Part shown: piece by piece, positions 1-64,000 of the stretch
How positions within the stretch are numbered: position 1 is the first letter of the stretch
How the letters are laid out: every line of letters begins with the position of its first letter
From: Flavobacteriales bacterium
Lineage (GTDB): Bacteria > Bacteroidota > Bacteroidia > Flavobacteriales_D > Sanyastnellaceae
Reading direction: 5' to 3'
Assembly: GCA_020437755.1 (NCBI GenBank)
Contig: JAGQVX010000004.1
Location: forward strand, 1 to 64,000
Length of the DNA: 64,000 bases
Program-made: the position numbers and the translations under genes
The notes under the pieces: model-generated
The model's input: only the letters and a program-made list of their open reading frames with translations
What the model was told of the DNA's origin: nothing
Databases searched by the model: none

Positions 1-1
1 G

Positions 2-304
2 GGTAAGTATGAAACCCAATACCACCATATGAGCAAACGTGCAGTTAAAACCGGAGACCACGTGCGGCAAGGGGAGGTCATTGGCTATGTTGGTAGCACG
101 GGGTTAGCAACCGGACCTCATGTATGTTTTCGCTTTTGGAAAAACGGAGAGCAGGTTGATCACCTCAAAGAAAAATTCCCACCATCCATACCTGTTCACG
201 AGCAGAACCGAACTCAGTTCCAGCTGGATGTTCAAGACTACCTGAAACAAATGGATGCCGCATTGCCGACCCACCCGGCAGACTCACTGGCGGTTGATTT
301 GTAA
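2..304 (+). CDS. M23 family (LytM-like) metallopeptidase, C-terminal fragment
   Basis: This is the 3' end of a gene that begins before the window. The open frame is already running at base 2 and reads YETQYHHMSK, the usual lead-in to the second half of a LytM domain, so the ATG at 29 is internal. Peptidases of this family cut peptide cross-links in the cell wall and act in the periplasm. The fold is recognisable from GDHVRQGEVIGYVGSTG followed by TGPHVCFRFWKNG. The active-site HxH motif (usually HLH) reads H-V-C, so the second zinc-binding histidine is a cysteine. The protein may therefore be altered or inactive, although HVCFRF-type motifs do occur in Bacteroidota M23 proteins. The tail of about 45 residues after the domain is hydrophilic. 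The gene converges on lysS with a 23-base gap. Confidence 0.85.
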   Translation, partial: GKYETQYHHMSKRAVKTGDHVRQGEVIGYVGSTGLATGPHVCFRFWKNGEQVDHLKEKFPPSIPVHEQNRTQFQLDVQDYLKQMDAALPTHPADSLAVDL

Positions 305-327
305 ATGCTCAGAGGATTTTTACCGTT

Positions 328-2037
328 TTAGGCCATCCACGACTCCACATCTTCGAGTTGAAGGGCCGGAATATCGAGCTTATTCTTTTTTCTGAAACCA
401 TTGAGCTTTTGATGAACAGCTGTTGGTTTTGCGCCCCGCAGTGCCTCAACCGATTCAAATCCTGCCTCCATCACGTAAGACGCCCAGGCTTCAGGTACAC
501 CGATTTTCACGAAGTCGGAAGGCTTGGGAACCTCAACGACTTTCTCCGGTCGCATTTGCGGGAAGAAGAGCACTTCTTGAATAGAATCATTGTTGGTTAG
601 GAACATGGTAAGGCGGTCGATACCGATACCCATGCCGGAAGTAGGAGGCATTCCATATTCCAAGGACCTCAGGAAGTCCTGGTCGATGAACATCGCTTCG
701 TCATCTCCTCGTTCCAAAAGAGAGGCTTGTTCCTCAAATCGTTCGCGCTGATCGATAGGATCATTTAACTCGGAATAGGCATTGGCCAGTTCCTTTCCAT
801 TCACCATCAATTCAAAACGTTCGGTGAGCTCCGGGTTATCTCGGTGTTTCTTGCACAGCGGCGACATTTCAACCGGATAATCTGTGATGAAGGTAGGTTG
901 GATGTAGTTGTGTTCACACTTCTCTCCAAAAATCTCATCGATCAATTTACCCTTACCCATGGACTCATCGTGTTCCACATTGAGCTGATCACACACTGCA
1001 CGCAGTTGAGTCTCATCCATACCTGAAATGTCAATTCCGGTGTGGTCGAGGATAGCCTGTGTCATAGAGACTCGCGGAAAAGGAGCCTTAAAATCAACAG
1101 TGTTTCCCCCAATTTGTACCTGTGTTTTGCCGTGTACTTCGGTACAAACGTGTTCCAGCATCGATTCAGTAAAGTCCATCATCCAGTGGTAGTCCTTATA
1201 GGCTACATACATCTCCATCTGCGTAAACTCAGGGTTGTGGGTACGGTCCATTCCTTCGTTGCGGAAATCTTTGGCAAACTCAAACACCCCATCAAAACCA
1301 CCAACGATAAGTCTTTTCAAGTAAAGCTCATTAGCAATACGCAAGTACAATGGAATGTCAAGTGCATTGTGGTGCGTCATAAACGGACGTGCGGCAGCTC
1401 CTCCGGGAATGGCTTGCAGAATAGGCGTTTCAACTTCCAGGTATCCATGATCCTCCAGATATCTGCGCATCGCACGGATGATCTGAGAACGCTTGATGAA
1501 CGTTTCCTTAACATGGTCGTTGACAACCAGATCAACATAGCGCATACGGTAGCGCAATTCGGGATCGGTAAAGGCGTCATGCACTTTACCGTCTTCATCT
1601 TGTTTCACTACCGGAAGCGGCTTCACCGACTTTCCGAGCACAGTAAGTTCATGTACTTCGACCGAAGGCTCGCCCACCTGTGTGCGAAAGGTTTTTCCCT
1701 TCACTCCAATAAAATCGCCGAAGTCGAGCAGCTTCTTGAATACCGTGTTGTACTGGGTTTTGTCTTCATCGGGACACAGGACATCACGATTCACGTAAAT
1801 TTGAATAGTCCCTGACGAATCTTTCAGAACACCAAATGAAGCCTTTCCTTGTACACGTTTAATCATGAGTCGGCCTGCGAGGCAAACATCCTTACCTTCT
1901 TCAAACTGTGATTTCAGAGGATGTGCCAAAGTATCTACCGGATACTGGGCCGCCGGGAATGGTTCAATGCCCAACTCTCGTAGTGCTTTCAGGGATTCCC
2001 TTCTTTGGATTTCCTGTTCGGAAAGACGTTGACTCAT
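328..2037 (-). CDS. lysS: Lysyl-tRNA synthetase, class II
   Basis: The enzyme charges tRNA-Lys with lysine in the cytoplasm. The order is that of class IIb synthetases: an N-terminal OB-fold anticodon-binding domain (about residues 50-145), then the catalytic core with motif 2 (FRNEGMDRTHNPEF, 258-271) and motif 3 (GMGIGIDRLTMFL, about 468-480). At 569 residues it is longer than the roughly 505 of E. coli LysS. The excess is a C-terminal tail of about 70 residues (SDFVKIGVPEAWASYVMEAG and on) that looks like a small helical domain, common in Bacteroidota LysS. The start is supported by a TAnnTTTG box 32 bases upstream. It is transcribed alone, convergent with the M23 fragment. Confidence 0.97.
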   Translation of the reverse strand: MSQRLSEQEIQRRESLKALRELGIEPFPAAQYPVDTLAHPLKSQFEEGKDVCLAGRLMIKRVQGKASFGVLKDSSGTIQIYVNRDVLCPDEDKTQYNTVFKKLLDFGDFIGVKGKTFRTQVGEPSVEVHELTVLGKSVKPLPVVKQDEDGKVHDAFTDPELRYRMRYVDLVVNDHVKETFIKRSQIIRAMRRYLEDHGYLEVETPILQAIPGGAAARPFMTHHNALDIPLYLRIANELYLKRLIVGGFDGVFEFAKDFRNEGMDRTHNPEFTQMEMYVAYKDYHWMMDFTESMLEHVCTEVHGKTQVQIGGNTVDFKAPFPRVSMTQAILDHTGIDISGMDETQLRAVCDQLNVEHDESMGKGKLIDEIFGEKCEHNYIQPTFITDYPVEMSPLCKKHRDNPELTERFELMVNGKELANAYSELNDPIDQRERFEEQASLLERGDDEAMFIDQDFLRSLEYGMPPTSGMGIGIDRLTMFLTNNDSIQEVLFFPQMRPEKVVEVPKPSDFVKIGVPEAWASYVMEAGFESVEALRGAKPTAVHQKLNGFRKKNKLDIPALQLEDVESWMA

Positions 2038-2069
2038 GATTGCTAATTCTTAAATTGAGAAAGTGGGCA

Positions 2070-2077
2070 CAAAGATA
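2070..2077 (-). promoter_or_regulatory. Bacteroidota -7 box upstream of lysS
   Basis: Read on the minus strand the sequence is TATCTTTG, an exact match to TAnnTTTG. It ends 32 bases before the lysS start codon. I see no clear -33 TTG at the expected distance. Confidence 0.5.
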
Positions 2078-2377
2078 GACAGATAATCGACCCCTTGCGG
2101 TTGAAATCCACGCAGAAGCTAAGTGGGATGAAATGGAGCGACTGGCCCAACCGGAATCAGAATCAACACGTAAAAACAAGGTGGAAATTGGGAGAAATCC
2201 TACAGGTGACAAATTAACCTTTTGATCGTCTGAACGTAGGATACCTTAAAAAATGACAACTATTAGCTTAGAACAAGGCAACCATTTAGGATTGATGCGT
2301 GTTATAATAGATAGACGCTTACTACAACTTTAGGTAGTTCCACCCTGTAGCCTTGAGACTAATACTAAAGAGTGGGC

Positions 2378-5300
2378 ATGAGATTTACGATTTTACTAGC
2401 GATGATGCTCTCCTTTGCAGCTCTGCATGGACAGTTGACGTTTGAGGCCAATCAAACGGAAGGCTGCATTCCTGTGGGGATCACTATTGCTGTGACCAAT
2501 CCGGCGCCCGGTACGATAACGAGTTATGCCTGGACCATCACGTATCCGGATGGTTCGATTGTGACTTCAGGGACTCCTCTTTTTGTCGACATTCTTTCCA
2601 TTCCCGGAACCTATGATGTTTCCTTAACCATTAACGGATCGGAAACGACCACTATTGTGGACTATATCACCGTGCATGCTCCACCCGATGCTGAATTCAT
2701 TGTAGACGACCCTATTGGTTGCTTTCCGCATTGTGTCAACTTCAGTGACATCAGTGTCCTTGGCGGAGGTCAGATAGTGGAATGGGCCTGGGATTTTGGA
2801 GATGGAACGGTATCATCTGAACAAAACCCTTCATTTTGTTATGACGAACCCGGGACTTATACTCCGGTATTTTCAATTGAAGATGAATTTGGTTGCATAA
2901 GCGACTACAGCGTTTCAGGAATGATCACTGTGGTTGATGATTTCCCTGAAGTTAATTTATCGACTCCAGTGGATTTGGACTGTTTACCTCCGGTAGAGTT
3001 TACATTCACCAACACATCCTCGGGGTCGGGGGCTTTGACGTACGCGTATGACTTTGGAGATGGAAATACCCTCACAACCAACGATCCTGCCGCTGTTGTC
3101 AATGAATATGATGCCGTTGGGACGTACGAAACTTGTTTGACCGTTACCGACGACATTGGCTGTCAAAGCACTGATTGTATTGAAGTAGAGGTAATTGACA
3201 TTGCCAATTCGGCTTTTGTGACCGTTTCCCCAACGACTATTTGTGCCGGTGAAACTGTAGCCTATGCCGATGTGACCGTACCCAACCCCATTTCGTGGTC
3301 TTGGGACCTGGATGGCGATGGTGATCAGGATGCAAACTCAGAATATCCAATTTTTACTTACAACGATCCGGGAACGTACTATCCGGCATTGACAGTAACC
3401 TACTCACCGGGTTGCATCGATACCGAGAGCGGCGCTGTTGCCATCACGGTATTGGAGGCGCTGGATATTGCCTTTGAAACAGATACGTCTGTAAGTTGTC
3501 AGGCTCCTTTTGCCGTCAACTTTACCAATCTCACGACCGGCCCCGGGAACCTTTCCTATGAATGGTTCATCGATGGCGTAAGTGTATCAACTTCCGCAGA
3601 TTTTTCGTGGGTTTTTAATGATTATGCATCTTATGATATCGAGTTGGTTGTAGAAAGCGATGCTGGATGTTCCGGAAGTGTTTTACTTGAAGACTACATT
3701 CAAGTTTTTGCTCCAGAAATATTCTTTAGCAACCCAACAGTAATATGCACGGGAGTTGTGGTTGACATCTTTGACTTGGATGTAACCTCCGTTGATCCGG
3801 TAGTTCAATGGCTATGGGACTTTAATGAAGACAATGTCCCGGATTACAACGGACAAATTCCCGACTTCTCGTATAACGAGCTTGGTGAATTTTCGATTAC
3901 ACTCGATATTGTGACTGAAGGTGGATGCGTGGCGACGTTTACGAGTTCGCAAACCATCAATGTACAGACTGAGGTTTCCACCGATATTTCGGTGGATATT
4001 AGCGCCAATTGCGCCGGTGATCCGTTTGAATTCTGCATCGAGGAACAACCGGGGGTTACGTATTCCTGGAATTTTGGGGACAATACCGGTTGGCAGACTT
4101 TGCCTTATGACGAGATCTGCATTGAACATGAATATCAGGACACAGGTTACTTTGATGTTACCATTTCGGTATTCAATGAAGGGTGCAATAGCTTTGAGAC
4201 CTATTCAGAATTCGTTTATGTCACACCTCCTGTTGCGCTGTTTGAATACTCAGTGATTTGTGGAAATGGCACCACGGTTTACTTCGAAGACAATTCTATC
4301 CTGGCCGATAGTCTGATGTGGGACTTCGGAGATGGCAGCCCGATCATATGGAATGATCCAAATCCTGTATATACGTATACCGATCCCGGTAACTACACCG
4401 TGACACTTACCGCAATCAATGATGATGTAGGTTGTCCGGATGTGTACACGGCAGTGGTAGTTGCCACGGAACCTGATCCCACATTGAACTTCGCACCTAC
4501 GGTGGGATGCCCACCATTGGAAGTTGAATTTCAGCCATCTGCCTTCAATCATTATTGGAATGTAGATTTCGGCAATGGCACTACGATGGAAGCCTCTTAC
4601 GATGATTTGCTGAATAGCTGGACTGTGCAGTATGTCATTGAAGGGGAGGTCATCGATTCAACCTTTACCGGTTCTGGAAACATTTGGCCCACCGTGGCCT
4701 ATAATGACCTTGGAACGTATGATATTACGGTAACTACTACCGACCCCAACGGATGCCAAACCACGGAGACTTTTAATGACGTGATTGAGGTAAATAGTAG
4801 TCCTGATTTTGCCTTTTTCAACGTTTCCTATCCACAGCCTTGTGGTCCGGTGACGGTCTCTTTCGATCCTGTGAGCAACAGTCTGGACACCTGGCTATGG
4901 ACTTTTGGAGACGGGACTACCTCAACCGATCTGAACCCCACCTACACGTTTAATGAGCCTTATCCGTACGACACCACTTTTACGGTAACCCTTGAAGCTT
5001 ATAATGATATAGGCTGCGGTTCTACGGTCACTCAGGATTTGGAAATTGTGTTTCCGGCCGTGGCCAACTTTGAAGTTGCCCAAAACCCGTCTTGCCAAGG
5101 GGATACGATACACCTTATCAATCAATCGGTAGGCAATGTGGTACAATACTCCTGGGATTTTGGAGATCCACTTTCAGGACCCCTAAACACCAGTAATGAA
5201 ATAGATGCTTCACATATTTACAATGAAAACGGCGATTATGAAATCTGTCTGACCGTTGAAAACGCCGTGGGCTGCATCTCGACCTATTGTTCTTCAGATG

Positions 5301-8026
5301 CGGTGAGTATTGTGAATCCTGTAGCAACATTTGATTTCGACGCCAACATCAACAATTGCCTTTTCGGTGTACAATTCGACAATACCACTGCGGGTGCTAT
5401 TGAATGTTCGGAATGGAGTTTCGGTGATGGTCAGTTTGGAAGTGGGATTTCGGTGTTTCACACCTACCCCATTGGTGTATTTGATCTGGAATTGGTGGTA
5501 TGCAATGAGTTTGGCTGTTATGACACGCTTGTGGTAGAGGATATTTTCCAATACGGAAATGTGATCGGGCCATTCACTCAAATTCTGGACACGGCAACCT
5601 GTGCGCCGTTCACGTTGGACTTAGAAGCTTTTAATACGGCAGATGTTTCCTTTGATTATTTCTGGGATTTCGGAGATGGATTTGGGGATCCTCAAGGCAA
5701 CACCACTACTACACATATCTATGATATTCCAGGCACGTACTGTCCCTCGCTGATCATGACCGATGCCAACGGATGTCCGGTACTCATTGAATGTGAAACA
5801 CCTGTTGAAGTGGATGAATTCACCTTCACTACAAGCATCCCTGAACCGATATGCTACGGAGACAGTGCGCATTTCACCATTGATGGGGGTACTAGTTATT
5901 CCTGGCTCGACAACAGTTATGTTTTTGAGGTAAGTCAGGAAGAATTCTGGCTCAGTCCGCCTGCAACTCAGGATTTTGAAATTACCGGATACTATGCCGA
6001 CTGTGAAGCTACAGAAGTGGTTTCGGTAATCGTAAATACATTGCCAACGGTAACGCTGGATATGGAAGCGGGAACATGCGAAGAGCAGCCCGTATTTGAC
6101 TTGTCGGGGGGATTACCCAATGATAATCCCGGGTACTACACGGTTGAAGATGTACAAACAGCGACCTTCGATCCCGGACAAGATCCCGGAATCTATGAAA
6201 TCGTCTATTTCTATACCGATATCAACGGGTGTATCAATTCGGACACATCGCAATTTGAGGTATTCGGTTTGCCTGGTGTTACCTTAAGCCCATTTGAGCC
6301 CATGTGTGCGGATGAGCCTGTGCTCGACCTATCAGGTGGAAGTCCATTAGGGGGAACGTATGAATATGAAGGCAACGCCATCACTCAATTTGACCCTGCA
6401 ACAGGGTGGGGAGCATACGCCATTACATACACATTTACGGATGCAAACGGCTGCGTCAACAATGATGCACAGGACCTTGAAATCAATCCGGTACCAGAGC
6501 CTTCATTCGACCTGGTGAATCCATGTGTAAATGAAAATCTGGAGGTGATTAATACCTCAACGGTGGCCGACGGAAACATTACAGGTGCAGATTGGGATTT
6601 TGATGGGCTTGGAACCTCCGATTTGTTTCAGCCAGATCCTATTACAGCCGGTGGATCCGGAGTTTATTCATTCAGCCTGGAAATAACCACTGATGCCGGT
6701 TGCACAGCAACGCTCATTCAGGATTTTGAAGTTTTTCAGGCTCCCGTCGTGGCATTCTCACTTGACAATGCTTGCGCAGGGAGTGTGTTTGTTTTTGATG
6801 ATCAAACCACAATAGACGCAGGCGACCTGGTGTCGTGGAGCTGGGAAGTAACCGGACAAGATAATCAAACCGACCCTAACTGGGAAACCGAGTTGGATCA
6901 ATGGGGTATTTATGATGTAAGTCTGACGGTTGTCTCCGACCAGGGTTGTGAAGAAACCCTCACGCAACAATTGGAGGTATACGCCGTGCCGGTTGCCGGA
7001 TTCAGTTTTGAGGATATCTGTGCCGGAAATGATGTTGATTTTACCAATACTACTACATTGGAATCGGGCGCAGTTGAAGGGTATCAATGGGATTATGGCA
7101 ACAGCCAAATGGGGAACGCGTTGAATGGAAGTTCTACCTATTCCGAATTTGGATTGTATACCATTTCACTCATTGCCACTTCGGATCAAGGTTGTGCAGA
7201 CACCTCGCTTCAGATTCTCGAAGTTTTTGCCAATCCGGAAGTCGACTTTGTAACGGCCAATGAGCTGTTTTGTGCGGGTGGGGAATTGGAAGCTGTTTCG
7301 ATATCAACTATTGCCGAGCCCTATCAGTTGGTAGGTTGGACCTGGCAGTTGAGCAATGGTGCCATTACAGAAGGAAGCAATGTGATTATACCGGTCAACG
7401 AAGCCGGGACATTTGATCTTACCCTCACGGTATGGAGTGCCAACGGGTGTTCATCGGCGCTTACACAACCGGAAGTTGTAACGGTATGGCCCAATCCAAT
7501 GGCCAATTTCACCTATGACGCGGAAAATGCAGCATTTGGTGATCCTACCATTCAATTTGAAGACGAGTCCATAGGAGCAATTGGTTGGCAGTATGACTTT
7601 GGCGACGGTACTGAGGCCTTTGAATCGGATCCTGTGCATGAATATGCAAACTATGGGGAATACGACGTGCTGTTGCTTGTGGCCAATGAATTTGGCTGTA
7701 TTGATACGGTTTTAAAGACAGTATCGGTTGATGCTTCTTTGTTGATTTATGTTCCCAATGCCTTTACGCCGGACTACGACGGATTGAACGATGAGTTTAT
7801 TCCTCAGTGGAGTGGCTTTGAAATGCAGGAGTACACGTTCCAGATCTGGAATCGATGGGGCGATTTGGTTTTCGAAACACACGATCCCGAAATGCCTTGG
7901 ATAGGCGATGTTCACGGAGGTGCTTATTTCGCACCAAATGATGTTTACACCTGGAGGCTCATTGTGTTACCCGGCCATCTCCCCGACCTTGTGGAACTCA
8001 AAGGCTCTGTGACCTTAGTGCGATAA
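2378..8026 (+). CDS. Giant secreted multi-PKD protein with T9SS type-B sorting domain
   Basis: A predicted surface or secreted adhesin-like protein of about 1882 residues. I place the start at the ATG at 2378, not the in-frame GTG six bases earlier, because it begins a clean signal peptide (MRFTILLAMMLSFAALHG). About 16 PKD-type beta-sandwich repeats follow, recognised by WDFGDG and its variants (WAWDFGDG, WLWTFGDG, YFWDFGDG, WQYDFGDG), each with a cysteine-containing strand. The last ~95 residues form a gliding-motility-associated (type-B) C-terminal domain: FTPDYDGLNDEF, then IWNRWGDLVF and a final GSVTLVR. Type-B domains direct export through the T9SS. No PorP/SprF partner lies next to this gene, unlike the cargo at 21.6 and 23.6 kb. 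The ligand is unknown. The 340 bases upstream (2038-2377) hold the lysS -7 box but no convincing promoter for this gene. Confidence 0.9.
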   Translation: MRFTILLAMMLSFAALHGQLTFEANQTEGCIPVGITIAVTNPAPGTITSYAWTITYPDGSIVTSGTPLFVDILSIPGTYDVSLTINGSETTTIVDYITVHAPPDAEFIVDDPIGCFPHCVNFSDISVLGGGQIVEWAWDFGDGTVSSEQNPSFCYDEPGTYTPVFSIEDEFGCISDYSVSGMITVVDDFPEVNLSTPVDLDCLPPVEFTFTNTSSGSGALTYAYDFGDGNTLTTNDPAAVVNEYDAVGTYETCLTVTDDIGCQSTDCIEVEVIDIANSAFVTVSPTTICAGETVAYADVTVPNPISWSWDLDGDGDQDANSEYPIFTYNDPGTYYPALTVTYSPGCIDTESGAVAITVLEALDIAFETDTSVSCQAPFAVNFTNLTTGPGNLSYEWFIDGVSVSTSADFSWVFNDYASYDIELVVESDAGCSGSVLLEDYIQVFAPEIFFSNPTVICTGVVVDIFDLDVTSVDPVVQWLWDFNEDNVPDYNGQIPDFSYNELGEFSITLDIVTEGGCVATFTSSQTINVQTEVSTDISVDISANCAGDPFEFCIEEQPGVTYSWNFGDNTGWQTLPYDEICIEHEYQDTGYFDVTISVFNEGCNSFETYSEFVYVTPPVALFEYSVICGNGTTVYFEDNSILADSLMWDFGDGSPIIWNDPNPVYTYTDPGNYTVTLTAINDDVGCPDVYTAVVVATEPDPTLNFAPTVGCPPLEVEFQPSAFNHYWNVDFGNGTTMEASYDDLLNSWTVQYVIEGEVIDSTFTGSGNIWPTVAYNDLGTYDITVTTTDPNGCQTTETFNDVIEVNSSPDFAFFNVSYPQPCGPVTVSFDPVSNSLDTWLWTFGDGTTSTDLNPTYTFNEPYPYDTTFTVTLEAYNDIGCGSTVTQDLEIVFPAVANFEVAQNPSCQGDTIHLINQSVGNVVQYSWDFGDPLSGPLNTSNEIDASHIYNENGDYEICLTVENAVGCISTYCSSDAVSIVNPVATFDFDANINNCLFGVQFDNTTAGAIECSEWSFGDGQFGSGISVFHTYPIGVFDLELVVCNEFGCYDTLVVEDIFQYGNVIGPFTQILDTATCAPFTLDLEAFNTADVSFDYFWDFGDGFGDPQGNTTTTHIYDIPGTYCPSLIMTDANGCPVLIECETPVEVDEFTFTTSIPEPICYGDSAHFTIDGGTSYSWLDNSYVFEVSQEEFWLSPPATQDFEITGYYADCEATEVVSVIVNTLPTVTLDMEAGTCEEQPVFDLSGGLPNDNPGYYTVEDVQTATFDPGQDPGIYEIVYFYTDINGCINSDTSQFEVFGLPGVTLSPFEPMCADEPVLDLSGGSPLGGTYEYEGNAITQFDPATGWGAYAITYTFTDANGCVNNDAQDLEINPVPEPSFDLVNPCVNENLEVINTSTVADGNITGADWDFDGLGTSDLFQPDPITAGGSGVYSFSLEITTDAGCTATLIQDFEVFQAPVVAFSLDNACAGSVFVFDDQTTIDAGDLVSWSWEVTGQDNQTDPNWETELDQWGIYDVSLTVVSDQGCEETLTQQLEVYAVPVAGFSFEDICAGNDVDFTNTTTLESGAVEGYQWDYGNSQMGNALNGSSTYSEFGLYTISLIATSDQGCADTSLQILEVFANPEVDFVTANELFCAGGELEAVSISTIAEPYQLVGWTWQLSNGAITEGSNVIIPVNEAGTFDLTLTVWSANGCSSALTQPEVVTVWPNPMANFTYDAENAAFGDPTIQFEDESIGAIGWQYDFGDGTEAFESDPVHEYANYGEYDVLLLVANEFGCIDTVLKTVSVDASLLIYVPNAFTPDYDGLNDEFIPQWSGFEMQEYTFQIWNRWGDLVFETHDPEMPWIGDVHGGAYFAPNDVYTWRLIVLPGHLPDLVELKGSVTLVR

Positions 8027-8121
8027 GGGTCGATAGAATCATGATTCTCCTTCCGCATACGTTCCATGCAATGATCAGGGTCTATCCCAACAATCCGTTT
8101 CCAAATCGGAACTGAAGGTAT

Positions 8122-8129
8122 TACCTTTG
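8122..8129 (+). promoter_or_regulatory. -7 box of the isomerase-lipB operon
   Basis: TACCTTTG matches TAnnTTTG exactly and lies 19 bases before the isomerase ATG. The expected -33 position has only a TTT, not TTG. The 122-base gap it sits in also carries the perfect palindrome AGAATCATGATTCT (8035-8048), whose role is unknown. Confidence 0.5.
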
Positions 8130-8148
8130 CCCCTCAAAATCAGACTGC

Positions 8149-9129
8149 ATGAGAAGCCTTATTGAAGCATTTCCAAGTCAAATTCGTGAAGCGCTGGCCA
8201 TTGGCAGCCAGGCAACGTTACAACCCCGTGGTGGCATCAATGCCATTCTTGTGACGGGTCTTGGAGGATCCGGAATTGGCGGGAAGATTACGTCACATCT
8301 TGTGGCCGATACCTGTGAGATTCCCTTTTTAGTTAATAATGAATACCACCTGCCTCACTGGGTTGATGAACATACATTGGTGATTGTTTCGAGTTATTCA
8401 GGAGGTACTGAAGAAACGCTTTCTGCTATGCAGGAGGCCATCGAACGAGGATGTGCTATGGCATGCATTACTTCGGGTGGAGAGGTCCTTGAAAAGGCAA
8501 AGGAACATGGTTTGGATCACATTATTATTCCCGGTGGAAATCCTCCGCGTTCTATGCTGGCTTACTCATTAATTCAGCAGTTGTTTATTTTGAAGGCTTA
8601 CAAGTTGTGGAATGGTGAAATTGAAGAGGCATTAAGCCAAATAGCCTTGCGGCTTGAGGAACAGCGCGATGTCATTGCCAGGAATGCGATGGATTTGGCG
8701 GTTCGAACCATTGATCGTCTGCCCATTATCTATACCGATCGTCGACTGGAAGGGGTCGCCATTCGCTGGAGACAGCAAATCAATGAGAACGGCAAGAAAC
8801 TGGCATGGCACAACGTGATTCCGGAAATGAATCACAACGAGTTGGTAGGCTGGGAAACCGGCGATGAAGCTTTAGCCGTAATCATCTTACAAGACGGCAT
8901 GGAAATCGAAAGGAACAGGGTTCGAACCGAAATTTGTCGCGGAATTTTCAACGCCAAGACCCATGTTGTCGAGACGATCAATGCTATCGGTTCATCTGAT
9001 CTCGAACGCGTTTTCCACCTCATTTATTTCGGGGATTGGTATTCCCTGCATCTGGCAGAATTGGGCAATCAGGATCCTATTCAAATCAGGAATATTGACC
9101 TGCTTAAAAACGAGCTGAGCAAGATCTGA
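8149..9129 (+). CDS. SIS-domain bifunctional phosphoglucose/phosphomannose isomerase family protein
   Basis: The 326-residue protein has two SIS domains. The first carries the sugar-phosphate loop GLGGSGIGGK (about residues 43-52) and VIVSSYSGGTEET, the serine/threonine-rich phosphate-binding signature. The second holds RWRQQINENGK and PEMNHNELVGW, the catalytic region of the bifunctional PGI/PMI family that interconverts glucose-6-P or mannose-6-P with fructose-6-P. Its length fits that family, which is shorter than classical Pgi (~550). Substrate preference cannot be read from sequence. Its stop overlaps the lipB start by one base (TGATG), so the two are co-transcribed. Confidence 0.85.
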   Translation: MRSLIEAFPSQIREALAIGSQATLQPRGGINAILVTGLGGSGIGGKITSHLVADTCEIPFLVNNEYHLPHWVDEHTLVIVSSYSGGTEETLSAMQEAIERGCAMACITSGGEVLEKAKEHGLDHIIIPGGNPPRSMLAYSLIQQLFILKAYKLWNGEIEEALSQIALRLEEQRDVIARNAMDLAVRTIDRLPIIYTDRRLEGVAIRWRQQINENGKKLAWHNVIPEMNHNELVGWETGDEALAVIILQDGMEIERNRVRTEICRGIFNAKTHVVETINAIGSSDLERVFHLIYFGDWYSLHLAELGNQDPIQIRNIDLLKNELSKI

Positions 9130-9836
9130 TGCGCAAGGTCATCTATCGACATCTCGGACAAAAAGATTACAAGGAAACCTGGGATTATCAGGAAACCTTG
9201 TTCAAGGAAGTCATTGACCAAAAGATGGCCAACCGGGATTTAGAAGAGCCCGTTACTCCGCACAATTACTTATTGTTTGTAGAACATCCTCATGTATATA
9301 CCCTTGGCAAAAGTGGAAGTCGTGATCACTTGTTGGTCAACGAACAACAATTGGACGATGCGCATGCCACTTATTATGAGATCAATCGCGGGGGAGACAT
9401 CACCTATCACGGACCCGGTCAAATTGTTGGGTATCCCATCTTTGATTTAGACCAGTTCTTCACTGATATTCATAAATATCTTCGGTATCTGGAGGAAGCT
9501 ATTATTCTGACGCTGGAAGAATACGGCATCGAGGCGAGTCGCATTGATGGTCTGACGGGTGTTTGGCTTGATGCCAACAATCCTTCCAAAGCAAGGAAAA
9601 TAGCGGCCATGGGCGTTAAATGCAGTCGCTGGGTAACCATGCACGGTTTTGCGTTTAATGTCAATGTTGATCTGGGCTATTTTGGAAATATCGTACCCTG
9701 CGGAATTACCGACAAGCAGGTTACTTCAATGCATTTAGAACTTGGCAGACCTGTAGATCAGCAGGAAGTAGAAGTAAAGCTATTGGAAAATCTGGCCAAT
9801 TTATTTGACTTCGATTGGGTTGAAGAAGCGTCTTAG
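9129..9836 (+). CDS. lipB: Lipoyl(octanoyl)transferase LipB
   Basis: LipB moves octanoyl groups from acyl carrier protein to lipoyl domains, the first step of lipoate assembly on dehydrogenase complexes. The 235-residue protein shows the family signature GGDITYHGPGQIVGYPI (about 96-112), the lysine of RKIAAMGVK and the PCGITDKQVTSM segment with the catalytic cysteine. Both catalytic residues (Lys and Cys) are therefore present. The start overlaps the preceding stop by one base, implying translational coupling to the isomerase gene; no functional link between the two is obvious. It converges on the TPR gene. Confidence 0.96.
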   Translation: MRKVIYRHLGQKDYKETWDYQETLFKEVIDQKMANRDLEEPVTPHNYLLFVEHPHVYTLGKSGSRDHLLVNEQQLDDAHATYYEINRGGDITYHGPGQIVGYPIFDLDQFFTDIHKYLRYLEEAIILTLEEYGIEASRIDGLTGVWLDANNPSKARKIAAMGVKCSRWVTMHGFAFNVNVDLGYFGNIVPCGITDKQVTSMHLELGRPVDQQEVEVKLLENLANLFDFDWVEEAS

Positions 9837-9862
9837 CAACTCAGGCACACCTGCACGTCGCC

Positions 9863-10708
9863 TTAGAACTCGGCGTATGTCCGGCGCTTTTGTTTGATGG
9901 AGTCTTTGCCTTTTTGGCAAACCCGTTCCCAATTGGTCGCTGCATCTTCATCGCCCAAATCGGCCGATTGTTTCCAATCTTCACAGGCACCCACATGGTC
10001 TTTTTGGAAGTATTTCACTTCTGCGCGGTAGTAGTACACTTCAGGAAGTAATGTGTCGTCTTCCAGCAACAAGTTGGAAAGGATTTCATTTGCTTCGTCA
10101 AATTCCATTTGCTCAATACATGTCAATGCTATGTTAAGCTGAATGCGGCGGAATGAGGGATCAATTTGAGCCGCTCGATCGAATGATTCACGTGCCTTTC
10201 TCCACTTTCCTTTTTCCGCGAATGCCGCCCCTTGAAGATACCAGGCCGGCATATAATCATCATCGAGTTCAAGCGAATGTCCAATAAATTCAAGTGCCGC
10301 TTCGGTGTTCCCCAGCATGAAATCCACCTCCCCGAGGTAGTAGTAGGCCAGCGCATGATCAGGGCTGAGTTCCAGAAAGCGCCACAGGTCTTTTGTAGCT
10401 GCATCATAAAGCTGAAGGCTTGACCGACAAATGCCCCGATTGAGGTATAGCTCTTCATCCGCTGAGCCCCTTTTTTCAGCGTAGTCGTAATCGGCCAGGG
10501 CCTGGGCAAATTTTCCCTGTTTGTGAAACGCCTGCGCCCGTAGCAGGTAGGCCTCCGCGTTGCGTTCGACATCAATCAATGCAGTGGTGAGCGATATGCA
10601 CGCCTCGTAATCACCCGAAAAATAGGCGTCTCTGGCGTCAGAAACATCAGATTGAGCTGTTCCCAGGAGGGAAAGCAGGATGAACAAGGGGAGTATAAAT
10701 CGTCTCAT
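9863..10708 (-). CDS. Exported TPR-repeat protein
   Basis: The 281-residue protein has an N-terminal signal peptide (MRRFILPLFILLSLLGTAQS) and then consecutive tetratricopeptide repeats across roughly residues 25-255. Examples are AEAYLLRAQAFHKQGKFAQALADYD and DHALAYYYLGEVDFMLGNTEAALEF, which keep the W-LG-Y-A-F-A-P pattern. TPR proteins act as scaffolds; this one is probably periplasmic. The last ~25 residues are lysine/arginine-rich (GKDSIKQKRR). No catalytic domain is visible and no specific role can be assigned. Confidence 0.8.
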   Translation of the reverse strand: MRRFILPLFILLSLLGTAQSDVSDARDAYFSGDYEACISLTTALIDVERNAEAYLLRAQAFHKQGKFAQALADYDYAEKRGSADEELYLNRGICRSSLQLYDAATKDLWRFLELSPDHALAYYYLGEVDFMLGNTEAALEFIGHSLELDDDYMPAWYLQGAAFAEKGKWRKARESFDRAAQIDPSFRRIQLNIALTCIEQMEFDEANEILSNLLLEDDTLLPEVYYYRAEVKYFQKDHVGACEDWKQSADLGDEDAATNWERVCQKGKDSIKQKRRTYAEF

Positions 10709-10855
10709 GTGCCTTAATTGACTGGAACGTTAGTGTACGTATTACGGCGTGGAAAGTTGCGCTGGAATGGCTGTTGATTGTAGGTTAAACCTGAATTTAA
10801 TTCTTGTGCCGCTGCGGGTCAATGGAATTGGTTACTTTGCCTTTAAAATCACCGG

Positions 10856-12028
10856 GTGAAGTTTATCAAGCGATTTTTCATGTGGCTGTTGCTCGTACTG
10901 GGCGTTCTGGTTGTATTGCTATTGGTCACCGGCAATAAGCACATCCTATCTGGCCTCACCAAAACCTATTTAAAGGGAGTCAATCGTCCGGATATAGACG
11001 ACATGGGGGATCATGCTCTGCGCGTGGTACCAGCAGGAAGCGGCGAGCCCTGGGCTGAAAAGTATTTGGCGAATGCCACAGCATTGGCAAAACCCTTTTT
11101 ACGCGACTGGGAACAATATGGCACTACGGCCCTTTTGGTCATAGTAGACGACACCATTCGCTATGAACAGTACTGGGAGGGAACCCATCGAAATACATTA
11201 TCCAACAGTTTTTCCATGGCCAAGTCCTTCACGTCAATGGCTATAGGGGCTGCATTTGCAGATGGGAGCATGGCGGGACCCCGGGAGCCGCTTGGAAGTT
11301 ATATTGCGCAGTATGCCACAGGTGAGAATGCTGCGTTGAAATTGGAGGATTTGCTTACGATGACTTCGGGTATTGACTTTGGGGAATCGTATGTGAATCC
11401 ATTTGGGTATCAGGCCAGGGCGTATTTTGGAGATGACCTGGCGGGAAATACGTTAGCATTTGGCGTATGCCGCACACCCCTTACCCAATGGAAATACGAA
11501 GGAGGAAATACGGTACTGCTGGGAATGGCGCTTCAGGAAGCTACGGGAAAACACCTTGCCACGTATTTCTCCGAAAAAATATGGAGTCGGATTGGTGCCG
11601 AACAAGATGCCTATTGGAATCTCGATCATGAAGACGGACTGGAGAAAGCATTTTCCGCCTTTTATGCTACCGCGCGTGATTTTGCGCGTATTGGACAGTT
11701 GATGTTGGACAGTGGAGAGTGGAAAGGGCGTGAAGTATTACCGCGTGAATATTTTCGTGCAGCCATGACACCTGTTAACGTGCCCGATGTGGATGGGGCT
11801 GTAGTTGAACACTACGGTTGGCAGTGGTGGCTTGCCCGACATGAGGGACACCCGTTTGCCAGCGCACGCGGTATGCGCGGACAATATATTGTGGCCCTTC
11901 CGCATTTGAATGCTGTGATTGTACGATTGGGGCATGAGCGTCCTGATGTATATATAGACCATGTTCCGTTGGACATGCAGTGGTATATCAAATTTACAAC
12001 GTCGATCGTAGAAGAATTGAGTAAATAG
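10856..12028 (+). CDS. Membrane-anchored serine beta-lactamase-like hydrolase (class C / AmpH-EstB type)
   Basis: The 390-residue protein starts at a GTG that opens MKFIKRFFMW, a basic N-terminus followed by one hydrophobic segment (about residues 8-25) that anchors or exports it. The serine hydrolase fold is shown by the SxxK motif SMAK (Ser120, Lys123) and YEGGN, which fills the YxN position. Such proteins are penicillin-binding proteins, esterases or amidases. The substrate cannot be told, and antibiotic resistance should not be assumed. Two copies of the GGCATNCGCCAAA motif (minus orientation, 11063-11077 and 11457-11471) lie inside the gene, and a swapped-stem copy overlaps the last base of the TAG stop. 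The weak box TTACTTTG (10832-10839) lies 16 bases before the GTG. Confidence 0.85.
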   Translation: MKFIKRFFMWLLLVLGVLVVLLLVTGNKHILSGLTKTYLKGVNRPDIDDMGDHALRVVPAGSGEPWAEKYLANATALAKPFLRDWEQYGTTALLVIVDDTIRYEQYWEGTHRNTLSNSFSMAKSFTSMAIGAAFADGSMAGPREPLGSYIAQYATGENAALKLEDLLTMTSGIDFGESYVNPFGYQARAYFGDDLAGNTLAFGVCRTPLTQWKYEGGNTVLLGMALQEATGKHLATYFSEKIWSRIGAEQDAYWNLDHEDGLEKAFSAFYATARDFARIGQLMLDSGEWKGREVLPREYFRAAMTPVNVPDVDGAVVEHYGWQWWLARHEGHPFASARGMRGQYIVALPHLNAVIVRLGHERPDVYIDHVPLDMQWYIKFTTSIVEELSK

Positions 12029-12042
12029 CCATTCGGCAAATG
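12028..12042 (+). repeat. Swapped-stem copy of the iterated hairpin motif
   Basis: GCCATTCGGCAAATG begins on the last base of the preceding TAG stop. Relative to GGCATTCGCCAAATG, the second base and its pairing partner are exchanged (GGC/GCC becomes GCC/GGC), which keeps the 3-bp stem and the ATTC loop. Confidence 0.65.
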
Positions 12043-12051
12043 TAAAGCGCG

Positions 12052-12459
12052 ATGAAAGAAGACATCAATCCACCGAAAGTTGAGGGAGTAGCAGTAGCTA
12101 TAGTATGTAAGGAAAATGAGTTGGGTGAGGCTGAATGGTCAACCTATCTGCTGAATTTAAAAGACCAGGAATTGAAGGGCGTGCTGGTTCGTTCCAACGG
12201 ATACGGCGAGCGCGACAAGGAACGCGTAACGACATCAGAACTGCGGCATATGTTTGACACGGTGGAACCCCATAAAGCCGTATTGGTAGAACCACTTATG
12301 CCTGAAATGACTACACTTACAAACCAGTATTGGGTTAGCTTCTGGTGTGAGGGAGTGTTGTATGATAAAAAGTTCATCTTTGTGCGTGGCAGCCTGGAGG
12401 AACGCAACTTTGTACAACTGCCTTTGCTGGATGGCCAGCGAGGTGTAATCATTCGCTAA
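12052..12459 (+). CDS. Conserved hypothetical protein coupled to an exonuclease gene
   Basis: The soluble 135-residue protein has no signal peptide or membrane segment. Visible features are an N-terminal strand VEGVAVAIVCKENELGEAEW and a C-terminal YWVSFWCEGVLYDKKFIFV, suggesting a small mixed alpha/beta fold. I recognise it only as a Bacteroidota-type protein of unknown function. Its TAA stop overlaps the ATG of the exonuclease gene by one base (TAATG), so the two are probably translated together and may work together. The start ATG at 12052 lies just after the hairpin motif at 12028. Confidence 0.7.
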   Translation: MKEDINPPKVEGVAVAIVCKENELGEAEWSTYLLNLKDQELKGVLVRSNGYGERDKERVTTSELRHMFDTVEPHKAVLVEPLMPEMTTLTNQYWVSFWCEGVLYDKKFIFVRGSLEERNFVQLPLLDGQRGVIIR

Positions 12460-13178
12460 TGCTAGACCATGTTGATTTAAATTCCATTTTATTTCTGGAT
12501 ATAGAAACCGTTTCGGGGGTTCATCACTTTGAGGAGTTGGATGACGATTTCCGCGAATTATGGGCGTTGAAGAGCAAGTTTTTCCGCGAGAAAGAGGAGT
12601 TGACACTTGAAGAAAGCTATGAACGCGCGGGGATTTATGCTGAGTTTGGTAAGATTGTTTGTATCAGTGTAGGGTACTTCCATTATACTGCCGGTCGGCG
12701 CATTTTCAGGGTAACCTCGTTTTACGGAAATGATGAATCGGAATTGTTGCAACGATTCAGCAATCTGCTCAATTCGCATTTTTCTTCTCCCGCACATTTG
12801 TTGTGCGCCCACAATGGGAAGGAGTTTGACTTTCCGTATATCTGTCGGCGTTTATTAATCAATGGTTTATCGATACCTACAATTTTGAACATTGCCGGCA
12901 AGAAGCCTTGGGAGGTACGTCATCTCGACACGATGGAGTTGTGGAAATTTGGTGACTACAAGCACTACACCTCCATCAAGCTATTGACGAAGATCTTTGG
13001 TATTCCAACGCCCAAAGACGACATAGACGGGTCTCAGGTGGGGCGGGTGTACTGGGAAGACGGTGATTTGGAGCGTATAGAGCGATATTGCAAGAAGGAC
13101 GTTGTTGCTGTTGCCCAGTTGATGTTGCGATATCAGGGGATGGATTTGTTGGGAGAGGATGATGTGGTGGAGGTGTAA
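12459..13178 (+). CDS. Predicted 3'-5' exonuclease related to the PolB proofreading domain
   Basis: The 239-residue protein has the three exonuclease motifs of the DnaQ-like superfamily: ExoI ILFLDIETV (Asp, Glu), ExoII LLCAHNGKEFDFPYI (Asp) and ExoIII YCKKDVVAVAQL (Tyr, Asp). The spacing matches the stand-alone family related to the exonuclease domain of DNA polymerase B. It should degrade single-stranded 3' DNA or RNA ends; its cellular role is not established. It is co-translated with the upstream 135-residue protein and ends at a strong bidirectional terminator. Confidence 0.85.
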   Translation: MLDHVDLNSILFLDIETVSGVHHFEELDDDFRELWALKSKFFREKEELTLEESYERAGIYAEFGKIVCISVGYFHYTAGRRIFRVTSFYGNDESELLQRFSNLLNSHFSSPAHLLCAHNGKEFDFPYICRRLLINGLSIPTILNIAGKKPWEVRHLDTMELWKFGDYKHYTSIKLLTKIFGIPTPKDDIDGSQVGRVYWEDGDLERIERYCKKDVVAVAQLMLRYQGMDLLGEDDVVEV

Positions 13179-13185
13179 TCAAAAA

Positions 13186-13210
13186 CCCCCCGCATTAAGC
13201 GAGGGGCTTT
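13186..13210. terminator. Bidirectional hairpin terminator
   Basis: CCCCCCGC (13186-13193) pairs with GCGAGGGG (13199-13206) with one mismatch around an ATTAA loop. An A-run lies to the left and CTTT to the right. It separates the convergent exonuclease and outer-membrane barrel genes. Confidence 0.75.
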
Positions 13211-13257
13211 AGACATAAACAACTGATGTTACTGTGTTTACCAGAGCATCTTTGTAG

Positions 13258-14100
13258 TTACCAGGTAAGTATGGATATTCCCACGGTAAGGGGATAAATT
13301 TCGGGGCCACGGCCATCTGCGAAGAGCGGAGTAAGGCCATAGTTGGCAAAAACGGTCACATCACCATACCCTACGCGCACTGTGGCGTCGAGTGTAAAGT
13401 CATTGAAGTTGAAGTCGTCTTTCACTTTACGCTTTTGGTCAACACCATCTTCCGTAAATTTCTGCTTGATATTGCTTCCAAGACGCCATCCACCGATCAC
13501 ACCGGCTTCCACGTGAAAGCTCTTGCTATCCTTCGTGCTGGTGTTGAATTCCAGAACCAAAGGCACTTTGAGGTAGGTTGTCCGCAAGCGATTCTTTGAG
13601 AAATCAAACTGGTCGGAAATCACCCCGAAGGTAGTGTCGCGATACTCCACAACTTCGGTGAGGGTCGAATCGTAGATTGGCATCTTAGGATAAACGTTGA
13701 CATTGTTTGCCAATCCATAGTTTCTCCATTCAAAGCCAGCGCCGAATCCCAACTGGACGTACTCATCAACGATGTCCAGACGGGCATCAAAGGGATAGTA
13801 GCTCCAGCTCAGGGACTTTGCGTAGTCCAAATCGAGCCATTGATTGTCGCCGGTCATATCGGTACTTCCATTGGCATCGAACAGGATGTTCATACCCAGG
13901 TCAAACCGACCACCGGAGTGAAAAATGCGGTTCTTTTCTTCTTTAACCGAATCGGGTTCCGCTTCAGGATCTTCATATACCATGACCTTGAGGTCGCCCA
14001 GACTGATTTCGGTAGTGTCACTTTTTTGTTCTTCTACCTGGGTCCACCCCGCTATTCCCATTGTACAAGCCACTGCAAAGGAAAATATCTTCTTGATCAT
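13258..14100 (-). CDS. Outer-membrane beta-barrel protein, PorT-like family
   Basis: The 280-residue protein has a signal peptide (MIKKIFSFAVACTMGIAGWTQ). After a short acidic linker (about 22-55) come amphipathic strands with aromatic girdles such as RFDLGMNILFD, YVQLGFGAGFEWRNYG, TTYLKVPLVLEFN, SFHVEAGVIGGWRLG and VRVGYGDVTVFANYGLTPLF. It ends in VGISILTW, typical of a barrel C-terminus. This matches the PorT/OmpA-like barrel families of Bacteroidota. There is no plug or peptidoglycan-binding domain, and no specific role can be given. Confidence 0.75.
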   Translation of the reverse strand: MIKKIFSFAVACTMGIAGWTQVEEQKSDTTEISLGDLKVMVYEDPEAEPDSVKEEKNRIFHSGGRFDLGMNILFDANGSTDMTGDNQWLDLDYAKSLSWSYYPFDARLDIVDEYVQLGFGAGFEWRNYGLANNVNVYPKMPIYDSTLTEVVEYRDTTFGVISDQFDFSKNRLRTTYLKVPLVLEFNTSTKDSKSFHVEAGVIGGWRLGSNIKQKFTEDGVDQKRKVKDDFNFNDFTLDATVRVGYGDVTVFANYGLTPLFADGRGPEIYPLTVGISILTW

Positions 14101-14507
14101 CGTTTTGTTTTTTACTGATTTCGAACGTGTGACGGTCGGCCTTCCCGGTTCGTTACAGCAAGTCGAAAAAAAAATATCACGCGCCCGCTTTTCGAAGCGG
14201 TAATACGCTGTTTTCTAGTGTTTTATATTATGTGTGAGATCTGTTTCCGAACCAACATTCTCGCATGAACCAACGATTCCAGCACCGAATGAACGTATGA
14301 TTTCAGGTAATTAGATCCTTAGAATCCTTCAGGCATTCTACCGTGATAAGATGGAGTTTACTCGTTATCAGCACTTTCGGGAGCACCAAAACCGAACGAT
14401 TACAAAAAAAACATGACGGGCATAAAGAAAATAGACCCTGAAGCATTGGATATTGATCCAAACGTATTTAAATTAGGCTTACCTTAATTTATTTACAACC
14501 ACTAACT
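14101..14507. other. 407-base intergenic region with two tiny overlapping reading frames
   Basis: Between the divergent barrel and regulator genes. On the plus strand a 21-codon frame (14351-14416, MEFTRYQHFREHQNRTITKK...) overlaps by ATGA a 24-codon frame (14413-14487, MTGIKKIDPEALDIDPNV...), which ends 20 bases before the regulator start. They may be leader peptides or chance. No tRNA, clear promoter or other repeat was seen. Confidence 0.3.
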
Positions 14508-15227
14508 ATGAAAAATCTGTCTTGCATCGTCGTTGACGATGAACAGGATGCGGCGGGAAACCTCGTCAAAATCCTCCGCACTTATTGTCCCGAAATGCAC
14601 ATATTGGAAGTACTGAACGACCCTCACCTGGCTGAGGAACGTATCAATGCGCTGCGTCCAAAGGTGCTTTTTCTCGATATCGAAATGCCCGGCAAAACGG
14701 GTCTTGAAATTGCCCGCAAGTTTCAAGATATGAACTACTACATTGTGTTTCACACCGGATTCAGCAAGCATGCCATTAATGCAATAAAACACAATGCATT
14801 TGATTTCTTGCTTAAGCCGACTACAGCCGAAGATCTATTGAAGACTATGGCGCGTATCAAGCGATCTATTCGTCAGGCTCAGGACTTGGCCGCCGAAACG
14901 AAAACCAACGCCATTGTAGTGAAGAGTGGAATACACTATCGTCAGGTTCCGGTAAATGAGATACTCATGGTAGAAGCAGAGGGGAGTTATTCCAACCTTG
15001 TACTCAAGTCGGGTGAGCGAATTTTAGTTTCACGGAACTTGAAGAGCGTTATGACCTCACTGGAGGGACATCAGTTTGTACGTGTTCACAACTCACGAAT
15101 TGTCAACGCCAATGAGGTGGCACTATGGAAGCTGGCTGAGAATGCTTGCGTGCTCACCAATGGAGAGGAGTTTCGGATTTCGGTACGGCGAAAGGATGAA
15201 GTGAGGGATTTTCTCATTATTCCTTGA
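14508..15227 (+). CDS. LytTR-family response regulator
   Basis: The 239-residue transcription factor has a receiver domain (1-120) and a LytTR DNA-binding domain (about 135-239). The acidic pocket is VVDDEQ, the phospho-acceptor is Asp57 in LFLDIEMPG, and the conserved lysine is Lys103 in LLKPTT. The LytTR part shows VPVNEILMVEAEGSYSNLV and HQFVRVHNSRIVNANEV. No partner histidine kinase is adjacent, so this is an orphan regulator here. Two very short frames precede it. A hairpin terminator follows. Confidence 0.93.
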   Translation: MKNLSCIVVDDEQDAAGNLVKILRTYCPEMHILEVLNDPHLAEERINALRPKVLFLDIEMPGKTGLEIARKFQDMNYYIVFHTGFSKHAINAIKHNAFDFLLKPTTAEDLLKTMARIKRSIRQAQDLAAETKTNAIVVKSGIHYRQVPVNEILMVEAEGSYSNLVLKSGERILVSRNLKSVMTSLEGHQFVRVHNSRIVNANEVALWKLAENACVLTNGEEFRISVRRKDEVRDFLIIP

Positions 15228-15295
15228 GTTCACCATACCTTATTTTATGACCTCAGCTTCGAAGGTGGTGGTTTGAACTCTACGGCATTCACTGG

Positions 15296-15334
15296 AACGG
15301 AGAATTGATCAAAATTGATTGGTTCTCCGTTTTT
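15296..15334 (+). terminator. Rho-independent terminator after the LytTR regulator
   Basis: AACGGAGAA (15296-15304) pairs with TTCTCCGTT (15323-15331). The loop contains TTGATCAA, and a T-run follows to 15334. The rest of the 15228-15489 gap shows nothing else. Confidence 0.65.
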
Positions 15335-15489
15335 CAATCTATTCAAATCCTTTGTTAGTCAAAGCTTCTCAAAAGTTCGGCGCGATGGATACCAGAGCAT
15401 AGTGCTTAAATCTTTGGAGGCAGAGGCGACTTACAACCTATTCTTTCACCAGCTATGTTTAATTGATCACTCATTAGGACACGGATCTT

Positions 15490-16764
15490 CTAAGATTTAT
15501 AATTTGTCGCTACTTGAAAAGCTCGAGATTTGCCCTTGATTTCTGCTCCCGATATACCAAGTTTTCGAGCTCGTTCTTGCCATGAGGATACAATTTCCAC
15601 AGTGTTTCTAATAATTTCATGTGCTCTTTCTTCTGTTAGCCTGAATTCGTAGTGCAGACTTAAAGGTATTCTCAAGTCCAGTCTGTTGTCATCCAATGAA
15701 ATGTTCAGAATGAGTCCCATTCCTGTTTCATTCGCATTGATGTCATATGCCGGAGAAAGGCGCCATCCCGCCTCATTCAATAAAAAGCCATGATTACGAA
15801 GGTGGTCATCACAATTCGAGACACAAATAGTGAATACGATTCTTTTAAATAGTTCTTCAAGATCTTCTTTTACATTGGATCCTTTACTCATTAGAAATTC
15901 GGCGATTTCCAGATAAGACGCACCCGCAGTATTCTCGAGTCCATCGGAATAACCCAACATAGTCATGGCAGATGCAAAATGAATTCTGTTTCCTTGGGAG
16001 GTACGATCAAATCGCTTGGTCATGAAGGTGTGATGTTTTGATGAGAATCTCTGAATTTTACATTCGGCCATATTTATTCTACAGTCCATGGCCAACTGAT
16101 AAACGAGATATTCCCAAGCCCCATGGTCGTATTGATCGTTTATCGAAGGGAATTTAGCTATCCAAAGATTCCCATCTGAATCCTTTACACTAGCCTTGGG
16201 TCTCGCTCCTCCCAAAGATGCGCCAGGCGCAAGAAGCATTTCGATCCATTTTTCATATTGAGGATCATCGAAAAGCTCATCGTTTTCAAATTTCAAGCTT
16301 GCCTCTTCAAGCTCTCTAATTAACACCCCTGGTGGGGAGGCATACTTGTCGTTATTATCAAGAAAATCCCCCTCGGGATCCAACTTAAACCTTAGCGCTC
16401 CCATTCTATGACCATCATGCACTCCGAGCAGATAGTCTGTCTGAAATAGCTTTCGCGAAATGCGATTTTCCGAATCAGCTTGCCAAGCTTCTCTTCGGTC
16501 CATTATAAGTTTTCCCCACCTGTCTGGTGCAGAGTCTGAAAAAATCCCAAAATTTTCTTTTTTACCATCAAGATACTGTTCGGTTTTATAGAGTTTAAGA
16601 TCTGGATCCAACTGTCGGTCGTTTTTACCTATCCATTCTAGATTGTATTGAAACGAAAAAATTTCGTGTCCTCGAGATCTTCGTGAGTACAGAATGCCCA
16701 TTAGAGTTGGTTCCACTAATCCTTCCCAATCAGCGTAAACATAAATTGCTTTTTGTTCACTCAT
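15490..16764 (-). CDS. hipA: HipA-type serine/threonine kinase toxin
   Basis: The 424-residue protein is a full-length HipA kinase. In E. coli HipA phosphorylates glutamyl-tRNA synthetase and triggers growth arrest. Visible landmarks are an N-terminal couple-HipA region (1-110), the GASLGGARPKA loop (181-191, equivalent to the autophosphorylated Ser loop), the catalytic segment CDDHLRN (318-324; Asp and Asn) and the Mg-binding SPAYDIN (337-343). All key kinase residues look intact, so the toxin is probably active. Its ATG overlaps the antitoxin stop by four bases (ATGA). Base composition looks more A+T-rich than the neighbouring genes, suggesting transfer. The target in this organism is unknown. 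Confidence 0.9.
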   Translation of the reverse strand: MSEQKAIYVYADWEGLVEPTLMGILYSRRSRGHEIFSFQYNLEWIGKNDRQLDPDLKLYKTEQYLDGKKENFGIFSDSAPDRWGKLIMDRREAWQADSENRISRKLFQTDYLLGVHDGHRMGALRFKLDPEGDFLDNNDKYASPPGVLIRELEEASLKFENDELFDDPQYEKWIEMLLAPGASLGGARPKASVKDSDGNLWIAKFPSINDQYDHGAWEYLVYQLAMDCRINMAECKIQRFSSKHHTFMTKRFDRTSQGNRIHFASAMTMLGYSDGLENTAGASYLEIAEFLMSKGSNVKEDLEELFKRIVFTICVSNCDDHLRNHGFLLNEAGWRLSPAYDINANETGMGLILNISLDDNRLDLRIPLSLHYEFRLTEERAHEIIRNTVEIVSSWQERARKLGISGAEIKGKSRAFQVATNYKS

Positions 16765-17081
16765 TTTTTCCTTTTTGGTGCTCTTTTAGAGGTGGTTAGT
16801 TCAGCATCCTGAATTTTTCGACCTAGTTCATCATCCTTCGCTACAAGAAGTAGGTCATCTGCTAGCCCCAAAGCGTGTAGCGTCATCAAGTATTTACCCA
16901 TACCTACAGTTTCAGCTCCTTTTTCTATTAATTCAAGTGTACTAATGGCGATTCCTGCTCTTTCGGCTACAAGACTCAAGCTGTATTTTCTTCTAAGTCT
17001 AGCAAGTTTGATTTGCTCTCCTACTTGTTGGAGAAGTCTTCTTTGTTTGATAGGAAGCGGAATAGATCTTTTATTTTTCAT
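16761..17081 (-). CDS. hipB: HipB-like helix-turn-helix antitoxin and repressor
   Basis: The 106-residue protein carries a Cro/C1-type HTH at about residues 17-72 (GEQIKLARLRRKYSLSLVAE, then RAGIAISTLELIEKG) and a lysine/arginine-rich C-terminal tail (TTSKRAPKRKK). It should bind DNA upstream of its own gene and neutralise HipA. It overlaps hipA by four bases, ensuring coupled translation. A perfect 16-bp palindrome lies three bases upstream of the ATG, and three related sites lie further up, which fits autorepression. HTH assignment is firm; the antitoxin role comes from context. Confidence 0.88.
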   Translation of the reverse strand: MKNKRSIPLPIKQRRLLQQVGEQIKLARLRRKYSLSLVAERAGIAISTLELIEKGAETVGMGKYLMTLHALGLADDLLLVAKDDELGRKIQDAELTTSKRAPKRKK

Positions 17082-17084
17082 AAC

Positions 17085-17100
17085 ACCCGATATATCGGGT
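17085..17100. promoter_or_regulatory. Operator O1 of the hipBA operon
   Basis: ACCCGATATATCGGGT is a perfect 16-bp palindrome between the hipB ATG and a -7-like box (TACATTTA on the minus strand, 17100-17107). A protein bound here would cover the transcription start. Confidence 0.75.
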
Positions 17101-17116
17101 AAATGTAATACTTTTC

Positions 17117-17132
17117 AACTGATATATCATGA
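17117..17132. promoter_or_regulatory. Operator-like site O2 of hipBA
   Basis: AACTGATATATCATGA shares the GATATATC core with O1. Its centre is 32 bases from O1, about three helical turns. Confidence 0.5.
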
Positions 17133-17170
17133 ATTATCCATCTGCATCCAAAATGTTTGAATAGTACAAA

Positions 17171-17186
17171 TACCGTTATATCAGCA
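17171..17186. promoter_or_regulatory. Operator-like site O3 of hipBA
   Basis: TACCGTTATATCAGCA keeps the left half-site ACCG and the core TATATC. Its centre is 54 bases from O2, about five helical turns. Confidence 0.45.
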
Positions 17187-17201
17187 CATAATGCTCTTTC
17201 C

Positions 17202-17217
17202 TACCGTTTTATCGGGT
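17202..17217. promoter_or_regulatory. Operator-like site O4 of hipBA
   Basis: TACCGTTTTATCGGGT keeps both half-sites (ACCG and ATCGGGT). Its centre is 31 bases from O3. The rest of the 17082-17453 intergenic region shows only a weak TAACTTCG box at 17402-17409. Confidence 0.55.
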
Positions 17218-17453
17218 TTTATAGTGGCCAGGATCTGTGAGACACGAATCAAGCATTCGAATTAGGTCGCTCAAAAGTTTGAACTTTTTGCCACCATGTT
17301 CCCAGTGCTTCCGAAGTTGAGGTTTACTCTGAAAATGGTACCGGATTCCGTTAAATTCCTACCGCTCAAATAATTTAACACTTTCTTCGTACCTTCTTGT
17401 GTAACTTCGGTGGGTCTTGCTCGTCGTATGAACGTCAGGATCCGACTGGAACC

Positions 17454-17810
17454 ATGAGAAAACTATTGACCATACTCCTCTTTCTGCTGCCTCTGCTTGG
17501 TTTCATTCATGTTCATTGCCAACAGGAATCGTTGCTTGCCTATGTGCAGCAACAGGATACCATTGCGACCCAACCCGACAGTGTGAAAACACAAACGCCC
17601 GTCGTTGAAAGTTCGGTTCTTAGGGGTAAGGTGGATGTCACCTTTCGTATCGATGCCAAGGGTGAAGTCGAAATCATCCACATCTTTTCCGATAATCCGG
17701 AGTTGATCAATTATGTGATCACCCGGTTGAAAAAGATCAAGCTCGATCCTGCTGTACACAAGACCGGACAAGTCATTAAGTACAGCTTCGATTTTAATCG
17801 GGAGTCCTGA
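17454..17810 (+). CDS. Small exported protein with a TonB-C-terminal-like domain
   Basis: I start at the ATG at 17454 (118 residues) because it opens a typical signal peptide, MRKLLTILLFLLPLLGFIHV; the longer frame from 17397 adds an unlikely cysteine-rich leader. The mature part ends in VLRGKVDVTFRIDAKGEVEI then ELINYVITRLKKIKLDP and GQVIKYSFDF, the beta-alpha-beta pattern of TonB C-terminal domains. There is no membrane anchor or proline-rich spacer, so it is not a complete TonB. The role is unknown. A TAACTTCG box lies 44 bases upstream. Confidence 0.65.
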   Translation: MRKLLTILLFLLPLLGFIHVHCQQESLLAYVQQQDTIATQPDSVKTQTPVVESSVLRGKVDVTFRIDAKGEVEIIHIFSDNPELINYVITRLKKIKLDPAVHKTGQVIKYSFDFNRES

Positions 17811-17890
17811 AAATCCATTTTTTGCTAGCCCGGATGTGATGACAAGGCATCGGGAAAAATCACTGTTTTACCATGCAATGAAGCGCTACC

Positions 17891-18961
17891 CTATTTGGCG
17901 GATGCCGCTTTATTCTTATTGGCTAGCTGACCACAAGCTGCATCGATATCCTTTCCTCTTGAGCGGCGGACATTGACGATGAGGTTGCACTTTTCTTCGA
18001 GAAAGCGGGCAAATGCATCCACCTTAACCGGATCGGCCTGTTGGAATTCTCCGTCGTCAATGGGGTTGTATTCGATGATGTTGATTTTGCACGGCACGTT
18101 ACGAGCAAATGCCGCCAGTTCACGGGCATCCTGCAATTCGTCGTTAAAGTCGCGGAAGATGATGTACTCAAAGGTGATACGATTCCCTGTTTTTTCATGG
18201 AAATATTTCAATGCCTCCGCAAGGGTTTCCAGGTTGTTGGAGTCGTTGATTTCCATGATTTTAGAGCGCTTTTCGTCATTAGCCGCATGCAATGACAGAG
18301 CCAGGTTAAAGCGCACTTCGTCATCACCCAATTTGCAGATCATCTTGGCAATTCCCGCGGTTGAAAGGGTTATCCGTCGAGGAGAGATCCCCAATCCGTC
18401 GGGAGCTGTGATACGATCGATACCTTGCAATACATTTTTATAGTTGAGCAAGGGCTCGCCCATTCCCATGAGCACAATATTGGACAACGGAATTCCATAG
18501 GTCCCTTCAGCTAGTCGACTGAGGTAGAGCACCTGGTCATAGATTTCGCCGGCGGTAAGGTTTTTAAGCAATTTCAGACGGCCGGTAGCGCAGAATTTAC
18601 AGGCCAGACTGCATCCTACTTGCGAGCTTATGCAAGCCGTCATTCGGCTGGATGTGGGGATCAGCACGCCCTCAAACACCTGCGTGGGGCCACTTCTGAA
18701 AGCAGCTTTGATGGTTCGATCGGAAGAAACTTGTTGTTCCACGACTTCAATAGCCGACAGCTCAAAATGCTCATTGAGTTTATCGCGTGTAGCCTTGGAA
18801 ATGTTGGTCATGTCATCGAAAGTATGACAGCCTTTTTGCCATAGCCATTCCCAGACCTGATTTGCACGAAAGGCTTTTTCACCTTGCTCCGTGAACCAGG
18901 ATTTCAGTTCGGCGAGACTACATTCGCGGATATCCCTTTTGGCGGATGCCTGACTTTTCAT
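17891..18961 (-). CDS. rlmN: Dual-specificity 23S rRNA/tRNA adenine-C2 methyltransferase RlmN
   Basis: A radical-SAM enzyme (356 residues from this start) that methylates C2 of A2503 in 23S rRNA and A37 in some tRNAs. It shows RANQVWEWLW near the N-terminus, the cluster motif CSLACKFC (Cys117, Cys121, Cys124), GMGEPLLN, and the family's late cysteine region near NVRRSRGKDIDAACGQL. I move the start from the longest frame (18979) to 18961, because a perfect -7 box (TACCTTTG) lies between the two, four bases before the ATG. Iterated-motif copies lie at both gene ends (17892-17906, encoding ASAK just before the stop, and 18937-18950), and a third form lies just upstream. Confidence 0.95.
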   Translation of the reverse strand: MKSQASAKRDIRECSLAELKSWFTEQGEKAFRANQVWEWLWQKGCHTFDDMTNISKATRDKLNEHFELSAIEVVEQQVSSDRTIKAAFRSGPTQVFEGVLIPTSSRMTACISSQVGCSLACKFCATGRLKLLKNLTAGEIYDQVLYLSRLAEGTYGIPLSNIVLMGMGEPLLNYKNVLQGIDRITAPDGLGISPRRITLSTAGIAKMICKLGDDEVRFNLALSLHAANDEKRSKIMEINDSNNLETLAEALKYFHEKTGNRITFEYIIFRDFNDELQDARELAAFARNVPCKINIIEYNPIDDGEFQQADPVKVDAFARFLEEKCNLIVNVRRSRGKDIDAACGQLANKNKAASAK

Positions 18962-18965
18962 ATTA

Positions 18966-18973
18966 CAAAGGTA
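18966..18973 (-). promoter_or_regulatory. -7 box of rlmN, predicting a leaderless mRNA
   Basis: On the minus strand TACCTTTG is followed by TAAT and the ATG, a gap of four bases. The transcription start should fall on or next to the start codon. Confidence 0.6.
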
Positions 18974-18974
18974 T

Positions 18975-18991
18975 GGCACAAGGCCAAATGG
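18975..18991 (+). repeat. Loop-variant copy of the iterated hairpin motif
   Basis: GGCACAAGGCCAAATGG: the stem GGC/GCC encloses ACAAG and is followed by AAATGG. The same 16-base core forms the left arm (reversed) of the inverted pairs at 61955 and 62707. Confidence 0.6.
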
Positions 18992-18995
18992 GGCA

Positions 18996-20786
18996 CTAGT
19001 CGTTGAGTTTCAGTACCGCCAGGAAGGCTTCCTGTGGCACTTCGACGCGACCTACCTGACGCATACGCTTCTTCCCTTTTTTCTGCTTCTCGAGCAGTTT
19101 ACGTTTACGGGTGATGTCACCACCGTAGCACTTGGCTGTAACGTCTTTTCGAACAGGATTGATGGTTTCACGCGCAATGATCTTCGCACCGATAGCTGCC
19201 TGGAGAGCAATCATAAACTGCTGGCGCGGGATAAGTTCCCTCAATTTCAGACAGATTCGTTTCCCCAAATCGTATGCGTGGTCTTTGTGAATAAGGGCCG
19301 ACAAAGCATCTACCTGATCACCGTTGAGCAGAATATCCAGCTTTACGAGATCGGACCGGCGGAAACCGGTGGCGAAATAGTCAAATGACGCATAACCTCG
19401 TGAGACTGTTTTGAGTTTGTCATAGAAATCGAAAACCACTTCACCGAGGGGCATATCGAACGTAAGCTCGACGCGATCTGACGTCAGATACACCTGGTTT
19501 TTCAATTCACCCCGTTTTTCGATGCAGAGGGTCATAACGCTCCCCACATATTCAGATTTGGAGATGATTTGTGCCGTGATATAGGGTTCTTCGATGAACT
19601 CCAGCTTCGAAGGGTCCGGCATGTCGGACGGATTATGCAGCTCGATTGCTTCACCGCCTTTCAAGTGAGCGATGTAGCTAACGTTTGGAACAGTGGTGAT
19701 AACGTTCATGTCGAACTCACGTTCCAGGCGTTCCTGAATGATTTCCATGTGGAGCATTCCGAGGAATCCGCAACGGAAACCGAATCCGAGAGCGGCGCTG
19801 GACTCAGCTTCAAAAACAAGTGAAGCGTCGTTCAACTGGAGTTTCTCCATGCTGGCACGAAGCTCTTCAAACTCGTCGGTTTCTACGGGGTAAATTCCTG
19901 CAAAGACCATTGGCTTAACATCTTCGAATCCTTTGACTGCTTCTTTGCAAGGGTTCTCAACCAAGGTGATGGTATCTCCAACTTTAACCTCTTTGGCTTC
20001 TTTAATCCCTGAAATGATGTATCCCACATTGCCTGCCTCCACGATATTCCGCGGTTTAAGGTCCAGACCAAGAACCCCAATTTCATCGGCTTCGTACTGC
20101 TTTGCCGTATTCATAAACTTCACCTTTTGGCCTTTTTTCAGTCGGCCATTGAGGATACGGTAGTAAGCGATAATTCCCCGAAAGCTGTTGAATACCGAGT
20201 CAAAAACCATGGCTTGAAGCGGCGCATCAGGATCACCTTTTGGTGCGGGAATGCGGTGGATGATGGCATCGAGGATTTCGTCCACGCCCAGTCCGGTTTT
20301 TCCACTGGCACGAATAACATCTTCAGGGTCGCAGCCGATGAGATCCACGATTTGATCAGTAACTTCCTCGGGATTGGCACTATCGAGGTCCATCTTGTTG
20401 AGGATGGGGACGATTTCCAGGTTGTGATCGATTGCCAGATACAAATTGGAGATGGTTTGCGCTTCGATGCCTTGTGAAGCATCCACGATAAGCAAAGCCC
20501 CTTCGCAGGCCGCGATCGAGCGCGATACCTCATAGCTAAAGTCCACGTGTCCCGGAGTGTCGATCAAGTTAAGAACATAGTGTTCGCCATTGAGGTCGTA
20601 CTCCATTTGGATGGCGTGACTTTTAATGGTGATTCCGCGCTCCCGCTCCAGATCCATATCGTCGAGTGTCTGCTCCTGCAGCTGACGCTCAGTAATCGCC
20701 CCTGTTACCTGTAGCAGACGATCGGCCAAGGTACTCTTCCCGTGATCAATATGGGCAATGATGCAAAAATTGCGGATGTTCTTCAT
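18996..20786 (-). CDS. lepA: Elongation factor 4 (LepA)
   Basis: A ribosome-associated GTPase (596 residues, the usual length). The G domain shows AHIDHGKST (G1), RERGITI (G2), DTPGHVDF (G3) and NKMDL (G4). The LepA-specific C-terminal domain follows, with [21 protein letters not shown] and [19 protein letters not shown] at the end. It acts in translation, in back-translocation or initiation depending on the study. The start is supported by a -7 box ending five bases before the ATG. The gene lies 34 bases upstream of rlmN on the same strand, but rlmN has its own -7 box. Confidence 0.98.
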
Positions 20787-20791
20787 GGGTG

Positions 20792-20799
20792 CAAAAATA
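20792..20799 (-). promoter_or_regulatory. -7 box of lepA, predicting a leaderless mRNA
   Basis: TATTTTTG on the minus strand matches TAnnTTTG. CACCC and then ATG follow, a five-base gap. No clear -33 TTG was seen. Confidence 0.55.
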
Positions 20800-20875
20800 C
20801 GCTATATCCGCGATTGCACGTATCGCGGCGCACCAGAATTGTGAGGGACGGAAATTCAGACAGGGATGATGGTGG

Positions 20876-21334
20876 TTATTGGCCTTTTTCGCCGGGAGGG
20901 GGTTGGTCGTTTTTGGGCTCTTTTAGTTTGAATTTTGCCTGACGCATCAGCACATTGACAAAGATTACTGCCAGAGTGCTCACAGCGGCCTGGCCAAACA
21001 ATCCGGCTCCTGCCAGACAGCCGATTGCGGAGCTACACCAAATGGTTGCCGCAGTGGTGAGTCCCTGAATATCCAGACCGCGATGCATGATGACGCCGGC
21101 ACCAAGGAAACCAACACCTACCACCACCTGACCGATAATCCTGGTCAAATCCCCCGATTCGGTGGTGAGTTGAAGTGAAATCAAAACATAAATCGCCGCG
21201 CCAAGAGCAACGAGCGTATTGGTGCCCAAACCAGCTTGTTTATGGTGCCATTGGCGCTCCAAGCCTATTACCATTCCGGAGATGACGGCCACGGCTATGC
21301 GGGCAATAAAGGTGCTCAATTCCATTTCATGCAT
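20876..21334 (-). CDS. MgtC/SapB-family membrane protein
   Basis: I use the start at 21334 (152 residues), not the longest frame from 21520, because a perfect -7 box ends five bases before this ATG and the first 62 residues of the long frame do not fit the family. Hydrophobic segments alternate with conserved motifs: MVIGLERQWHHKQAGLGTN, the family's GxERq...aGlRT signature, and VGVGFLGAGVIMHRG. MgtC proteins are inner-membrane proteins linked to magnesium limitation and acid stress; the MgtC/SapB family is broad and the role here is open. The C-terminus is short and polar (KNDQPPPGEKGQ). Confidence 0.85.
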   Translation of the reverse strand: MHEMELSTFIARIAVAVISGMVIGLERQWHHKQAGLGTNTLVALGAAIYVLISLQLTTESGDLTRIIGQVVVGVGFLGAGVIMHRGLDIQGLTTAATIWCSSAIGCLAGAGLFGQAAVSTLAVIFVNVLMRQAKFKLKEPKNDQPPPGEKGQ

Positions 21335-21339
21335 ACGTC

Positions 21340-21347
21340 CAAATGTA
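21340..21347 (-). promoter_or_regulatory. -7 box of the mgtC-like gene, predicting a leaderless mRNA
   Basis: TACATTTG on the minus strand, then GACGT and ATG (21334). The box decides the start choice for this gene. Confidence 0.55.
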
Positions 21348-21571
21348 AGAGAAAATCGCAGTGATAAACGTTGAATCGTCGCCTTAAGGCGATATTGAAA
21401 CGAGATTATGAGTGGGCTTGATAACTTGTTTGAAGGCTCGCATACCACAACAGGTAAAAAAACGTTCTTTGCACATGTCCGTGTGAAAAATAAAACACGC
21501 GCGAATTCAACATCCCGCATGATAGACTACTTTTATTGGTTTATGATGTGGGACATTTTTTATAACGAGTG

Positions 21572-22609
21572 ATGAGGGCAAGCAGCCATAAAATCTTTAC
21601 CACTATCCTCCTGTTAACCAGTGGGATGTATGCTTTTTCGCAGAACTGTAATCCCACACAGATATGCGGTGAAAGCACTCTGGCCAATGAAGAGCCCAAT
21701 GTAGGAAATCAGGCCAGTGTTGCTTGTTTTGATGCTGAGAACACGAGTTTCTACTATTTCACCACCAACAACAACGCCACCAATACCGGCAATGCGGTGA
21801 TCGACATTGCGAATATCGACTGTCCCGGTCAGAATGGGGCGGATACACTGTACGCTATGGTTGTTGCTTTTGACCAATCCTTGTGGGATTCGACACTGAA
21901 CCAGGTTTCAGGTCCGTGCGGTGATGTAATCAACAGCTTCACCTCGCCGGATGGTAATCCCATATCGTGCTACAGTGATACGCTTGCTATGACTATTGAA
22001 CTTGGGGATTTACAACCCAATACAACCTATATGCTGTTGGTTGGAAGTAATCAAGATCCCGGACTAGCCGATTGCGGTTTTGATGTTACGATTAATGGTC
22101 CGGCAGTAGATATTGACGCCTGTTGCGATGATCAGATTACGCTGGGAGAAAGCTATACCTTCACCGTAGTTGGTGGCGATGAATTTGTGGGCTATGATTG
22201 GGATCCTCCTACCTGGTTGGATAATGCATCTTCCAATTCACCTACCACCTTTCCGGAGGAGACTGTTACTTATCAAGTTACAGGGTATGTTGACGGCTGT
22301 GAGGTGACCGATTTGGTCACCATCTTTGTAGGTCCTCCGCTGGATATCTACGACACCTTTACGCCTAATGGCGATGGCGTGAACGACGTGTGGGAAATTG
22401 GGGGCATCCAGCGGTTTGAAAATGCCCAGGTGAATGTTTACGACCGATGGGGGCAAGTGGTATTTAAGTCGCTGGGGTACGTAGAGCCCTGGGATGGTAC
22501 AAATGGTGGCAAATTCCTACCCACCGGAACGTACTACTTCGTCATAGAATTGAATTCATACGATGTGAATACCAAGCCTATCCAAGGCTATATAACTTTA
22601 GTGCACTAG
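21572..22609 (+). CDS. Secreted protein with T9SS type-B sorting domain
   Basis: 345 residues from the ATG at 21572; the in-frame GTG three bases earlier is less likely. A signal peptide (HKIFTTILLLTSGMYAFS) leads to a cysteine-containing region with a beta-sandwich look (ENTSFYYFTTNNNATNTGNA and TYMLLVGSNQDPGLADCGF). A short Ig-like segment precedes the type-B C-terminal domain: FTPNGDGVNDVWEI, VNVYDRWGQVVFKS, EPWDGTNGGKFLPTGTYYFV and a final GYITLVH. The next gene, one base after the stop, encodes a PorP/SprF protein, the arrangement known for type-B cargo that need a dedicated partner for secretion. Confidence 0.87.
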   Translation: MRASSHKIFTTILLLTSGMYAFSQNCNPTQICGESTLANEEPNVGNQASVACFDAENTSFYYFTTNNNATNTGNAVIDIANIDCPGQNGADTLYAMVVAFDQSLWDSTLNQVSGPCGDVINSFTSPDGNPISCYSDTLAMTIELGDLQPNTTYMLLVGSNQDPGLADCGFDVTINGPAVDIDACCDDQITLGESYTFTVVGGDEFVGYDWDPPTWLDNASSNSPTTFPEETVTYQVTGYVDGCEVTDLVTIFVGPPLDIYDTFTPNGDGVNDVWEIGGIQRFENAQVNVYDRWGQVVFKSLGYVEPWDGTNGGKFLPTGTYYFVIELNSYDVNTKPIQGYITLVH

Positions 22610-22610
22610 T

Positions 22611-23552
22611 ATGCGGCGATTGTTAGTCATAGCAGCTCTGGTTGTCGGAGCATTGGGGAGTGAGGCGCAGCAGTTGCCGCAGTACACGCATTTTGTCACC
22701 AATTACTTTCAGTACAATCCGGCAGTTGCCGGAAGTGCGGCTTGTTTGGATCTGAAGATTGGTTATCGCAAGCAGTGGATGAATGTATCGGGGGCGCCTT
22801 CTACCGCATTTGCGAATGCACATGGTAACTTCGGAAAAAAGAAGCGCAAGGGATATAATTTCCACGGTATTGGTGGAATAGTGGAGACTGACAATGCGGG
22901 ACGTTTGAGTTACACGAGTGTTCATTTGGCGTATGCCTACCACATGCGTATATCCAGGAAATACATGTTGAGTGCGGGATTGGCAGCAGGGATATATCAG
23001 TACCGATTTGATTTTGCGGAGGTAAATGTTGTAGATGATTTCAACACTGATGATGCCTTGGTAAACGCGATGGCGCAACAGTTTATTTATCCGCAGATCA
23101 ATCTGGGTTTTTGGTTGTACCGCGATGACCGGTTTTTTGGATTTTCGATGCGGAATGTAGTGGCCAACAAGATTGATGGCCTGGGAGACGAAAGCAAGAC
23201 CAATACTCACTTTGAATTCACCGCAGGTAAGATTATCGAGCTGAATGAAGATTTCAAGTTCAAACCTGCAGCCCAGGTAAAATATGTTCGCGCATCGAAG
23301 ATGGCTCTGGATGTGCAGGCGATGATTGATTTCCGGGAGAAGTTTCAGATTGGTGTGGGCTTCAGATCGGGTAATGGGATTTCGGCTTTGGTTCAAATTG
23401 ACATGTTCCGCTACATCACAGTGGGATACGCCTACGACCTTACACTTTCCAAAATGAGATACAATGGCATGCATACCCACGAAATCGTTTTGGGTATTTC
23501 TGCCTGTCCGGATGGCGACGGGAATAAGATTCCTTGCGCTGCTTATAACTAA
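22611..23552 (+). CDS. PorP/SprF-family T9SS outer-membrane protein
   Basis: The 313-residue protein has a signal peptide (MRRLLVIAALVVGALGSEA) and the family opening QQLPQYTHFVTNYFQYNPA, then AVAGSAACLDLKIGYRKQW. The rest is a run of amphipathic strands ending in HEIVLGISACPDGDG. PorP/SprF proteins are outer-membrane barrels; SprF of Flavobacterium johnsoniae is needed to secrete the adhesin SprB through its type-B domain. It directly follows a type-B cargo gene and is probably its partner. The following 67 bases lead to the giant adhesin gene on the same strand. Confidence 0.9.
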   Translation: MRRLLVIAALVVGALGSEAQQLPQYTHFVTNYFQYNPAVAGSAACLDLKIGYRKQWMNVSGAPSTAFANAHGNFGKKKRKGYNFHGIGGIVETDNAGRLSYTSVHLAYAYHMRISRKYMLSAGLAAGIYQYRFDFAEVNVVDDFNTDDALVNAMAQQFIYPQINLGFWLYRDDRFFGFSMRNVVANKIDGLGDESKTNTHFEFTAGKIIELNEDFKFKPAAQVKYVRASKMALDVQAMIDFREKFQIGVGFRSGNGISALVQIDMFRYITVGYAYDLTLSKMRYNGMHTHEIVLGISACPDGDGNKIPCAAYN

Positions 23553-23619
23553 ACAGTTCTGTAACCTAATTAACCGACTTGCGTAATGTTGGACAAACCA
23601 TCCTACAATACCAATTAAG

Positions 23620-26600
23620 TTGGTTAAATTTAGTCACATAGTAACTTGTGCACTGCTTCTTGGATCCACCCTACTATCCGAAGCGCAGACGCTTTACTGG
23701 GTTGGTGGCTCAGGAAATTGGCATGACACCGCTCACTGGTCGGAAACACCAGGAGGGGCGGGAGGTGCCAATCTGCCCGATGCAACCACGAAAGTAATCT
23801 TCAACGATCTGAGCTTTGATAGCGAGGGATTGGTTTCCATCGCACAAAACGTTACTTGCGGGGGGCTGACAGTCAGTTCGCCGCAGCAGGTACTGTTTCA
23901 GAGTCAAACAGATGAAGCATTTGAGGTACATGGAAATTTCGAGCTATCCGATTTGGGATTGTGGGACGTTTCCGGAACGCTGACGATTGTCGCAGAAGAG
24001 CCGGCATCACTCAACACGGGCAAGAATGTCTTGCCAGGTGACGTAGTGATCACAGGCGGCGGCAGCATTCAGCTTTCGGGACACCTCATGACATCAGCTT
24101 CGGTTTCTATTGGATCGAATCCATTGATTCAAAATGGATTTGCCCTCATTACCCATGACTTTTCGTTTGAACCCACATCAAGTACGTTCTGGAACCTCAA
24201 CGGATCAACTTTCTACTTTGATGGTGATCTGACCGTTTCATCAGGAGTGCATGTGTCGCAAGACTATGCCCATGCCTTTATGGTAACACTTGATGAGGAG
24301 CAAAGCATAGAAAGTGGTGAACTCGAACTTACCTCCAGTGAGTACCGCACGGCTACCTGTGGAACAGGACCGGGACAAACGCCATTCACGATTGACGCCG
24401 TTGTAATATCCAATTACAATGGAGAAGATATCAGTTGCAACGGAGCAGGGGATGGTGAAGCATTCGTAAACGTTTCAGGTGGTGTGGGTCCGTTCACTTT
24501 TCAGTGGATTGGTGGAGCACCGGCTTTTACACAAAATTATCCCAACCTCGAGGCAGGAACCTATACTGTTCTGGTTAACGACCTTGGACAGGGAATTACG
24601 TGCGTGGACAACGTTCAGCTTGCTGAACCGGCGCAAATGACCGTTTTTAGTTTCAACTCTACACCTCCAACTTGTGAAGGCTTATGCAACGGAACCGGAT
24701 TCCCCATTGTAATAGGTGGAATTCCGGGATATGACTTTTTATGGTCTACCGGTGAAACTACGCAAACCGCTGTAGCCCTGTGCGAAGGCGGGAACACCTT
24801 GTCTGTAACCGATCAAAACGGTTGTCAGTTCGACTCCACATTTGTCCTCACCGTAGATCCCATTGTGCCCAATCTCGACGTAATTCACATTGTGTGTAAC
24901 GGAACCCTTACCGGCGAGGCTTCAGCCAATCCAACCGGTGGTGATGGTGGTCCATATGACTTTTTGTGGTCTACCGGAGATACCGGCAATAGTATTAGCG
25001 GTCAGCCTGCGGGTAACTATTCCCTAACGGTAACAGATGGCACCGGATGCTCGGTAGATGTGGATTTTACCATCAATGAAGAGCCTCCGATTCAGATTAC
25101 TCAGGACGATATTCAACATGTATCGTGTGGTGGTTTGGATGATGGATCTATCTCCGTTTCGATCACCGGAGGAACAGAGCCTTACACCTTGACCTGGACA
25201 GGTCCGGGTGGATTTACTTCCTCATCCGAAGACATCAGCGGACTATTCGCCGGCGACTACGAATTGGAGGTTATTGATTTGAATGGTTGTTCTCAAACGG
25301 TTTCCTATGAAGTCGAAGAGCCGCCATTGTTGGTGGTTGATCCTACGGTAACTCCTGTTTCCTGCTTTGGTGGAAATGATGGGAGTATAGTCCTCAATCC
25401 ATCAGGTGGAGCACCCGGATACGCAGTTGTATGGACGGGGCCAAATGGTTTTAATGACGGCACAGAAGATATAAATGGTCTGGAAGCCGGAGACTACCAT
25501 TTCATCCTTACTGATAACAACGGATGTACATTGGAAGGGGATATTACCGTTGACGAACCCGAAGAAATTGTAGCCGATATTACGCTCACTCCAGTGACTT
25601 GTAATGGAGCAAATGACGCCGCCATTGATTTAGAAATCAGCGGTGGAACTGCTCCTTATGATGTGTTGTGGACGGGACCCGGCGGATTCAACTCGACCAA
25701 CGAAGATATCAGCAATTTAGTACCCGGTGATTATGACTTGACCATTACTGATGCGAACGATTGTGTTCTTGCATCAACGATAACCATTGATCCAACACCA
25801 CCAATTGATGTGCAGTTTGACATTGTCGAAATTTCCTGCTTTGGAGAATCCGATGGTGCTATCGACATTACGATTACAGGTGGTACGCCTCCATATTTAA
25901 CGGATTGGACGGGGCCAAATGGGTTTGTAAGCACCAATGAAGACATTACCGCGCTTGAACAAGGTCAGTACGACCTGTTGGTAACAGATGACAACGGATG
26001 TAGTGTAAACTACGAGGTTGTCATGAATGAACCATTGGAAATCAGCATCCTCTCGGTTGTGACCGATGTTAGTTGTGGTGGTGATTCAGACGGCGAGATT
26101 GCACTCTCGGTATTGGGAGGAAGTCCGGATTATACCTTTGACTGGATAGGACCCAATGGATTTACCTCAACCGACGAAGACCTCACCGGGCTCGAAGCCG
26201 GAACTTATACTGTGACGGTAACCGATGCTTTCGGATGTACGCAAGCTGCCGATATCGAGGTTGATGAACCACAGGAGCTCGAACTCGCTGCCGACTTCAC
26301 GCCTATCACATGCAACGGCGCCGGAGATGGTAGTATTGACCTCACCATTACGGGAGGTCAGCCTCCATACAACATCACCTGGACAGGTCCGGGAGTTGTT
26401 CCAGGAGCTGAAGATCAATCGAATCTCGGACCAGGAATCTATGATGTGAGCGTGGTTGACCTGAACGGGTGTACTGCTGAGGCTCAGATTGAACTCACCG
26501 AGCCCGAAGCCCTTGACATCCAGGTCGATACCGTTGACCCAACTTGTTTTGGTCAGAATGATGGCAGCATTGCTATCACCATCAGCGGAGGTGTGGAACC

Positions 26601-29600
26601 CTATGACATTTTGTGGGACAATGGTGCAACGGATGCATCGCTTTCCGATTTGCCGGCTGGCACCTACAATGTCACCATAACGGATGCAACAGGATGCTCA
26701 CAAGACATCAACAACATTGTTCTCAATGAGCCTCAGGAACTTGTATTGCAAGCCAATGGAACCGACATGCAATGCGGAGGAAACTTAAACGGAAGCATCG
26801 ATCTTACGATTTCAGGTGGCACACCGGACTATGTCATTTCATGGACCGGACCCAATGGATTTACCTCTTCGGATGAAGATCTTGCCAACCTGGAGGCGGG
26901 AACATATGACGTTGTAGTAACTGATGCCGCAGGATGTACCGCTCAGGCTTCCGTAGAAATTTTGGAACCCGAAGTTCTGGACGTTACCGGAACGACAACA
27001 CCCATAGATTGCTTCGGAGATTTTGGAGCAATTGACCTGACCATTACAGGTGGAACAGCGCCTATTGATGTCCTTTGGACCGGACCTGACGCCTTTACCT
27101 CCACTGATGAAGACATTACAAACCTTGAAGAAGGAACCTATGATGTTGTTGTGAGCGATGCCAATGGTTGTACCGCGGAATTGTCTTTCCAGATTGATGC
27201 GCCAACGGCGATTCAAGTGGATGCTGCGGTGGTTGACCTGGATTGCAGCGGACTGGACAATGGATCCATTGAAATTCTCATATCAGGGGGAACTCCCAAT
27301 TATACGATCCTTTGGATTGGACCCGATGGCTTCACTTCCGACCAGGATTTGATTCAGAATCTGGCTGAAGGAGATTACCAGCTCACTGTTGGTGATGCCA
27401 ATGGTTGTACGTTGGATCAGACATATAGCATTTCGCAGCCCGAATTGCTCGAGGTAACCGCCAATGTACAGCACACCCTGTGTTTCAATGAGAACACGGG
27501 TAGTATTGATGTATTCATTTCTGGTGGTGTTCCGTTTTATGAAGTATTCTGGACGGGGCCAAATGGATTTACATCCGCCTCGGAAGACATTGCCAATCTG
27601 GCTCCCGGCACCTACGATATCACGGTGAATGACCAGGGTGGTTGTCTATTCGAAACTACTTACGAAATTGAAAACACGTCCGGATTAAACATCCAGGCGG
27701 ATATAACGAATTTGAGTTGTTCCGGATTGATGGATGGGGCAATAGACCTTACCGTAACAGGCGGAACTCCTGGATATGGAATTACCTGGGACGGTCCGGG
27801 TACATTCACCAGTACCGACGAGGATCTGGTTGATCTTCAGCCTGGTACCTATGAGGTCATTGTGATAGATGCTAATCTGTGCGAGGAAACGGAAGAGTTC
27901 ACTATTGAACAGGGAGCATTGTTGGAAATCACACTCGATGAGGTGATCAATTCCACCTGTGGAGACACCAACGGTGGAGCCACCGTATCGGTGACAGGTG
28001 GACAAGAGCCTGTGACCATTGTCTGGTTTGACGATGCGTTCAATGTGATTATTAATGGTCCGACCATAACCGACCTTGCGCCCGGAACCTACTATGCCGG
28101 AGCTGAAGACGCTGCAGGTTGTCAGGAAATACTGGAAGTTAACATCTCGGATGCCGATGTAGCCGATGTAGCAGCTACATTGACTCCTCCTCTGTGTTTT
28201 GGAAACACCAACGGAACCATTGAATTGGAAATTTCCAATGGCAACGGACCTTTTGACGTTTCGTGGGTAGGGTCTGATGGCTACACCTCAACCGATGAAG
28301 ACATTGCCGACCTCGCAGGAGGCACCTACACGGTAACCATTACCGATGTGAACGGATGTGCCATTAATGAATCGTACAATTTGGACGAACCTGAGCTTCT
28401 CGAACTCGAAGCCGATGCGACCCATATTCCATGCAATGGCGAGGATTCAGGAGCCATTGACCTCACAGTGTACGGTGGTACGCCCGATTATCAATTCAAT
28501 TGGTCGGGACCCGGTTTGACCTCATTCAACGAAGACATAACCGATTTGGCACAAGGAGATTATACCGTATTTGTAACAGACGCCAATTTGTGCTCAACGA
28601 GCTTAACGGTATTGATTGAGGAATCGGATGAATTGCTGCTCACCGTGAACGCACCTGAGATGCTGTGTTTTGGTGATGAAAGCGGGAATATTGACATCAC
28701 CATCGGAGGCGGGCAACAGCCCTTCGACTTCCTGTGGGTAGGTCCAGATGCATTTACCTCTACCAATGAGGACCTTACCAATATTGGTGCAGGTGACTAC
28801 ACCATAACGGTAACCGACGATGCCGGATGCGCTGTGGACAGCACCATTACGATAGCCGCAAATCCCGAGTTGATTGTAGATATCGACGTGGTACAGCCCA
28901 ATTGTTTGCAAGCCAATGGTTCGGCGACAGCCCTGGCCAGTGGCGGCAATGCAGCGGGAGGGTACAACTACTTCTGGTACGATCTCGACAATGGAAATGT
29001 GTTGATTGGAACCGATTCACTGGTTACCGATTTGCCGGCTGGCTCCTACTACCTTGAAGTATTCGACGACCAGGGATGTAGCTATACCACCAATGTCAAT
29101 TTAAGCGATATTGAAGGCACCATCGACGGAACCACTCAGGATCCCTTGTGCTATGGAATGAGCAACGGAACCATCAACATCACCGTATCCGGCGGCAATG
29201 AGCCTTATACCTACGAATGGAACGGACCGGCGCTGTTTTCAAGTACCGACGAAGATCTTACTGACCTTGCTGCGGGTGTGTATACCGTTCAGGCCACAGA
29301 TGCCTTGGGCTGCATATTCAGCGAGGATTTTGAAGTCACCCAGCCCGATTCCATAACCATTGTGTTCACTTCCGGCAACGTGGGTTGTGCGGGTGATACG
29401 ACAGGTGCCGTGCTGACATCTATTTCGGGTGGCACACCGCAATACGTATATGACTGGACCGGGCCAAATGGATTTACCAGCAATGCCCAAAGTCTTCAGG
29501 ATCTTGGTGCCGGTTGCTATGACCTCTTGATTACGGATGTGAATTTGTGCACGGCACAAGGCCAAATATGTATCGAAGAGCCCAACCCAATCGATATGAT

Positions 29601-31284
29601 CGCAGACATCACCCATGTGCTGTGCGCTGGTGATTCGACCGGTGTAATCGATATTACGGTTCAAGGTGGAGCTTCATTCTTCACATACGTTTGGGTTGGT
29701 CCCAACGGCTTTACCTCCGGAGATGAGGACCTCATGAACATTTTTGCGGGAACCTACGACTTGCTGATTACAGATCAGGCAGGGTGTTCGATGGATACCT
29801 CCTTTACCGTTTCAGAATACCCGGCAATGGCGCTTGACACGTTAATCATTCTACCTTCTTGTCCGGGCTACAACGATGGATCCATTGAGCTATTCCCATC
29901 AGGTGGGCAGGGAGCGATCAGTGTAGAATGGACGGGGACTGTAGTTTCCGATCAGACTGCTATTGTGAATCTTTTGGCAGGAACGTACGACTTTATGTTA
30001 ACCGATGAAGTGGGATGTACACTCACCGGCTCCATTGAACTGTCGGATCCGGATTCACTGGTGGTAGACGCTCAGGTCGTACCGGTAACGTGTTTCGATG
30101 AAGGAGATGGAATCATTATGATCGACATCACCGGGGGCACGGGTCCGTATAGCACATTTTGGCAAGGGCCAAATGGGTTTAGCACTACGGCAGAAGACCT
30201 GGTAGATTTGGCGCCTGGCACGTACGAACTCACCGTTGGTGATGCCATGGCATGTTCAGCCACATTTACGTATCAAATTGACGAGCCGGAACCCATGGAT
30301 CTTAATCTGGTATCACTCATCAACGAAAGTTGTCCAAACTCCACAGATGCCTCGATTGATATTGATGTAATAGGAGGATGGAACCCATTCAACTTTGAGT
30401 GGACCGGTCCGGATGGATTTACGGCCGATACCGAAGACATCGACGGATTGGACTCGGGAACTTATTCTGTAACCGTGACTGATTCATTGGGGTGTAGTCA
30501 GGAAATTTCCAGCATACCCGTCATTGTTCTCACCGAAGTCATTGCAACTGCTGCCGAGGATATTCTAGGTTGTGCAGGCGATGGACCATGGCTGGCCACC
30601 GGTAGCAATACCGGAGGCGTTGAAGAGCAGTGGGCCGATTTGGACGGAAATGTTTTGTCGACAGACAGCTTTTTGGAGCTGGACCCGGAACCAGGGGTCT
30701 ATCAATACATCTACATCGCAATGGATGGTATCTGCATGGATAGTGACACTATTCAAATAACCATTCTCGAAAATCCTTTGGCGGATGCCGGAGAAGATAT
30801 GGATGTGTACTACCAGGAAGTAATTGTGCTGGGCGGTGAACCATCGGCACTTGCAGAAAATGAATTGTGGTGGTCTCCTGCTGAGCTTTTGGAGGATTCC
30901 AGCGCATTTAATCCCACCACCCTGGAAATGATTGCAAACACACAATTCATCCTCACGGTAGTGGACGAAAACGGGTGTGTTGGATTGGACACTGTGTTGA
31001 TCAATGTAATACCTGAAATCGATATCCCATCCGGATTTTCTCCGAATGGCGACTTAATCAACGACGCGTGGGCCATTGGCTACATCGACTTCTACAAGCA
31101 CGCAACCGTTGAAGTATACAATCGCTGGGGAGATTTGCTCTTCCATTCGGAAGGCTACGGAACTCCCTGGGATGGTACCTACAATGGCAGTCCGCTGCCG
31201 ATTGGTACTTACTACTATGTAATTGAAATTAACGAACCTCAGTTCCCGGAACCTATTACAGGTCCGGTAACCATACTCCGATAG
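23620..31284 (+). CDS. Giant SprB-like repeat adhesin with T9SS type-B sorting domain
   Basis: The 2554-residue surface protein starts at a TTG; no ATG or GTG precedes its signal peptide (VKFSHIVTCALLLGSTLLSEA) in frame. Residues about 25-235 form a non-repeat head rich in beta-strands. Then I count about 26 SprB repeats of roughly 75-85 residues with the pattern C-G-DGSI-L-ISGGT-PY-W-GPNGF-S-EDI-L-AGTY-V-V-D-NGC. The C-terminal domain is type B (FSPNGDLINDAWAI, VEVYNRWGDLLFHS, PWDGTYNGSPLPIGTYYYV, GPVTILR). SprB of F. johnsoniae is the mobile adhesin that drives gliding. A PorP/SprF gene follows after two bases. Gliding itself cannot be concluded from this window. Confidence 0.92.
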   Translation: MVKFSHIVTCALLLGSTLLSEAQTLYWVGGSGNWHDTAHWSETPGGAGGANLPDATTKVIFNDLSFDSEGLVSIAQNVTCGGLTVSSPQQVLFQSQTDEAFEVHGNFELSDLGLWDVSGTLTIVAEEPASLNTGKNVLPGDVVITGGGSIQLSGHLMTSASVSIGSNPLIQNGFALITHDFSFEPTSSTFWNLNGSTFYFDGDLTVSSGVHVSQDYAHAFMVTLDEEQSIESGELELTSSEYRTATCGTGPGQTPFTIDAVVISNYNGEDISCNGAGDGEAFVNVSGGVGPFTFQWIGGAPAFTQNYPNLEAGTYTVLVNDLGQGITCVDNVQLAEPAQMTVFSFNSTPPTCEGLCNGTGFPIVIGGIPGYDFLWSTGETTQTAVALCEGGNTLSVTDQNGCQFDSTFVLTVDPIVPNLDVIHIVCNGTLTGEASANPTGGDGGPYDFLWSTGDTGNSISGQPAGNYSLTVTDGTGCSVDVDFTINEEPPIQITQDDIQHVSCGGLDDGSISVSITGGTEPYTLTWTGPGGFTSSSEDISGLFAGDYELEVIDLNGCSQTVSYEVEEPPLLVVDPTVTPVSCFGGNDGSIVLNPSGGAPGYAVVWTGPNGFNDGTEDINGLEAGDYHFILTDNNGCTLEGDITVDEPEEIVADITLTPVTCNGANDAAIDLEISGGTAPYDVLWTGPGGFNSTNEDISNLVPGDYDLTITDANDCVLASTITIDPTPPIDVQFDIVEISCFGESDGAIDITITGGTPPYLTDWTGPNGFVSTNEDITALEQGQYDLLVTDDNGCSVNYEVVMNEPLEISILSVVTDVSCGGDSDGEIALSVLGGSPDYTFDWIGPNGFTSTDEDLTGLEAGTYTVTVTDAFGCTQAADIEVDEPQELELAADFTPITCNGAGDGSIDLTITGGQPPYNITWTGPGVVPGAEDQSNLGPGIYDVSVVDLNGCTAEAQIELTEPEALDIQVDTVDPTCFGQNDGSIAITISGGVEPYDILWDNGATDASLSDLPAGTYNVTITDATGCSQDINNIVLNEPQELVLQANGTDMQCGGNLNGSIDLTISGGTPDYVISWTGPNGFTSSDEDLANLEAGTYDVVVTDAAGCTAQASVEILEPEVLDVTGTTTPIDCFGDFGAIDLTITGGTAPIDVLWTGPDAFTSTDEDITNLEEGTYDVVVSDANGCTAELSFQIDAPTAIQVDAAVVDLDCSGLDNGSIEILISGGTPNYTILWIGPDGFTSDQDLIQNLAEGDYQLTVGDANGCTLDQTYSISQPELLEVTANVQHTLCFNENTGSIDVFISGGVPFYEVFWTGPNGFTSASEDIANLAPGTYDITVNDQGGCLFETTYEIENTSGLNIQADITNLSCSGLMDGAIDLTVTGGTPGYGITWDGPGTFTSTDEDLVDLQPGTYEVIVIDANLCEETEEFTIEQGALLEITLDEVINSTCGDTNGGATVSVTGGQEPVTIVWFDDAFNVIINGPTITDLAPGTYYAGAEDAAGCQEILEVNISDADVADVAATLTPPLCFGNTNGTIELEISNGNGPFDVSWVGSDGYTSTDEDIADLAGGTYTVTITDVNGCAINESYNLDEPELLELEADATHIPCNGEDSGAIDLTVYGGTPDYQFNWSGPGLTSFNEDITDLAQGDYTVFVTDANLCSTSLTVLIEESDELLLTVNAPEMLCFGDESGNIDITIGGGQQPFDFLWVGPDAFTSTNEDLTNIGAGDYTITVTDDAGCAVDSTITIAANPELIVDIDVVQPNCLQANGSATALASGGNAAGGYNYFWYDLDNGNVLIGTDSLVTDLPAGSYYLEVFDDQGCSYTTNVNLSDIEGTIDGTTQDPLCYGMSNGTINITVSGGNEPYTYEWNGPALFSSTDEDLTDLAAGVYTVQATDALGCIFSEDFEVTQPDSITIVFTSGNVGCAGDTTGAVLTSISGGTPQYVYDWTGPNGFTSNAQSLQDLGAGCYDLLITDVNLCTAQGQICIEEPNPIDMIADITHVLCAGDSTGVIDITVQGGASFFTYVWVGPNGFTSGDEDLMNIFAGTYDLLITDQAGCSMDTSFTVSEYPAMALDTLIILPSCPGYNDGSIELFPSGGQGAISVEWTGTVVSDQTAIVNLLAGTYDFMLTDEVGCTLTGSIELSDPDSLVVDAQVVPVTCFDEGDGIIMIDITGGTGPYSTFWQGPNGFSTTAEDLVDLAPGTYELTVGDAMACSATFTYQIDEPEPMDLNLVSLINESCPNSTDASIDIDVIGGWNPFNFEWTGPDGFTADTEDIDGLDSGTYSVTVTDSLGCSQEISSIPVIVLTEVIATAAEDILGCAGDGPWLATGSNTGGVEEQWADLDGNVLSTDSFLELDPEPGVYQYIYIAMDGICMDSDTIQITILENPLADAGEDMDVYYQEVIVLGGEPSALAENELWWSPAELLEDSSAFNPTTLEMIANTQFILTVVDENGCVGLDTVLINVIPEIDIPSGFSPNGDLINDAWAIGYIDFYKHATVEVYNRWGDLLFHSEGYGTPWDGTYNGSPLPIGTYYYVIEINEPQFPEPITGPVTILR

Positions 31285-31286
31285 CC

Positions 31287-32213
31287 GTGAAAAGAATAAA
31301 ACACTCCAATAGGAAACTGAACTCAGGAGCTTTCTGGGGCATTTTCCTGCTCGTGTTGCTCAGCGGCACAAGCAGCATAGCGCAGCAATTGCCCCAGTTT
31401 AGTCAGTACAGCAACAACCTTTATGTGATCAATCCGGCCTATGCAGGAACCGAAAGCTACTTTGATGTGAAGGCAGCCAACAGGTATCAATGGGCTGGAA
31501 TTACGGACGCGCCTCGCACATTTACTTTGTCGCTTAGCGCTCCGTTTCGCAATCCACATATGGCCATGGGGGGGTATCTCTTCGTGGACAATGTAGGGCC
31601 TACGCGCCGCACCGGAGCGCAAGTCTCTTACGGCTGGCACATGAACCTCTCTGAAGGGCTAAAACTAGGTTTGGCAGCTTCGGTAGGATTGACACAATTT
31701 ACCATTGACGGATCACGCATCACAATGGCTGAAGACGGTGACCCGGCACTTTTGGGACAACTCAGCTCAAAGTTGGTTGTAGACGCCAAATTCGGGGCAA
31801 TGGTATATCATGAGAAGTTTTACGCGGGCATTACCTTGCCCCAATTGATTCAAAACCGAGTGGATTTATACGAATCTCAAGAACCCGGTTTGAGTCGGCT
31901 GGAAGACCATTATATGTTGCTTGCAGGATACAAGTACCAGTTGAACGACGACTTTATGCTGGAGCCCTCCGTTTTAGTAAAATACGTCACCCCTGCACCG
32001 ATTAAAATCGATGTAACGCTGCGGGCACATTTCCGAAAAATGGTTTGGGCCGGGGTTTCATGGAGAAACAATGATGCCTTTGTAGCTATGTTGGGCTATG
32101 AATGGCGACAAAGCTTGTCGATTGGATACTCGTATGACTTTACCACATCCCATTTGAAGAACTACAGTGATGGCACTCACGAGATTGTCCTGGGGTTCAA
32201 ATTTGGGCAGTAG
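31287..32213 (+). CDS. PorP/SprF-family T9SS outer-membrane protein, partner of the giant adhesin
   Basis: 308 residues from a GTG start two bases after the adhesin stop; no ATG lies before the signal peptide. The mature protein begins QQLPQFSQYSNNLYVINPAY, the family hallmark, and ends HEIVLGFKFGQ. The predicted role is outer-membrane secretion partner for the adjacent type-B adhesin, as SprF is for SprB. It resembles the 313-residue protein at 22.6 kb and is probably a paralogue. Confidence 0.92.
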   Translation: MKRIKHSNRKLNSGAFWGIFLLVLLSGTSSIAQQLPQFSQYSNNLYVINPAYAGTESYFDVKAANRYQWAGITDAPRTFTLSLSAPFRNPHMAMGGYLFVDNVGPTRRTGAQVSYGWHMNLSEGLKLGLAASVGLTQFTIDGSRITMAEDGDPALLGQLSSKLVVDAKFGAMVYHEKFYAGITLPQLIQNRVDLYESQEPGLSRLEDHYMLLAGYKYQLNDDFMLEPSVLVKYVTPAPIKIDVTLRAHFRKMVWAGVSWRNNDAFVAMLGYEWRQSLSIGYSYDFTTSHLKNYSDGTHEIVLGFKFGQ

Positions 32214-32217
32214 TCCT

Positions 32218-32574
32218 TTAATTCTTGCCTTCAGCCTCGGCCCTCACCTTTGCGGGAAGGGAGGCATAGATAAGGGCATAGCTGTGGTCGATCAATTCAT
32301 ATAAGAGTTGATCGGGCACTGAGCCATCGGTGGTAACGGTATTCCAATGCACCTTGTTCATGTGGTAGCCGGGCACAATGCCTTCGTATTGTTCCCTAAG
32401 ACCAATGGCCCGATCCGGGTCGCACTTGAGGTTTATGCTTGCGAAGGTGTTGATGTCGGTAAGGGCAAACATCTTCCCGAAAACTTTGAATACCAGCACA
32501 TCCGGTCCAAAAGGAAGGTGATCGGAAACTCCCGGCTTTGACATGCAGTAGTGGTGGTAATCTTCGATGTTCAT
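32218..32574 (-). CDS. MmcQ/YjbR-family protein
   Basis: The 118-residue cytoplasmic protein has the family pattern: an N-terminal helix NIEDYHHYCMSKPGVSDHLPFG, then VLVFKVFGKMFALTD, INLKCDPDRAIGLREQYEGI, PGYHMNKVHWNTV and a C-terminal LIDHSYALIYASLP. YjbR proteins have a CyaY-like fold that has been linked to DNA binding. The physiological role is unknown. It converges on the adhesin/SprF operon with a four-base gap, and a TTACTTTG box (one mismatch) lies about 23 bases upstream. Confidence 0.9.
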   Translation of the reverse strand: MNIEDYHHYCMSKPGVSDHLPFGPDVLVFKVFGKMFALTDINTFASINLKCDPDRAIGLREQYEGIVPGYHMNKVHWNTVTTDGSVPDQLLYELIDHSYALIYASLPAKVRAEAEGKN

Positions 32575-32642
32575 CAGAATTCAGTATCGGTGCTGCTCAA
32601 AGTAACAAAGAATGTATGGGTTAGGGATGTGTGTGTATTGCT

Positions 32643-32650
32643 TATTTTTG
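32643..32650 (+). promoter_or_regulatory. -7 box of the acidic-protein-rsmI operon, predicting a leaderless mRNA
   Basis: TATTTTTG is followed by CCCTGC and the ATG at 32657, a six-base gap. It lies inside the longest open frame (from 32612) and so excludes the upstream start. Confidence 0.55.
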
Positions 32651-32656
32651 CCCTGC

Positions 32657-33502
32657 ATGTCTGATCATGATTACCATACCATTGCCGATCTCGTTCGAGC
32701 GATTCAGTCGGCTTCCGAGCACCTGGAGAAGGGTGATCTACACCTGGACGAACTCGATGAACTTTGCAATCATTCGCGTGAATTGTATGAGCGGTTTGTT
32801 GTGCTGCGGTATAAAGCTATGGAGGATATGGCTCAAACCGAGCGCACTCCATTCGCTTTGAATTCGGGCAAACCCGTTCATGTTTCTCCCAACCAAACAT
32901 CCCTCATCGATGCCATCGAGGAAATGAATCTCAATGAAGAATTGGAAGATGATGAGCCCGCTGAAGAACAGGAGGAATTCAAACTGGAATTTGACCTCGA
33001 GGCAGAAATCGAAAAAGAAGAGGTTGAAGAGGTAGAAGACGTAATCGAAGAGGAGGAAATTGATCAGCCTCACGAAGAACCTGAACCAGTTGCAGCTTCT
33101 GACCTCCATGATGAGAAAGCAGATGAGGAATCGATTCCCGAGGAACCCGAACCGCCCACCAAAGTGGTCGAGGAAGAACGACCAATGAAACAAGGAATGT
33201 CGCTCAATGACTTGTTCACCACTGTTGAAGCTGAAAGTCTGGCCGAAAAACTGGGAAAATCACCCATTGACGATCTTAAAAAGGCTATTGCTCTCAATCA
33301 GAAGTTCCTCTTCATCAACGAGTTGTTCAACGGCCAGGAACCATCATACCAGGAAGCCATTGCTGAAATCAACGCCATGCCATCATTGGAAGACGCATGG
33401 AACTACCTACAGCTCAATCATCAAGCTTCGGAATGGAACCGGGAGGATGAAGCAGTAGAACAATTTGCAGTATTGCTCCAACGCCGTTTCATGCCATCCT
33501 GA
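32657..33502 (+). CDS. Acidic protein of unknown function, co-transcribed with rsmI
   Basis: 281 residues from the ATG at 32657, chosen because the -7 box lies just before it. Three parts are visible: an N-terminal helical region (1-75, IADLVRAIQSASEHLEKGDL and DELCNHSRELYERFVVLRYK), a very acidic low-complexity linker (about 95-175, dominated by Glu, Asp and Pro), and a C-terminal domain (about 180-281, GMSLNDLFTT, LGKSPIDDLKKAIALNQKFL, FINELFNG, EDAWNYL). The C-terminal part looks like a conserved Bacteroidota domain. The stop overlaps the rsmI ATG by one base (TGATG). No function can be assigned. Confidence 0.75.
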   Translation: MSDHDYHTIADLVRAIQSASEHLEKGDLHLDELDELCNHSRELYERFVVLRYKAMEDMAQTERTPFALNSGKPVHVSPNQTSLIDAIEEMNLNEELEDDEPAEEQEEFKLEFDLEAEIEKEEVEEVEDVIEEEEIDQPHEEPEPVAASDLHDEKADEESIPEEPEPPTKVVEEERPMKQGMSLNDLFTTVEAESLAEKLGKSPIDDLKKAIALNQKFLFINELFNGQEPSYQEAIAEINAMPSLEDAWNYLQLNHQASEWNREDEAVEQFAVLLQRRFMPS

Positions 33503-34173
33503 TGTCTAAATTGTACATCATACCTACCCCAATCGGAAACCTCCGGGATATAACGCTTCGGGCTATTGATGTGCTGAAAGAGGTAGACGAAATCCTGTGT
33601 GAAGACACGCGCACCAGTAGCCGTTTATTTCGTGAATACGGCATTGACAAACCCCTCAAACCCTTTCACCTCAACAACGAGCACAAAGTTGTTTCACGAC
33701 TGGTGGAGCGCCTTAAAGCAGGTGTCTCGATGGCGCTGGTATCGGATGCCGGTACCCCTGCTATTTCAGATCCGGGCTATCTTATCATCCGCGAATGTCT
33801 CAAGGAAGATGTTCCAATAGAAGTTCTTCCGGGCCCAGTAGCTTTTATTCCGGCATTGCTCTACTCCGGATTTCCATGCGAGAAATTCAGGTATGAGGGC
33901 TTTCTTCCCCATAAAAAGGGACGGATGACACGCATCAACGAAATTGTAGATTCAGCTACCACTACGGTGCTGTACGAGTCTCCTCATCGACTCGTTAAAT
34001 TTCTTAGAGCTTTGGAGGAAGCCGCAGGTCCGGAGCGCAAAGTGAGTGTGAGCAGAGAAATTACCAAGATTTACGAGGAGACCATTCGGGGCTCCGTAAG
34101 CGAGGTCGCTGCTCATTTTGAAGAGCATGGGGTAAAAGGTGAATTCGTGGTATGTGTTGAAGGCAAGTCGTGA
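33502..34173 (+). CDS. rsmI: 16S rRNA (cytidine1402-2'-O)-methyltransferase RsmI
   Basis: The enzyme 2'-O-methylates C1402 in the decoding centre of 16S rRNA with S-adenosylmethionine. The 223-residue protein has the tetrapyrrole-methylase fold: YIIPTPIGNLRDITLRAI (5-22), CEDTRTSSRL, ALVSDAGTPAISDPGYLI and VLPGPVAFIPALLYSGF. It is shorter than E. coli RsmI (286), lacking the C-terminal extension. It is translationally coupled to the upstream acidic protein and ends nine bases before the convergent radA. Confidence 0.96.
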   Translation: MSKLYIIPTPIGNLRDITLRAIDVLKEVDEILCEDTRTSSRLFREYGIDKPLKPFHLNNEHKVVSRLVERLKAGVSMALVSDAGTPAISDPGYLIIRECLKEDVPIEVLPGPVAFIPALLYSGFPCEKFRYEGFLPHKKGRMTRINEIVDSATTTVLYESPHRLVKFLRALEEAAGPERKVSVSREITKIYEETIRGSVSEVAAHFEEHGVKGEFVVCVEGKS

Positions 34174-34182
34174 CTTCCTGCA

Positions 34183-35538
34183 TCATCCAAATACTCCTCG
34201 AAATACTTCTTCCACCTTTCCCACTTTCATGAGCTGGATGTTGTAATTCTTTTGATCCAATCCCTTGTTGTACTTGGACAGGTAGATTCGATTGAAGCCC
34301 AGTTTCTGCGCCTCCATTATGCGTTGGTCCACTCTATTCACCGGCCGGATCTCGCCCGATAATCCTACTTCAGCGCTAAAGGCCACGTCTTTGGGAATGG
34401 CCACATCTGCCGTGGAGCTGAGCACAGCTGCAATCACAGCAAGATCAATCGCCGGATCATCAACGCGCACTCCACCTGCCACGTTCAGAAAAACATCGCG
34501 CATGCCCAACTTAAAATTGCACCGCTTTTCGAGCACCGCAAGCAACATATTCAATCTGCGGGTATCAAACCCTGTTGCCGATCGTTGAGGGGTTCCATAC
34601 ACTGCGGTACTCACCAGGGCTTGAATCTCAACAAGCATGGGACGCAATCCTTCCAGTGTTGCCGCAATGGCCGATCCGCTTAATTCTTCATCGTTCGGAT
34701 TGATCAGAATTTCAGAGGGATTTTCTACCTCGCGCAATCCATTCCCCTGCATCTCATAAATGCCCAACTCGTTGGTACTACCGAATCGATTCTTGATACT
34801 CCTCAACAAGCGATACACGTGATTTCGATCTCCCTCAAACTGCAGCACGGTATCCACCATGTGCTCCAATACTTTTGGTCCGGCCAGTGCGCCATCTTTT
34901 GTAATATGTCCGATCAGGAATACCGGCAGCGCCGATTCCTTGGCCACACGAATAAAATCGGCAGTCGTTTCTCTGATTTGTGATACGCTACCTGGCGACG
35001 ATTCAAGCACCGGTGAAAACATCGTCTGGATAGAATCCACAATGATAAAATCGGGTTTGATCTCTTGAACTTGCTCTATGATGTGGTGCGTGTTGGTCTC
35101 GGTAAGGACATAGCAATCGCCCATATGGAGACTCAACCGTTCCGCCCGCATTTTGATTTGCGAAGCACTTTCCTCTCCCGATACATAGAGACACCGAAGT
35201 TTCTCCTGCTTCAAGGCTATTTGAAGCAGCAAGGTTGACTTCCCTATTCCGGGCTCTCCGCCAAATAGCACAACGCTACCCGGTACCAACCCACCGCCAA
35301 GCACCCGATTCAATTCCTGGTCTTTCAGATCGATCCGCAACATGGCTTCTGCCTGCACCTCATTGATGCGCTGCGGTTTGCTATTTGCCGAATGGCTTAC
35401 CCTGCTTTTTTCCTTGCTTCCCGTAAACCGCTCTTCTACAAGCGTGTTCCAGGCGTGGCACGACGGACATTTTCCCACCCATTTCGGGGACTCGTTGCCG
35501 CACTCCGTACAGAAGAAAACCGTTTTCACTTTTGCCAT
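34183..35538 (-). CDS. radA: DNA repair protein RadA
   Basis: A RecA-related DnaB-type helicase that drives branch migration in recombination. The 451-residue protein has the N-terminal zinc finger (Cys10, Cys13, Cys24, Cys27), Walker A GGEPGIGKST (93-102), the RadA signature KNRFGSTNE and a C-terminal Lon-protease-like domain (GGVRVDDPAIDLAVIAAVLS). Length is normal (E. coli 460). A TAGCTTCG box ends four bases before the ATG. A swapped-stem copy of the iterated motif lies inside at 35383-35396. Confidence 0.98.
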   Translation of the reverse strand: MAKVKTVFFCTECGNESPKWVGKCPSCHAWNTLVEERFTGSKEKSRVSHSANSKPQRINEVQAEAMLRIDLKDQELNRVLGGGLVPGSVVLFGGEPGIGKSTLLLQIALKQEKLRCLYVSGEESASQIKMRAERLSLHMGDCYVLTETNTHHIIEQVQEIKPDFIIVDSIQTMFSPVLESSPGSVSQIRETTADFIRVAKESALPVFLIGHITKDGALAGPKVLEHMVDTVLQFEGDRNHVYRLLRSIKNRFGSTNELGIYEMQGNGLREVENPSEILINPNDEELSGSAIAATLEGLRPMLVEIQALVSTAVYGTPQRSATGFDTRRLNMLLAVLEKRCNFKLGMRDVFLNVAGGVRVDDPAIDLAVIAAVLSSTADVAIPKDVAFSAEVGLSGEIRPVNRVDQRIMEAQKLGFNRIYLSKYNKGLDQKNYNIQLMKVGKVEEVFRGVFG

Positions 35539-35542
35539 GCTA

Positions 35543-35550
35543 CGAAGCTA
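35543..35550 (-). promoter_or_regulatory. -7-like box of radA, predicting a leaderless mRNA
   Basis: TAGCTTCG on the minus strand (one mismatch to TAnnTTTG), then TAGC and ATG. The four-base gap is the same as for rlmN. Confidence 0.4.
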
Positions 35551-35592
35551 AAACAATCCGTTTAGTTTGCTCCATTTCGTTGATAAGTGTGC

Positions 35593-35605
35593 GGCATTCG
35601 CCAAA
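35593..35605 (+). repeat. Intergenic copy of GGCATNCGCCAAA
   Basis: GGCATTCGCCAAA, followed by CAGG rather than TGG. It lies between radA and the terminator of the 1204-residue cargo gene. Confidence 0.6.
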
Positions 35606-35612
35606 CAGGAAA

Positions 35613-35646
35613 GCAAAAAAAAGCCGCTCCACAAACGGGAGCGGCT
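35613..35646 (-). terminator. Rho-independent terminator of the 1204-residue T9SS cargo gene
   Basis: On the minus strand AGCCGCTCC (35646-35638) pairs perfectly with GGAGCGGCT (35630-35622) around a seven-base loop, followed by a run of eight T. It begins 21 bases after the stop codon. Confidence 0.9.
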
Positions 35647-35666
35647 CTTCATATCTTGAAAATCAA

Positions 35667-38600
35667 TTATTTCAATCGAGTGATGGTAAGGTCGCTGGTG
35701 ATTTCACGAACGACTTCATTGGTAGAGTCCATCAAACGTGCTATGTACCAATAAGTACCTTCAGCAACGCCTTCCGCTCTCCAGTTGTTTTGATAATCAT
35801 CGCTTTCGAATACCAAACGTCCCCAGCGATCATAAACGCGTAGCTCAGTATGGTCATAAGCAAAGATTCCCGGAAGCTCAAAATTGTTGTTCATGCCATT
35901 AGAATCTTCATCTGGCGTGAAGATATTGGGAGAAGTTACCGGACAAAGGCTGGCCATAACTACCCACTGCGCTTCTGCTGTTCCGCATTGGTTTGTTGCT
36001 GTTCCTTCCAGCGTGAGGAATGATTCCAGGCAATCCTGTGGGAAAAAGTCAGAGCTCAAATTCAAGGACTCACCTGCGGTAAGCTCAATGATTTCGCCAT
36101 CGCAGTACAACATCCAATCGTACGAGCTAGCCCATCCTGAAGGATTCAGGTTGATTACCTCTACTTCATTTGGACATACCACCAAGGTATCACCCGAAGA
36201 GGGCACTGCTGAAATGGCCGGCATTGAAGAAATAGTAACGTCTACCGACGAAACATAGGTGTCACAACCGGCGTCATCTGCAACCGTAACGGTCACTGTA
36301 CCGGAGCTGGTCACGGTCAACTCATCACCTGTTGAACCTCCCGGACTCCAAACGGCAGTATAGCCATCAGGAAGTGCCGGTACCAGGTACAGGGTAAAGC
36401 TTGATTCATCACACTCAAGGGCCTCATCTCCCCAGTTGGTATAGTAAGGCTGTGCAATAATTACATCGGCTGAAGCATTGTCTGACCCACAATCATTCGA
36501 TACCGTCACCGAATACGTTCCTGACGTAGTCACTACCGGATCCGATTGTCCATCGAAGGCGTTGTTATTCCAATCATACTCCAAATCGGGTGTATCATTA
36601 TCTACCGGGTTCAATGTGAGGGTTTCGCCATCACAAAGCGTTTGATCCGTCAGGTTGGCATTTGGTACCACCTGCGATTCCACTTGAATAGAAACCGGAA
36701 CTGACCCGCAGCCATTGGTTACGGTACCGGTTACTGTCTCATCCGCATACTGTCCGGCAAAATCTGCCGTGGCCATGGCGGGATCGCTATTGGATTGAGT
36801 TGCATTGGTCCAGCTCACTTCTACATCACATTCTGTGGCAGCCGTGTAGTTCAATTCCAAGTCAACTTCTTCTCCCACACACAACACCTGATCAGTGCCC
36901 GGGGTAAGGAACACATTGGACAATGGCTCCGTAAAGGTGAGGGTAAAGGTGTGGCTTTGGCCACAGTTGTCTTCTGTAAAAGTCAATTCGTATGTACCCT
37001 CAATTTGTGGGGTAAACGTTGTGTTGAACAACTCATCATCTCCGAAGACACCGTCGATCGGACATGCGTTTTGTTCCCAAACACCCGTTGCGGGGTCCGC
37101 ACTACAGGCAGCCATACCGCACCACAATACTCCACCTTCACCGGCTCCGTTGAAAACCATGTTTCCACCGCCGCAGTTGAAAATCTGAACAGAGTTGTTA
37201 CCGTTATCTTCAGGTGACGCAAAGTATTCCACGCAAATCGAGTCACCGAAGTTCAATTCAATGGTTTGCTGGTTGGTGTTTGCCGTAAAGCAAGCGTTGG
37301 TCATAGAGAAACTTTGGGGCTCCAGAGGATCCGACTCACCTTCGGGCCAAATAGTTACCTGAATAAATGAACCTTCCCCGTATGCGCAATCGGCATCCGA
37401 GAAGTACATCAAGAGGTTACCGCCACCTGGATTCGAGTAGCCACCAGAAAATTCAACACTTTCTACGCCATCACAATACGCTTCATCTTCATATAGCGGG
37501 AATGATGCCGAGGCTTCAAAAATGTTAAAAATGTTTCGCGCTTCGCAGCCATTGTCATCCAGTCCGATTGCCACATAAGTACCAGGCCCTACTTCTACAC
37601 AGTTCTGGTTTAGATCTGTTGAGCAGAAGTTGCATTCAAAATCTTCTTCATCGTAGCATTCCCAAGAGGTTGAGACAAAGTTGCCAGGAAACTGGAAGCA
37701 AACTTCCACACAGTCGTCGTTGCATGCGTATGGACTTGGATCATAGCTAATAGCCGGCAATGGGAAAGTAATTACTTCAACTTCCACATATTCTGTAGTC
37801 GAACATTCACCAAGGTAGGCTGTCACAGAGTGCAAACCTCCATATCCAATGGCACAATCAGGTACCGGGCTTGAACAACCTGTGCTCCATACATAGTAAT
37901 CCAAATCGGCAGGTTCAACGCTCAACTGAGCCAGCTGACCCTGACAAATAACCGGATCACCGATAATTTCAATTTGAGGCGCTTCGAAATCTAATACCTC
38001 AATAACAATGGTTTGTGTTACCGACTTCACAGGAGTTCCGTTGTCGGTTGCTGTAACCTGAAGAGTGTGAACACCAATGAATTCAGGTGCTCCGGCAAAT
38101 CCACCAGTGATCGAACCTACGGTACCATTCTGGATGCTGCCTAACACAAAGTTTGGAGCTCCGGAATCATCGTAAGTAACAGTTACCGTTTGTCCATTTT
38201 CCGGTCCTAGATACTGCACCTGGAATGGCAGTGTATCGTTCAAACACACCGTAATCGTATCGCACGCAATTGATGGCCAGTCGCCATTCAAAGCCGCATT
38301 GTTGTACGTAGGGATTGGAGGGTGATTGGTCACCGCATCTCCGTTTTCATCACACAATTGGAGGAAGAAACTCTTGTTGTCCAACCAACTCACACCACCA
38401 GCGGCACCGTAAGGACCATTGTAGGTAGAACCTTCTAGGTTGAAACGTCCAATTTTAACGTGGTTTGTTCCTGAACCCTTGTCAGCACCCACCACAGCAG
38501 GTGTTGGACCATTGAATCCTGCAGTACCACCTACACCACCGTGCGCCCACTGCATATCGTCGTAAATCAAACCTACGTTGTAGCCTTCAGGAAGAATATC

Positions 38601-39281
38601 ACTCGTTCCATCGGTGAGGATCATTTGCATGGTGTTGCGCAATCCGTTGGCACCAGGCCAGTAGCCCACGTCTACAAACGTTACAATTGCGGCATTCTCA
38701 TTGGCATCCAATTCCCAGTAGCACAAACCTGTAGCGGTGAAATCAAAATCCGCCCAGAAACCGGCAATCTGGTTGTAGCCGGCACCCGGGAAATCCTCCG
38801 GAGTCCAGTCACACATTGGTTCGTTAAACGAGATGGTTCCTTTCGCATTGATGTAAAAGTGATTGTAGGTGGTTCCGAAGAAACAGAAATCCCAATCCAT
38901 TTGAACCGGACCCCAGTACACGTCAACACCCTGTCCAGCACCGCAACCTCCAGAGAAAAGGTTCCAGTTGGTTCCGTCCAACGTATTGTCATTCAAAGGG
39001 TCATGGTTGTACCACAATTCACAACCAAACAAGTCACCACCACCCGCGCTCTTGCGGAAATAGTTGTTTTCACGATTGGTTTCGATCAACTCATAAACTT
39101 CCTTCAGGTCAATGCTTTCATCGTCAAAAACGGCAAAGCGTTCCTCACGACTGAGCTCGAAAAAGCGTTCTTTCCAATCAGCAGGCGCCTGGACATCTTC
39201 TGGCTGTTCAAGCTCCAATTGCTGCGCATAGCCAAGTGCTGTAGAGAGCAGGAAAAATGATGCGAAAATCAGTTGTTTCAT
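35667..39281 (-). CDS. Secreted NIDO-like protein with T9SS type-B sorting domain
   Basis: 1204 residues from the ATG at 39281, which opens the signal peptide MKQLIFASFFLLSTALGYAQ; the longest frame adds six residues. After a charged stretch (about 20-75) comes a globular domain with GTTYNHFYINAKGTISFNEP and PGAGYNQIAGFWADFDFTAT, resembling nidogen-like (NIDO) domains. Ig-like and cysteine-rich repeats follow, then the type-B domain (NIFTPDEDSNGMNNNFELPG, LRVYDRWGRLVFES, AEGTYWYIARL, SDLTITRLK). It lies downstream of the sigma/anti-sigma pair on the same strand, after a 115-base gap with its own possible -7 box, TATATTTG (39373-39380). No PorP/SprF partner is adjacent. Confidence 0.87.
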   Translation of the reverse strand: MKQLIFASFFLLSTALGYAQQLELEQPEDVQAPADWKERFFELSREERFAVFDDESIDLKEVYELIETNRENNYFRKSAGGGDLFGCELWYNHDPLNDNTLDGTNWNLFSGGCGAGQGVDVYWGPVQMDWDFCFFGTTYNHFYINAKGTISFNEPMCDWTPEDFPGAGYNQIAGFWADFDFTATGLCYWELDANENAAIVTFVDVGYWPGANGLRNTMQMILTDGTSDILPEGYNVGLIYDDMQWAHGGVGGTAGFNGPTPAVVGADKGSGTNHVKIGRFNLEGSTYNGPYGAAGGVSWLDNKSFFLQLCDENGDAVTNHPPIPTYNNAALNGDWPSIACDTITVCLNDTLPFQVQYLGPENGQTVTVTYDDSGAPNFVLGSIQNGTVGSITGGFAGAPEFIGVHTLQVTATDNGTPVKSVTQTIVIEVLDFEAPQIEIIGDPVICQGQLAQLSVEPADLDYYVWSTGCSSPVPDCAIGYGGLHSVTAYLGECSTTEYVEVEVITFPLPAISYDPSPYACNDDCVEVCFQFPGNFVSTSWECYDEEDFECNFCSTDLNQNCVEVGPGTYVAIGLDDNGCEARNIFNIFEASASFPLYEDEAYCDGVESVEFSGGYSNPGGGNLLMYFSDADCAYGEGSFIQVTIWPEGESDPLEPQSFSMTNACFTANTNQQTIELNFGDSICVEYFASPEDNGNNSVQIFNCGGGNMVFNGAGEGGVLWCGMAACSADPATGVWEQNACPIDGVFGDDELFNTTFTPQIEGTYELTFTEDNCGQSHTFTLTFTEPLSNVFLTPGTDQVLCVGEEVDLELNYTAATECDVEVSWTNATQSNSDPAMATADFAGQYADETVTGTVTNGCGSVPVSIQVESQVVPNANLTDQTLCDGETLTLNPVDNDTPDLEYDWNNNAFDGQSDPVVTTSGTYSVTVSNDCGSDNASADVIIAQPYYTNWGDEALECDESSFTLYLVPALPDGYTAVWSPGGSTGDELTVTSSGTVTVTVADDAGCDTYVSSVDVTISSMPAISAVPSSGDTLVVCPNEVEVINLNPSGWASSYDWMLYCDGEIIELTAGESLNLSSDFFPQDCLESFLTLEGTATNQCGTAEAQWVVMASLCPVTSPNIFTPDEDSNGMNNNFELPGIFAYDHTELRVYDRWGRLVFESDDYQNNWRAEGVAEGTYWYIARLMDSTNEVVREITSDLTITRLK

Positions 39282-39372
39282 AGTATTCATTATTACCACC
39301 TCGTGTGGGCTTTTGATAAGTGTATCAGACTAAGGTTTTATATTCTTCGTTTCAAGCCTCTCAAAAGGGGCT

Positions 39373-39380
39373 CAAATATA
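39373..39380 (-). promoter_or_regulatory. Possible -7 box of the 1204-residue cargo gene
   Basis: TATATTTG on the minus strand matches TAnnTTTG. It lies 91 bases before the start codon with no obvious -33 TTG. A weak hairpin (GCCCCT/AGAGGC) lies in the leader. Confidence 0.35.
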
Positions 39381-39396
39381 GTATTTTCTCAGGAAG

Positions 39397-40509
39397 TTAG
39401 TTGTTGTTGATAATGACGTATCCTGCACCCACAACCGCCGATCCATACACGTCAATTCCTTCGTATTGATAGGTGTAAGTCGCTATCGGACATTTGTTCC
39501 CAAAACGGTCATAGCCATCCCATGGATCTTCCTGATCCACAGAGTCATAAACCACCTTTCCATCATTATCCATCACAACAACCCGATGCAAGATAATGTT
39601 CGTTGCACCTGCTTGTAAATCAAACACATCATTCTCACCCGGACTGCCAAAAGGTGTAAACGTATTGATCTTTTTCACCTCGGGTTTGCGGTATGCCTTA
39701 ATGGTGGTTTCATGAACGTCATAATCACCGTTTTCAGCGTTGACCCGAAGACGCACAAACTGTTCGCCCTCTTCCAGTTCCAATTCAACCCTGCTTCCCG
39801 CATACTTTGCTCCATTGATACTCCATTCATAACTATCGGCGTCGCCATACTCCGCAATGAATTGGTATTTCAGATCATTCAAAGGATCTTTCACCACCGC
39901 AAACTGCGCAGTCACTGGTACTGCAGATTCCGGTAATTCCTGAGTTTGAGCAGGTGTTTGTGTGTCGTCTGAGGCTTGCGCTCCGGTGAAGTTTGGCTCA
40001 TCCTCCGCCTGTTCTGCCTTGTGAGAATGAATCGTGTCGGGACTGCCTCCGGTTATAATCTGTGGTACTGAGGTTTCGTCAGTGGAGGCATTCGCCAAAT
40101 GGGCTTCCGAACCTCCCGCCTTTTCCTTCACCTCCTGTGATGTCGCCAGGTCAACTTCCGCCTGTCCCGATGCTGCACTATCATCTTGCGCTTCCGCCTG
40201 CTGCTTTGTTTCGTCTTGCTTCTCCCCAATTACCTCCGCTTGAACTTCAGTAACTACAGGTGATTGCTTGTCATCATCTCCACTCACCGCAAAGATGACA
40301 GCCGTTGCAATGCCCACTCCCACCACAGCCGCTACCAGCCAGGCGGTCATTCCGGTAAACGCCGCGCCGCCACTTGCGGCACCAGCCGCTCCTGCCGCAC
40401 CCGGCAAGCCGGATTGCACAGCACTCCAAATCGCCGGATCAACTGGCGCCTGTGCGCCTTCCAGCTTGCTTTGGAATAAATCTCGTATGTGTTGGTCGTT
40501 CGGTTTCAC
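39397..40509 (-). CDS. Anti-sigma-factor-like membrane protein ending in a T9SS type-B-like domain
   Basis: The 370-residue protein has no signal peptide. Residues 1-45 (NDQHIRDLFQSKLEGAQAPV, DPAIWSAVQSGLP) look like the cytoplasmic sigma-binding part of Bacteroidota anti-sigma factors. One membrane segment follows (about 54-77, AWLVAAVVGVGIATAVIFAV), then a long acidic, alanine/glutamine-rich periplasmic spacer (80-195) and an Ig-like strand region (about 200-275). The final ~90 residues (FTPFGSPGENDVFDL, VVMDNDGKVVYDS, EDPWDGYDRFGNKCPIATYT, GAGYVIINN) align with the type-B sorting domains in this window. It overlaps the sigma gene by four bases. A sorting-type domain on an inner-membrane protein is unusual and suggests a sensor of T9SS traffic; this is inference. 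Confidence 0.8.
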   Translation of the reverse strand: MKPNDQHIRDLFQSKLEGAQAPVDPAIWSAVQSGLPGAAGAAGAASGGAAFTGMTAWLVAAVVGVGIATAVIFAVSGDDDKQSPVVTEVQAEVIGEKQDETKQQAEAQDDSAASGQAEVDLATSQEVKEKAGGSEAHLANASTDETSVPQIITGGSPDTIHSHKAEQAEDEPNFTGAQASDDTQTPAQTQELPESAVPVTAQFAVVKDPLNDLKYQFIAEYGDADSYEWSINGAKYAGSRVELELEEGEQFVRLRVNAENGDYDVHETTIKAYRKPEVKKINTFTPFGSPGENDVFDLQAGATNIILHRVVVMDNDGKVVYDSVDQEDPWDGYDRFGNKCPIATYTYQYEGIDVYGSAVVGAGYVIINNN

Positions 40510-41042
40510 GTCGTTCGCTCTAATGCGTTTAGTTCTTTTTTTAGCCAGGCCTTCGCCTTAAAAAATTGGGTCTTACTGGTGCTTTCCGACACTTCGATCA
40601 GCTCCGCGATCTCTTTGTGGCTGTAGCCTTCTATGGCAAACAGGTTGAAAACGGTACGGTATCCATCAGGCATTTGTCGGATCAACTCCATAATCTCCGC
40701 CTGACTCATTCTGCTCACCGCATCCACGTCATCGTCGGTTAGGTGCTGTACTTCTTCCACGTCTTCATGAAACATGAACCGTTTCTCTTTTCGGATGTGA
40801 ACCAACGCGCAGCTTATCACCACACTTCGAATCCATCCTACCAGCGAACCTTTACCACTGTATTGTCCCAATTTGTCAAAGACCTTGATAAATCCCTCCT
40901 GCATCATGTCCTGAGCATCGGGTTCATTTCCCGCATACCGCAGACACACGGCCATCATCTGACCGGAGTATTTATCATACAACAACCTTTGAGCTTTTCC
41001 GCTCCCCTCTAAACACGCTCGCACAAGTTCCTGGTCAGTCAT
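40506..41042 (-). CDS. ECF-type RNA polymerase sigma factor
   Basis: The 178-residue protein has sigma-70 region 2 (LLYDKYSGQMMAVCLRYAGN, EPDAQDMMQEGFIKVFDKLG and GWIRSVVISCALVHIRKEKR) and region 4 (MPDGYRTVFNLFAIEGYSHK, EIAELIEVSESTSKTQFFKA). That is the ECF layout with no regions 1 or 3. It should redirect RNA polymerase to a small regulon when released by the membrane protein encoded by the overlapping downstream gene. The regulon is unknown; the adjacent type-B cargo gene is a candidate. A TACATTCG box lies at 41132-41139 on the minus strand, about 90 bases upstream. Confidence 0.93.
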   Translation of the reverse strand: MTDQELVRACLEGSGKAQRLLYDKYSGQMMAVCLRYAGNEPDAQDMMQEGFIKVFDKLGQYSGKGSLVGWIRSVVISCALVHIRKEKRFMFHEDVEEVQHLTDDDVDAVSRMSQAEIMELIRQMPDGYRTVFNLFAIEGYSHKEIAELIEVSESTSKTQFFKAKAWLKKELNALERTT

Positions 41043-41237
41043 GAGGTTGTTGGTTGATTAGATGTACATTCACTGCTGAAAGTTGCCTGATCGTTGTTTT
41101 TCTTTTTGTACTCCCAAGAATATTCAACAGGCGAATGTACTAGATAGATGAATATTCCGCGAAAAAGGTTGTACCAATTAGCCGTCGCTACCTGAAAAGG
41201 AATCCAAGGTTAATCCATTCTCTGACGGGCTCGATTA

Positions 41238-41253
41238 CCATTTGCCGAATGGC
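41238..41253 (-). repeat. Swapped-stem copy of the iterated hairpin motif, intergenic
   Basis: GCCATTCGGCAAATGG on the minus strand, in the 309-base divergent region (41043-41351) between the sigma gene and the type-A cargo gene. Apart from this motif and two promoter candidates, the region shows nothing further. Confidence 0.65.
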
Positions 41254-41283
41254 TGAAATGCCACCTTGTTATGACCTATGCCT

Positions 41284-41314
41284 TTGGTCAGCTGAACCCT
41301 CCATCCTATCTTTG
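41284..41314 (+). promoter_or_regulatory. Promoter of the type-A T9SS cargo gene
   Basis: TTG (41284-41286), 20 bases, TATCTTTG (41307-41314): both Bacteroidota promoter elements at consensus spacing (TTG-N17-23-TAnnTTTG). The leader to the ATG at 41352 is 37 bases. The box lies inside the longest frame (from 41271) and so excludes that start. Confidence 0.7.
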
Positions 41315-41351
41315 GAACAGGAATTGCCCCAGGGCGACACAATTTTTTACC

Positions 41352-44300
41352 ATGACGACTCTCCAACAACTGGGTGCATTTATCACATTTACCATTTCAT
41401 GCAGCCTTTTCCTCACCACTCCTTCAACCGCCCAAACGTACTCATGGGCGCATGTGTTTGGTGGCACCTCAACCGATAAAATTTCCAAGATCAAGCGCGA
41501 TGATGCGGGGAATATTTACCTCTCCGGAACTTTCATTAACCAAGGGGAATTCGGGGGGATTACCCTACAATCTGCCGGTTCACTCGACCTTTTCCTCGCC
41601 AAAACCGACCCTCAGGGCAACCCCATTTGGGTGCATCGTGCCGGTGGAAGCTCACAGGATGAGCTCTCCGCATTCGACTTGGATGCCGACGGCAACGTGT
41701 ACTGGACGGGCACTTGCTACAATGCCTTTTCAATTGACGGAGATAGTTATCCGGCTGGAAACACCATTAGCAATTCCTTTTTTGTGAAGTACGACAATGA
41801 TGGCAATCTGCTTCAAACTTCAGTATTGCCTGATTTAAAAATGGGCATGCGCCAAATGGTGGTGGCGCCATCCGGTTCCATATACGTAGCTTCCGAGTAC
41901 CACGATTCAAATACCTGGGGTTCGTTCACTTTTGAGAACGGACAATGGGACGAAACCATTCTCGTGGCCAAACTTGACAACACCTTTGAACCCCTTTGGA
42001 TTACCGCTTCAACCAATACCACCAACGACAATCGAATCCATGACCTGGAGCTTGGTGATGACGGCAACTTATACCTGTGTGGAAGTTTCTTTACCGATTT
42101 GAATTGGGGTGGTGAGTCATACGCAAGTACGTTCAACACCTTCGAAGAAGGATATGTGTCACGCATGGACACGTTGGGCAATGTGGACTGGACCTTTCGA
42201 ACGGTAAATTCGCAGTGGGCTCACTGTACGTTTGCCGATTTGGATGCCAGCGATAATCAGCTTACCATTGGGGGATCTATAGAGCAGTCGGTGGCTTTTA
42301 ATGATAGCATCTATACAGCCGAAAACGGTTGGGCCGGCGTCATATTTACGTTGCTTCCTGAGGATGGCGCATTGGGTGCAATTCAATTCGTTTGGGGAAC
42401 ACAAGACGCGAGCGTTACCACCGTGGAATACCTTTCCGGGACCACATTCGTGGGCGGCTGGTTTGGTTCCATTTTCGGGGGTGGGGGTATATTTGGAACC
42501 GACACCATTCCCAATCAATCAAGCAGTTACAGCGATGCTTTTGTTGCCCGGCTCGATGGCAATGGGGGATACGAATGGGCCTACAGCGCCGGTGGGGCAA
42601 ATGAAGATTACACTTTTGACCTTCTGGCCCTGAACGACGAAGAACTTATTTGGGCCGGAGCTACCACATTTACCTCTTTCGGAACTATCGACTTTGATGG
42701 CATTGACCTTGATTTTCACGGAGGGTCAGATGGTTTTCTGGCGCAAATGGGACAATGCCACTTCGATTTCGGCACGGCAGATGAAACGTACTATACCTGC
42801 AACCTGAGCGAAATACTACTCACTGCAAGCGACTATTCTCAAATCCATTGGAACAACGGAGCCGAAGGCACCGATCTGCAACCCGAGAACTATGGCGATT
42901 ACTACTACATTGCCACGGATGAGCAAGGGTGTACCGGTGTTTCAGGTGTGTACCACATTTTACCCGGAGACCCGTTGGAGGTGACGGTCAGCGAGGTGCT
43001 TTGCGGGGGCGACTCCATACTCATCGGTGACACCTACTATTCCGAAGAGGGTGAAGTAGTGTGGACCTACACGGCCACAAGTGGCTGCGACAGCATAGTG
43101 ACCTACCTGCTCACAACCGGTGAATCGTATGATCAGCAATTCAATCATTCCCTTTGTTTGGGTGACTCGCTGCTTATCGAAGGAACCTGGTATACCGAGG
43201 CTCAGGACTTTTCGCTTATGCTGGAGTCACAATTGGGTTGCGACAGCCTGGTGACGCACCATATTGAAGTGATGGAGCCCTTTCAGTCTGTGATCACGGT
43301 TGATTTGTGCAACGATGATTCCGTGTTAGTGGGTTCCAATTATGTTGCGTTTACCGGGGTGGAAGACGTGGTGGTCGAAATTCAAGAGGGATGCGATAGC
43401 CTGTTTATTTACCAGGTCCATTTCCATTCTCACTACGACCAGGATTTCTACTATGATGTATGTGTTGGAGATACCCTGGAGAGTTTAAATCTCGAGGTTA
43501 ATCAGGATACGCTGGTTGTACAAAACCTCACCTCTATATGGGGATGCGATAGTGTGGTGGTACATCACATCAACGCCACGCTTTACACATCGTCTGTGGA
43601 ACACGTGCTCTGTTATGGTGATTCCATCTGGATAGATGGTTCGTATTATTCAGGCTACGTGGACGTGATTGAGAACCTACCCAATGACGAGGGTTGTGAC
43701 AGTGCTATCACCCATCATGTATACACCTGGCCACTGTCTCAATCAAATTTCGATTGGTACCTGTGCAACAACGACTCCATTGAGATTGATGGCGTTTGGT
43801 ACAGTTCCGATACCACCTTCACGACTTACCACACCAATATTTATGGTTGCGATTCGCTGGCCCATTTCACCGTTTATGCCGTTGACCCTGAGGATATTGT
43901 TCCACAAGAGGGAAGCGATGAAACGGGAGATTACTACTTTTTTGAAGCACCTGTAGATTCGGTCAATTGGTATTGTCAAACCTCCTCAGGAATTGTAAGC
44001 AGTGGCAACATTTTCTACACCGAATTGTGCAATCCGGAAAACGCCAACTGGCTTTCGTGGGAATTCTGGATTGCCAACTGTGGACCCTACACAGGAATCT
44101 TTACCTGGCTAAGTGCCGGGGAACAGGAATTTCCAGGCAAGCTTTTTCCCAATCCCGCTACACAAACCGTTCAATGGGACATGCGGGTGTCCATCGTTCA
44201 ACTTGAAATCCTTGATGCGAAAGGCAGCAGGATTGAATCGTATGCCTTAAATCAGAACGTTGGTGAAACGCCCGTTTACCATTTGCCGAATGGCTTATAC

Positions 44301-44363
44301 TTATTCACTTTTACCACCAAGGACGGATTGAAATACAGCCGCCGGATCTCGGTAGAACACTGA
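41352..44363 (+). CDS. Secreted beta-propeller-like protein with T9SS type-A sorting domain
   Basis: 1003 residues from the ATG at 41352, chosen from the promoter and the signal peptide (FITFTISCSLFLTTPSTA). Residues 30-470 hold repeated blades of the SBBP type: YSWAHVFGGTSTDKISKIKR, DDAGNIYLSGTF, DADGNVYWTGTCY, GDDGNLYLCGSF, GYEWAYSAGGANEDYTFDL. Residues about 540-860 hold six to seven repeats with CxxDSI...GCDS (for example LCGGDSILIGDTYYSEEGEV, GCDSIVTYLL). The last ~75 residues are a type-A (Por-secretion) sorting domain: LFPNPATQTVQWDM, LEILDAKGSRIESY, LPNGLYLFTF. It is likely released or attached to surface LPS. Iterated-motif copies lie inside at 41844-41859 and 44279-44294. Confidence 0.85.
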   Translation: MTTLQQLGAFITFTISCSLFLTTPSTAQTYSWAHVFGGTSTDKISKIKRDDAGNIYLSGTFINQGEFGGITLQSAGSLDLFLAKTDPQGNPIWVHRAGGSSQDELSAFDLDADGNVYWTGTCYNAFSIDGDSYPAGNTISNSFFVKYDNDGNLLQTSVLPDLKMGMRQMVVAPSGSIYVASEYHDSNTWGSFTFENGQWDETILVAKLDNTFEPLWITASTNTTNDNRIHDLELGDDGNLYLCGSFFTDLNWGGESYASTFNTFEEGYVSRMDTLGNVDWTFRTVNSQWAHCTFADLDASDNQLTIGGSIEQSVAFNDSIYTAENGWAGVIFTLLPEDGALGAIQFVWGTQDASVTTVEYLSGTTFVGGWFGSIFGGGGIFGTDTIPNQSSSYSDAFVARLDGNGGYEWAYSAGGANEDYTFDLLALNDEELIWAGATTFTSFGTIDFDGIDLDFHGGSDGFLAQMGQCHFDFGTADETYYTCNLSEILLTASDYSQIHWNNGAEGTDLQPENYGDYYYIATDEQGCTGVSGVYHILPGDPLEVTVSEVLCGGDSILIGDTYYSEEGEVVWTYTATSGCDSIVTYLLTTGESYDQQFNHSLCLGDSLLIEGTWYTEAQDFSLMLESQLGCDSLVTHHIEVMEPFQSVITVDLCNDDSVLVGSNYVAFTGVEDVVVEIQEGCDSLFIYQVHFHSHYDQDFYYDVCVGDTLESLNLEVNQDTLVVQNLTSIWGCDSVVVHHINATLYTSSVEHVLCYGDSIWIDGSYYSGYVDVIENLPNDEGCDSAITHHVYTWPLSQSNFDWYLCNNDSIEIDGVWYSSDTTFTTYHTNIYGCDSLAHFTVYAVDPEDIVPQEGSDETGDYYFFEAPVDSVNWYCQTSSGIVSSGNIFYTELCNPENANWLSWEFWIANCGPYTGIFTWLSAGEQEFPGKLFPNPATQTVQWDMRVSIVQLEILDAKGSRIESYALNQNVGETPVYHLPNGLYLFTFTTKDGLKYSRRISVEH

Positions 44364-44382
44364 TGCGTACGGTATATTGAAT

Positions 44383-44390
44383 TATCTTTG
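44383..44390 (+). promoter_or_regulatory. -7 box of the biotin-carrier gene, predicting a leaderless mRNA
   Basis: TATCTTTG followed by CAGGC and the ATG at 44396, a five-base gap. Confidence 0.55.
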
Positions 44391-44395
44391 CAGGC

Positions 44396-44893
44396 ATGTA
44401 CAAAGCGCAAGTCAACGGAGATCGCGAATTTGCTGTAGAACCCGGCACAGACGGAACAGGCAAAATTGACGGACAGGATTATCAACTCGATATCAAACCG
44501 TTGCCCAATGGTGGGTGGCATGTAATCAAGGACAACCGATCGTACACGGTTGAATTCATTTCACGAAACGACAAGCAGCACGTCATTAAAATCAATGGTG
44601 TTGAGCATACCGTGGATTTGCGCGACAAGTACGATGAACTGCTCAAGAGCCTGGGAATGGAGAGTATTGGGCAGCAAACCCACAAGGAACTCAAAGCTCC
44701 GATGCCCGGACTGGTTCTGGATGTGGTTGTGGAACCCGGACAACAAGTTCAAAAAGATGATCCATTGCTGATTCTTGAGGCAATGAAAATGGAGAATGTG
44801 ATCAAATCACCCGGAGAGGGAATCGTGAAATCCATTGGCGTGGACAAGGGTCAGGCGGTGGAGAAGAACGAAATTCTGGTTGAGTTCGAATAA
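44396..44893 (+). CDS. Biotin carboxyl carrier protein / biotinyl-binding subunit
   Basis: The 165-residue protein carries a biotin/lipoyl attachment domain at about 95-165, with the biotinylation motif EAMKMEN (Lys131) and the flanking KAPMPGLVLDVVVEPGQQV and AVEKNEILVEFE. Residues 1-85 form a small beta-rich domain (NREFAVEP-like start, KIDGQDYQLDIKPLPNGGWH, HVIKINGVEHTVDLRD). It should shuttle CO2 for an acyl-CoA carboxylase (acetyl- or propionyl-CoA). No carboxylase or carboxyltransferase gene lies nearby, so its partners are encoded elsewhere. Its start follows a -7 box by five bases. Confidence 0.9.
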   Translation: MYKAQVNGDREFAVEPGTDGTGKIDGQDYQLDIKPLPNGGWHVIKDNRSYTVEFISRNDKQHVIKINGVEHTVDLRDKYDELLKSLGMESIGQQTHKELKAPMPGLVLDVVVEPGQQVQKDDPLLILEAMKMENVIKSPGEGIVKSIGVDKGQAVEKNEILVEFE

Positions 44894-44967
44894 GCCGCTC
44901 CGTTCATCATTTCTTACCCCACATTTTCACGGCGAATGTCGATCTTCGCCCTTATCAAATTCTGAGA

Positions 44968-47622
44968 ATGAGAACATACACATATTTCCTGCTTGCGGGT
45001 ATGTTGATTGCATCCGGATGCAGCACTCCACGCGAAGTTGCCGATGATGAACTGCCTCTCGATGAAGGTGTGATCCTCCTCGATCCAATAGAAGTTGTTC
45101 CGGAGAAAACGGTCTACAATGCCTCCGAACGCAAGGTCAACGACTTGCTCCATACCCGACTCGACGTGCGCTTCGACTGGCAGAAACAACACTTGTTGGG
45201 ACAGGCAACGCTTCAATTCAAACCGTACTTCTACCCTACCAATCGACTGTTGCTCGATGCGAAGGGATTTGATATTCACCGAGTAGCACTGGTTACCGAC
45301 ACCGGCTACATAGATTTGGACTACACGTACGATAACCGGGTTCTGGATATAACCCTCGACAAGAAATACAGCCGTATTGAAAAGTACCAGGTATTCATTG
45401 ACTACAAGGCAAAGCCCAATGATCTGCCTATTGGCGGAAGCAATGCCATTACCTCCGACAAGGGGTTGTATTTTATCAATCCCGACAGCAGTGAGGTAGG
45501 AAAACCCACGCAGTTGTGGACACAAGGCGAAACCGAATCGAGTTCCTGCTGGTTCCCTACCATTGACTCTCCCAATGAACGAATGACACAGGAACTATTC
45601 ATTACCACCCATAAAGACTTTGTGACGTTGTCCAACGGCGAACATGTGTACAGCAACTTCAACGCCGATGGCACCAAAACGGACTACTGGAAAATGGAAC
45701 AGAGTCATGCGCCATACCTGACTATGATGGCCGTTGGCGATTTTGTAGTGGCACATGACAAATGGGTGAATTCCAAAGGAGTTGAAATTCCGGTGAACTA
45801 CTACATGGAGCGTGAATATGCCGATTTTGCCTACCGCATTTTCGGGAACACGCCCGAAATGATCGGTTTTTTCAGCGAAGTCCTCGGCTACGAGTATCCC
45901 TGGAACAAATACAGCCAGATCATTGTGCGGGACTATGTTTCAGGGGCCATGGAGAACACCACGGCCGTGATTCACGGTGAATTCCTCAATGCCACCGATC
46001 GTCAGTTGCTTGACTACGACAATGAAGATGTCATTTCCCACGAGTTGTTCCACCATTGGTTTGGGGATCTGGTAACCTGTGAGAGCTGGGCAAATCTGCC
46101 CCTCAATGAGTCTTTTGCCACCTATGGTGAGTACCTGTGGAATGAACACAAATACGGCAAAGACGACGCCGATTGGCATAGCTATGAATCGTTGTTGGGA
46201 TATTTTAGTGAGGCCGACTTCAAACGGGTGGACCTGATCCGCTACGACTACCGCGACAAGGAAGACATGTTTGACGCGCACAGCTACAATAAAGGCGGAC
46301 GCATTCTCCATATGTTGCGCAACATTGTAGGCGATGAGGCTTTTTTCGAAGGCATGAAGACCTACCTCATCAACAACCAGTACCGCGATGCGGAAATCCA
46401 CAACCTGCGCCTGGCTTTTGAACAAGTTACCGGGATGGATCTCAATTGGTTCTTCAATCAGTGGTTTCTTTCTGCAGGGCACCCCGAAGTGTTGATTTCG
46501 TACAACTGGAATGAAGCAGAGGGTGCTATGGAGGTCACAATCGAACAAACCCAGCAGACGCACATTTCCCCCATATTCCGCATTCCACTTACCATTGATG
46601 TGTACTCCGGAGGCAAGAGCACTTCCCATGAAGTGATTGTTGAGGAACAGGTACAAACCTTCTCGCTCCCTTCAACATCAGGTGCCGATTGGGTGAGCGT
46701 AGACGCCGCAAAATACATGCTCTGGGAAAAGGAAGACCTCAAGCCCTCTTCGTGGTATGCCCTGCAATACCGTGAGGGAAAAAATCTGATGGATCGCTTC
46801 GAAGCATTGGATTTCCTACTCGATAATCCACAAGGAGAAACGGGCGCCATTATTCAAGAAGCCCTCAATGATCCATTTTGGCGCATGCGCGAAATGGCCC
46901 TCGAAGCTATTCAGGACTACCCTGAATTGGTTGCCGCCTCGCACGACCGTATTGTGCAGATGCTCAAAGACGAAAAATCACTCGTGCGCGCAGCTGCGGT
47001 TATGACCTTGGCCAATGCACCTTTCGCTGCCGATCATCTGGCCGATTTCGAAAAGGCTATCAAGGATCCATCCTATGCCGTAATTACCGCCGGACTGTAC
47101 GGTATGGTGCAGGTAGATGCCAACGCCGGTCTGGCAAAGGCTCATGAAATGGAAACCAAAGGAGATCACCTCCTGCTGTTGCCCCTGGGTAATCTATACG
47201 CCCAGTCGGGACGTGCAGAGAATCTCAATTTCTTTCGAAAAAACCTATCAGCACTCAACCAGGGTGAGTTGTACGAATTTGTTAATTACTACGGCGAATT
47301 TCTCCAGCGCCAGGATTTCAATGTAGTCGAAACCGGACTGGGCGATCTGCAGGATATTGCGCGCAATGCCTCGCCCTGGTGGGTTAAATTTTCAGGGTAC
47401 CAGTCGCTTTATGGATTGGTGAACCGCTATGCCGTGGAAGCCGAAGGCATTGCCATCGAACTGGAAAACGCTCAAAATGTTGGCGGTGATGTTGCCACGA
47501 TTGAGCGACTGAATAAAGATTTGGCGAATGCCGAAAACCGACAAAACCAAATCGAACAAATGATCCAAAGTCTGCATCAGGGTGAAAAAGACCCTCGAAT
47601 CAGACAGGCATTTGGAGAGTGA
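44968..47622 (+). CDS. M1-family aminopeptidase lipoprotein
   Basis: The 884-residue zinc aminopeptidase has a lipoprotein signal (YFLLAGMLIASGC, lipobox cysteine about residue 17). It shows the substrate-binding GAMEN (326-330), the zinc site HELFHH (His358, Glu359, His362) and the third ligand Glu381 in LPLNESF. The M1 catalytic unit runs to about 540; the rest is helical with HEAT-like repeats (MREMALEAIQDYPELV, LVRAAAVMTLANAPFAADHL). It should trim N-terminal residues from peptides in the periplasm or at the surface, probably for nutrition. The stop overlaps the hemW ATG by one base. An iterated-motif copy lies at 47519-47532. Confidence 0.95.
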   Translation: MRTYTYFLLAGMLIASGCSTPREVADDELPLDEGVILLDPIEVVPEKTVYNASERKVNDLLHTRLDVRFDWQKQHLLGQATLQFKPYFYPTNRLLLDAKGFDIHRVALVTDTGYIDLDYTYDNRVLDITLDKKYSRIEKYQVFIDYKAKPNDLPIGGSNAITSDKGLYFINPDSSEVGKPTQLWTQGETESSSCWFPTIDSPNERMTQELFITTHKDFVTLSNGEHVYSNFNADGTKTDYWKMEQSHAPYLTMMAVGDFVVAHDKWVNSKGVEIPVNYYMEREYADFAYRIFGNTPEMIGFFSEVLGYEYPWNKYSQIIVRDYVSGAMENTTAVIHGEFLNATDRQLLDYDNEDVISHELFHHWFGDLVTCESWANLPLNESFATYGEYLWNEHKYGKDDADWHSYESLLGYFSEADFKRVDLIRYDYRDKEDMFDAHSYNKGGRILHMLRNIVGDEAFFEGMKTYLINNQYRDAEIHNLRLAFEQVTGMDLNWFFNQWFLSAGHPEVLISYNWNEAEGAMEVTIEQTQQTHISPIFRIPLTIDVYSGGKSTSHEVIVEEQVQTFSLPSTSGADWVSVDAAKYMLWEKEDLKPSSWYALQYREGKNLMDRFEALDFLLDNPQGETGAIIQEALNDPFWRMREMALEAIQDYPELVAASHDRIVQMLKDEKSLVRAAAVMTLANAPFAADHLADFEKAIKDPSYAVITAGLYGMVQVDANAGLAKAHEMETKGDHLLLLPLGNLYAQSGRAENLNFFRKNLSALNQGELYEFVNYYGEFLQRQDFNVVETGLGDLQDIARNASPWWVKFSGYQSLYGLVNRYAVEAEGIAIELENAQNVGGDVATIERLNKDLANAENRQNQIEQMIQSLHQGEKDPRIRQAFGE

Positions 47623-48755
47623 TGGCCGGTGTTTATTTTCATATTCCTTTTTGCAGGCAAGCCTGTCACTACTGCGATTTCCATTTTTCCACGAGTCTCA
47701 AAACCCGGGAGCGTGTAATGAGCGCCATGCACAGTGAATTGCAGTTGCGAAAAGACTACCTCAACCAGCAGCCGGTTCACACCATTTATTTCGGAGGTGG
47801 AACACCCAGTATGCTGGATACCAGCGAGTTGAAAGACTTGATCAATGCGGTGTACGCGCATTTCGACGTAGTTGAGCAACCCGAAATTACACTGGAATGC
47901 AATCCCGACGATCTTCGTGAGGGAATCGCTGAGGAATACGCCGCAATGGGCATCAACCGACTGAGTATTGGCATTCAAAGTTTTCGTGACGAAGACCTGA
48001 AACGCATGAATCGCGCACACAGCGCGGCCGAGGCGGTGGCCAGCGTGCACAGGGCCCAGCAAGCGGGTATCGACAACCTCACCATCGATCTCATTTACGC
48101 ATTGCCCGAGCTGTCGATGGACGCGTGGATCCGCAACATTGATCAGGCTCTTGAGTTGAACGTGCCGCATTTGAGTTGCTATTGTCTTACTATTGAGGAG
48201 CATACGGCATTCGCCAAATGGAAAAGCGCCGGCAAGCTCCGCTTGCCTCCCGACGACCTCGCCGCATCGCAGTACCTCACCCTCATCGACCGGTTAGAAT
48301 CGGCAGGAATACACCTCTACGAAGTGAGTAATTTCGCCCGAAAAGGCTACGAATCAAAGCACAACAGTGCGTATTGGAGCGGTACGCACTACCTGGGTAT
48401 TGGTCCGTCGGCGCACAGTTTTGATGGCCAATCCCGACAATGGAATGTAGCGAATAACGTGCGCTATGCCGCACAACTCACCGATGGAACCCCTTGGTTC
48501 GAACGCGAGGAATTGTCGGCCTTCGACCGCTACAATGAATACCTGCTCACCGGCCTGCGCACTACGGCAGGAATTGATCTGGAAACAGCCCGTGCGCTAT
48601 GTCGTGAAGCGTCCCATACCGCATTACCCTTCGATCCAAAGGAGCTTGTGGAGCACGGAGAAGCAGAAATCCACGAGGGCCGGCTCAACCTCACGCGAAA
48701 AGGTTTGCTTCGCGCCGATGCAATTGCCTCGGAATTCTTTATCATTGAATCATGA
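47622..48755 (+). CDS. hemW: HemW-like radical SAM protein (HemN family)
   Basis: 377 residues from the ATG at 47622, which overlaps the preceding TGA. It opens with YFHIPFCRQACHYCDFHF, the HemN/HemW cluster motif (Cys11, Cys15, Cys18), followed by IYFGGGTPSML, ITLECNPDDL, NRLSIGIQSF and NLTIDLIYALPE. It lacks the extra N-terminal cysteine of true HemN, which favours HemW, a haem chaperone, over coproporphyrinogen oxidase. The next gene starts within its stop (ATGA overlap). The motif copy at 48206-48221 encodes AFAKW. Confidence 0.93.
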   Translation: MAGVYFHIPFCRQACHYCDFHFSTSLKTRERVMSAMHSELQLRKDYLNQQPVHTIYFGGGTPSMLDTSELKDLINAVYAHFDVVEQPEITLECNPDDLREGIAEEYAAMGINRLSIGIQSFRDEDLKRMNRAHSAAEAVASVHRAQQAGIDNLTIDLIYALPELSMDAWIRNIDQALELNVPHLSCYCLTIEEHTAFAKWKSAGKLRLPPDDLAASQYLTLIDRLESAGIHLYEVSNFARKGYESKHNSAYWSGTHYLGIGPSAHSFDGQSRQWNVANNVRYAAQLTDGTPWFEREELSAFDRYNEYLLTGLRTTAGIDLETARALCREASHTALPFDPKELVEHGEAEIHEGRLNLTRKGLLRADAIASEFFIIES

Positions 48756-49537
48756 TTGCTACAGTATGTCACCGCATGGAAATCCTTCAGGTGGATTTCG
48801 CCAAGCCTCTTGATATTTCCATTCCCTTGAAGGCCGGCGATGGCCGCCTATCGGCCTGGTATGTTCCACCCATTACCATGGAGCCCGTTCGCGCCAATGG
48901 TTTTGTGGGAAGCGTGGCCGAAGGTGGCTCGGTAAACTTTCGCGATATTGTTTTCAATCCGCACGGCCATGGCACCCACACGGAATGCGTGGGGCATATT
49001 TCTAAAGAGTTTTACTCAGTCAATCAGGCGGTAGATCGATTTATGTGCATGGCGCGACTAATCAGCATCGAACCTGAAGTCAGCGCGCGCACGTTGGCCT
49101 GGGAAAAGCCCGGCGATGCTGTGATTACGGCGGCCCAAATTGAATCGGCAACGGGAGGAGACTTTCAGGAAGCCCTGATCATACGCACATTGCCCAATGA
49201 AGAATCCAAGAACACCCGAGCGTATAGCAATACCAATCCACCCTATCTCACCGAAGAGGCAGCCGTTCTGCTGCGTGAAAAGGGTGTAAAACATTTGCTC
49301 ATCGACACCCCATCCGTTGACCGTGAGACCGATGAAGGCCTTTTAAAGGCTCACCATGCATTTTGGAACTACCCGGAAGCTCCACGCCTCGATTCAACGA
49401 TTACCGAGCTTATTTACGTCCCCAGCCGTATTGTCGATGGCGTGTATCTGCTCAATTTGCAGTTTGCCCCATTTGAGAATGACGCCAGTCCGTCTCGACC
49501 GGTGTTGTTTGAAGTAAAAGTGAGGAAAGAGGCCTAG
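48752..49537 (+). CDS. Cyclase-family protein (kynurenine-formamidase-like metal hydrolase)
   Basis: The 261-residue protein has the family metal site in NPHGHGTHTECVGH (HxGTHxD/E type) and KHLLIDTPSVDRETDEG, then LDSTITELIYVPS. It begins DISIPLKAGD after a short N-terminal stretch; the start may be the ATG at 48752 (used here, overlapping hemW) or at 48776. Members cleave amides such as formylkynurenine or cyclic imides; the substrate here is unknown. No tryptophan catabolic genes are adjacent. It converges on the kinase gene. Confidence 0.85.
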   Translation: MIATVCHRMEILQVDFAKPLDISIPLKAGDGRLSAWYVPPITMEPVRANGFVGSVAEGGSVNFRDIVFNPHGHGTHTECVGHISKEFYSVNQAVDRFMCMARLISIEPEVSARTLAWEKPGDAVITAAQIESATGGDFQEALIIRTLPNEESKNTRAYSNTNPPYLTEEAAVLLREKGVKHLLIDTPSVDRETDEGLLKAHHAFWNYPEAPRLDSTITELIYVPSRIVDGVYLLNLQFAPFENDASPSRPVLFEVKVRKEA

Positions 49538-49550
49538 CCTCACAGTATCG

Positions 49551-51041
49551 TTATTTCGGAGCATCCGGGGTCGAAACTTGAAGTGGTAAGGTTACGAAAA
49601 AGGTAGTGCCTTTGCCGGGCTTGGTTTTGAACCAGATATCTCCTCCCGCCTGCTCCACAATATTCTTCACCATGGCCAGTCCCAAGCCCGTTCCGGTGCT
49701 CTTAGTGGTGAAGTTGGGGACAAAGATCTTGTCTTGCAGCTCTTCCGAAATTCCCGAGCCGTTGTCATTCACCTCCACCATAACCATGGATTCATATTCC
49801 TTGACACTCACGTTGACCAATCCGCTTTTGTCAGGAGAAATCGCCTGAATGGAATTCGTTATCAGGTTGTTCACTACGCGCACCATTTGATCTTTATCGG
49901 CCTCCACTACGGCCTTTCGGGTGGTATGATCGGAGAATGTGACTTCCACCTCTTTTTGATTCTGGAACAAGTCCACGGTGTTTCTCACCAGTTCGGTCAT
50001 ATCCACACTTACCTTTCGCGCTCGTGGCATAATGGCAAAGTGGGAAAACTCGTTGGCAATGTGCGTGAGGGTGTCTATTTGCTGAACCAGCGACTTGGTG
50101 GTTTCCTTAAGACGATCGCCAAATTCAGGCACTTCATCATCCCAGCTCCGCTCCAGGTGCTGAATGCGGAGTTTCATCGGCGTAAGCGGATTCTTGATCT
50201 CATGGGCCACTTGCTTGGCCATTTCCCGCCATGCGCTCTCCCGCTCACTACGCGCTAGTTTTTCAGCGTTCTCTTCAACCTCTTTGAGCATCCGGTTGTA
50301 CTCGGCTACCAGCGCTCCAATCTCGTCTTTACTATGCCATTCCAACGGTTCATTGCGCACGCCCAATCGCACATTGGACATACGCTGTCCAATACGTTGA
50401 AGGGATTTCGTGATGTAATTGGACAGCACAAAAGCCAACATACTCGCGCCAATGAACAGTACGATATAAATGACTGTAAGCTCAATAAGAAACTGCTGCA
50501 GTTCCTCGCGGTTCACTTCGGTTTTATCATACTGTACATTGGTGATAAACAGTGGTTTACCGTTCATATCAAGTACGTACCAATAGGCGAGGATAAAGGT
50601 TTGGTCGCCCACGGTTTTCTCTTCCTCCGCGCGTGGTGACCCCGTGGAAAGTTGCTTGAAAATTGTGTATTCAATCTGGGGTTCAAACATTTCCATGCTC
50701 ACCGAGTCGGCCGGTGTAGACGAGAGCAGGATGTTGCCGCGGAGATCAAACAAACTGATACTCATATTGTGTATATCCGCAAGCTCATTGATCTTGTAGG
50801 AGAACACGTCCGTTACACTATCGGCCGGTAAAGATCCACCCCTGCTGCGAATGAAATACTCAATGGACGCTTGTACTGCTCCTTCCTTACGTTTAAAGCG
50901 GCCTTCGTGGTATTGCCCGTCTTGAACGCGGTAGTTGTAATAGGCCGTAACACCGGTAACCACAAAGGAAATGACCAGTAGCGCCAGCATCGAAAAGTAG
51001 ATGCGGCTGCGAAGGGTCAACGAAAACGTACCGGTTGGCAT
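49551..51041 (-). CDS. NtrY-like sensor histidine kinase
   Basis: 496 residues from the ATG at 51041; the longest frame begins at 51077, but a TATATTCG box sits just four bases before the inner ATG. Topology: membrane segment 1 (about 16-34), periplasmic sensor region (35-185), membrane segment 2 (about 188-207), HAMP linker (YITKSLQRIGQRMSNVRLGV), and a HisKA domain with phospho-acceptor His280 in KQVAHEIKNPL. The ATPase domain has NLITNSIQA (N-box), VNDNGSGI (G1), TTKSTGTGLGLAMVKN (G2). The HEIKNPLTPMK pattern is that of NtrY-type kinases. No response regulator is adjacent, so its partner is elsewhere. Confidence 0.93.
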   Translation of the reverse strand: MPTGTFSLTLRSRIYFSMLALLVISFVVTGVTAYYNYRVQDGQYHEGRFKRKEGAVQASIEYFIRSRGGSLPADSVTDVFSYKINELADIHNMSISLFDLRGNILLSSTPADSVSMEMFEPQIEYTIFKQLSTGSPRAEEEKTVGDQTFILAYWYVLDMNGKPLFITNVQYDKTEVNREELQQFLIELTVIYIVLFIGASMLAFVLSNYITKSLQRIGQRMSNVRLGVRNEPLEWHSKDEIGALVAEYNRMLKEVEENAEKLARSERESAWREMAKQVAHEIKNPLTPMKLRIQHLERSWDDEVPEFGDRLKETTKSLVQQIDTLTHIANEFSHFAIMPRARKVSVDMTELVRNTVDLFQNQKEVEVTFSDHTTRKAVVEADKDQMVRVVNNLITNSIQAISPDKSGLVNVSVKEYESMVMVEVNDNGSGISEELQDKIFVPNFTTKSTGTGLGLAMVKNIVEQAGGDIWFKTKPGKGTTFFVTLPLQVSTPDAPK

Positions 51042-51045
51042 GCGA

Positions 51046-51053
51046 CGAATATA
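51046..51053 (-). promoter_or_regulatory. -7-like box of the histidine kinase gene
   Basis: TATATTCG on the minus strand (one mismatch to TAnnTTTG), then TCGC and ATG. It decides the start at 51041. Confidence 0.4.
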
Positions 51054-51112
51054 AGGGGTTTGAACGGGTTTCCACATCAGTTTCGTACCATGTGGTTGTG
51101 GCGGTTTTATGA

Positions 51113-51127
51113 GGCATCCGCCAAATG
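51113..51127 (+). repeat. Intergenic copy of GGCATNCGCCAAATG
   Basis: GGCATCCGCCAAATG lies between the kinase start and the atp operon terminator. Confidence 0.65.
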
Positions 51128-51163
51128 CGGGGGTGCATCAACATTCGTGCCGTGTACCAACAA

Positions 51164-51189
51164 AAAATCCCGCCGAGGGGCGGGATTTT
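51164..51189 (-). terminator. Terminator of the atp operon (bidirectional form)
   Basis: AAAATCCCGCC (51164-51174) pairs with GGCGGGATTTT (51179-51189) around GAGG. The T-run follows the stem on the minus strand, 24 bases after the atpG stop. Confidence 0.85.
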
Positions 51190-51212
51190 CTGATCCATGT
51201 CCGTAGATAATA

Positions 51213-52088
51213 TTATCCATTCAAAGCTTCCGCCCCACCTACGATTTCCAGAATCTCTCCTGTAATCGCCGCCTGACGAGCTTTGTTGTAATGCAATTTC
51301 AATTCTTTCAACATCTCGCTTGCGTTGTCTGTAGCTTTATGCATTGCGGTCATACGCGCACCGTGTTCCGACGCACGTGAATCCAACATCGCTTTGTACA
51401 ACTGAACCTTCAATGATTTCGGAATCATCTCTTCAACAATGTATTCTTTGCTAGGCTCGAAGATGTACTCCACAGCGCTTGATGCTTGTTCATCCGATTC
51501 AACCGGTTTTACAGGTAGAAAAGGTTCCATCATCAATTCTTGAGAGGCAGCATTTTTAAAGCGGTTATAAACCAAAACCACTTTATCCCACTTGCCCTCG
51601 CGGTACTGTTTCATGACAACCGATGCCACATCAGCTACATTGTCAAATGTAAGGTCATCCCAAATGCCATATACAACGTTTCCGGGGAAACCATCTGTGG
51701 TGTTGCGGTTGCTTTTGGCGAAAACTTCATGCGCTTTCTTACCCAAACTCAACACTTTTACTTCAGCATGTTCCTCACGAATCTTTTGGCTAATGCCCTT
51801 GATCACGGAGTTGTTGAAGGCACCACACAATCCACGGTTACTGGTAACCGCGATGTAGAGAACATTCTTCACCTCGCGCTCCTGGCTATAAACGCCTTCG
51901 GAAGCATCGAGACTAGCACTTACATTTGAAAGAATCTCCTGCAATTTTTCAGCATACGGGCGCATCTGCGTAATGGCGTCCTGAGCCTTCTTCAATTTGG
52001 CTGCAGAAACCATTTTCATGGCAGACGTGATCTGCATGGTTGAGTTAACCGATGCAATCCTCGTACGTATTTCTTTCAAATTTGCCAT
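51213..52088 (-). CDS. atpG: ATP synthase F1 gamma subunit
   Basis: The 291-residue central stalk subunit couples rotation of the c-ring to catalysis. It begins with NLKEIRTRIASVNSTMQITS and AMKMVSAAKLKKAQ, the conserved N-terminal helix. It contains VTSNRGLCGAFN and ends with MHKATDNASEMLKELKLHYN, KARQAAITGEILEIVGGAEA, the C-terminal helix signature. It is last in the operon, 12 bases after atpA, and is followed by a strong terminator. Confidence 0.98.
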   Translation of the reverse strand: MANLKEIRTRIASVNSTMQITSAMKMVSAAKLKKAQDAITQMRPYAEKLQEILSNVSASLDASEGVYSQEREVKNVLYIAVTSNRGLCGAFNNSVIKGISQKIREEHAEVKVLSLGKKAHEVFAKSNRNTTDGFPGNVVYGIWDDLTFDNVADVASVVMKQYREGKWDKVVLVYNRFKNAASQELMMEPFLPVKPVESDEQASSAVEYIFEPSKEYIVEEMIPKSLKVQLYKAMLDSRASEHGARMTAMHKATDNASEMLKELKLHYNKARQAAITGEILEIVGGAEALNG

Positions 52089-52100
52089 GAGCCTGGATTA

Positions 52101-53675
52101 TCAGTATTTAGCAGAAAGATCTGCACAAACCTTTTCGAGTGTTCCTGTGATTTCGTCGGTGAGTTTTCCGGCTTTCAAATCTGCGAGGACATCAGCGTGG
52201 TTGGCACGCATATACTCGAGGAATTCCATTTCAAACTCACGAACCTTATCTACAGGTACACGTTGAATCAAACCTTTTGTACCGCAGTAGATGATTGCTA
52301 CCTGCTGTTCAACAGGAAGCGGAGAGTTCAACCCTTGCTTCAGCAACTCCACGTTTCGCTTACCCTTGTTGATCACGGCCATAGTCGCGTCATCAAGGTC
52401 AGATCCGAATTTGGCGAATGCCTCCAACTCACGATACTGAGCCTGGTCGAGCTTCAAGGTACCGGCAACTTTCTTCATCGACTTAATCTGAGCCGAACCA
52501 CCTACACGCGATACCGAGATACCTACGTTGATCGCCGGACGAACACCTGAAAGGAATAGGTTTGATTCGAGGAAGATCTGACCGTCGGTAATTGAAATTA
52601 CGTTGGTAGGAATGTACGCCGAAACGTCACCCGCCTGGGTTTCAATAATAGGAAGTGCTGTAAGCGAACCACCACCCTTCACTTTGGGAGCCAAAGATGC
52701 CGGAAGGTCGTTCATGTTTTTCGCGATATCATCATCCGCAATTACCTTCGCTGCACGCTCCAAAAGGCGCGAGTGGAGGTAGAATACGTCACCCGGATAT
52801 GCCTCACGGCCCGGAGGACGACGGAGCAACAACGAAACCTCACGGTAAGCAACCGCTTGCTTCGACAAATCATCATAAACGATCAACGCCGGACGACCTG
52901 TGTCGCGGAAATATTCTCCAATTGCCGCACCTGCGAAAGGAGCGTAGAACTGGAGTGGTGCAGGATCAGATGCATTCGCGGCAACAACAACGGTGTAATC
53001 CATTGCTCCGTTGTCCTCGAGCATTTTCACAATACCTGCAACGGTAGATCCTTTTTGACCAATAGCCACATAGATACAGAAAACAGGCTCTCCACGATCG
53101 TAAAACTCGCGCTGATTGATAATAGTATCAATAGCTACCGACGTTTTACCCGTCTGACGGTCACCAATGATCAACTCACGCTGACCACGGCCGATTGGAA
53201 TCATGGCGTCAACCGCCTTGATACCTGTTTGCAACGGCTCATTTACCGGCTGACGGAAGATTACCCCCGGTGCTTTACGCTCGATAGGCATTTCGAACAT
53301 TTCGCCCTGGAGCGGTCCTTTACCATCGATTGCCTCACCCAGCGTGTTTACCACACGACCCAACATTCCTTCACCTACATTGATCGAGGCAATACGTCCG
53401 GTACGCTTCACTGAAGCACCTTCCTTAAGGTTTCCCGATGGTTCGAGCAATACGGCACCAACGTTGTCTTCCTCAAGGTTCAGTACGATTCCACGTACTC
53501 CGTTTTCGAACTCGATAAGCTCACCCGATTGTACATTCGACAATCCGTAAATACGAGCAATCCCGTCACCCACCTGGAGTACGGTACCGACTTCCTGAAG
53601 TTCAGCTTCAGATTTAAATCCCGCGAGTTGTTCTCTCAGAATCGCGGATACTTCTGCTGGTTTTACTGCAGCCAT
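52101..53675 (-). CDS. atpA: ATP synthase F1 alpha subunit
   Basis: The 524-residue non-catalytic nucleotide-binding subunit of F1. It shows Walker [12 protein letters not shown] (about 170-180), [36 protein letters not shown] and the ATPase signature [17 protein letters not shown], all standard. Its length is typical. A copy of the iterated motif (52409-52422, minus-strand GGCATTCGCCAAAT read inverted here) falls in EAFAKF near the C-terminus. Confidence 0.99.
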
Positions 53676-53703
53676 GTATCTGATGTTTTTTAGGCGCTAG
53701 CCT

Positions 53704-54261
53704 TTAATATTCTGCTACGTACGGATTGTCTGTAAACTCCCTGCGAAGGGAAGCCAGTTGCGAGGCCAATGATGAATCAATCATCTTGTCTCCCACTTTC
53801 AGTACAAATCCGCCGATGAGATCTTTATTAATAACTTCTTGTAGCTCAATTGTACCCGGACGAATGCCTTGTACAATAGACATGATCTTCTCGCGTGCGG
53901 CGTCCGACAATGCAACCGGTGTTTGAACCACAGCACCGAAGATGTTATTCCTCTCCTTGGCCATGATAACAAACGCATTTGAGATATCCTCGAGCAGTCC
54001 TTCACGTCCTTTATTGGTGATGATCTCAACGAATTTCATTGAAATCTCACCCAACTGTGAACCGAAAACCGACTTGAGAATATTCATCTTCTTATCGGCA
54101 TGGATAATAGGGCTCTTCAGCAACAACTGAAGGTCCTTACTTTCACCAATAGTGCCGGCAAGAATTTCCATATCGATCTGAGCCTTGTCCAGCGCATTGC
54201 GCTCGATGGCTAAATCAAAGATGGACTTTGCGTAACGTGATGCAATTTTTGAATGCCTCAT
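53704..54261 (-). CDS. atpH: ATP synthase F1 delta subunit
   Basis: The 185-residue peripheral stalk subunit (OSCP homologue). It opens SKIASRYAKSIFDLAIERN, the family start, and ends LIGGFVLKVGDKMIDSSLAS, QLASLRREF, the C-terminal signature. It sits between atpF and atpA in the normal order, with eight- and 28-base gaps. Confidence 0.96.
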   Translation of the reverse strand: MRHSKIASRYAKSIFDLAIERNALDKAQIDMEILAGTIGESKDLQLLLKSPIIHADKKMNILKSVFGSQLGEISMKFVEIITNKGREGLLEDISNAFVIMAKERNNIFGAVVQTPVALSDAAREKIMSIVQGIRPGTIELQEVINKDLIGGFVLKVGDKMIDSSLASQLASLRREFTDNPYVAEY

Positions 54262-54269
54262 GCTTGAGA

Positions 54270-54767
54270 TTAGTTAAGCTTGACATCATTAAGCATATTC
54301 TGAACCAATGCCTGTTGCGATGCGTCGTCAGACAATTTCTGGCGAATCACTTTTTCGGCAATATCCAACGAAAGTGAAGCAACCTGAGCCTTCATTTCGG
54401 CAAGGGCAGCATTCTTTTCGTTCTCAATAGCCTCACGAGCCGAAGCGATCATCTTCTCGCCTTCCGACTTCGCGGTGTTCTTCGCTTCTGAAATCATCGA
54501 ATCACGCATTTCACGAGCTTCTTTCAGAATATGATCCCGTTCTTCGCGAGCTTCTTTGAGGAGCTTTTCATTGCCCGCCTGAAGACTGGCCATTTCGCCA
54601 CGTGCCTTCTCAGCTTCGCTCAAAGCGTTCTCAATCGATGTCTCACGATCTTTAAGTGCTTTCAGGATAGGTCCCCAGGCCATTTTCTTTAACAAGATCA
54701 ATACGATCACGAAAGAAACGGATGCCCAGAAAACTGTTCCCCAGCTAACTTGTAATAAACCGTCCAT
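54270..54767 (-). CDS. atpF: ATP synthase F0 subunit b
   Basis: The 165-residue peripheral stalk subunit has one N-terminal membrane helix (about 9-27, WGTVFWASVSFVIVLILLKK). A long charged coiled coil follows, beginning WGPILKALKDRETSIENALS and rich in Glu, Lys and Ala, and the protein ends LSLDIAEKVIRQKLSDD. It dimerises and binds the delta subunit. Only one b-type gene is present in the operon. Confidence 0.97.
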   Translation of the reverse strand: MDGLLQVSWGTVFWASVSFVIVLILLKKMAWGPILKALKDRETSIENALSEAEKARGEMASLQAGNEKLLKEAREERDHILKEAREMRDSMISEAKNTAKSEGEKMIASAREAIENEKNAALAEMKAQVASLSLDIAEKVIRQKLSDDASQQALVQNMLNDVKLN

Positions 54768-54802
54768 AGTATCCTATGCTTTGGTTGTTTGGGTAAACTA
54801 AA

Positions 54803-55072
<270 letters not shown>

Positions 55073-55093
55073 TTATTTCTAACTATTTTCTCT

Positions 55094-56227
55094 TTAATGA
55101 TGCCCGTCTTGCGTTGCATCTCCAAAATAAAGTGCCGCCAACAGGGTGAATACATACGCCTGAAGGAACGCCACCAAAAGCTCGATGAAGAACATGAACA
55201 CCATGAACAACACCGCTCCGATTCCTACTCCAACACCGGCTCCGATTGCCTGTCCTTGTTCACCAAACAATATCACCAAACTCACAAACGCGAGGATGAT
55301 AATGTGTCCTGCGGTAATGTTGGCCGTAAGACGCACCATCAATACTGCTGGCTTGATGAAGATAGATGCAAATTCAATAGGAACCAGGATAAACTTGATG
55401 GGCAATGGAACTCCCGGAGGCCATAAAATATGTCCCCAGTAGTGCTTGTTACCACTCACCGTGGTAATGATGAATACAATCGCTGCCAGTACCAAGGTAA
55501 TACTCATAGTACCGGTAATATTGAAACCTCCAATGAATGGAATCAATCCCAACATATTACACATCCAAATAAAGAAGAACACTGTCAACAAGAATGGAGT
55601 GTAACGGTCGGCCTTCTTTTCTCCGATAGACGGAATAGCCACCTCATCACGAATGAACAGAATCAATGGCTCGAACAGGTTCTGAATACCTTTTGGCGCC
55701 TGCCCTGCACGCTTCTTGTAACCACTTGCCACGGCACGGAAAACAAGAATCATGAGAAAAATAATGAGGAACATCCCCAATACCGACTTGGTAATTGAGA
55801 AATCCATAGGCCCCATCTTGGTTTCTACGTCATTTCCTTTGTCATCCTTCACCATTTCCGTCTTCACATGGCCGTGCTCATCAGCATAGTAAATATGCTC
55901 ATGCTCAAGAACGTACGTGTTACCTGTAGAAGTGCTGGTATATGGAACCGCCTGGTGATGGCCATCCACGAAATTGCCCGAAGAGAAGATATCAATTCCC
56001 TGCTCGGTGTAAAGGATCACGGGGAGTGGAATGCTGAACGTTCCCAAGTGAATGGAGTGCGCATCAACAATGTGATGAATAATCATATCACCGGCATTGA
56101 ACGCCTCTTCTCCATGACCTTCGCTAGCACTCACATGGAGCGAAGTGAAAGCGAACATTAGCAATGCAATTACAACCGGCCACCTTGAAATGGCTTTTGA
56201 AGGGGAAAATGTCATCATTCTGTCCAT
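55094..56227 (-). CDS. atpB: ATP synthase F0 subunit a
   Basis: 377 residues from the ATG at 56227. The longest frame starts at 56299, but a complete promoter (TTG-N18-TACTTTTG) lies between, so that start is not transcribed. The protein has a signal-like N-terminus (RWPVVIALLMFAFTSLHVSA) and a long periplasmic region of about 110 residues typical of Bacteroidota subunit a (HHIVDAHSIHLGTFSIPLPV, histidine-rich). Membrane helices follow with SIGEKKADRYTPFLLTVFFF and the proton-channel arginine in VLMVRLTANITAGHI. It is the first gene of atpBEFHAG. Confidence 0.96.
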   Translation of the reverse strand: MDRMMTFSPSKAISRWPVVIALLMFAFTSLHVSASEGHGEEAFNAGDMIIHHIVDAHSIHLGTFSIPLPVILYTEQGIDIFSSGNFVDGHHQAVPYTSTSTGNTYVLEHEHIYYADEHGHVKTEMVKDDKGNDVETKMGPMDFSITKSVLGMFLIIFLMILVFRAVASGYKKRAGQAPKGIQNLFEPLILFIRDEVAIPSIGEKKADRYTPFLLTVFFFIWMCNMLGLIPFIGGFNITGTMSITLVLAAIVFIITTVSGNKHYWGHILWPPGVPLPIKFILVPIEFASIFIKPAVLMVRLTANITAGHIIILAFVSLVILFGEQGQAIGAGVGVGIGAVLFMVFMFFIELLVAFLQAYVFTLLAALYFGDATQDGHH

Positions 56228-56257
56228 CGGCTTAAAGATGCCCTTGAAAAATCGGTG

Positions 56258-56286
56258 CAAAAGTAGTGATTTGTTCAACAAGACAA
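56258..56286 (-). promoter_or_regulatory. Promoter of the atpBEFHAG operon
   Basis: On the minus strand TTG (56286-56284), 18 bases, then TACTTTTG (56265-56258): both elements with consensus spacing. The leader to the atpB ATG is 30 bases. Confidence 0.75.
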
Positions 56287-56303
56287 GGCCTGAAAACAAG
56301 TTT

Positions 56304-56321
56304 TTTCAACAGGTGTTGAAA
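56304..56321. promoter_or_regulatory. Inverted repeat upstream of the atp promoter, possible operator
   Basis: TTTCAACA-GG-TGTTGAAA: perfect 8-bp arms with a two-base centre, 17 bases beyond the -33 element. The T-runs are on the wrong side for a terminator, so a protein-binding site is more likely. The remainder of the gap up to 56403 shows nothing. Confidence 0.4.
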
Positions 56322-56403
56322 TAAATTCAAATGGGACGGGTATGAGAATAACCTGCCATCCCCCGTCAGCAGGACATCGCGGGGTTTGGGTCTGATTATC
56401 AGA

Positions 56404-56772
56404 CTACTTTTCGCGCAGGGTTGAGATTACGGAAGAACTTAAAATGATCATGAACGCAATGTACACCACAAAGACCGCCATGGCCATTTCTATGCGGTGG
56501 TCCTTATTAAGATAAAGGTATACGCCGAGGAATGCCATTGTTGCCAGCAGTTTGATAGCCACTGCTCCCATGAACGAACTCACAAAGCGCGATGGGCTTT
56601 TTTCATTGGCCCTGATGAGGCTGCGAAACAACATAACCGTCAGTCCAAAAAATGCCAGTATCACCAAATAGATCACCTCGGGCAGATGGACTTCCGAGAA
56701 CCGGGTGAGGGCCCAAACGATGCCTCCAAGTATGGCAGTGAGTGCAATGCTTCGTGTAATAAATGCAGACAT
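56404..56772 (-). CDS. Small four-helix membrane protein, AtpI-like
   Basis: The 122-residue protein has four hydrophobic segments (about 5-22, 30-50, 65-88, 93-114), for example SIALTAILGGIVWALT, EVIYLVILAFFGLTVMLF, AVAIKLLATMAFLGVYLYLN and MAVFVVYIAFMIILSSSVIS. Position and topology match the ATP synthase protein I-like gene found before atpB in Bacteroidota, thought to help c-ring assembly or Mg uptake. Sequence similarity alone would not prove it. Confidence 0.6.
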   Translation of the reverse strand: MSAFITRSIALTAILGGIVWALTRFSEVHLPEVIYLVILAFFGLTVMLFRSLIRANEKSPSRFVSSFMGAVAIKLLATMAFLGVYLYLNKDHRIEMAMAVFVVYIAFMIILSSSVISTLREK

Positions 56773-56784
56773 GATGTGGGTTTT

Positions 56785-57015
56785 CTATTTGATGAGGTCC
56801 CGAATGACCTGATAGACTGCTGCGATGGTTCCGACCAGTGCCAGAATAATGGTCCACATTCGACCGCCGTCACTGTAATGCTCATCGAGCTTGATTCCGG
56901 CATAAACCATTACCCCGATAATCACCCCCATCTTGGTGGCGATTCCGGAATACCGCATGATTTCGTTACGCTGTTTGCTCTTCGAGGACGGACTCCCGTT
57001 CTTTTCGGTCATCAT
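56785..57015 (-). CDS. atpZ: AtpZ-like small membrane protein
   Basis: The 76-residue protein (start at 57015, or the adjacent ATG at 57012) has two membrane segments: IATKMGVIIGVMVYAGIKLD and GGRMWTIILALVGTIAAVYQ. This hairpin pattern is that of AtpZ, which precedes atpI in many F-ATPase loci and may form a Mg/Ca channel with AtpI or assist F0 assembly. Its 5' end overlaps the end of the bactofilin gene by 50 bases in another frame. Confidence 0.75.
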   Translation of the reverse strand: MMTEKNGSPSSKSKQRNEIMRYSGIATKMGVIIGVMVYAGIKLDEHYSDGGRMWTIILALVGTIAAVYQVIRDLIK

Positions 57016-57400
57016 TTGACTTCATGTCCTTTACCTTAGCTCCCATACTGCACGTACCTGTGAAAGAAGCTCCTGGCTCAATAGAAAGCTTGTCGGTAAA
57101 TATTTCTCCATCCACGCGGGCTGTAGATTTCAGGGACAAAAGCTGTTTCACCTGAATTCGTCCCTTCATTCCCCCTTCAATTTCCGATTCGGCGCATACC
57201 ACTGTTCCGTCGACATGGCCTGTTGGCCCAATAACCAGGCGACCCTTGGTGAGAATCTCTCCTGTGAATCGACCGTCGATGCGAATATTGCTATCCGATT
57301 CAATTTTGCCCTCCATCACGGTACCTTCTACCAATCGGTTGATGGCCAGCTCTGGGGCTGATTCAAAATTACGTGCCATTTGGTTTCGTTTTTTGATCAT
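56966..57400 (-). CDS. Bactofilin (polymer-forming cytoskeletal protein)
   Basis: The 144-residue protein is built on the bactofilin beta-helix: LVEGTVMEGKIESDSNIRID, GRFTGEILTKGRLVIGPTGH, VDGTVVCAESEIEGGMKGRI, STARVDGEIFTDKLSIEPGA. Residues 1-25 and the last ~20 are disordered. Bactofilins form filaments that position cell-wall enzymes and control cell shape. An internal start at 57379 (MARNFESAPE) is possible. It lies between sprE/porW and the atpZ-like gene on the same strand, and an M23 peptidase is encoded two genes upstream, a partnership known for bactofilins elsewhere. Confidence 0.93.
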   Translation of the reverse strand: MIKKRNQMARNFESAPELAINRLVEGTVMEGKIESDSNIRIDGRFTGEILTKGRLVIGPTGHVDGTVVCAESEIEGGMKGRIQVKQLLSLKSTARVDGEIFTDKLSIEPGASFTGTCSMGAKVKDMKSNDDRKERESVLEEQTA

Positions 57401-57425
57401 GGGTGAATACTCTTTTACTTGCGGA

Positions 57426-60134
57426 CTACTCGTAGTTGCTCTTGAAAAACTCCATGTATGCCTCGATTTCCCGACTCTTGAACAATTCGAGATAATTGTC
57501 TTTCGAAATCAAAAACGTGTCATATCCTGCAGCATTCAAATCCTTCAGCTCTCCATCGTTGTGGATGAAGGTGCTATAATAGCTTTGCGCTTCATCAAAC
57601 TTACGAAATGATTTCACCATTACAATCTGGTGTTCTTTTCCCAACAAGTTTGAGGTGGTTCGCAAGGCCATCGACTTGAAGTAAGCCGTGTTGAAATCGG
57701 CAATGGTAGCCTTGATGCGGTTGGCATCGCCACGATCGAGAGGGAACACAACGGCAAAGTAGTGCATTGCCTTTTCGTCGTAGGTGAACAGGTCACTCAC
57801 CATCGGCTCGGGTTCTTTTTCCTCAACAATCTCTTCTACCGGCGCCGCTATTTCTCCTGAAATGTAATTCAGCGCTGTTTGGGCAAACTCAGCCTCTTCA
57901 CTTCCCGGACAACTCTGCACCACATCGGTCAACGCCTGAACATAGTTCTCGGTCTGACTGGTTATGGCATCCATATGTCCGATACTTTGCGCTTTAAGCA
58001 TGCGATACTTGCACAAAAGGTGGTTCTCAGGCTCGGAAGCTATAATCTCTCCGGCCTTTTGGATCACCGAAACATATTGTCGGTAATAATACTCCTGATA
58101 CAATGCTTCATACACTGCACGTTCTTCCGCTTCTTTGATCTCCTTGAAGTCTTTATAGTCAGGATTCATCACGAGCTTCTCCCACTCCGATCCCGGATAT
58201 TTCTTGGAAATCTCACCTGCCCAGTAGGCGCTGCTGCAGTTGCCGCAGCCCAGGTTGGTATAGCCTTCGTTTTCTTTGGCCAGGTAAGTTCGGTACAATT
58301 GGTAATACGCTGTAGGGTGGAAATCACTGTTTTCGTATTCAGTCACAAGAACCTCCCACTGCTCAATTGCGTTGGACTCATCGTCCAGTTTCTCTTTGTA
58401 GAGCAACCCGGCATTGTAACGTGCTTCGGCTATGGCCGCGTTGCTGGCGTCCATTTTTACGTTATCACAGGGTAGGTCGGCCATGAGCTCGTCGATCGTT
58501 GGAACTTCGTCCTGACCCGATTTGGCGGATGCCACCTCTTCCACAACCTCTTCTTCTTCAGGATCATCTCCCGAGTCAAATGCCGTTGATAGCTTGTTCC
58601 TTCTTCGCCAGTTGTCTTCCAGCGGACGATCGCCCCAGAAATCCTTGAAGTAGGCATAACCACTGGAACGCAAGGTGTTGTTGTACGCCCAGAACATACC
58701 TGTTCCTGCACCTGTAGGCAAGCCTTCTTGCTGCTGTTGAGCAAGCAATTCTTCCTGGCGCAGACGCTCTTCTTCAATTTCGCGCTCAATTTGCTTTTGC
58801 ACTTCTTTCAAGCGCTTCTCCAATTCCGAGTCGCTGAGGGAGCAAAAAGCCTGAAGACTGTCTTCCCGTTCAATAATATTCAAACTGGTAACCAGCTCCG
58901 TGAGGCTTTGCGCCAGATTTTCAATCTCTTTGAAACGCGGATGATCTTCCTGGATATTTTGATACGTGCTGTCGTAATAGGCCTGTGCATCGTCATAGAT
59001 TCTATCCTCCAATTGGATGTCGGCCAGCTTGAGGTAGGTCTTTGCCTTTTGCTTTACGTTGTCGGTGTTGGCATCAAGTGAAGCCTGAAGGTAATCCAAC
59101 GCTTCGGGCTTGTTGCGCTGCTCGAGCGACATATCGGCAAGAGCGTAATAAATCTGATCGCGATACTCAATGTTCTTATCGTCTTTGAGCATCTTCATGA
59201 GCTTCGCCTTAATCTCTTCCGGATTGCCACCGCGACGGTTGAAGGCAAGAGCCTGATTGATCTGAGCGTAAAACTCCATTTCATACTCCGGGCGCAGCTT
59301 GGTGACGAGACGGTACGTGTCGATAGCGTCTTGCGACTTGTTCAACTCCTGATACAATTGTGCCAGAATAAAGGTCGGGCGTGCCTTGTTCTTTTTGCGC
59401 TTGATAAGCCCAATGGCCTCTTCGAGTTTCTCTACAGCTTCTTTATACTGCCCCTGGCGAATGTGATAGTCGGCATACACCAACAGGACATCTGCGCGAA
59501 CCTCCTGATCAATGTCCTTCTTCATGGAGGCCGCTTTGATCAAGTTGTTGTTGGCTTTGATCCAATCTTCTCGCTCGAGATAAACGCGTCCCAGCCAGGC
59601 ATGAGCTGTGGCCTGGATGTTTTCGTCTTCGTACTTGCGCACCACGAAACGGAATATCTCTTCAGCCTTGAAGTAATTCTGCTTGATAAAATAAGCCTGA
59701 CCCATCAACATCCAGTTGTTGTCGATCCACTTATTCATTTCGGGACGCTTCATCTTTTTTGCGCCACGTTTGGGAATATCCATGTCGTGCTTTTCAATCA
59801 CCAGACTGGTTTTCTCAATAATGCGCTCCATTTGGGGAAAGACGGCCTGAGATGCTTGCTCATCACCATACACGAAAACGGGGAGTATCTTGTCGTAATC
59901 GTCTTTCTTCTCTTCATTCAGAATCATCTGCGCTTCGCGCATGCTTTCTCCTGCGTAGAAGTATCCGTTGTACCTGGCCGTAGTGTTGTGGAATGTGCGG
60001 TACACGAGTCCGTCCTTTTCGGTCGAACATGAGGTCCACAATAACAACACTCCAAGTAGTGCTAAGACAGATTTTCGTTGGTATGAGTTATTCTTCTTCA
60101 ATAAAAGTGGTTGTTGGCCCTTAGTTAACTCCAA
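57426..60134 (-). CDS. sprE: SprE/PorW-like TPR lipoprotein of the type IX secretion system
   Basis: The 902-residue protein starts at a TTG codon, since no ATG or GTG precedes the lipoprotein signal (VLALLGVLLLWTSC, lipobox cysteine about residue 36) in frame, and a promoter ends five bases before this TTG. The mature start (TEKDGLVYRTFHNTTARYNG, YFYAGESMREAQ) is characteristic of SprE/PorW. TPR repeats fill residues about 100-400 and 570-740; a glutamate/glutamine-rich coiled coil spans about 430-460 and a short C-terminal domain follows. SprE (F. johnsoniae) and PorW (P. gingivalis) are periplasmic lipoproteins needed for T9SS secretion. This is the only T9SS machinery gene apart from the PorP/SprF partners here. 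Confidence 0.87.
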   Translation of the reverse strand: MELTKGQQPLLLKKNNSYQRKSVLALLGVLLLWTSCSTEKDGLVYRTFHNTTARYNGYFYAGESMREAQMILNEEKKDDYDKILPVFVYGDEQASQAVFPQMERIIEKTSLVIEKHDMDIPKRGAKKMKRPEMNKWIDNNWMLMGQAYFIKQNYFKAEEIFRFVVRKYEDENIQATAHAWLGRVYLEREDWIKANNNLIKAASMKKDIDQEVRADVLLVYADYHIRQGQYKEAVEKLEEAIGLIKRKKNKARPTFILAQLYQELNKSQDAIDTYRLVTKLRPEYEMEFYAQINQALAFNRRGGNPEEIKAKLMKMLKDDKNIEYRDQIYYALADMSLEQRNKPEALDYLQASLDANTDNVKQKAKTYLKLADIQLEDRIYDDAQAYYDSTYQNIQEDHPRFKEIENLAQSLTELVTSLNIIEREDSLQAFCSLSDSELEKRLKEVQKQIEREIEEERLRQEELLAQQQQEGLPTGAGTGMFWAYNNTLRSSGYAYFKDFWGDRPLEDNWRRRNKLSTAFDSGDDPEEEEVVEEVASAKSGQDEVPTIDELMADLPCDNVKMDASNAAIAEARYNAGLLYKEKLDDESNAIEQWEVLVTEYENSDFHPTAYYQLYRTYLAKENEGYTNLGCGNCSSAYWAGEISKKYPGSEWEKLVMNPDYKDFKEIKEAEERAVYEALYQEYYYRQYVSVIQKAGEIIASEPENHLLCKYRMLKAQSIGHMDAITSQTENYVQALTDVVQSCPGSEEAEFAQTALNYISGEIAAPVEEIVEEKEPEPMVSDLFTYDEKAMHYFAVVFPLDRGDANRIKATIADFNTAYFKSMALRTTSNLLGKEHQIVMVKSFRKFDEAQSYYSTFIHNDGELKDLNAAGYDTFLISKDNYLELFKSREIEAYMEFFKSNYE

Positions 60135-60139
60135 TTCGG

Positions 60140-60172
60140 CAAAAATATTTTATTTTCAACAATAATCAGCAA
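60140..60172 (-). promoter_or_regulatory. Promoter of sprE, predicting a leaderless mRNA with a TTG start
   Basis: On the minus strand TTG (60172-60170), 22 bases, TATTTTTG (60147-60140), then CCGAA and the TTG start codon. The five-base gap equals that of lepA and the mgtC-like gene. Confidence 0.6.
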
Positions 60173-60319
60173 ATCGCTCCATCTATTGCGGAATTCGCGC
60201 CTAAACCTACGCAGGTATATGTTGATAATTAGCTCGGGTTCACGCATCGTTTAAACATGAATGCGTTGCAAAGAAGAGCCCGGGAATCCCCATCCCTCTC
60301 ACAATCCAAATAATCTATC

Positions 60320-61192
60320 TCAATCCTCGTAAACGAAATACTGCAAAGGATTCACGGGAACGCCATCCAGCCACAATTCAAAGTGCAGATGGGGACCGTC
60401 GCTATGATCACCGGTATTCCCAATGACTGCAAGAGATTCACCTGCCTTGACACGCGCACCCTCTTCCTGGAACAACACCGAGTTGTGCTTGTACACACTT
60501 ATCAGATTGTTGCGGTGCTGCACCTGAATGACATTGCCTCCGTCTGATGTATAGGTTGATAGGATAACCGTTCCATCCAACACGCATTTCACCACTTCAT
60601 TGGACGGTGCCACGATATCAATTCCATAGTGACCGGTTTCGGCATCAAACTTTCCACTCAAAGTGCCTTCCAGTGGCTTGAACAAATGAAGACGTGTGGC
60701 AGAATTATCGGCTATGTCGTGGTCATCAATCAAACTGTAGCGATCTTGTTCGGCAATTTGGGCTCTCAGCGTGGAGTCCTCACTTGTAAGTGCAAACTCC
60801 AGGGCTCCCGGATCGAGTGCCACACCCGAAGTGTCGAGAGGATCGTCGAGAGGAACTTGTCCGGTAAGAATAAGTCGCACATTGTCGAGGTAGCGGTTTT
60901 GCGTTACAATCACTTCGCTCAATGAATCCACCATGGCTCTGCTGTAGCTGGCGTCTTCGCGGTAGTTATAATCGGTAAAATCGGGAACCAGGTACTGCTT
61001 CAAAGGAGTGAGTGCAACAAGCACATAGATCAGAACTCCTCCGAGGATAACAAGCAACAATGCACCCGCCAGTACACGAGCAGGGGTCAATAAAAACGAG
61101 AATCGCTCCTCATAGCTGTCTTCATTGAGAATGGTCAACCGGTAGTGGTCGAACAATCGTTCGCGTATTTTACGTTTCTCGGGCGCTGCCAT
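60320..61192 (-). CDS. M23 metallopeptidase with single membrane anchor
   Basis: The 290-residue protein has a cytoplasmic N-terminus of about 30 residues, one membrane segment (about 34-56, ARVLAGALLLVILGGVLIYV), a coiled-coil-like periplasmic region (80-165) and a C-terminal LytM domain. The zinc site is complete: GHYGIDIVAP (His, Asp) and GPHLHFELW (HxH). It should cut peptidoglycan cross-links. It stands 185 bases upstream of sprE and near a bactofilin, which elsewhere recruits such enzymes. A GATATTTG box (61198-61205) lies five bases before the ATG. Confidence 0.92.
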   Translation of the reverse strand: MAAPEKRKIRERLFDHYRLTILNEDSYEERFSFLLTPARVLAGALLLVILGGVLIYVLVALTPLKQYLVPDFTDYNYREDASYSRAMVDSLSEVIVTQNRYLDNVRLILTGQVPLDDPLDTSGVALDPGALEFALTSEDSTLRAQIAEQDRYSLIDDHDIADNSATRLHLFKPLEGTLSGKFDAETGHYGIDIVAPSNEVVKCVLDGTVILSTYTSDGGNVIQVQHRNNLISVYKHNSVLFQEEGARVKAGESLAVIGNTGDHSDGPHLHFELWLDGVPVNPLQYFVYED

Positions 61193-61265
61193 TGCAGCAA
61201 ATATCGATCAATCCACACAAATTCCCGCAACCCACCTCTTACAATGGATGTGAAAGAATGCAAAC

Positions 61266-61296
61266 TTGCTGAATATCAAAATTTGGTTTACCTTCG
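61266..61296 (+). promoter_or_regulatory. Promoter of the first cysteine-rich paralogue
   Basis: TTG (61266-61268), 20 bases, TACCTTCG (61289-61296, one mismatch). The leader to the ATG at 61320 is 23 bases. Confidence 0.5.
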
Positions 61297-61319
61297 ACTC
61301 AACTACTAAAACTACTATC

Positions 61320-61955
61320 ATGTCTCGCATTAAACTATTGATTGCCTTGTTCGCTATCTGCGGAACATCGGCTTTTGCCCTACTTGAAATTGAAGGATGT
61401 ACCTATCCCCTTGCTTGCAACTATGACCCACTGGCAACGGTGCATATTGACGTGTGCGATTGGGAATCGTGCGCAGGATGCACCTATCCGGATGCCACAA
61501 ACTATGATCCATCGGCCATTCTCGAAAACTACACGTGTATTTTCAGTTATACCAACGGACTGCTCGGCGACCTCAACCAGGACGACTATGTAGGCACACC
61601 CGATTTGCTCCTTTTTCTGCCGGCCTTCGACGACATTTGTGAGTGGATTCCCAATGAAACCTGTGAGGGTTGGATGCCATCAACCGATAACTGCATGTCG
61701 CACTGGGCGTGCAATTTTAATCCATACGCCACCTACGACGATGGGTCGTGCTATTTTGAGGACTGCTTTGGATGCACGTTTGCATGCGCTTACAATTACG
61801 ATCCTTGTGCGCGTGTTGATGACGGCACGTGCATTTTCCTGCCCGATAATCCTTGCGTTCCCACCGGCAATTGCGCCGCCGATCTGAACAACAGTGGAAA
61901 TATAGACACCTATGACCTCCTGCTGTTCCTGGGTGCATTCGGGGATTCGCTTTAG
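61320..61955 (+). CDS. Cysteine-rich secreted protein with dockerin-like loops (paralogue 1)
   Basis: 211 residues from the ATG at 61320, which opens a signal peptide (SRIKLLIALFAICGTSAFA). The mature protein has repeats of the type GCTYPLACNYDPLATVHIDV, GCTYPDATNYDPSAI, WACNFNPYATYDDGSC and CAYNYDPCARVDDGTC, a common Bacteroidota extracellular pattern. Two calcium-loop-like segments resemble dockerins: GDLNQDDYVGTPDLLLFLPA and ADLNNSGNIDTYDLLLFLGA. No T9SS sorting domain is present. Function unknown. The next gene is a close paralogue and both carry the same inverted repeat on the stop codon. Confidence 0.75.
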   Translation: MSRIKLLIALFAICGTSAFALLEIEGCTYPLACNYDPLATVHIDVCDWESCAGCTYPDATNYDPSAILENYTCIFSYTNGLLGDLNQDDYVGTPDLLLFLPAFDDICEWIPNETCEGWMPSTDNCMSHWACNFNPYATYDDGSCYFEDCFGCTFACAYNYDPCARVDDGTCIFLPDNPCVPTGNCAADLNNSGNIDTYDLLLFLGAFGDSL

Positions 61956-62006
61956 CATTTGGCCTTGTGCCCTGGTATTATTCATAGTGAGGCATGCGCC
62001 AAATGG
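61955..62006. repeat. Inverted pair of the iterated motif, copy 1
   Basis: Left arm GCATTTGGCCTTGTGCC (61955-61971) begins on the last base of the TAG stop. A 19-base spacer (61972-61990) containing TATTATTCATA follows, then the right arm GGCATGCGCCAAATGG (61991-62006). CATTTGGC pairs with GCCAAATG, and TGCC with GGCA. There is no T-run. Confidence 0.8.
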
Positions 62007-62041
62007 TATACGAACCATGCTCATGTCATAATCTATTTGTT

Positions 62042-62707
62042 ATGAAAAAACACCTCTCGTTTCAATGGACAGTCGCGGTAGCCTTTGTGCTCGTGACTCT
62101 TTCCGCGAGTTCCCAAACTGAAATCGAAGGCTGCACCTACTTCTATGCGTGCAATTACAACCCGGAGGCCACGGTTCATATTGATATCTGCGAGTGGCAA
62201 TCCTGCTTGGGGTGCACATATTTTGGTGCCGCCAATTACAACGATGAAGCACTCATTTTTGATGGTTCGTGTATTCTGGACTTTTCACCTTATGCCGCCA
62301 ATGGTGATTTAAACGACGATGGAATAATCAATTTTGGTGATCTGATGCCCTTCCTGGGAATGTTCGGAGCTACCTGTGATTGGACCGTAACTCCTGATGA
62401 ATGCCCTACCTGGGAACCTTCAACCGATAACTGCACCTCAATTTACGCTTGCAACTACAATCCCGAAGCAACTATTGATGATGGTTCTTGTGTTTTTGAG
62501 GGTTGTGGTGGGTGTACCTGGCCTTGCGCCGATAATTACGACCCCTGTGCACGTTGGGAAGATGAAACGTGCCAGTTCCTGCTGTCCAGCAACGGCTGCA
62601 TACCCATAGGCCAGTCAGCCTGCAATGCTGACTTCAATCACAATGGATCCATCGAAACCGGTGACTTGTTGATCTTACTTTCGCTGTACGGGTCGCTGTT
62701 GATATAG
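62042..62707 (+). CDS. Cysteine-rich secreted protein with dockerin-like loops (paralogue 2)
   Basis: 221 residues from the ATG at 62042, which opens the signal peptide (FQWTVAVAFVLVTLSASS). The layout matches paralogue 1: GCTYFYACNYNPEATVHIDI, GCTYFGAANYNDEALIFDGS, a dockerin-like NGDLNDDGIINFGDLMPFLG, the shared segment EPSTDNCTSIYACNYNPEAT, CADNYDPCARWEDETC and a final NADFNHNGSIETGDLLILLS. The genes and their 3' inverted repeats form a tandem duplication. Function unknown. Confidence 0.75.
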   Translation: MKKHLSFQWTVAVAFVLVTLSASSQTEIEGCTYFYACNYNPEATVHIDICEWQSCLGCTYFGAANYNDEALIFDGSCILDFSPYAANGDLNDDGIINFGDLMPFLGMFGATCDWTVTPDECPTWEPSTDNCTSIYACNYNPEATIDDGSCVFEGCGGCTWPCADNYDPCARWEDETCQFLLSSNGCIPIGQSACNADFNHNGSIETGDLLILLSLYGSLLI

Positions 62708-62758
62708 CATTTGGCCTTGTGCCATGCTATTATTCATAAAATGGCATGCGCCAAATGA
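62707..62758. repeat. Inverted pair of the iterated motif, copy 2
   Basis: The same layout as copy 1: left arm GCATTTGGCCTTGTGCC (62707-62723) on the last base of TAG, 19-base spacer (62724-62742) with TATTATTCATA, right arm GGCATGCGCCAAATGA (62743-62758). Confidence 0.8.
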
Positions 62759-62832
62759 GTGGGCAATAATGGATCATTGATTCGCCCAAAACTCCTGGCG
62801 GTAATTTGAAAATTCACACTGGTATAAACAAA

Positions 62833-62858
62833 CAGGGCTGCCCAAAAGAGCAGCCCTG
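62833..62858 (-). terminator. Terminator of the type-A T9SS cargo gene
   Basis: CAGGGCTGC (62833-62841) pairs with GCAGCCCTG (62850-62858) around CCAAAAGA. On the minus strand TTTGTTT follows the stem, 20 bases after the stop codon. Confidence 0.75.
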
Positions 62859-62878
62859 CGTATGAATGAACAAGGTTA

Positions 62879-64000
62879 TTACCTGCCAACCACAGCACGT
62901 GTTGACAGTTCTTCACCGTTAGATAATCGAACATGAACAAGATACATTCCCGACTTCAGTCCCAATTCGGCCCCTATTGACAACGAGCGAATCTGATCCT
63001 GGGCCGGATAGGTTGATGTGAAAATCTCTTGTCCGGTCACATCCAAAATCACCACTTGCGTCAACCAAGCCTCTTGAGCAGACAGCATCAATTCAAACTG
63101 TCCATCGTTGGGGTTAGGAACCACGTAGAGATCAGCATTGGGTGAGGACACCATCAGCACGTCTTCTGCGTTTTTGAATTCGGGGTCGCAGATGGGGAGG
63201 GGTTCAAAAGGTGTTAATCCCAAATTCAAATTAACATTGGCGGTTTGTCTCTGAATCCGAGTATATCCAAATAGGAAATTATCCACGCCCTGATCAACTT
63301 TCATGGTAGTAGTGGAGAGGCAGCATGAATTTCCGTCCAAATCAGAATGTACTACGGCTATCGCATCTTCGGTTCCTGCTTTGGTGTCACCTACTGCAAT
63401 GATACCTATACTGTTGTCCAGGTGTAAGATATCCGAAACAGCCTTTAACGACAATTGAGGATCTGTGTGTTTTGACCAAACAGGATTCAGAGTTGATGGA
63501 TTCAATTCAACTAAAAGTCCTCTTTTCGAATTTTCTCCACTTTGTCCGGCGATATACACACGTGAATTATATATGACGAGGTCACGTGCCCAATCAAAAT
63601 TCTCGCTGTCCCCGGAATTCTCAAGTGTGCGGAAGGTTGTCCCATTTCCCCAACTCAAACCCGATTTGAAGATCATGGCTTTTGTTTCATTTGCATTGGG
63701 GCTGTAATTGCCTACGAAATACAACTGGTTGCCGTCGAGTTCAACACTTGTTAATTCAGACACCTTGCTCTTGAAAGTGAATTCATCGATAACATTGAAA
63801 TTGTAGTCCAACATAAAAGCCGACGCTAAAGTTTCTACTTTACCCACAACCACAAAGTGCGAATTCTGACCTACATTTTTAACTTCATAAGCATAGTTGT
63901 TTTTGTTCATAAAGTCATAGGTATACAAATTCGCTATTGCCAGGTTTAGAGAAAAACTGGTTGCAAAAGCATCTATACCTCTTTGAGCTTGATTCACATC
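62879..64000 (-). CDS. Secreted protein with T9SS type-A sorting domain, C-terminal part
   Basis: The frame is open to the window edge, so the gene starts beyond 64000; the GTG at 63997 is not taken as a start. About 374 residues are visible. The upstream part has repeated WD/kelch-like strands (FTFKSKVSELTSVELDGNQL, YFVGNYSPNANETKAMIFKS, RVYIAGQSGENSKRGLLVEL), probably a beta-propeller. The last ~80 residues are a type-A (Por-secretion) domain: LYVVPNPNDGQFELMLS, VVILDVTGQEIFTS, GLKSGMYLVHVRL, STRAVVGR. It should be exported by the T9SS and attached to or released from the surface. Confidence 0.85.
   Translation of the reverse strand, partial: DVNQAQRGIDAFATSFSLNLAIANLYTYDFMNKNNYAYEVKNVGQNSHFVVVGKVETLASAFMLDYNFNVIDEFTFKSKVSELTSVELDGNQLYFVGNYSPNANETKAMIFKSGLSWGNGTTFRTLENSGDSENFDWARDLVIYNSRVYIAGQSGENSKRGLLVELNPSTLNPVWSKHTDPQLSLKAVSDILHLDNSIGIIAVGDTKAGTEDAIAVVHSDLDGNSCCLSTTTMKVDQGVDNFLFGYTRIQRQTANVNLNLGLTPFEPLPICDPEFKNAEDVLMVSSPNADLYVVPNPNDGQFELMLSAQEAWLTQVVILDVTGQEIFTSTYPAQDQIRSLSIGAELGLKSGMYLVHVRLSNGEELSTRAVVGR

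Follow-up and report, generated by a model that had tools for sequence, protein, structure and literature searches.

In the flagellar checkpoint formed by FlgM and FliA, an anti-sigma factor links the state of export to late gene expression. To our knowledge, nothing is known in Bacteroidota about the matching of cargo production to T9SS capacity beyond PorXY-SigP. Dma/Das pairs of Bacteroides were reportedly described by Pardue in 2024. In these ECF21 pairs (PMC13088901), to which a pair in another study is similar (PMC9308784), the "dual membrane-spanning" anti-sigma factor Dma is composed of an anti-sigma region, a transmembrane segment, a disordered tether, and a beta-barrel (PMC13088901). 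In P. gingivalis, the ECF sigma factor SigP is tied to the T9SS and a CTD-bearing protein, PorA, feeds into this control; SigP is driven by the two-component system PorXY and controls machinery genes, and PorA is a surface CTD protein that is not fused to a regulator (PMC4800418, PMC7712824). F. psychrophilum SM6 also comprises an ECF sigma/anti-sigma pair with a promoter type common to T9SS genes; its −10 box is CGT, its targets belong to the machinery (GldN, PorU and others), and the domains of its anti-sigma factor are not described in the text of that report (PMC9723704). The type-B CTDs of T9SS cargo (TIGR04131/CHU_C) have PorP/SprF proteins as their known partners, as for SprB with SprF (PMC9143113, PMC12618676), and the CTD of SprB from F. 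johnsoniae contains five conserved motifs, each of which is required for export (PMC12618676).

Here we describe a locus in a stretch of 64,000 nucleotides from a Flavobacteriales genome (contig JAGQVX010000004.1, positions 1 to 64,000; hereafter the window) that encodes a predicted membrane anti-sigma factor with an end resembling a type-B CTD; a search of the open-access literature combining anti-sigma factors with T9SS terms returned no description of such a protein. The gene (39397–40509; 370 aa; GTG start) lies on the minus strand, a detail that the preliminary description of this DNA had not given, and shares 4 nt with the gene of an ECF sigma factor of 178 aa (40506–41042, minus strand) that contains regions 2 and 4 only (Sigma70_r2 and Sigma70_r4_2 in Pfam, 48 and 55 bits); the two genes are in the same operon, and the adjacently encoded ECF sigma factor is presumably the cognate one. 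From its N terminus, the anti-sigma factor consists of a cytoplasmic anti-sigma region with an invariant W28 (residues 1–35; 40405–40509), a single transmembrane segment (approximately residues 55–77; 40279–40347), a disordered periplasmic tether of low conservation (approximately residues 78–200; 39910–40278), a PKD-like Ig domain (residues 203–272; 39694–39903), and a CHU_C or type-B sorting-like domain (residues 281–367; 39409–39669), all encoded on the minus strand. The AlphaFold2 model (m5352090b1ac8) contains two N-terminal helices (residues 3–17 and 25–34), a transmembrane helix (residues 60–74), a tether of about 120 residues, and two beta-sandwich domains rather than a beta-barrel; pLDDT is below 50 at residues 39–160, mostly above 90 in the two sandwich domains, and above 90 in the PKD-like domain, which matches PKD structures in the PDB (e.g., 4l9d) and corresponds to PKD_4 in 22 of 25 homologues. 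No Sec signal peptide is present, as the protein starts with a cytoplasmic-type anti-sigma region and its sole hydrophobic stretch lies near residues 55–77. The preliminary description, made from the DNA letters alone, had proposed an anti-sigma factor that overlaps an ECF sigma gene by four bases, lacks a signal peptide, and tethers a type-B-like domain in the inner membrane, and the architecture found here agrees with it on all these points.

Residues 281–349 of the anti-sigma factor match the Pfam model CHU_C (PF13585) with 27.4 bits at a gathering cut-off of 27, and the C terminus scanned alone, the profile search that had been suggested for it, reaches 30.3 bits with CHU_C. The TIGR04131 score of the anti-sigma factor, 16.7 bits, is below the cut-off of 35. 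Taken alone, the CHU_C match of this single protein is borderline. Among its homologues, CHU_C was found in all 25 tested (best E value 1e-16) and TIGR04131 (NCBIfam) in 31 of 33 (best E value 1.3e-13), and a chance match of the domain was ruled out because homologues match far above the cut-off. We also rejected the reading that the protein is an ordinary cargo protein with a missed signal peptide, because its N terminus is homologous to that of other membrane anti-sigma factors and a sigma gene is adjacent in all loci inspected. Judged by these profile comparisons, the C-terminal domain is type-B-like, as had been claimed for it. Foldseek searches of the PDB returned PKD and Ig folds for the anti-sigma domains, with PorU at rank 9, and the best match in BFVD (E value 6e-12) was a protein of a phage that bears the name gliding motility-associated C-terminal domain; two proteins of uncultured phages that carry this name, A0A6J5L8Z9 and A0A6J5NJX2, are among the best fold matches there.

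The anti-sigma domains and the cargo domains differ in their RWG signature, which occurs in none of the 33 anti-sigma domains and in all 45 cargo domains, a comparison set that was assembled from the same genome, its neighbors, and regulon members and that leans slightly towards RWG, as part of it was chosen with a loose R-aromatic-G pattern. All 14 cargo domains that were added without this filter also contain RWG. By contrast, the FTP, WDG, and G-Y positions of type-B domains are invariant or nearly so across the anti-sigma domains. In a domain tree, many forks of which are unresolved, the anti-sigma domains form one clade, corresponding to one change (SH-aLRT 90). RWG probably falls within one of the five motifs of the SprB CTD. 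Its loss is consistent with a role of the anti-sigma domain as a decoy or sensor, and it could also mean that T9SS parts no longer recognize this domain at all.

A survey of sigma/anti-sigma pairs with a type-B-like ending, which the preliminary description had proposed, identified the anti-sigma factor by sequence search in 32 of the 114 genomes and 13 of the 21 genera of its own family. In a profile search of the order, full-length forms among the matches listed come from at least 59 of the 245 genomes and represent six families. Wherever the flanking sequence sufficed in the family, an ECF sigma gene lies directly upstream of the anti-sigma gene, and the same was found in the order-wide loci that were read. 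A shorter form without the PKD domain was observed in one genome (G265, locus L230; CHU_C 51 bits). The genome that contains the window has 47 CHU_C matches; no second anti-sigma factor of this kind was found in it, and the best-matching of the other 46 are cargo-like ORFs. Scanning the phylum with the anti-sigma profile gave no full-length match outside the order at E<1e-42, a strict threshold that leaves absence unproven, and a scan of named genomes with the anti-sigma factor found nothing beyond a match to the PKD domain in Maribacter. The closest relatives of the sigma factor outside the order precede membrane proteins that have the same N terminus and transmembrane segment and other ends. 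Among these sister anti-sigma factors (L229, L231, L232, L233, L235, L240, L241, and L250), that of L229 ends in a beta-barrel (PF13568, 45 bits), and others have either longer C termini unmatched by Pfam, which look like barrels as well, or no recognized periplasmic domain. Profiles of the N terminus from within the order and from outside it, the latter including the barrel-ending protein, align in hhalign with a probability of 97.8% and an E value of 7e-13.

Like Dma, the protein has an N-terminal anti-sigma region, one transmembrane helix, a long disordered tether, a folded C-terminal module, and an adjacent ECF sigma factor, and its N terminus is homologous to that of outside-order anti-sigma factors, one of which ends in a barrel as Dma does. 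It differs in that its C-terminal module is a PKD domain followed by a type-B-CTD-like domain whereas that of Dma is a beta-barrel, and in that its predicted regulon consists of T9SS cargo whereas Dma pairs control vesiculation or PUL genes. On these features it should be filed as a protein that would work like Dma and shares the N-terminal kind of Dma, as a variant rather than a member, because the barrel, one of the defining features of Dma, is missing. Compared with the PorXY-SigP system, the predicted targets here are cargo rather than machinery genes, and the CTD-like domain sits on the anti-sigma factor itself and not on a separate surface protein such as PorA. Its C-terminal domain is homologous to the type-B CTDs of cargo proteins, but the protein that carries it is a transmembrane-anchored regulator without a signal peptide and without RWG. 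Together, the barrel-ending and tag-ending anti-sigma factors suggest one theme, in which a client domain of the outer envelope is fused to an anti-sigma factor as a sensor of the client's assembly route.

One ECF-type promoter of the AAC/GTC type, composed of GCAACYTTT, 14 nucleotides, and an ATC or GTCT core, is conserved before 40 sigma genes from several families. In the window this promoter is GGCAACTTTCAGCAGTGAATGTACATC (41061–41087, minus strand), located 18 nt before the ATG of the sigma gene. Sigma promoters of the family read GCAACTTT followed by the ATC core, and most other sigma loci read GCAACCTTT-N14-GTCT. From this promoter, the sigma/anti-sigma pair is predicted to be autoregulated. 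The promoter type may predate the domain fusion, because GCAACC-type sites precede the sigma gene in another family of the class (L252, 1427, plus strand; L237/L238, 1431, minus strand).

A first strict pattern, GGCAACTTT-N15-ATC, matched only sigma promoters and ORF-internal sites in six genomes; the reading that the sigma factor drives only itself was dropped, as so narrow a pattern would miss other sites, and later patterns did without the leading G. The pattern GCAACTTTTN14ATC gave 26 matches in 14 genomes of the family, the intergenic ones of which, except for L158/L264, precede sigma or signal-peptide genes; the sites at L264 and L265, which have no clear reading, were not counted as promoters. 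Intergenic copies other than the sigma promoters lie 3–103 nt before signal-peptide genes. A second pattern, the GYATC part of which was picked after the first targets had been seen, gave 29 matches in the 32 family genomes that encode the anti-sigma factor (10 before sigma genes, 13 before signal-peptide genes, 4 inside ORFs, and 2 others that were counted as non-promoter [one without a clear reading; G045:C255]) and nine matches, all inside ORFs, in the 82 family genomes that do not encode it. The motif is therefore promoter-placed in 23 of 29 cases in the former genomes and in none of nine in the latter (Fisher p=3e-5). Counted across the family irrespective of position, strict motif matches are no more numerous than those of a reversed-pattern control, and it is therefore position and genome class that carry the argument. 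The pattern GCAACCTTTN14GTCT, which was derived from sigma promoters alone and used for replication, matched 22 sites in 18 genomes of other families compared with four for the reversed pattern, and all but one of the 22 precede sigma or signal-peptide genes. Moreover, in the two lineages the sigma promoters and their target promoters switch together between the ATC and GTCT variants. The genome that contains the window has one exact promoter-placed site, before the sigma gene, and one site before a type-B cargo gene that departs from the motif at a single base (G000:C60:7160–7186).

When the ORFs behind these sites were scanned, a T9SS CTD (CHU_C or Por_Secre_tail) was found in 17 of the 18 complete target operons, including the one at the site with the mismatch; L188, L195, L196, L260, and L262 were left out because of contig ends, Ns, or the lack of a readable next gene. 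The target itself has a type-B CTD in L184, L187, L189, L190, L192, L257, L258, and L259; a small secreted protein is followed by a type-B gene in L185, L186, L194, L261, and L263; the target has a type-A CTD in L183, L193, and L197; and the target of L198 has no CTD in Pfam. Targets that we take to be choice-of-anchor-L-like, judging by their N termini, include the G000:C60 cargo protein and targets in other families, so that targets of the same kind occur in the family and outside it. If the background were 10% for a gene or its successor, which is an assumed and generous value, 17 of 18 would arise by chance with a probability of approximately 2e-16, a figure computed for target sites that are partly dependent, as several targets are orthologues. 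The predicted link from the sigma factor to a T9SS cargo regulon, which rests on pattern matches, is strong. The preliminary description had held that a regulon without a link to T9SS or envelope genes would speak against its idea of a new kind of secretion surveillance; the predicted regulon is T9SS cargo, and to that extent the idea is supported. The protein is, however, not of a wholly new kind but a variant of the Dma-type anti-sigma factors known in Bacteroidota, and because the predicted regulon is cargo and not machinery or stress genes, gating of cargo synthesis according to export capacity is a better fit than surveillance of stress.

Small secreted proteins of approximately 126–156 aa are encoded behind the sigma promoter in two families (L185:226–642, L186:7502–7972, L188:177–581, L194:6169–6609, L196:212–598, L261:196–576, and L263:8075–8491), and three of them were scanned and have no match in Pfam. 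In five cases such a gene immediately precedes a type-B cargo gene, and a function as a pilot or chaperone of the cargo is possible. Proteins of the Kazal protease-inhibitor type are found behind the sigma promoter in L183, L193, and L198, two of them with a type-A CTD.

The pair, its architecture and conservation, the shared promoter, and the cargo regulon are supported by comparison of sequences, and we lean, by a little, towards the view that an autoregulated ECF sigma/anti-sigma pair controls the synthesis of T9SS cargo by means of a cargo-mimic domain that is bound by a part of the T9SS. We give an even chance to the component of this view according to which the anti-sigma domain reads the state of the T9SS. 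The N terminus of the anti-sigma factor, which homology and operon structure suggest binds the sigma factor, would hold it at the inner membrane, and the long flexible tether would present the PKD domain and the modified type-B sorting domain in the periplasm. There, the type-B-like domain would most likely act as a mimic of cargo that is bound by an outer-membrane part of the T9SS, the likeliest partner being a PorP/SprF-like shuttle or the translocon. Whether the domain is bound or unbound would decide cleavage of the anti-sigma factor and release of the sigma factor, and cargo genes would be turned on at times of spare export capacity; this is the simplest sign of the coupling because the predicted targets are cargo. 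We infer both the proteolysis of the anti-sigma factor after a signal and this sign, and the binding of the CTD-like domain by a T9SS part has less support than sigma binding and proteolysis. Extended to a checkpoint that operates across the order, in which the tag mimic is bound by unoccupied T9SS shuttles or translocons, the sigma factor is released, and the cell restricts cargo synthesis to times when export is possible, the proposal becomes more tentative, and we rate it at somewhat below an even chance.

The domain could instead be a generic Ig module with another binding partner. According to this alternative, the pair controls T9SS cargo and the domain senses a surface, a glycan, an ion, or envelope damage, the type-B-like fold having been co-opted for its stability and use in binding, as an Ig-like module, during divergence of the protein from its barrel-ending relatives. 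RWG is gone from 33 of 33 domains although all five SprB motifs are needed for export (PMC12618676), binding is a common role of PKD and Ig domains, the fold matches in the PDB are generic Ig/FnIII proteins, and the tree shows one long-separated clade, all of which speaks for such a module. However, apart from this protein the domain family occurs almost exclusively in T9SS cargo, which is also what the sigma factor is predicted to target, so that a coincidence would be needed, and the FTP, WDG, and G-Y positions have been kept. We regard sensing of such a ligand as unlikely, though with appreciable weight.

The absence of RWG from every homologue also bears on the reading that the domain is a working sorting signal by which the C terminus is carried to or through the outer membrane via the T9SS or PorP/SprF, in which case the anti-sigma factor would span both membranes as Dma does and would read the cell surface. 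We know of no transmembrane-anchored T9SS substrates, and although the tether is long with about 120 residues, it may together with the two domains fall short of crossing the periplasm and the outer membrane. These points make such export improbable in spite of the Dma-like layout of anti-sigma region, transmembrane segment, long disordered tether, and outer-membrane module (PMC13088901) and of the outside-order relative with a beta-barrel end (PF13568, 45 bits). Several ECF sigma factors are present in the genome that contains the window, which has five sigma matches, and ECF regulons can overlap (PMC9723704); the motif might thus belong to another ECF sigma factor, with the pair itself not controlling the cargo genes. 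But the motif precedes the sigma gene of the pair in 40 loci, leaves promoter positions in family genomes that do not encode the anti-sigma factor, and changes jointly between its ATC and GTCT variants in the sigma and target promoters of two lineages, which makes a different sigma factor very improbable.

The preferred reading, control of cargo synthesis through a bound cargo mimic, resembles the FlgM–FliA checkpoint by analogy only, there being no homology between the two. The data suggest a coupling of cargo production to the state of the secretion machine, and a conserved sigma/anti-sigma pair with a look-alike of the cargo tag and a predicted cargo regulon makes the question of how production is matched to capacity directly testable.

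The large type-B cargo gene that the preliminary description had noticed downstream of the anti-sigma gene is indeed present, approximately 100 nt away on the same strand (35667–39299, minus strand; 1,210 aa; NIDO and CHU_C, the latter with 64.3 bits). A homologue of it lies downstream in most loci of the family (f1) and in none of those in other families. Just past the stop codon of the anti-sigma gene lies a housekeeping −7-like element, TATATTTG (39373–39380, minus strand), which matches the motif TAnnTTTG (PMC9723704) and occurs at a nearly fixed place after this stop codon in the window and 18 relatives, i.e., in 19 family intergenic regions; it is probably the promoter of the downstream cargo gene. 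No sigma motif was found in the intergenic region before that gene. The adjacent cargo gene was ruled out as the main target of the sigma factor, given the presence of TATATTTG without a sigma motif and its absence as a neighbor elsewhere.

The window holds further type-B genes. Between 21569 and 31284, a type-B cargo protein of 346 aa, a PorP/SprF shuttle (22611–23552; TIGR03519, 218 bits), and a giant type-B adhesin-like protein of 2,554 aa are encoded in a row. At L060, the gene immediately upstream of sigma encodes a PorP/SprF protein. Many relatives have lepA and the sigma gene in divergent orientation next to each other; in the window the two are 20 kb apart (20786–41042), with the type-B cargo, the PorP/SprF gene, and the 2,554-aa repeat protein between them, and this separation looks like an insertion or rearrangement. 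The gene that is divergent to the sigma gene in the window (41271–44363) encodes a protein of 1,030 aa with a type-A sorting domain (TIGR04183, 27 bits at a cut-off of 23).
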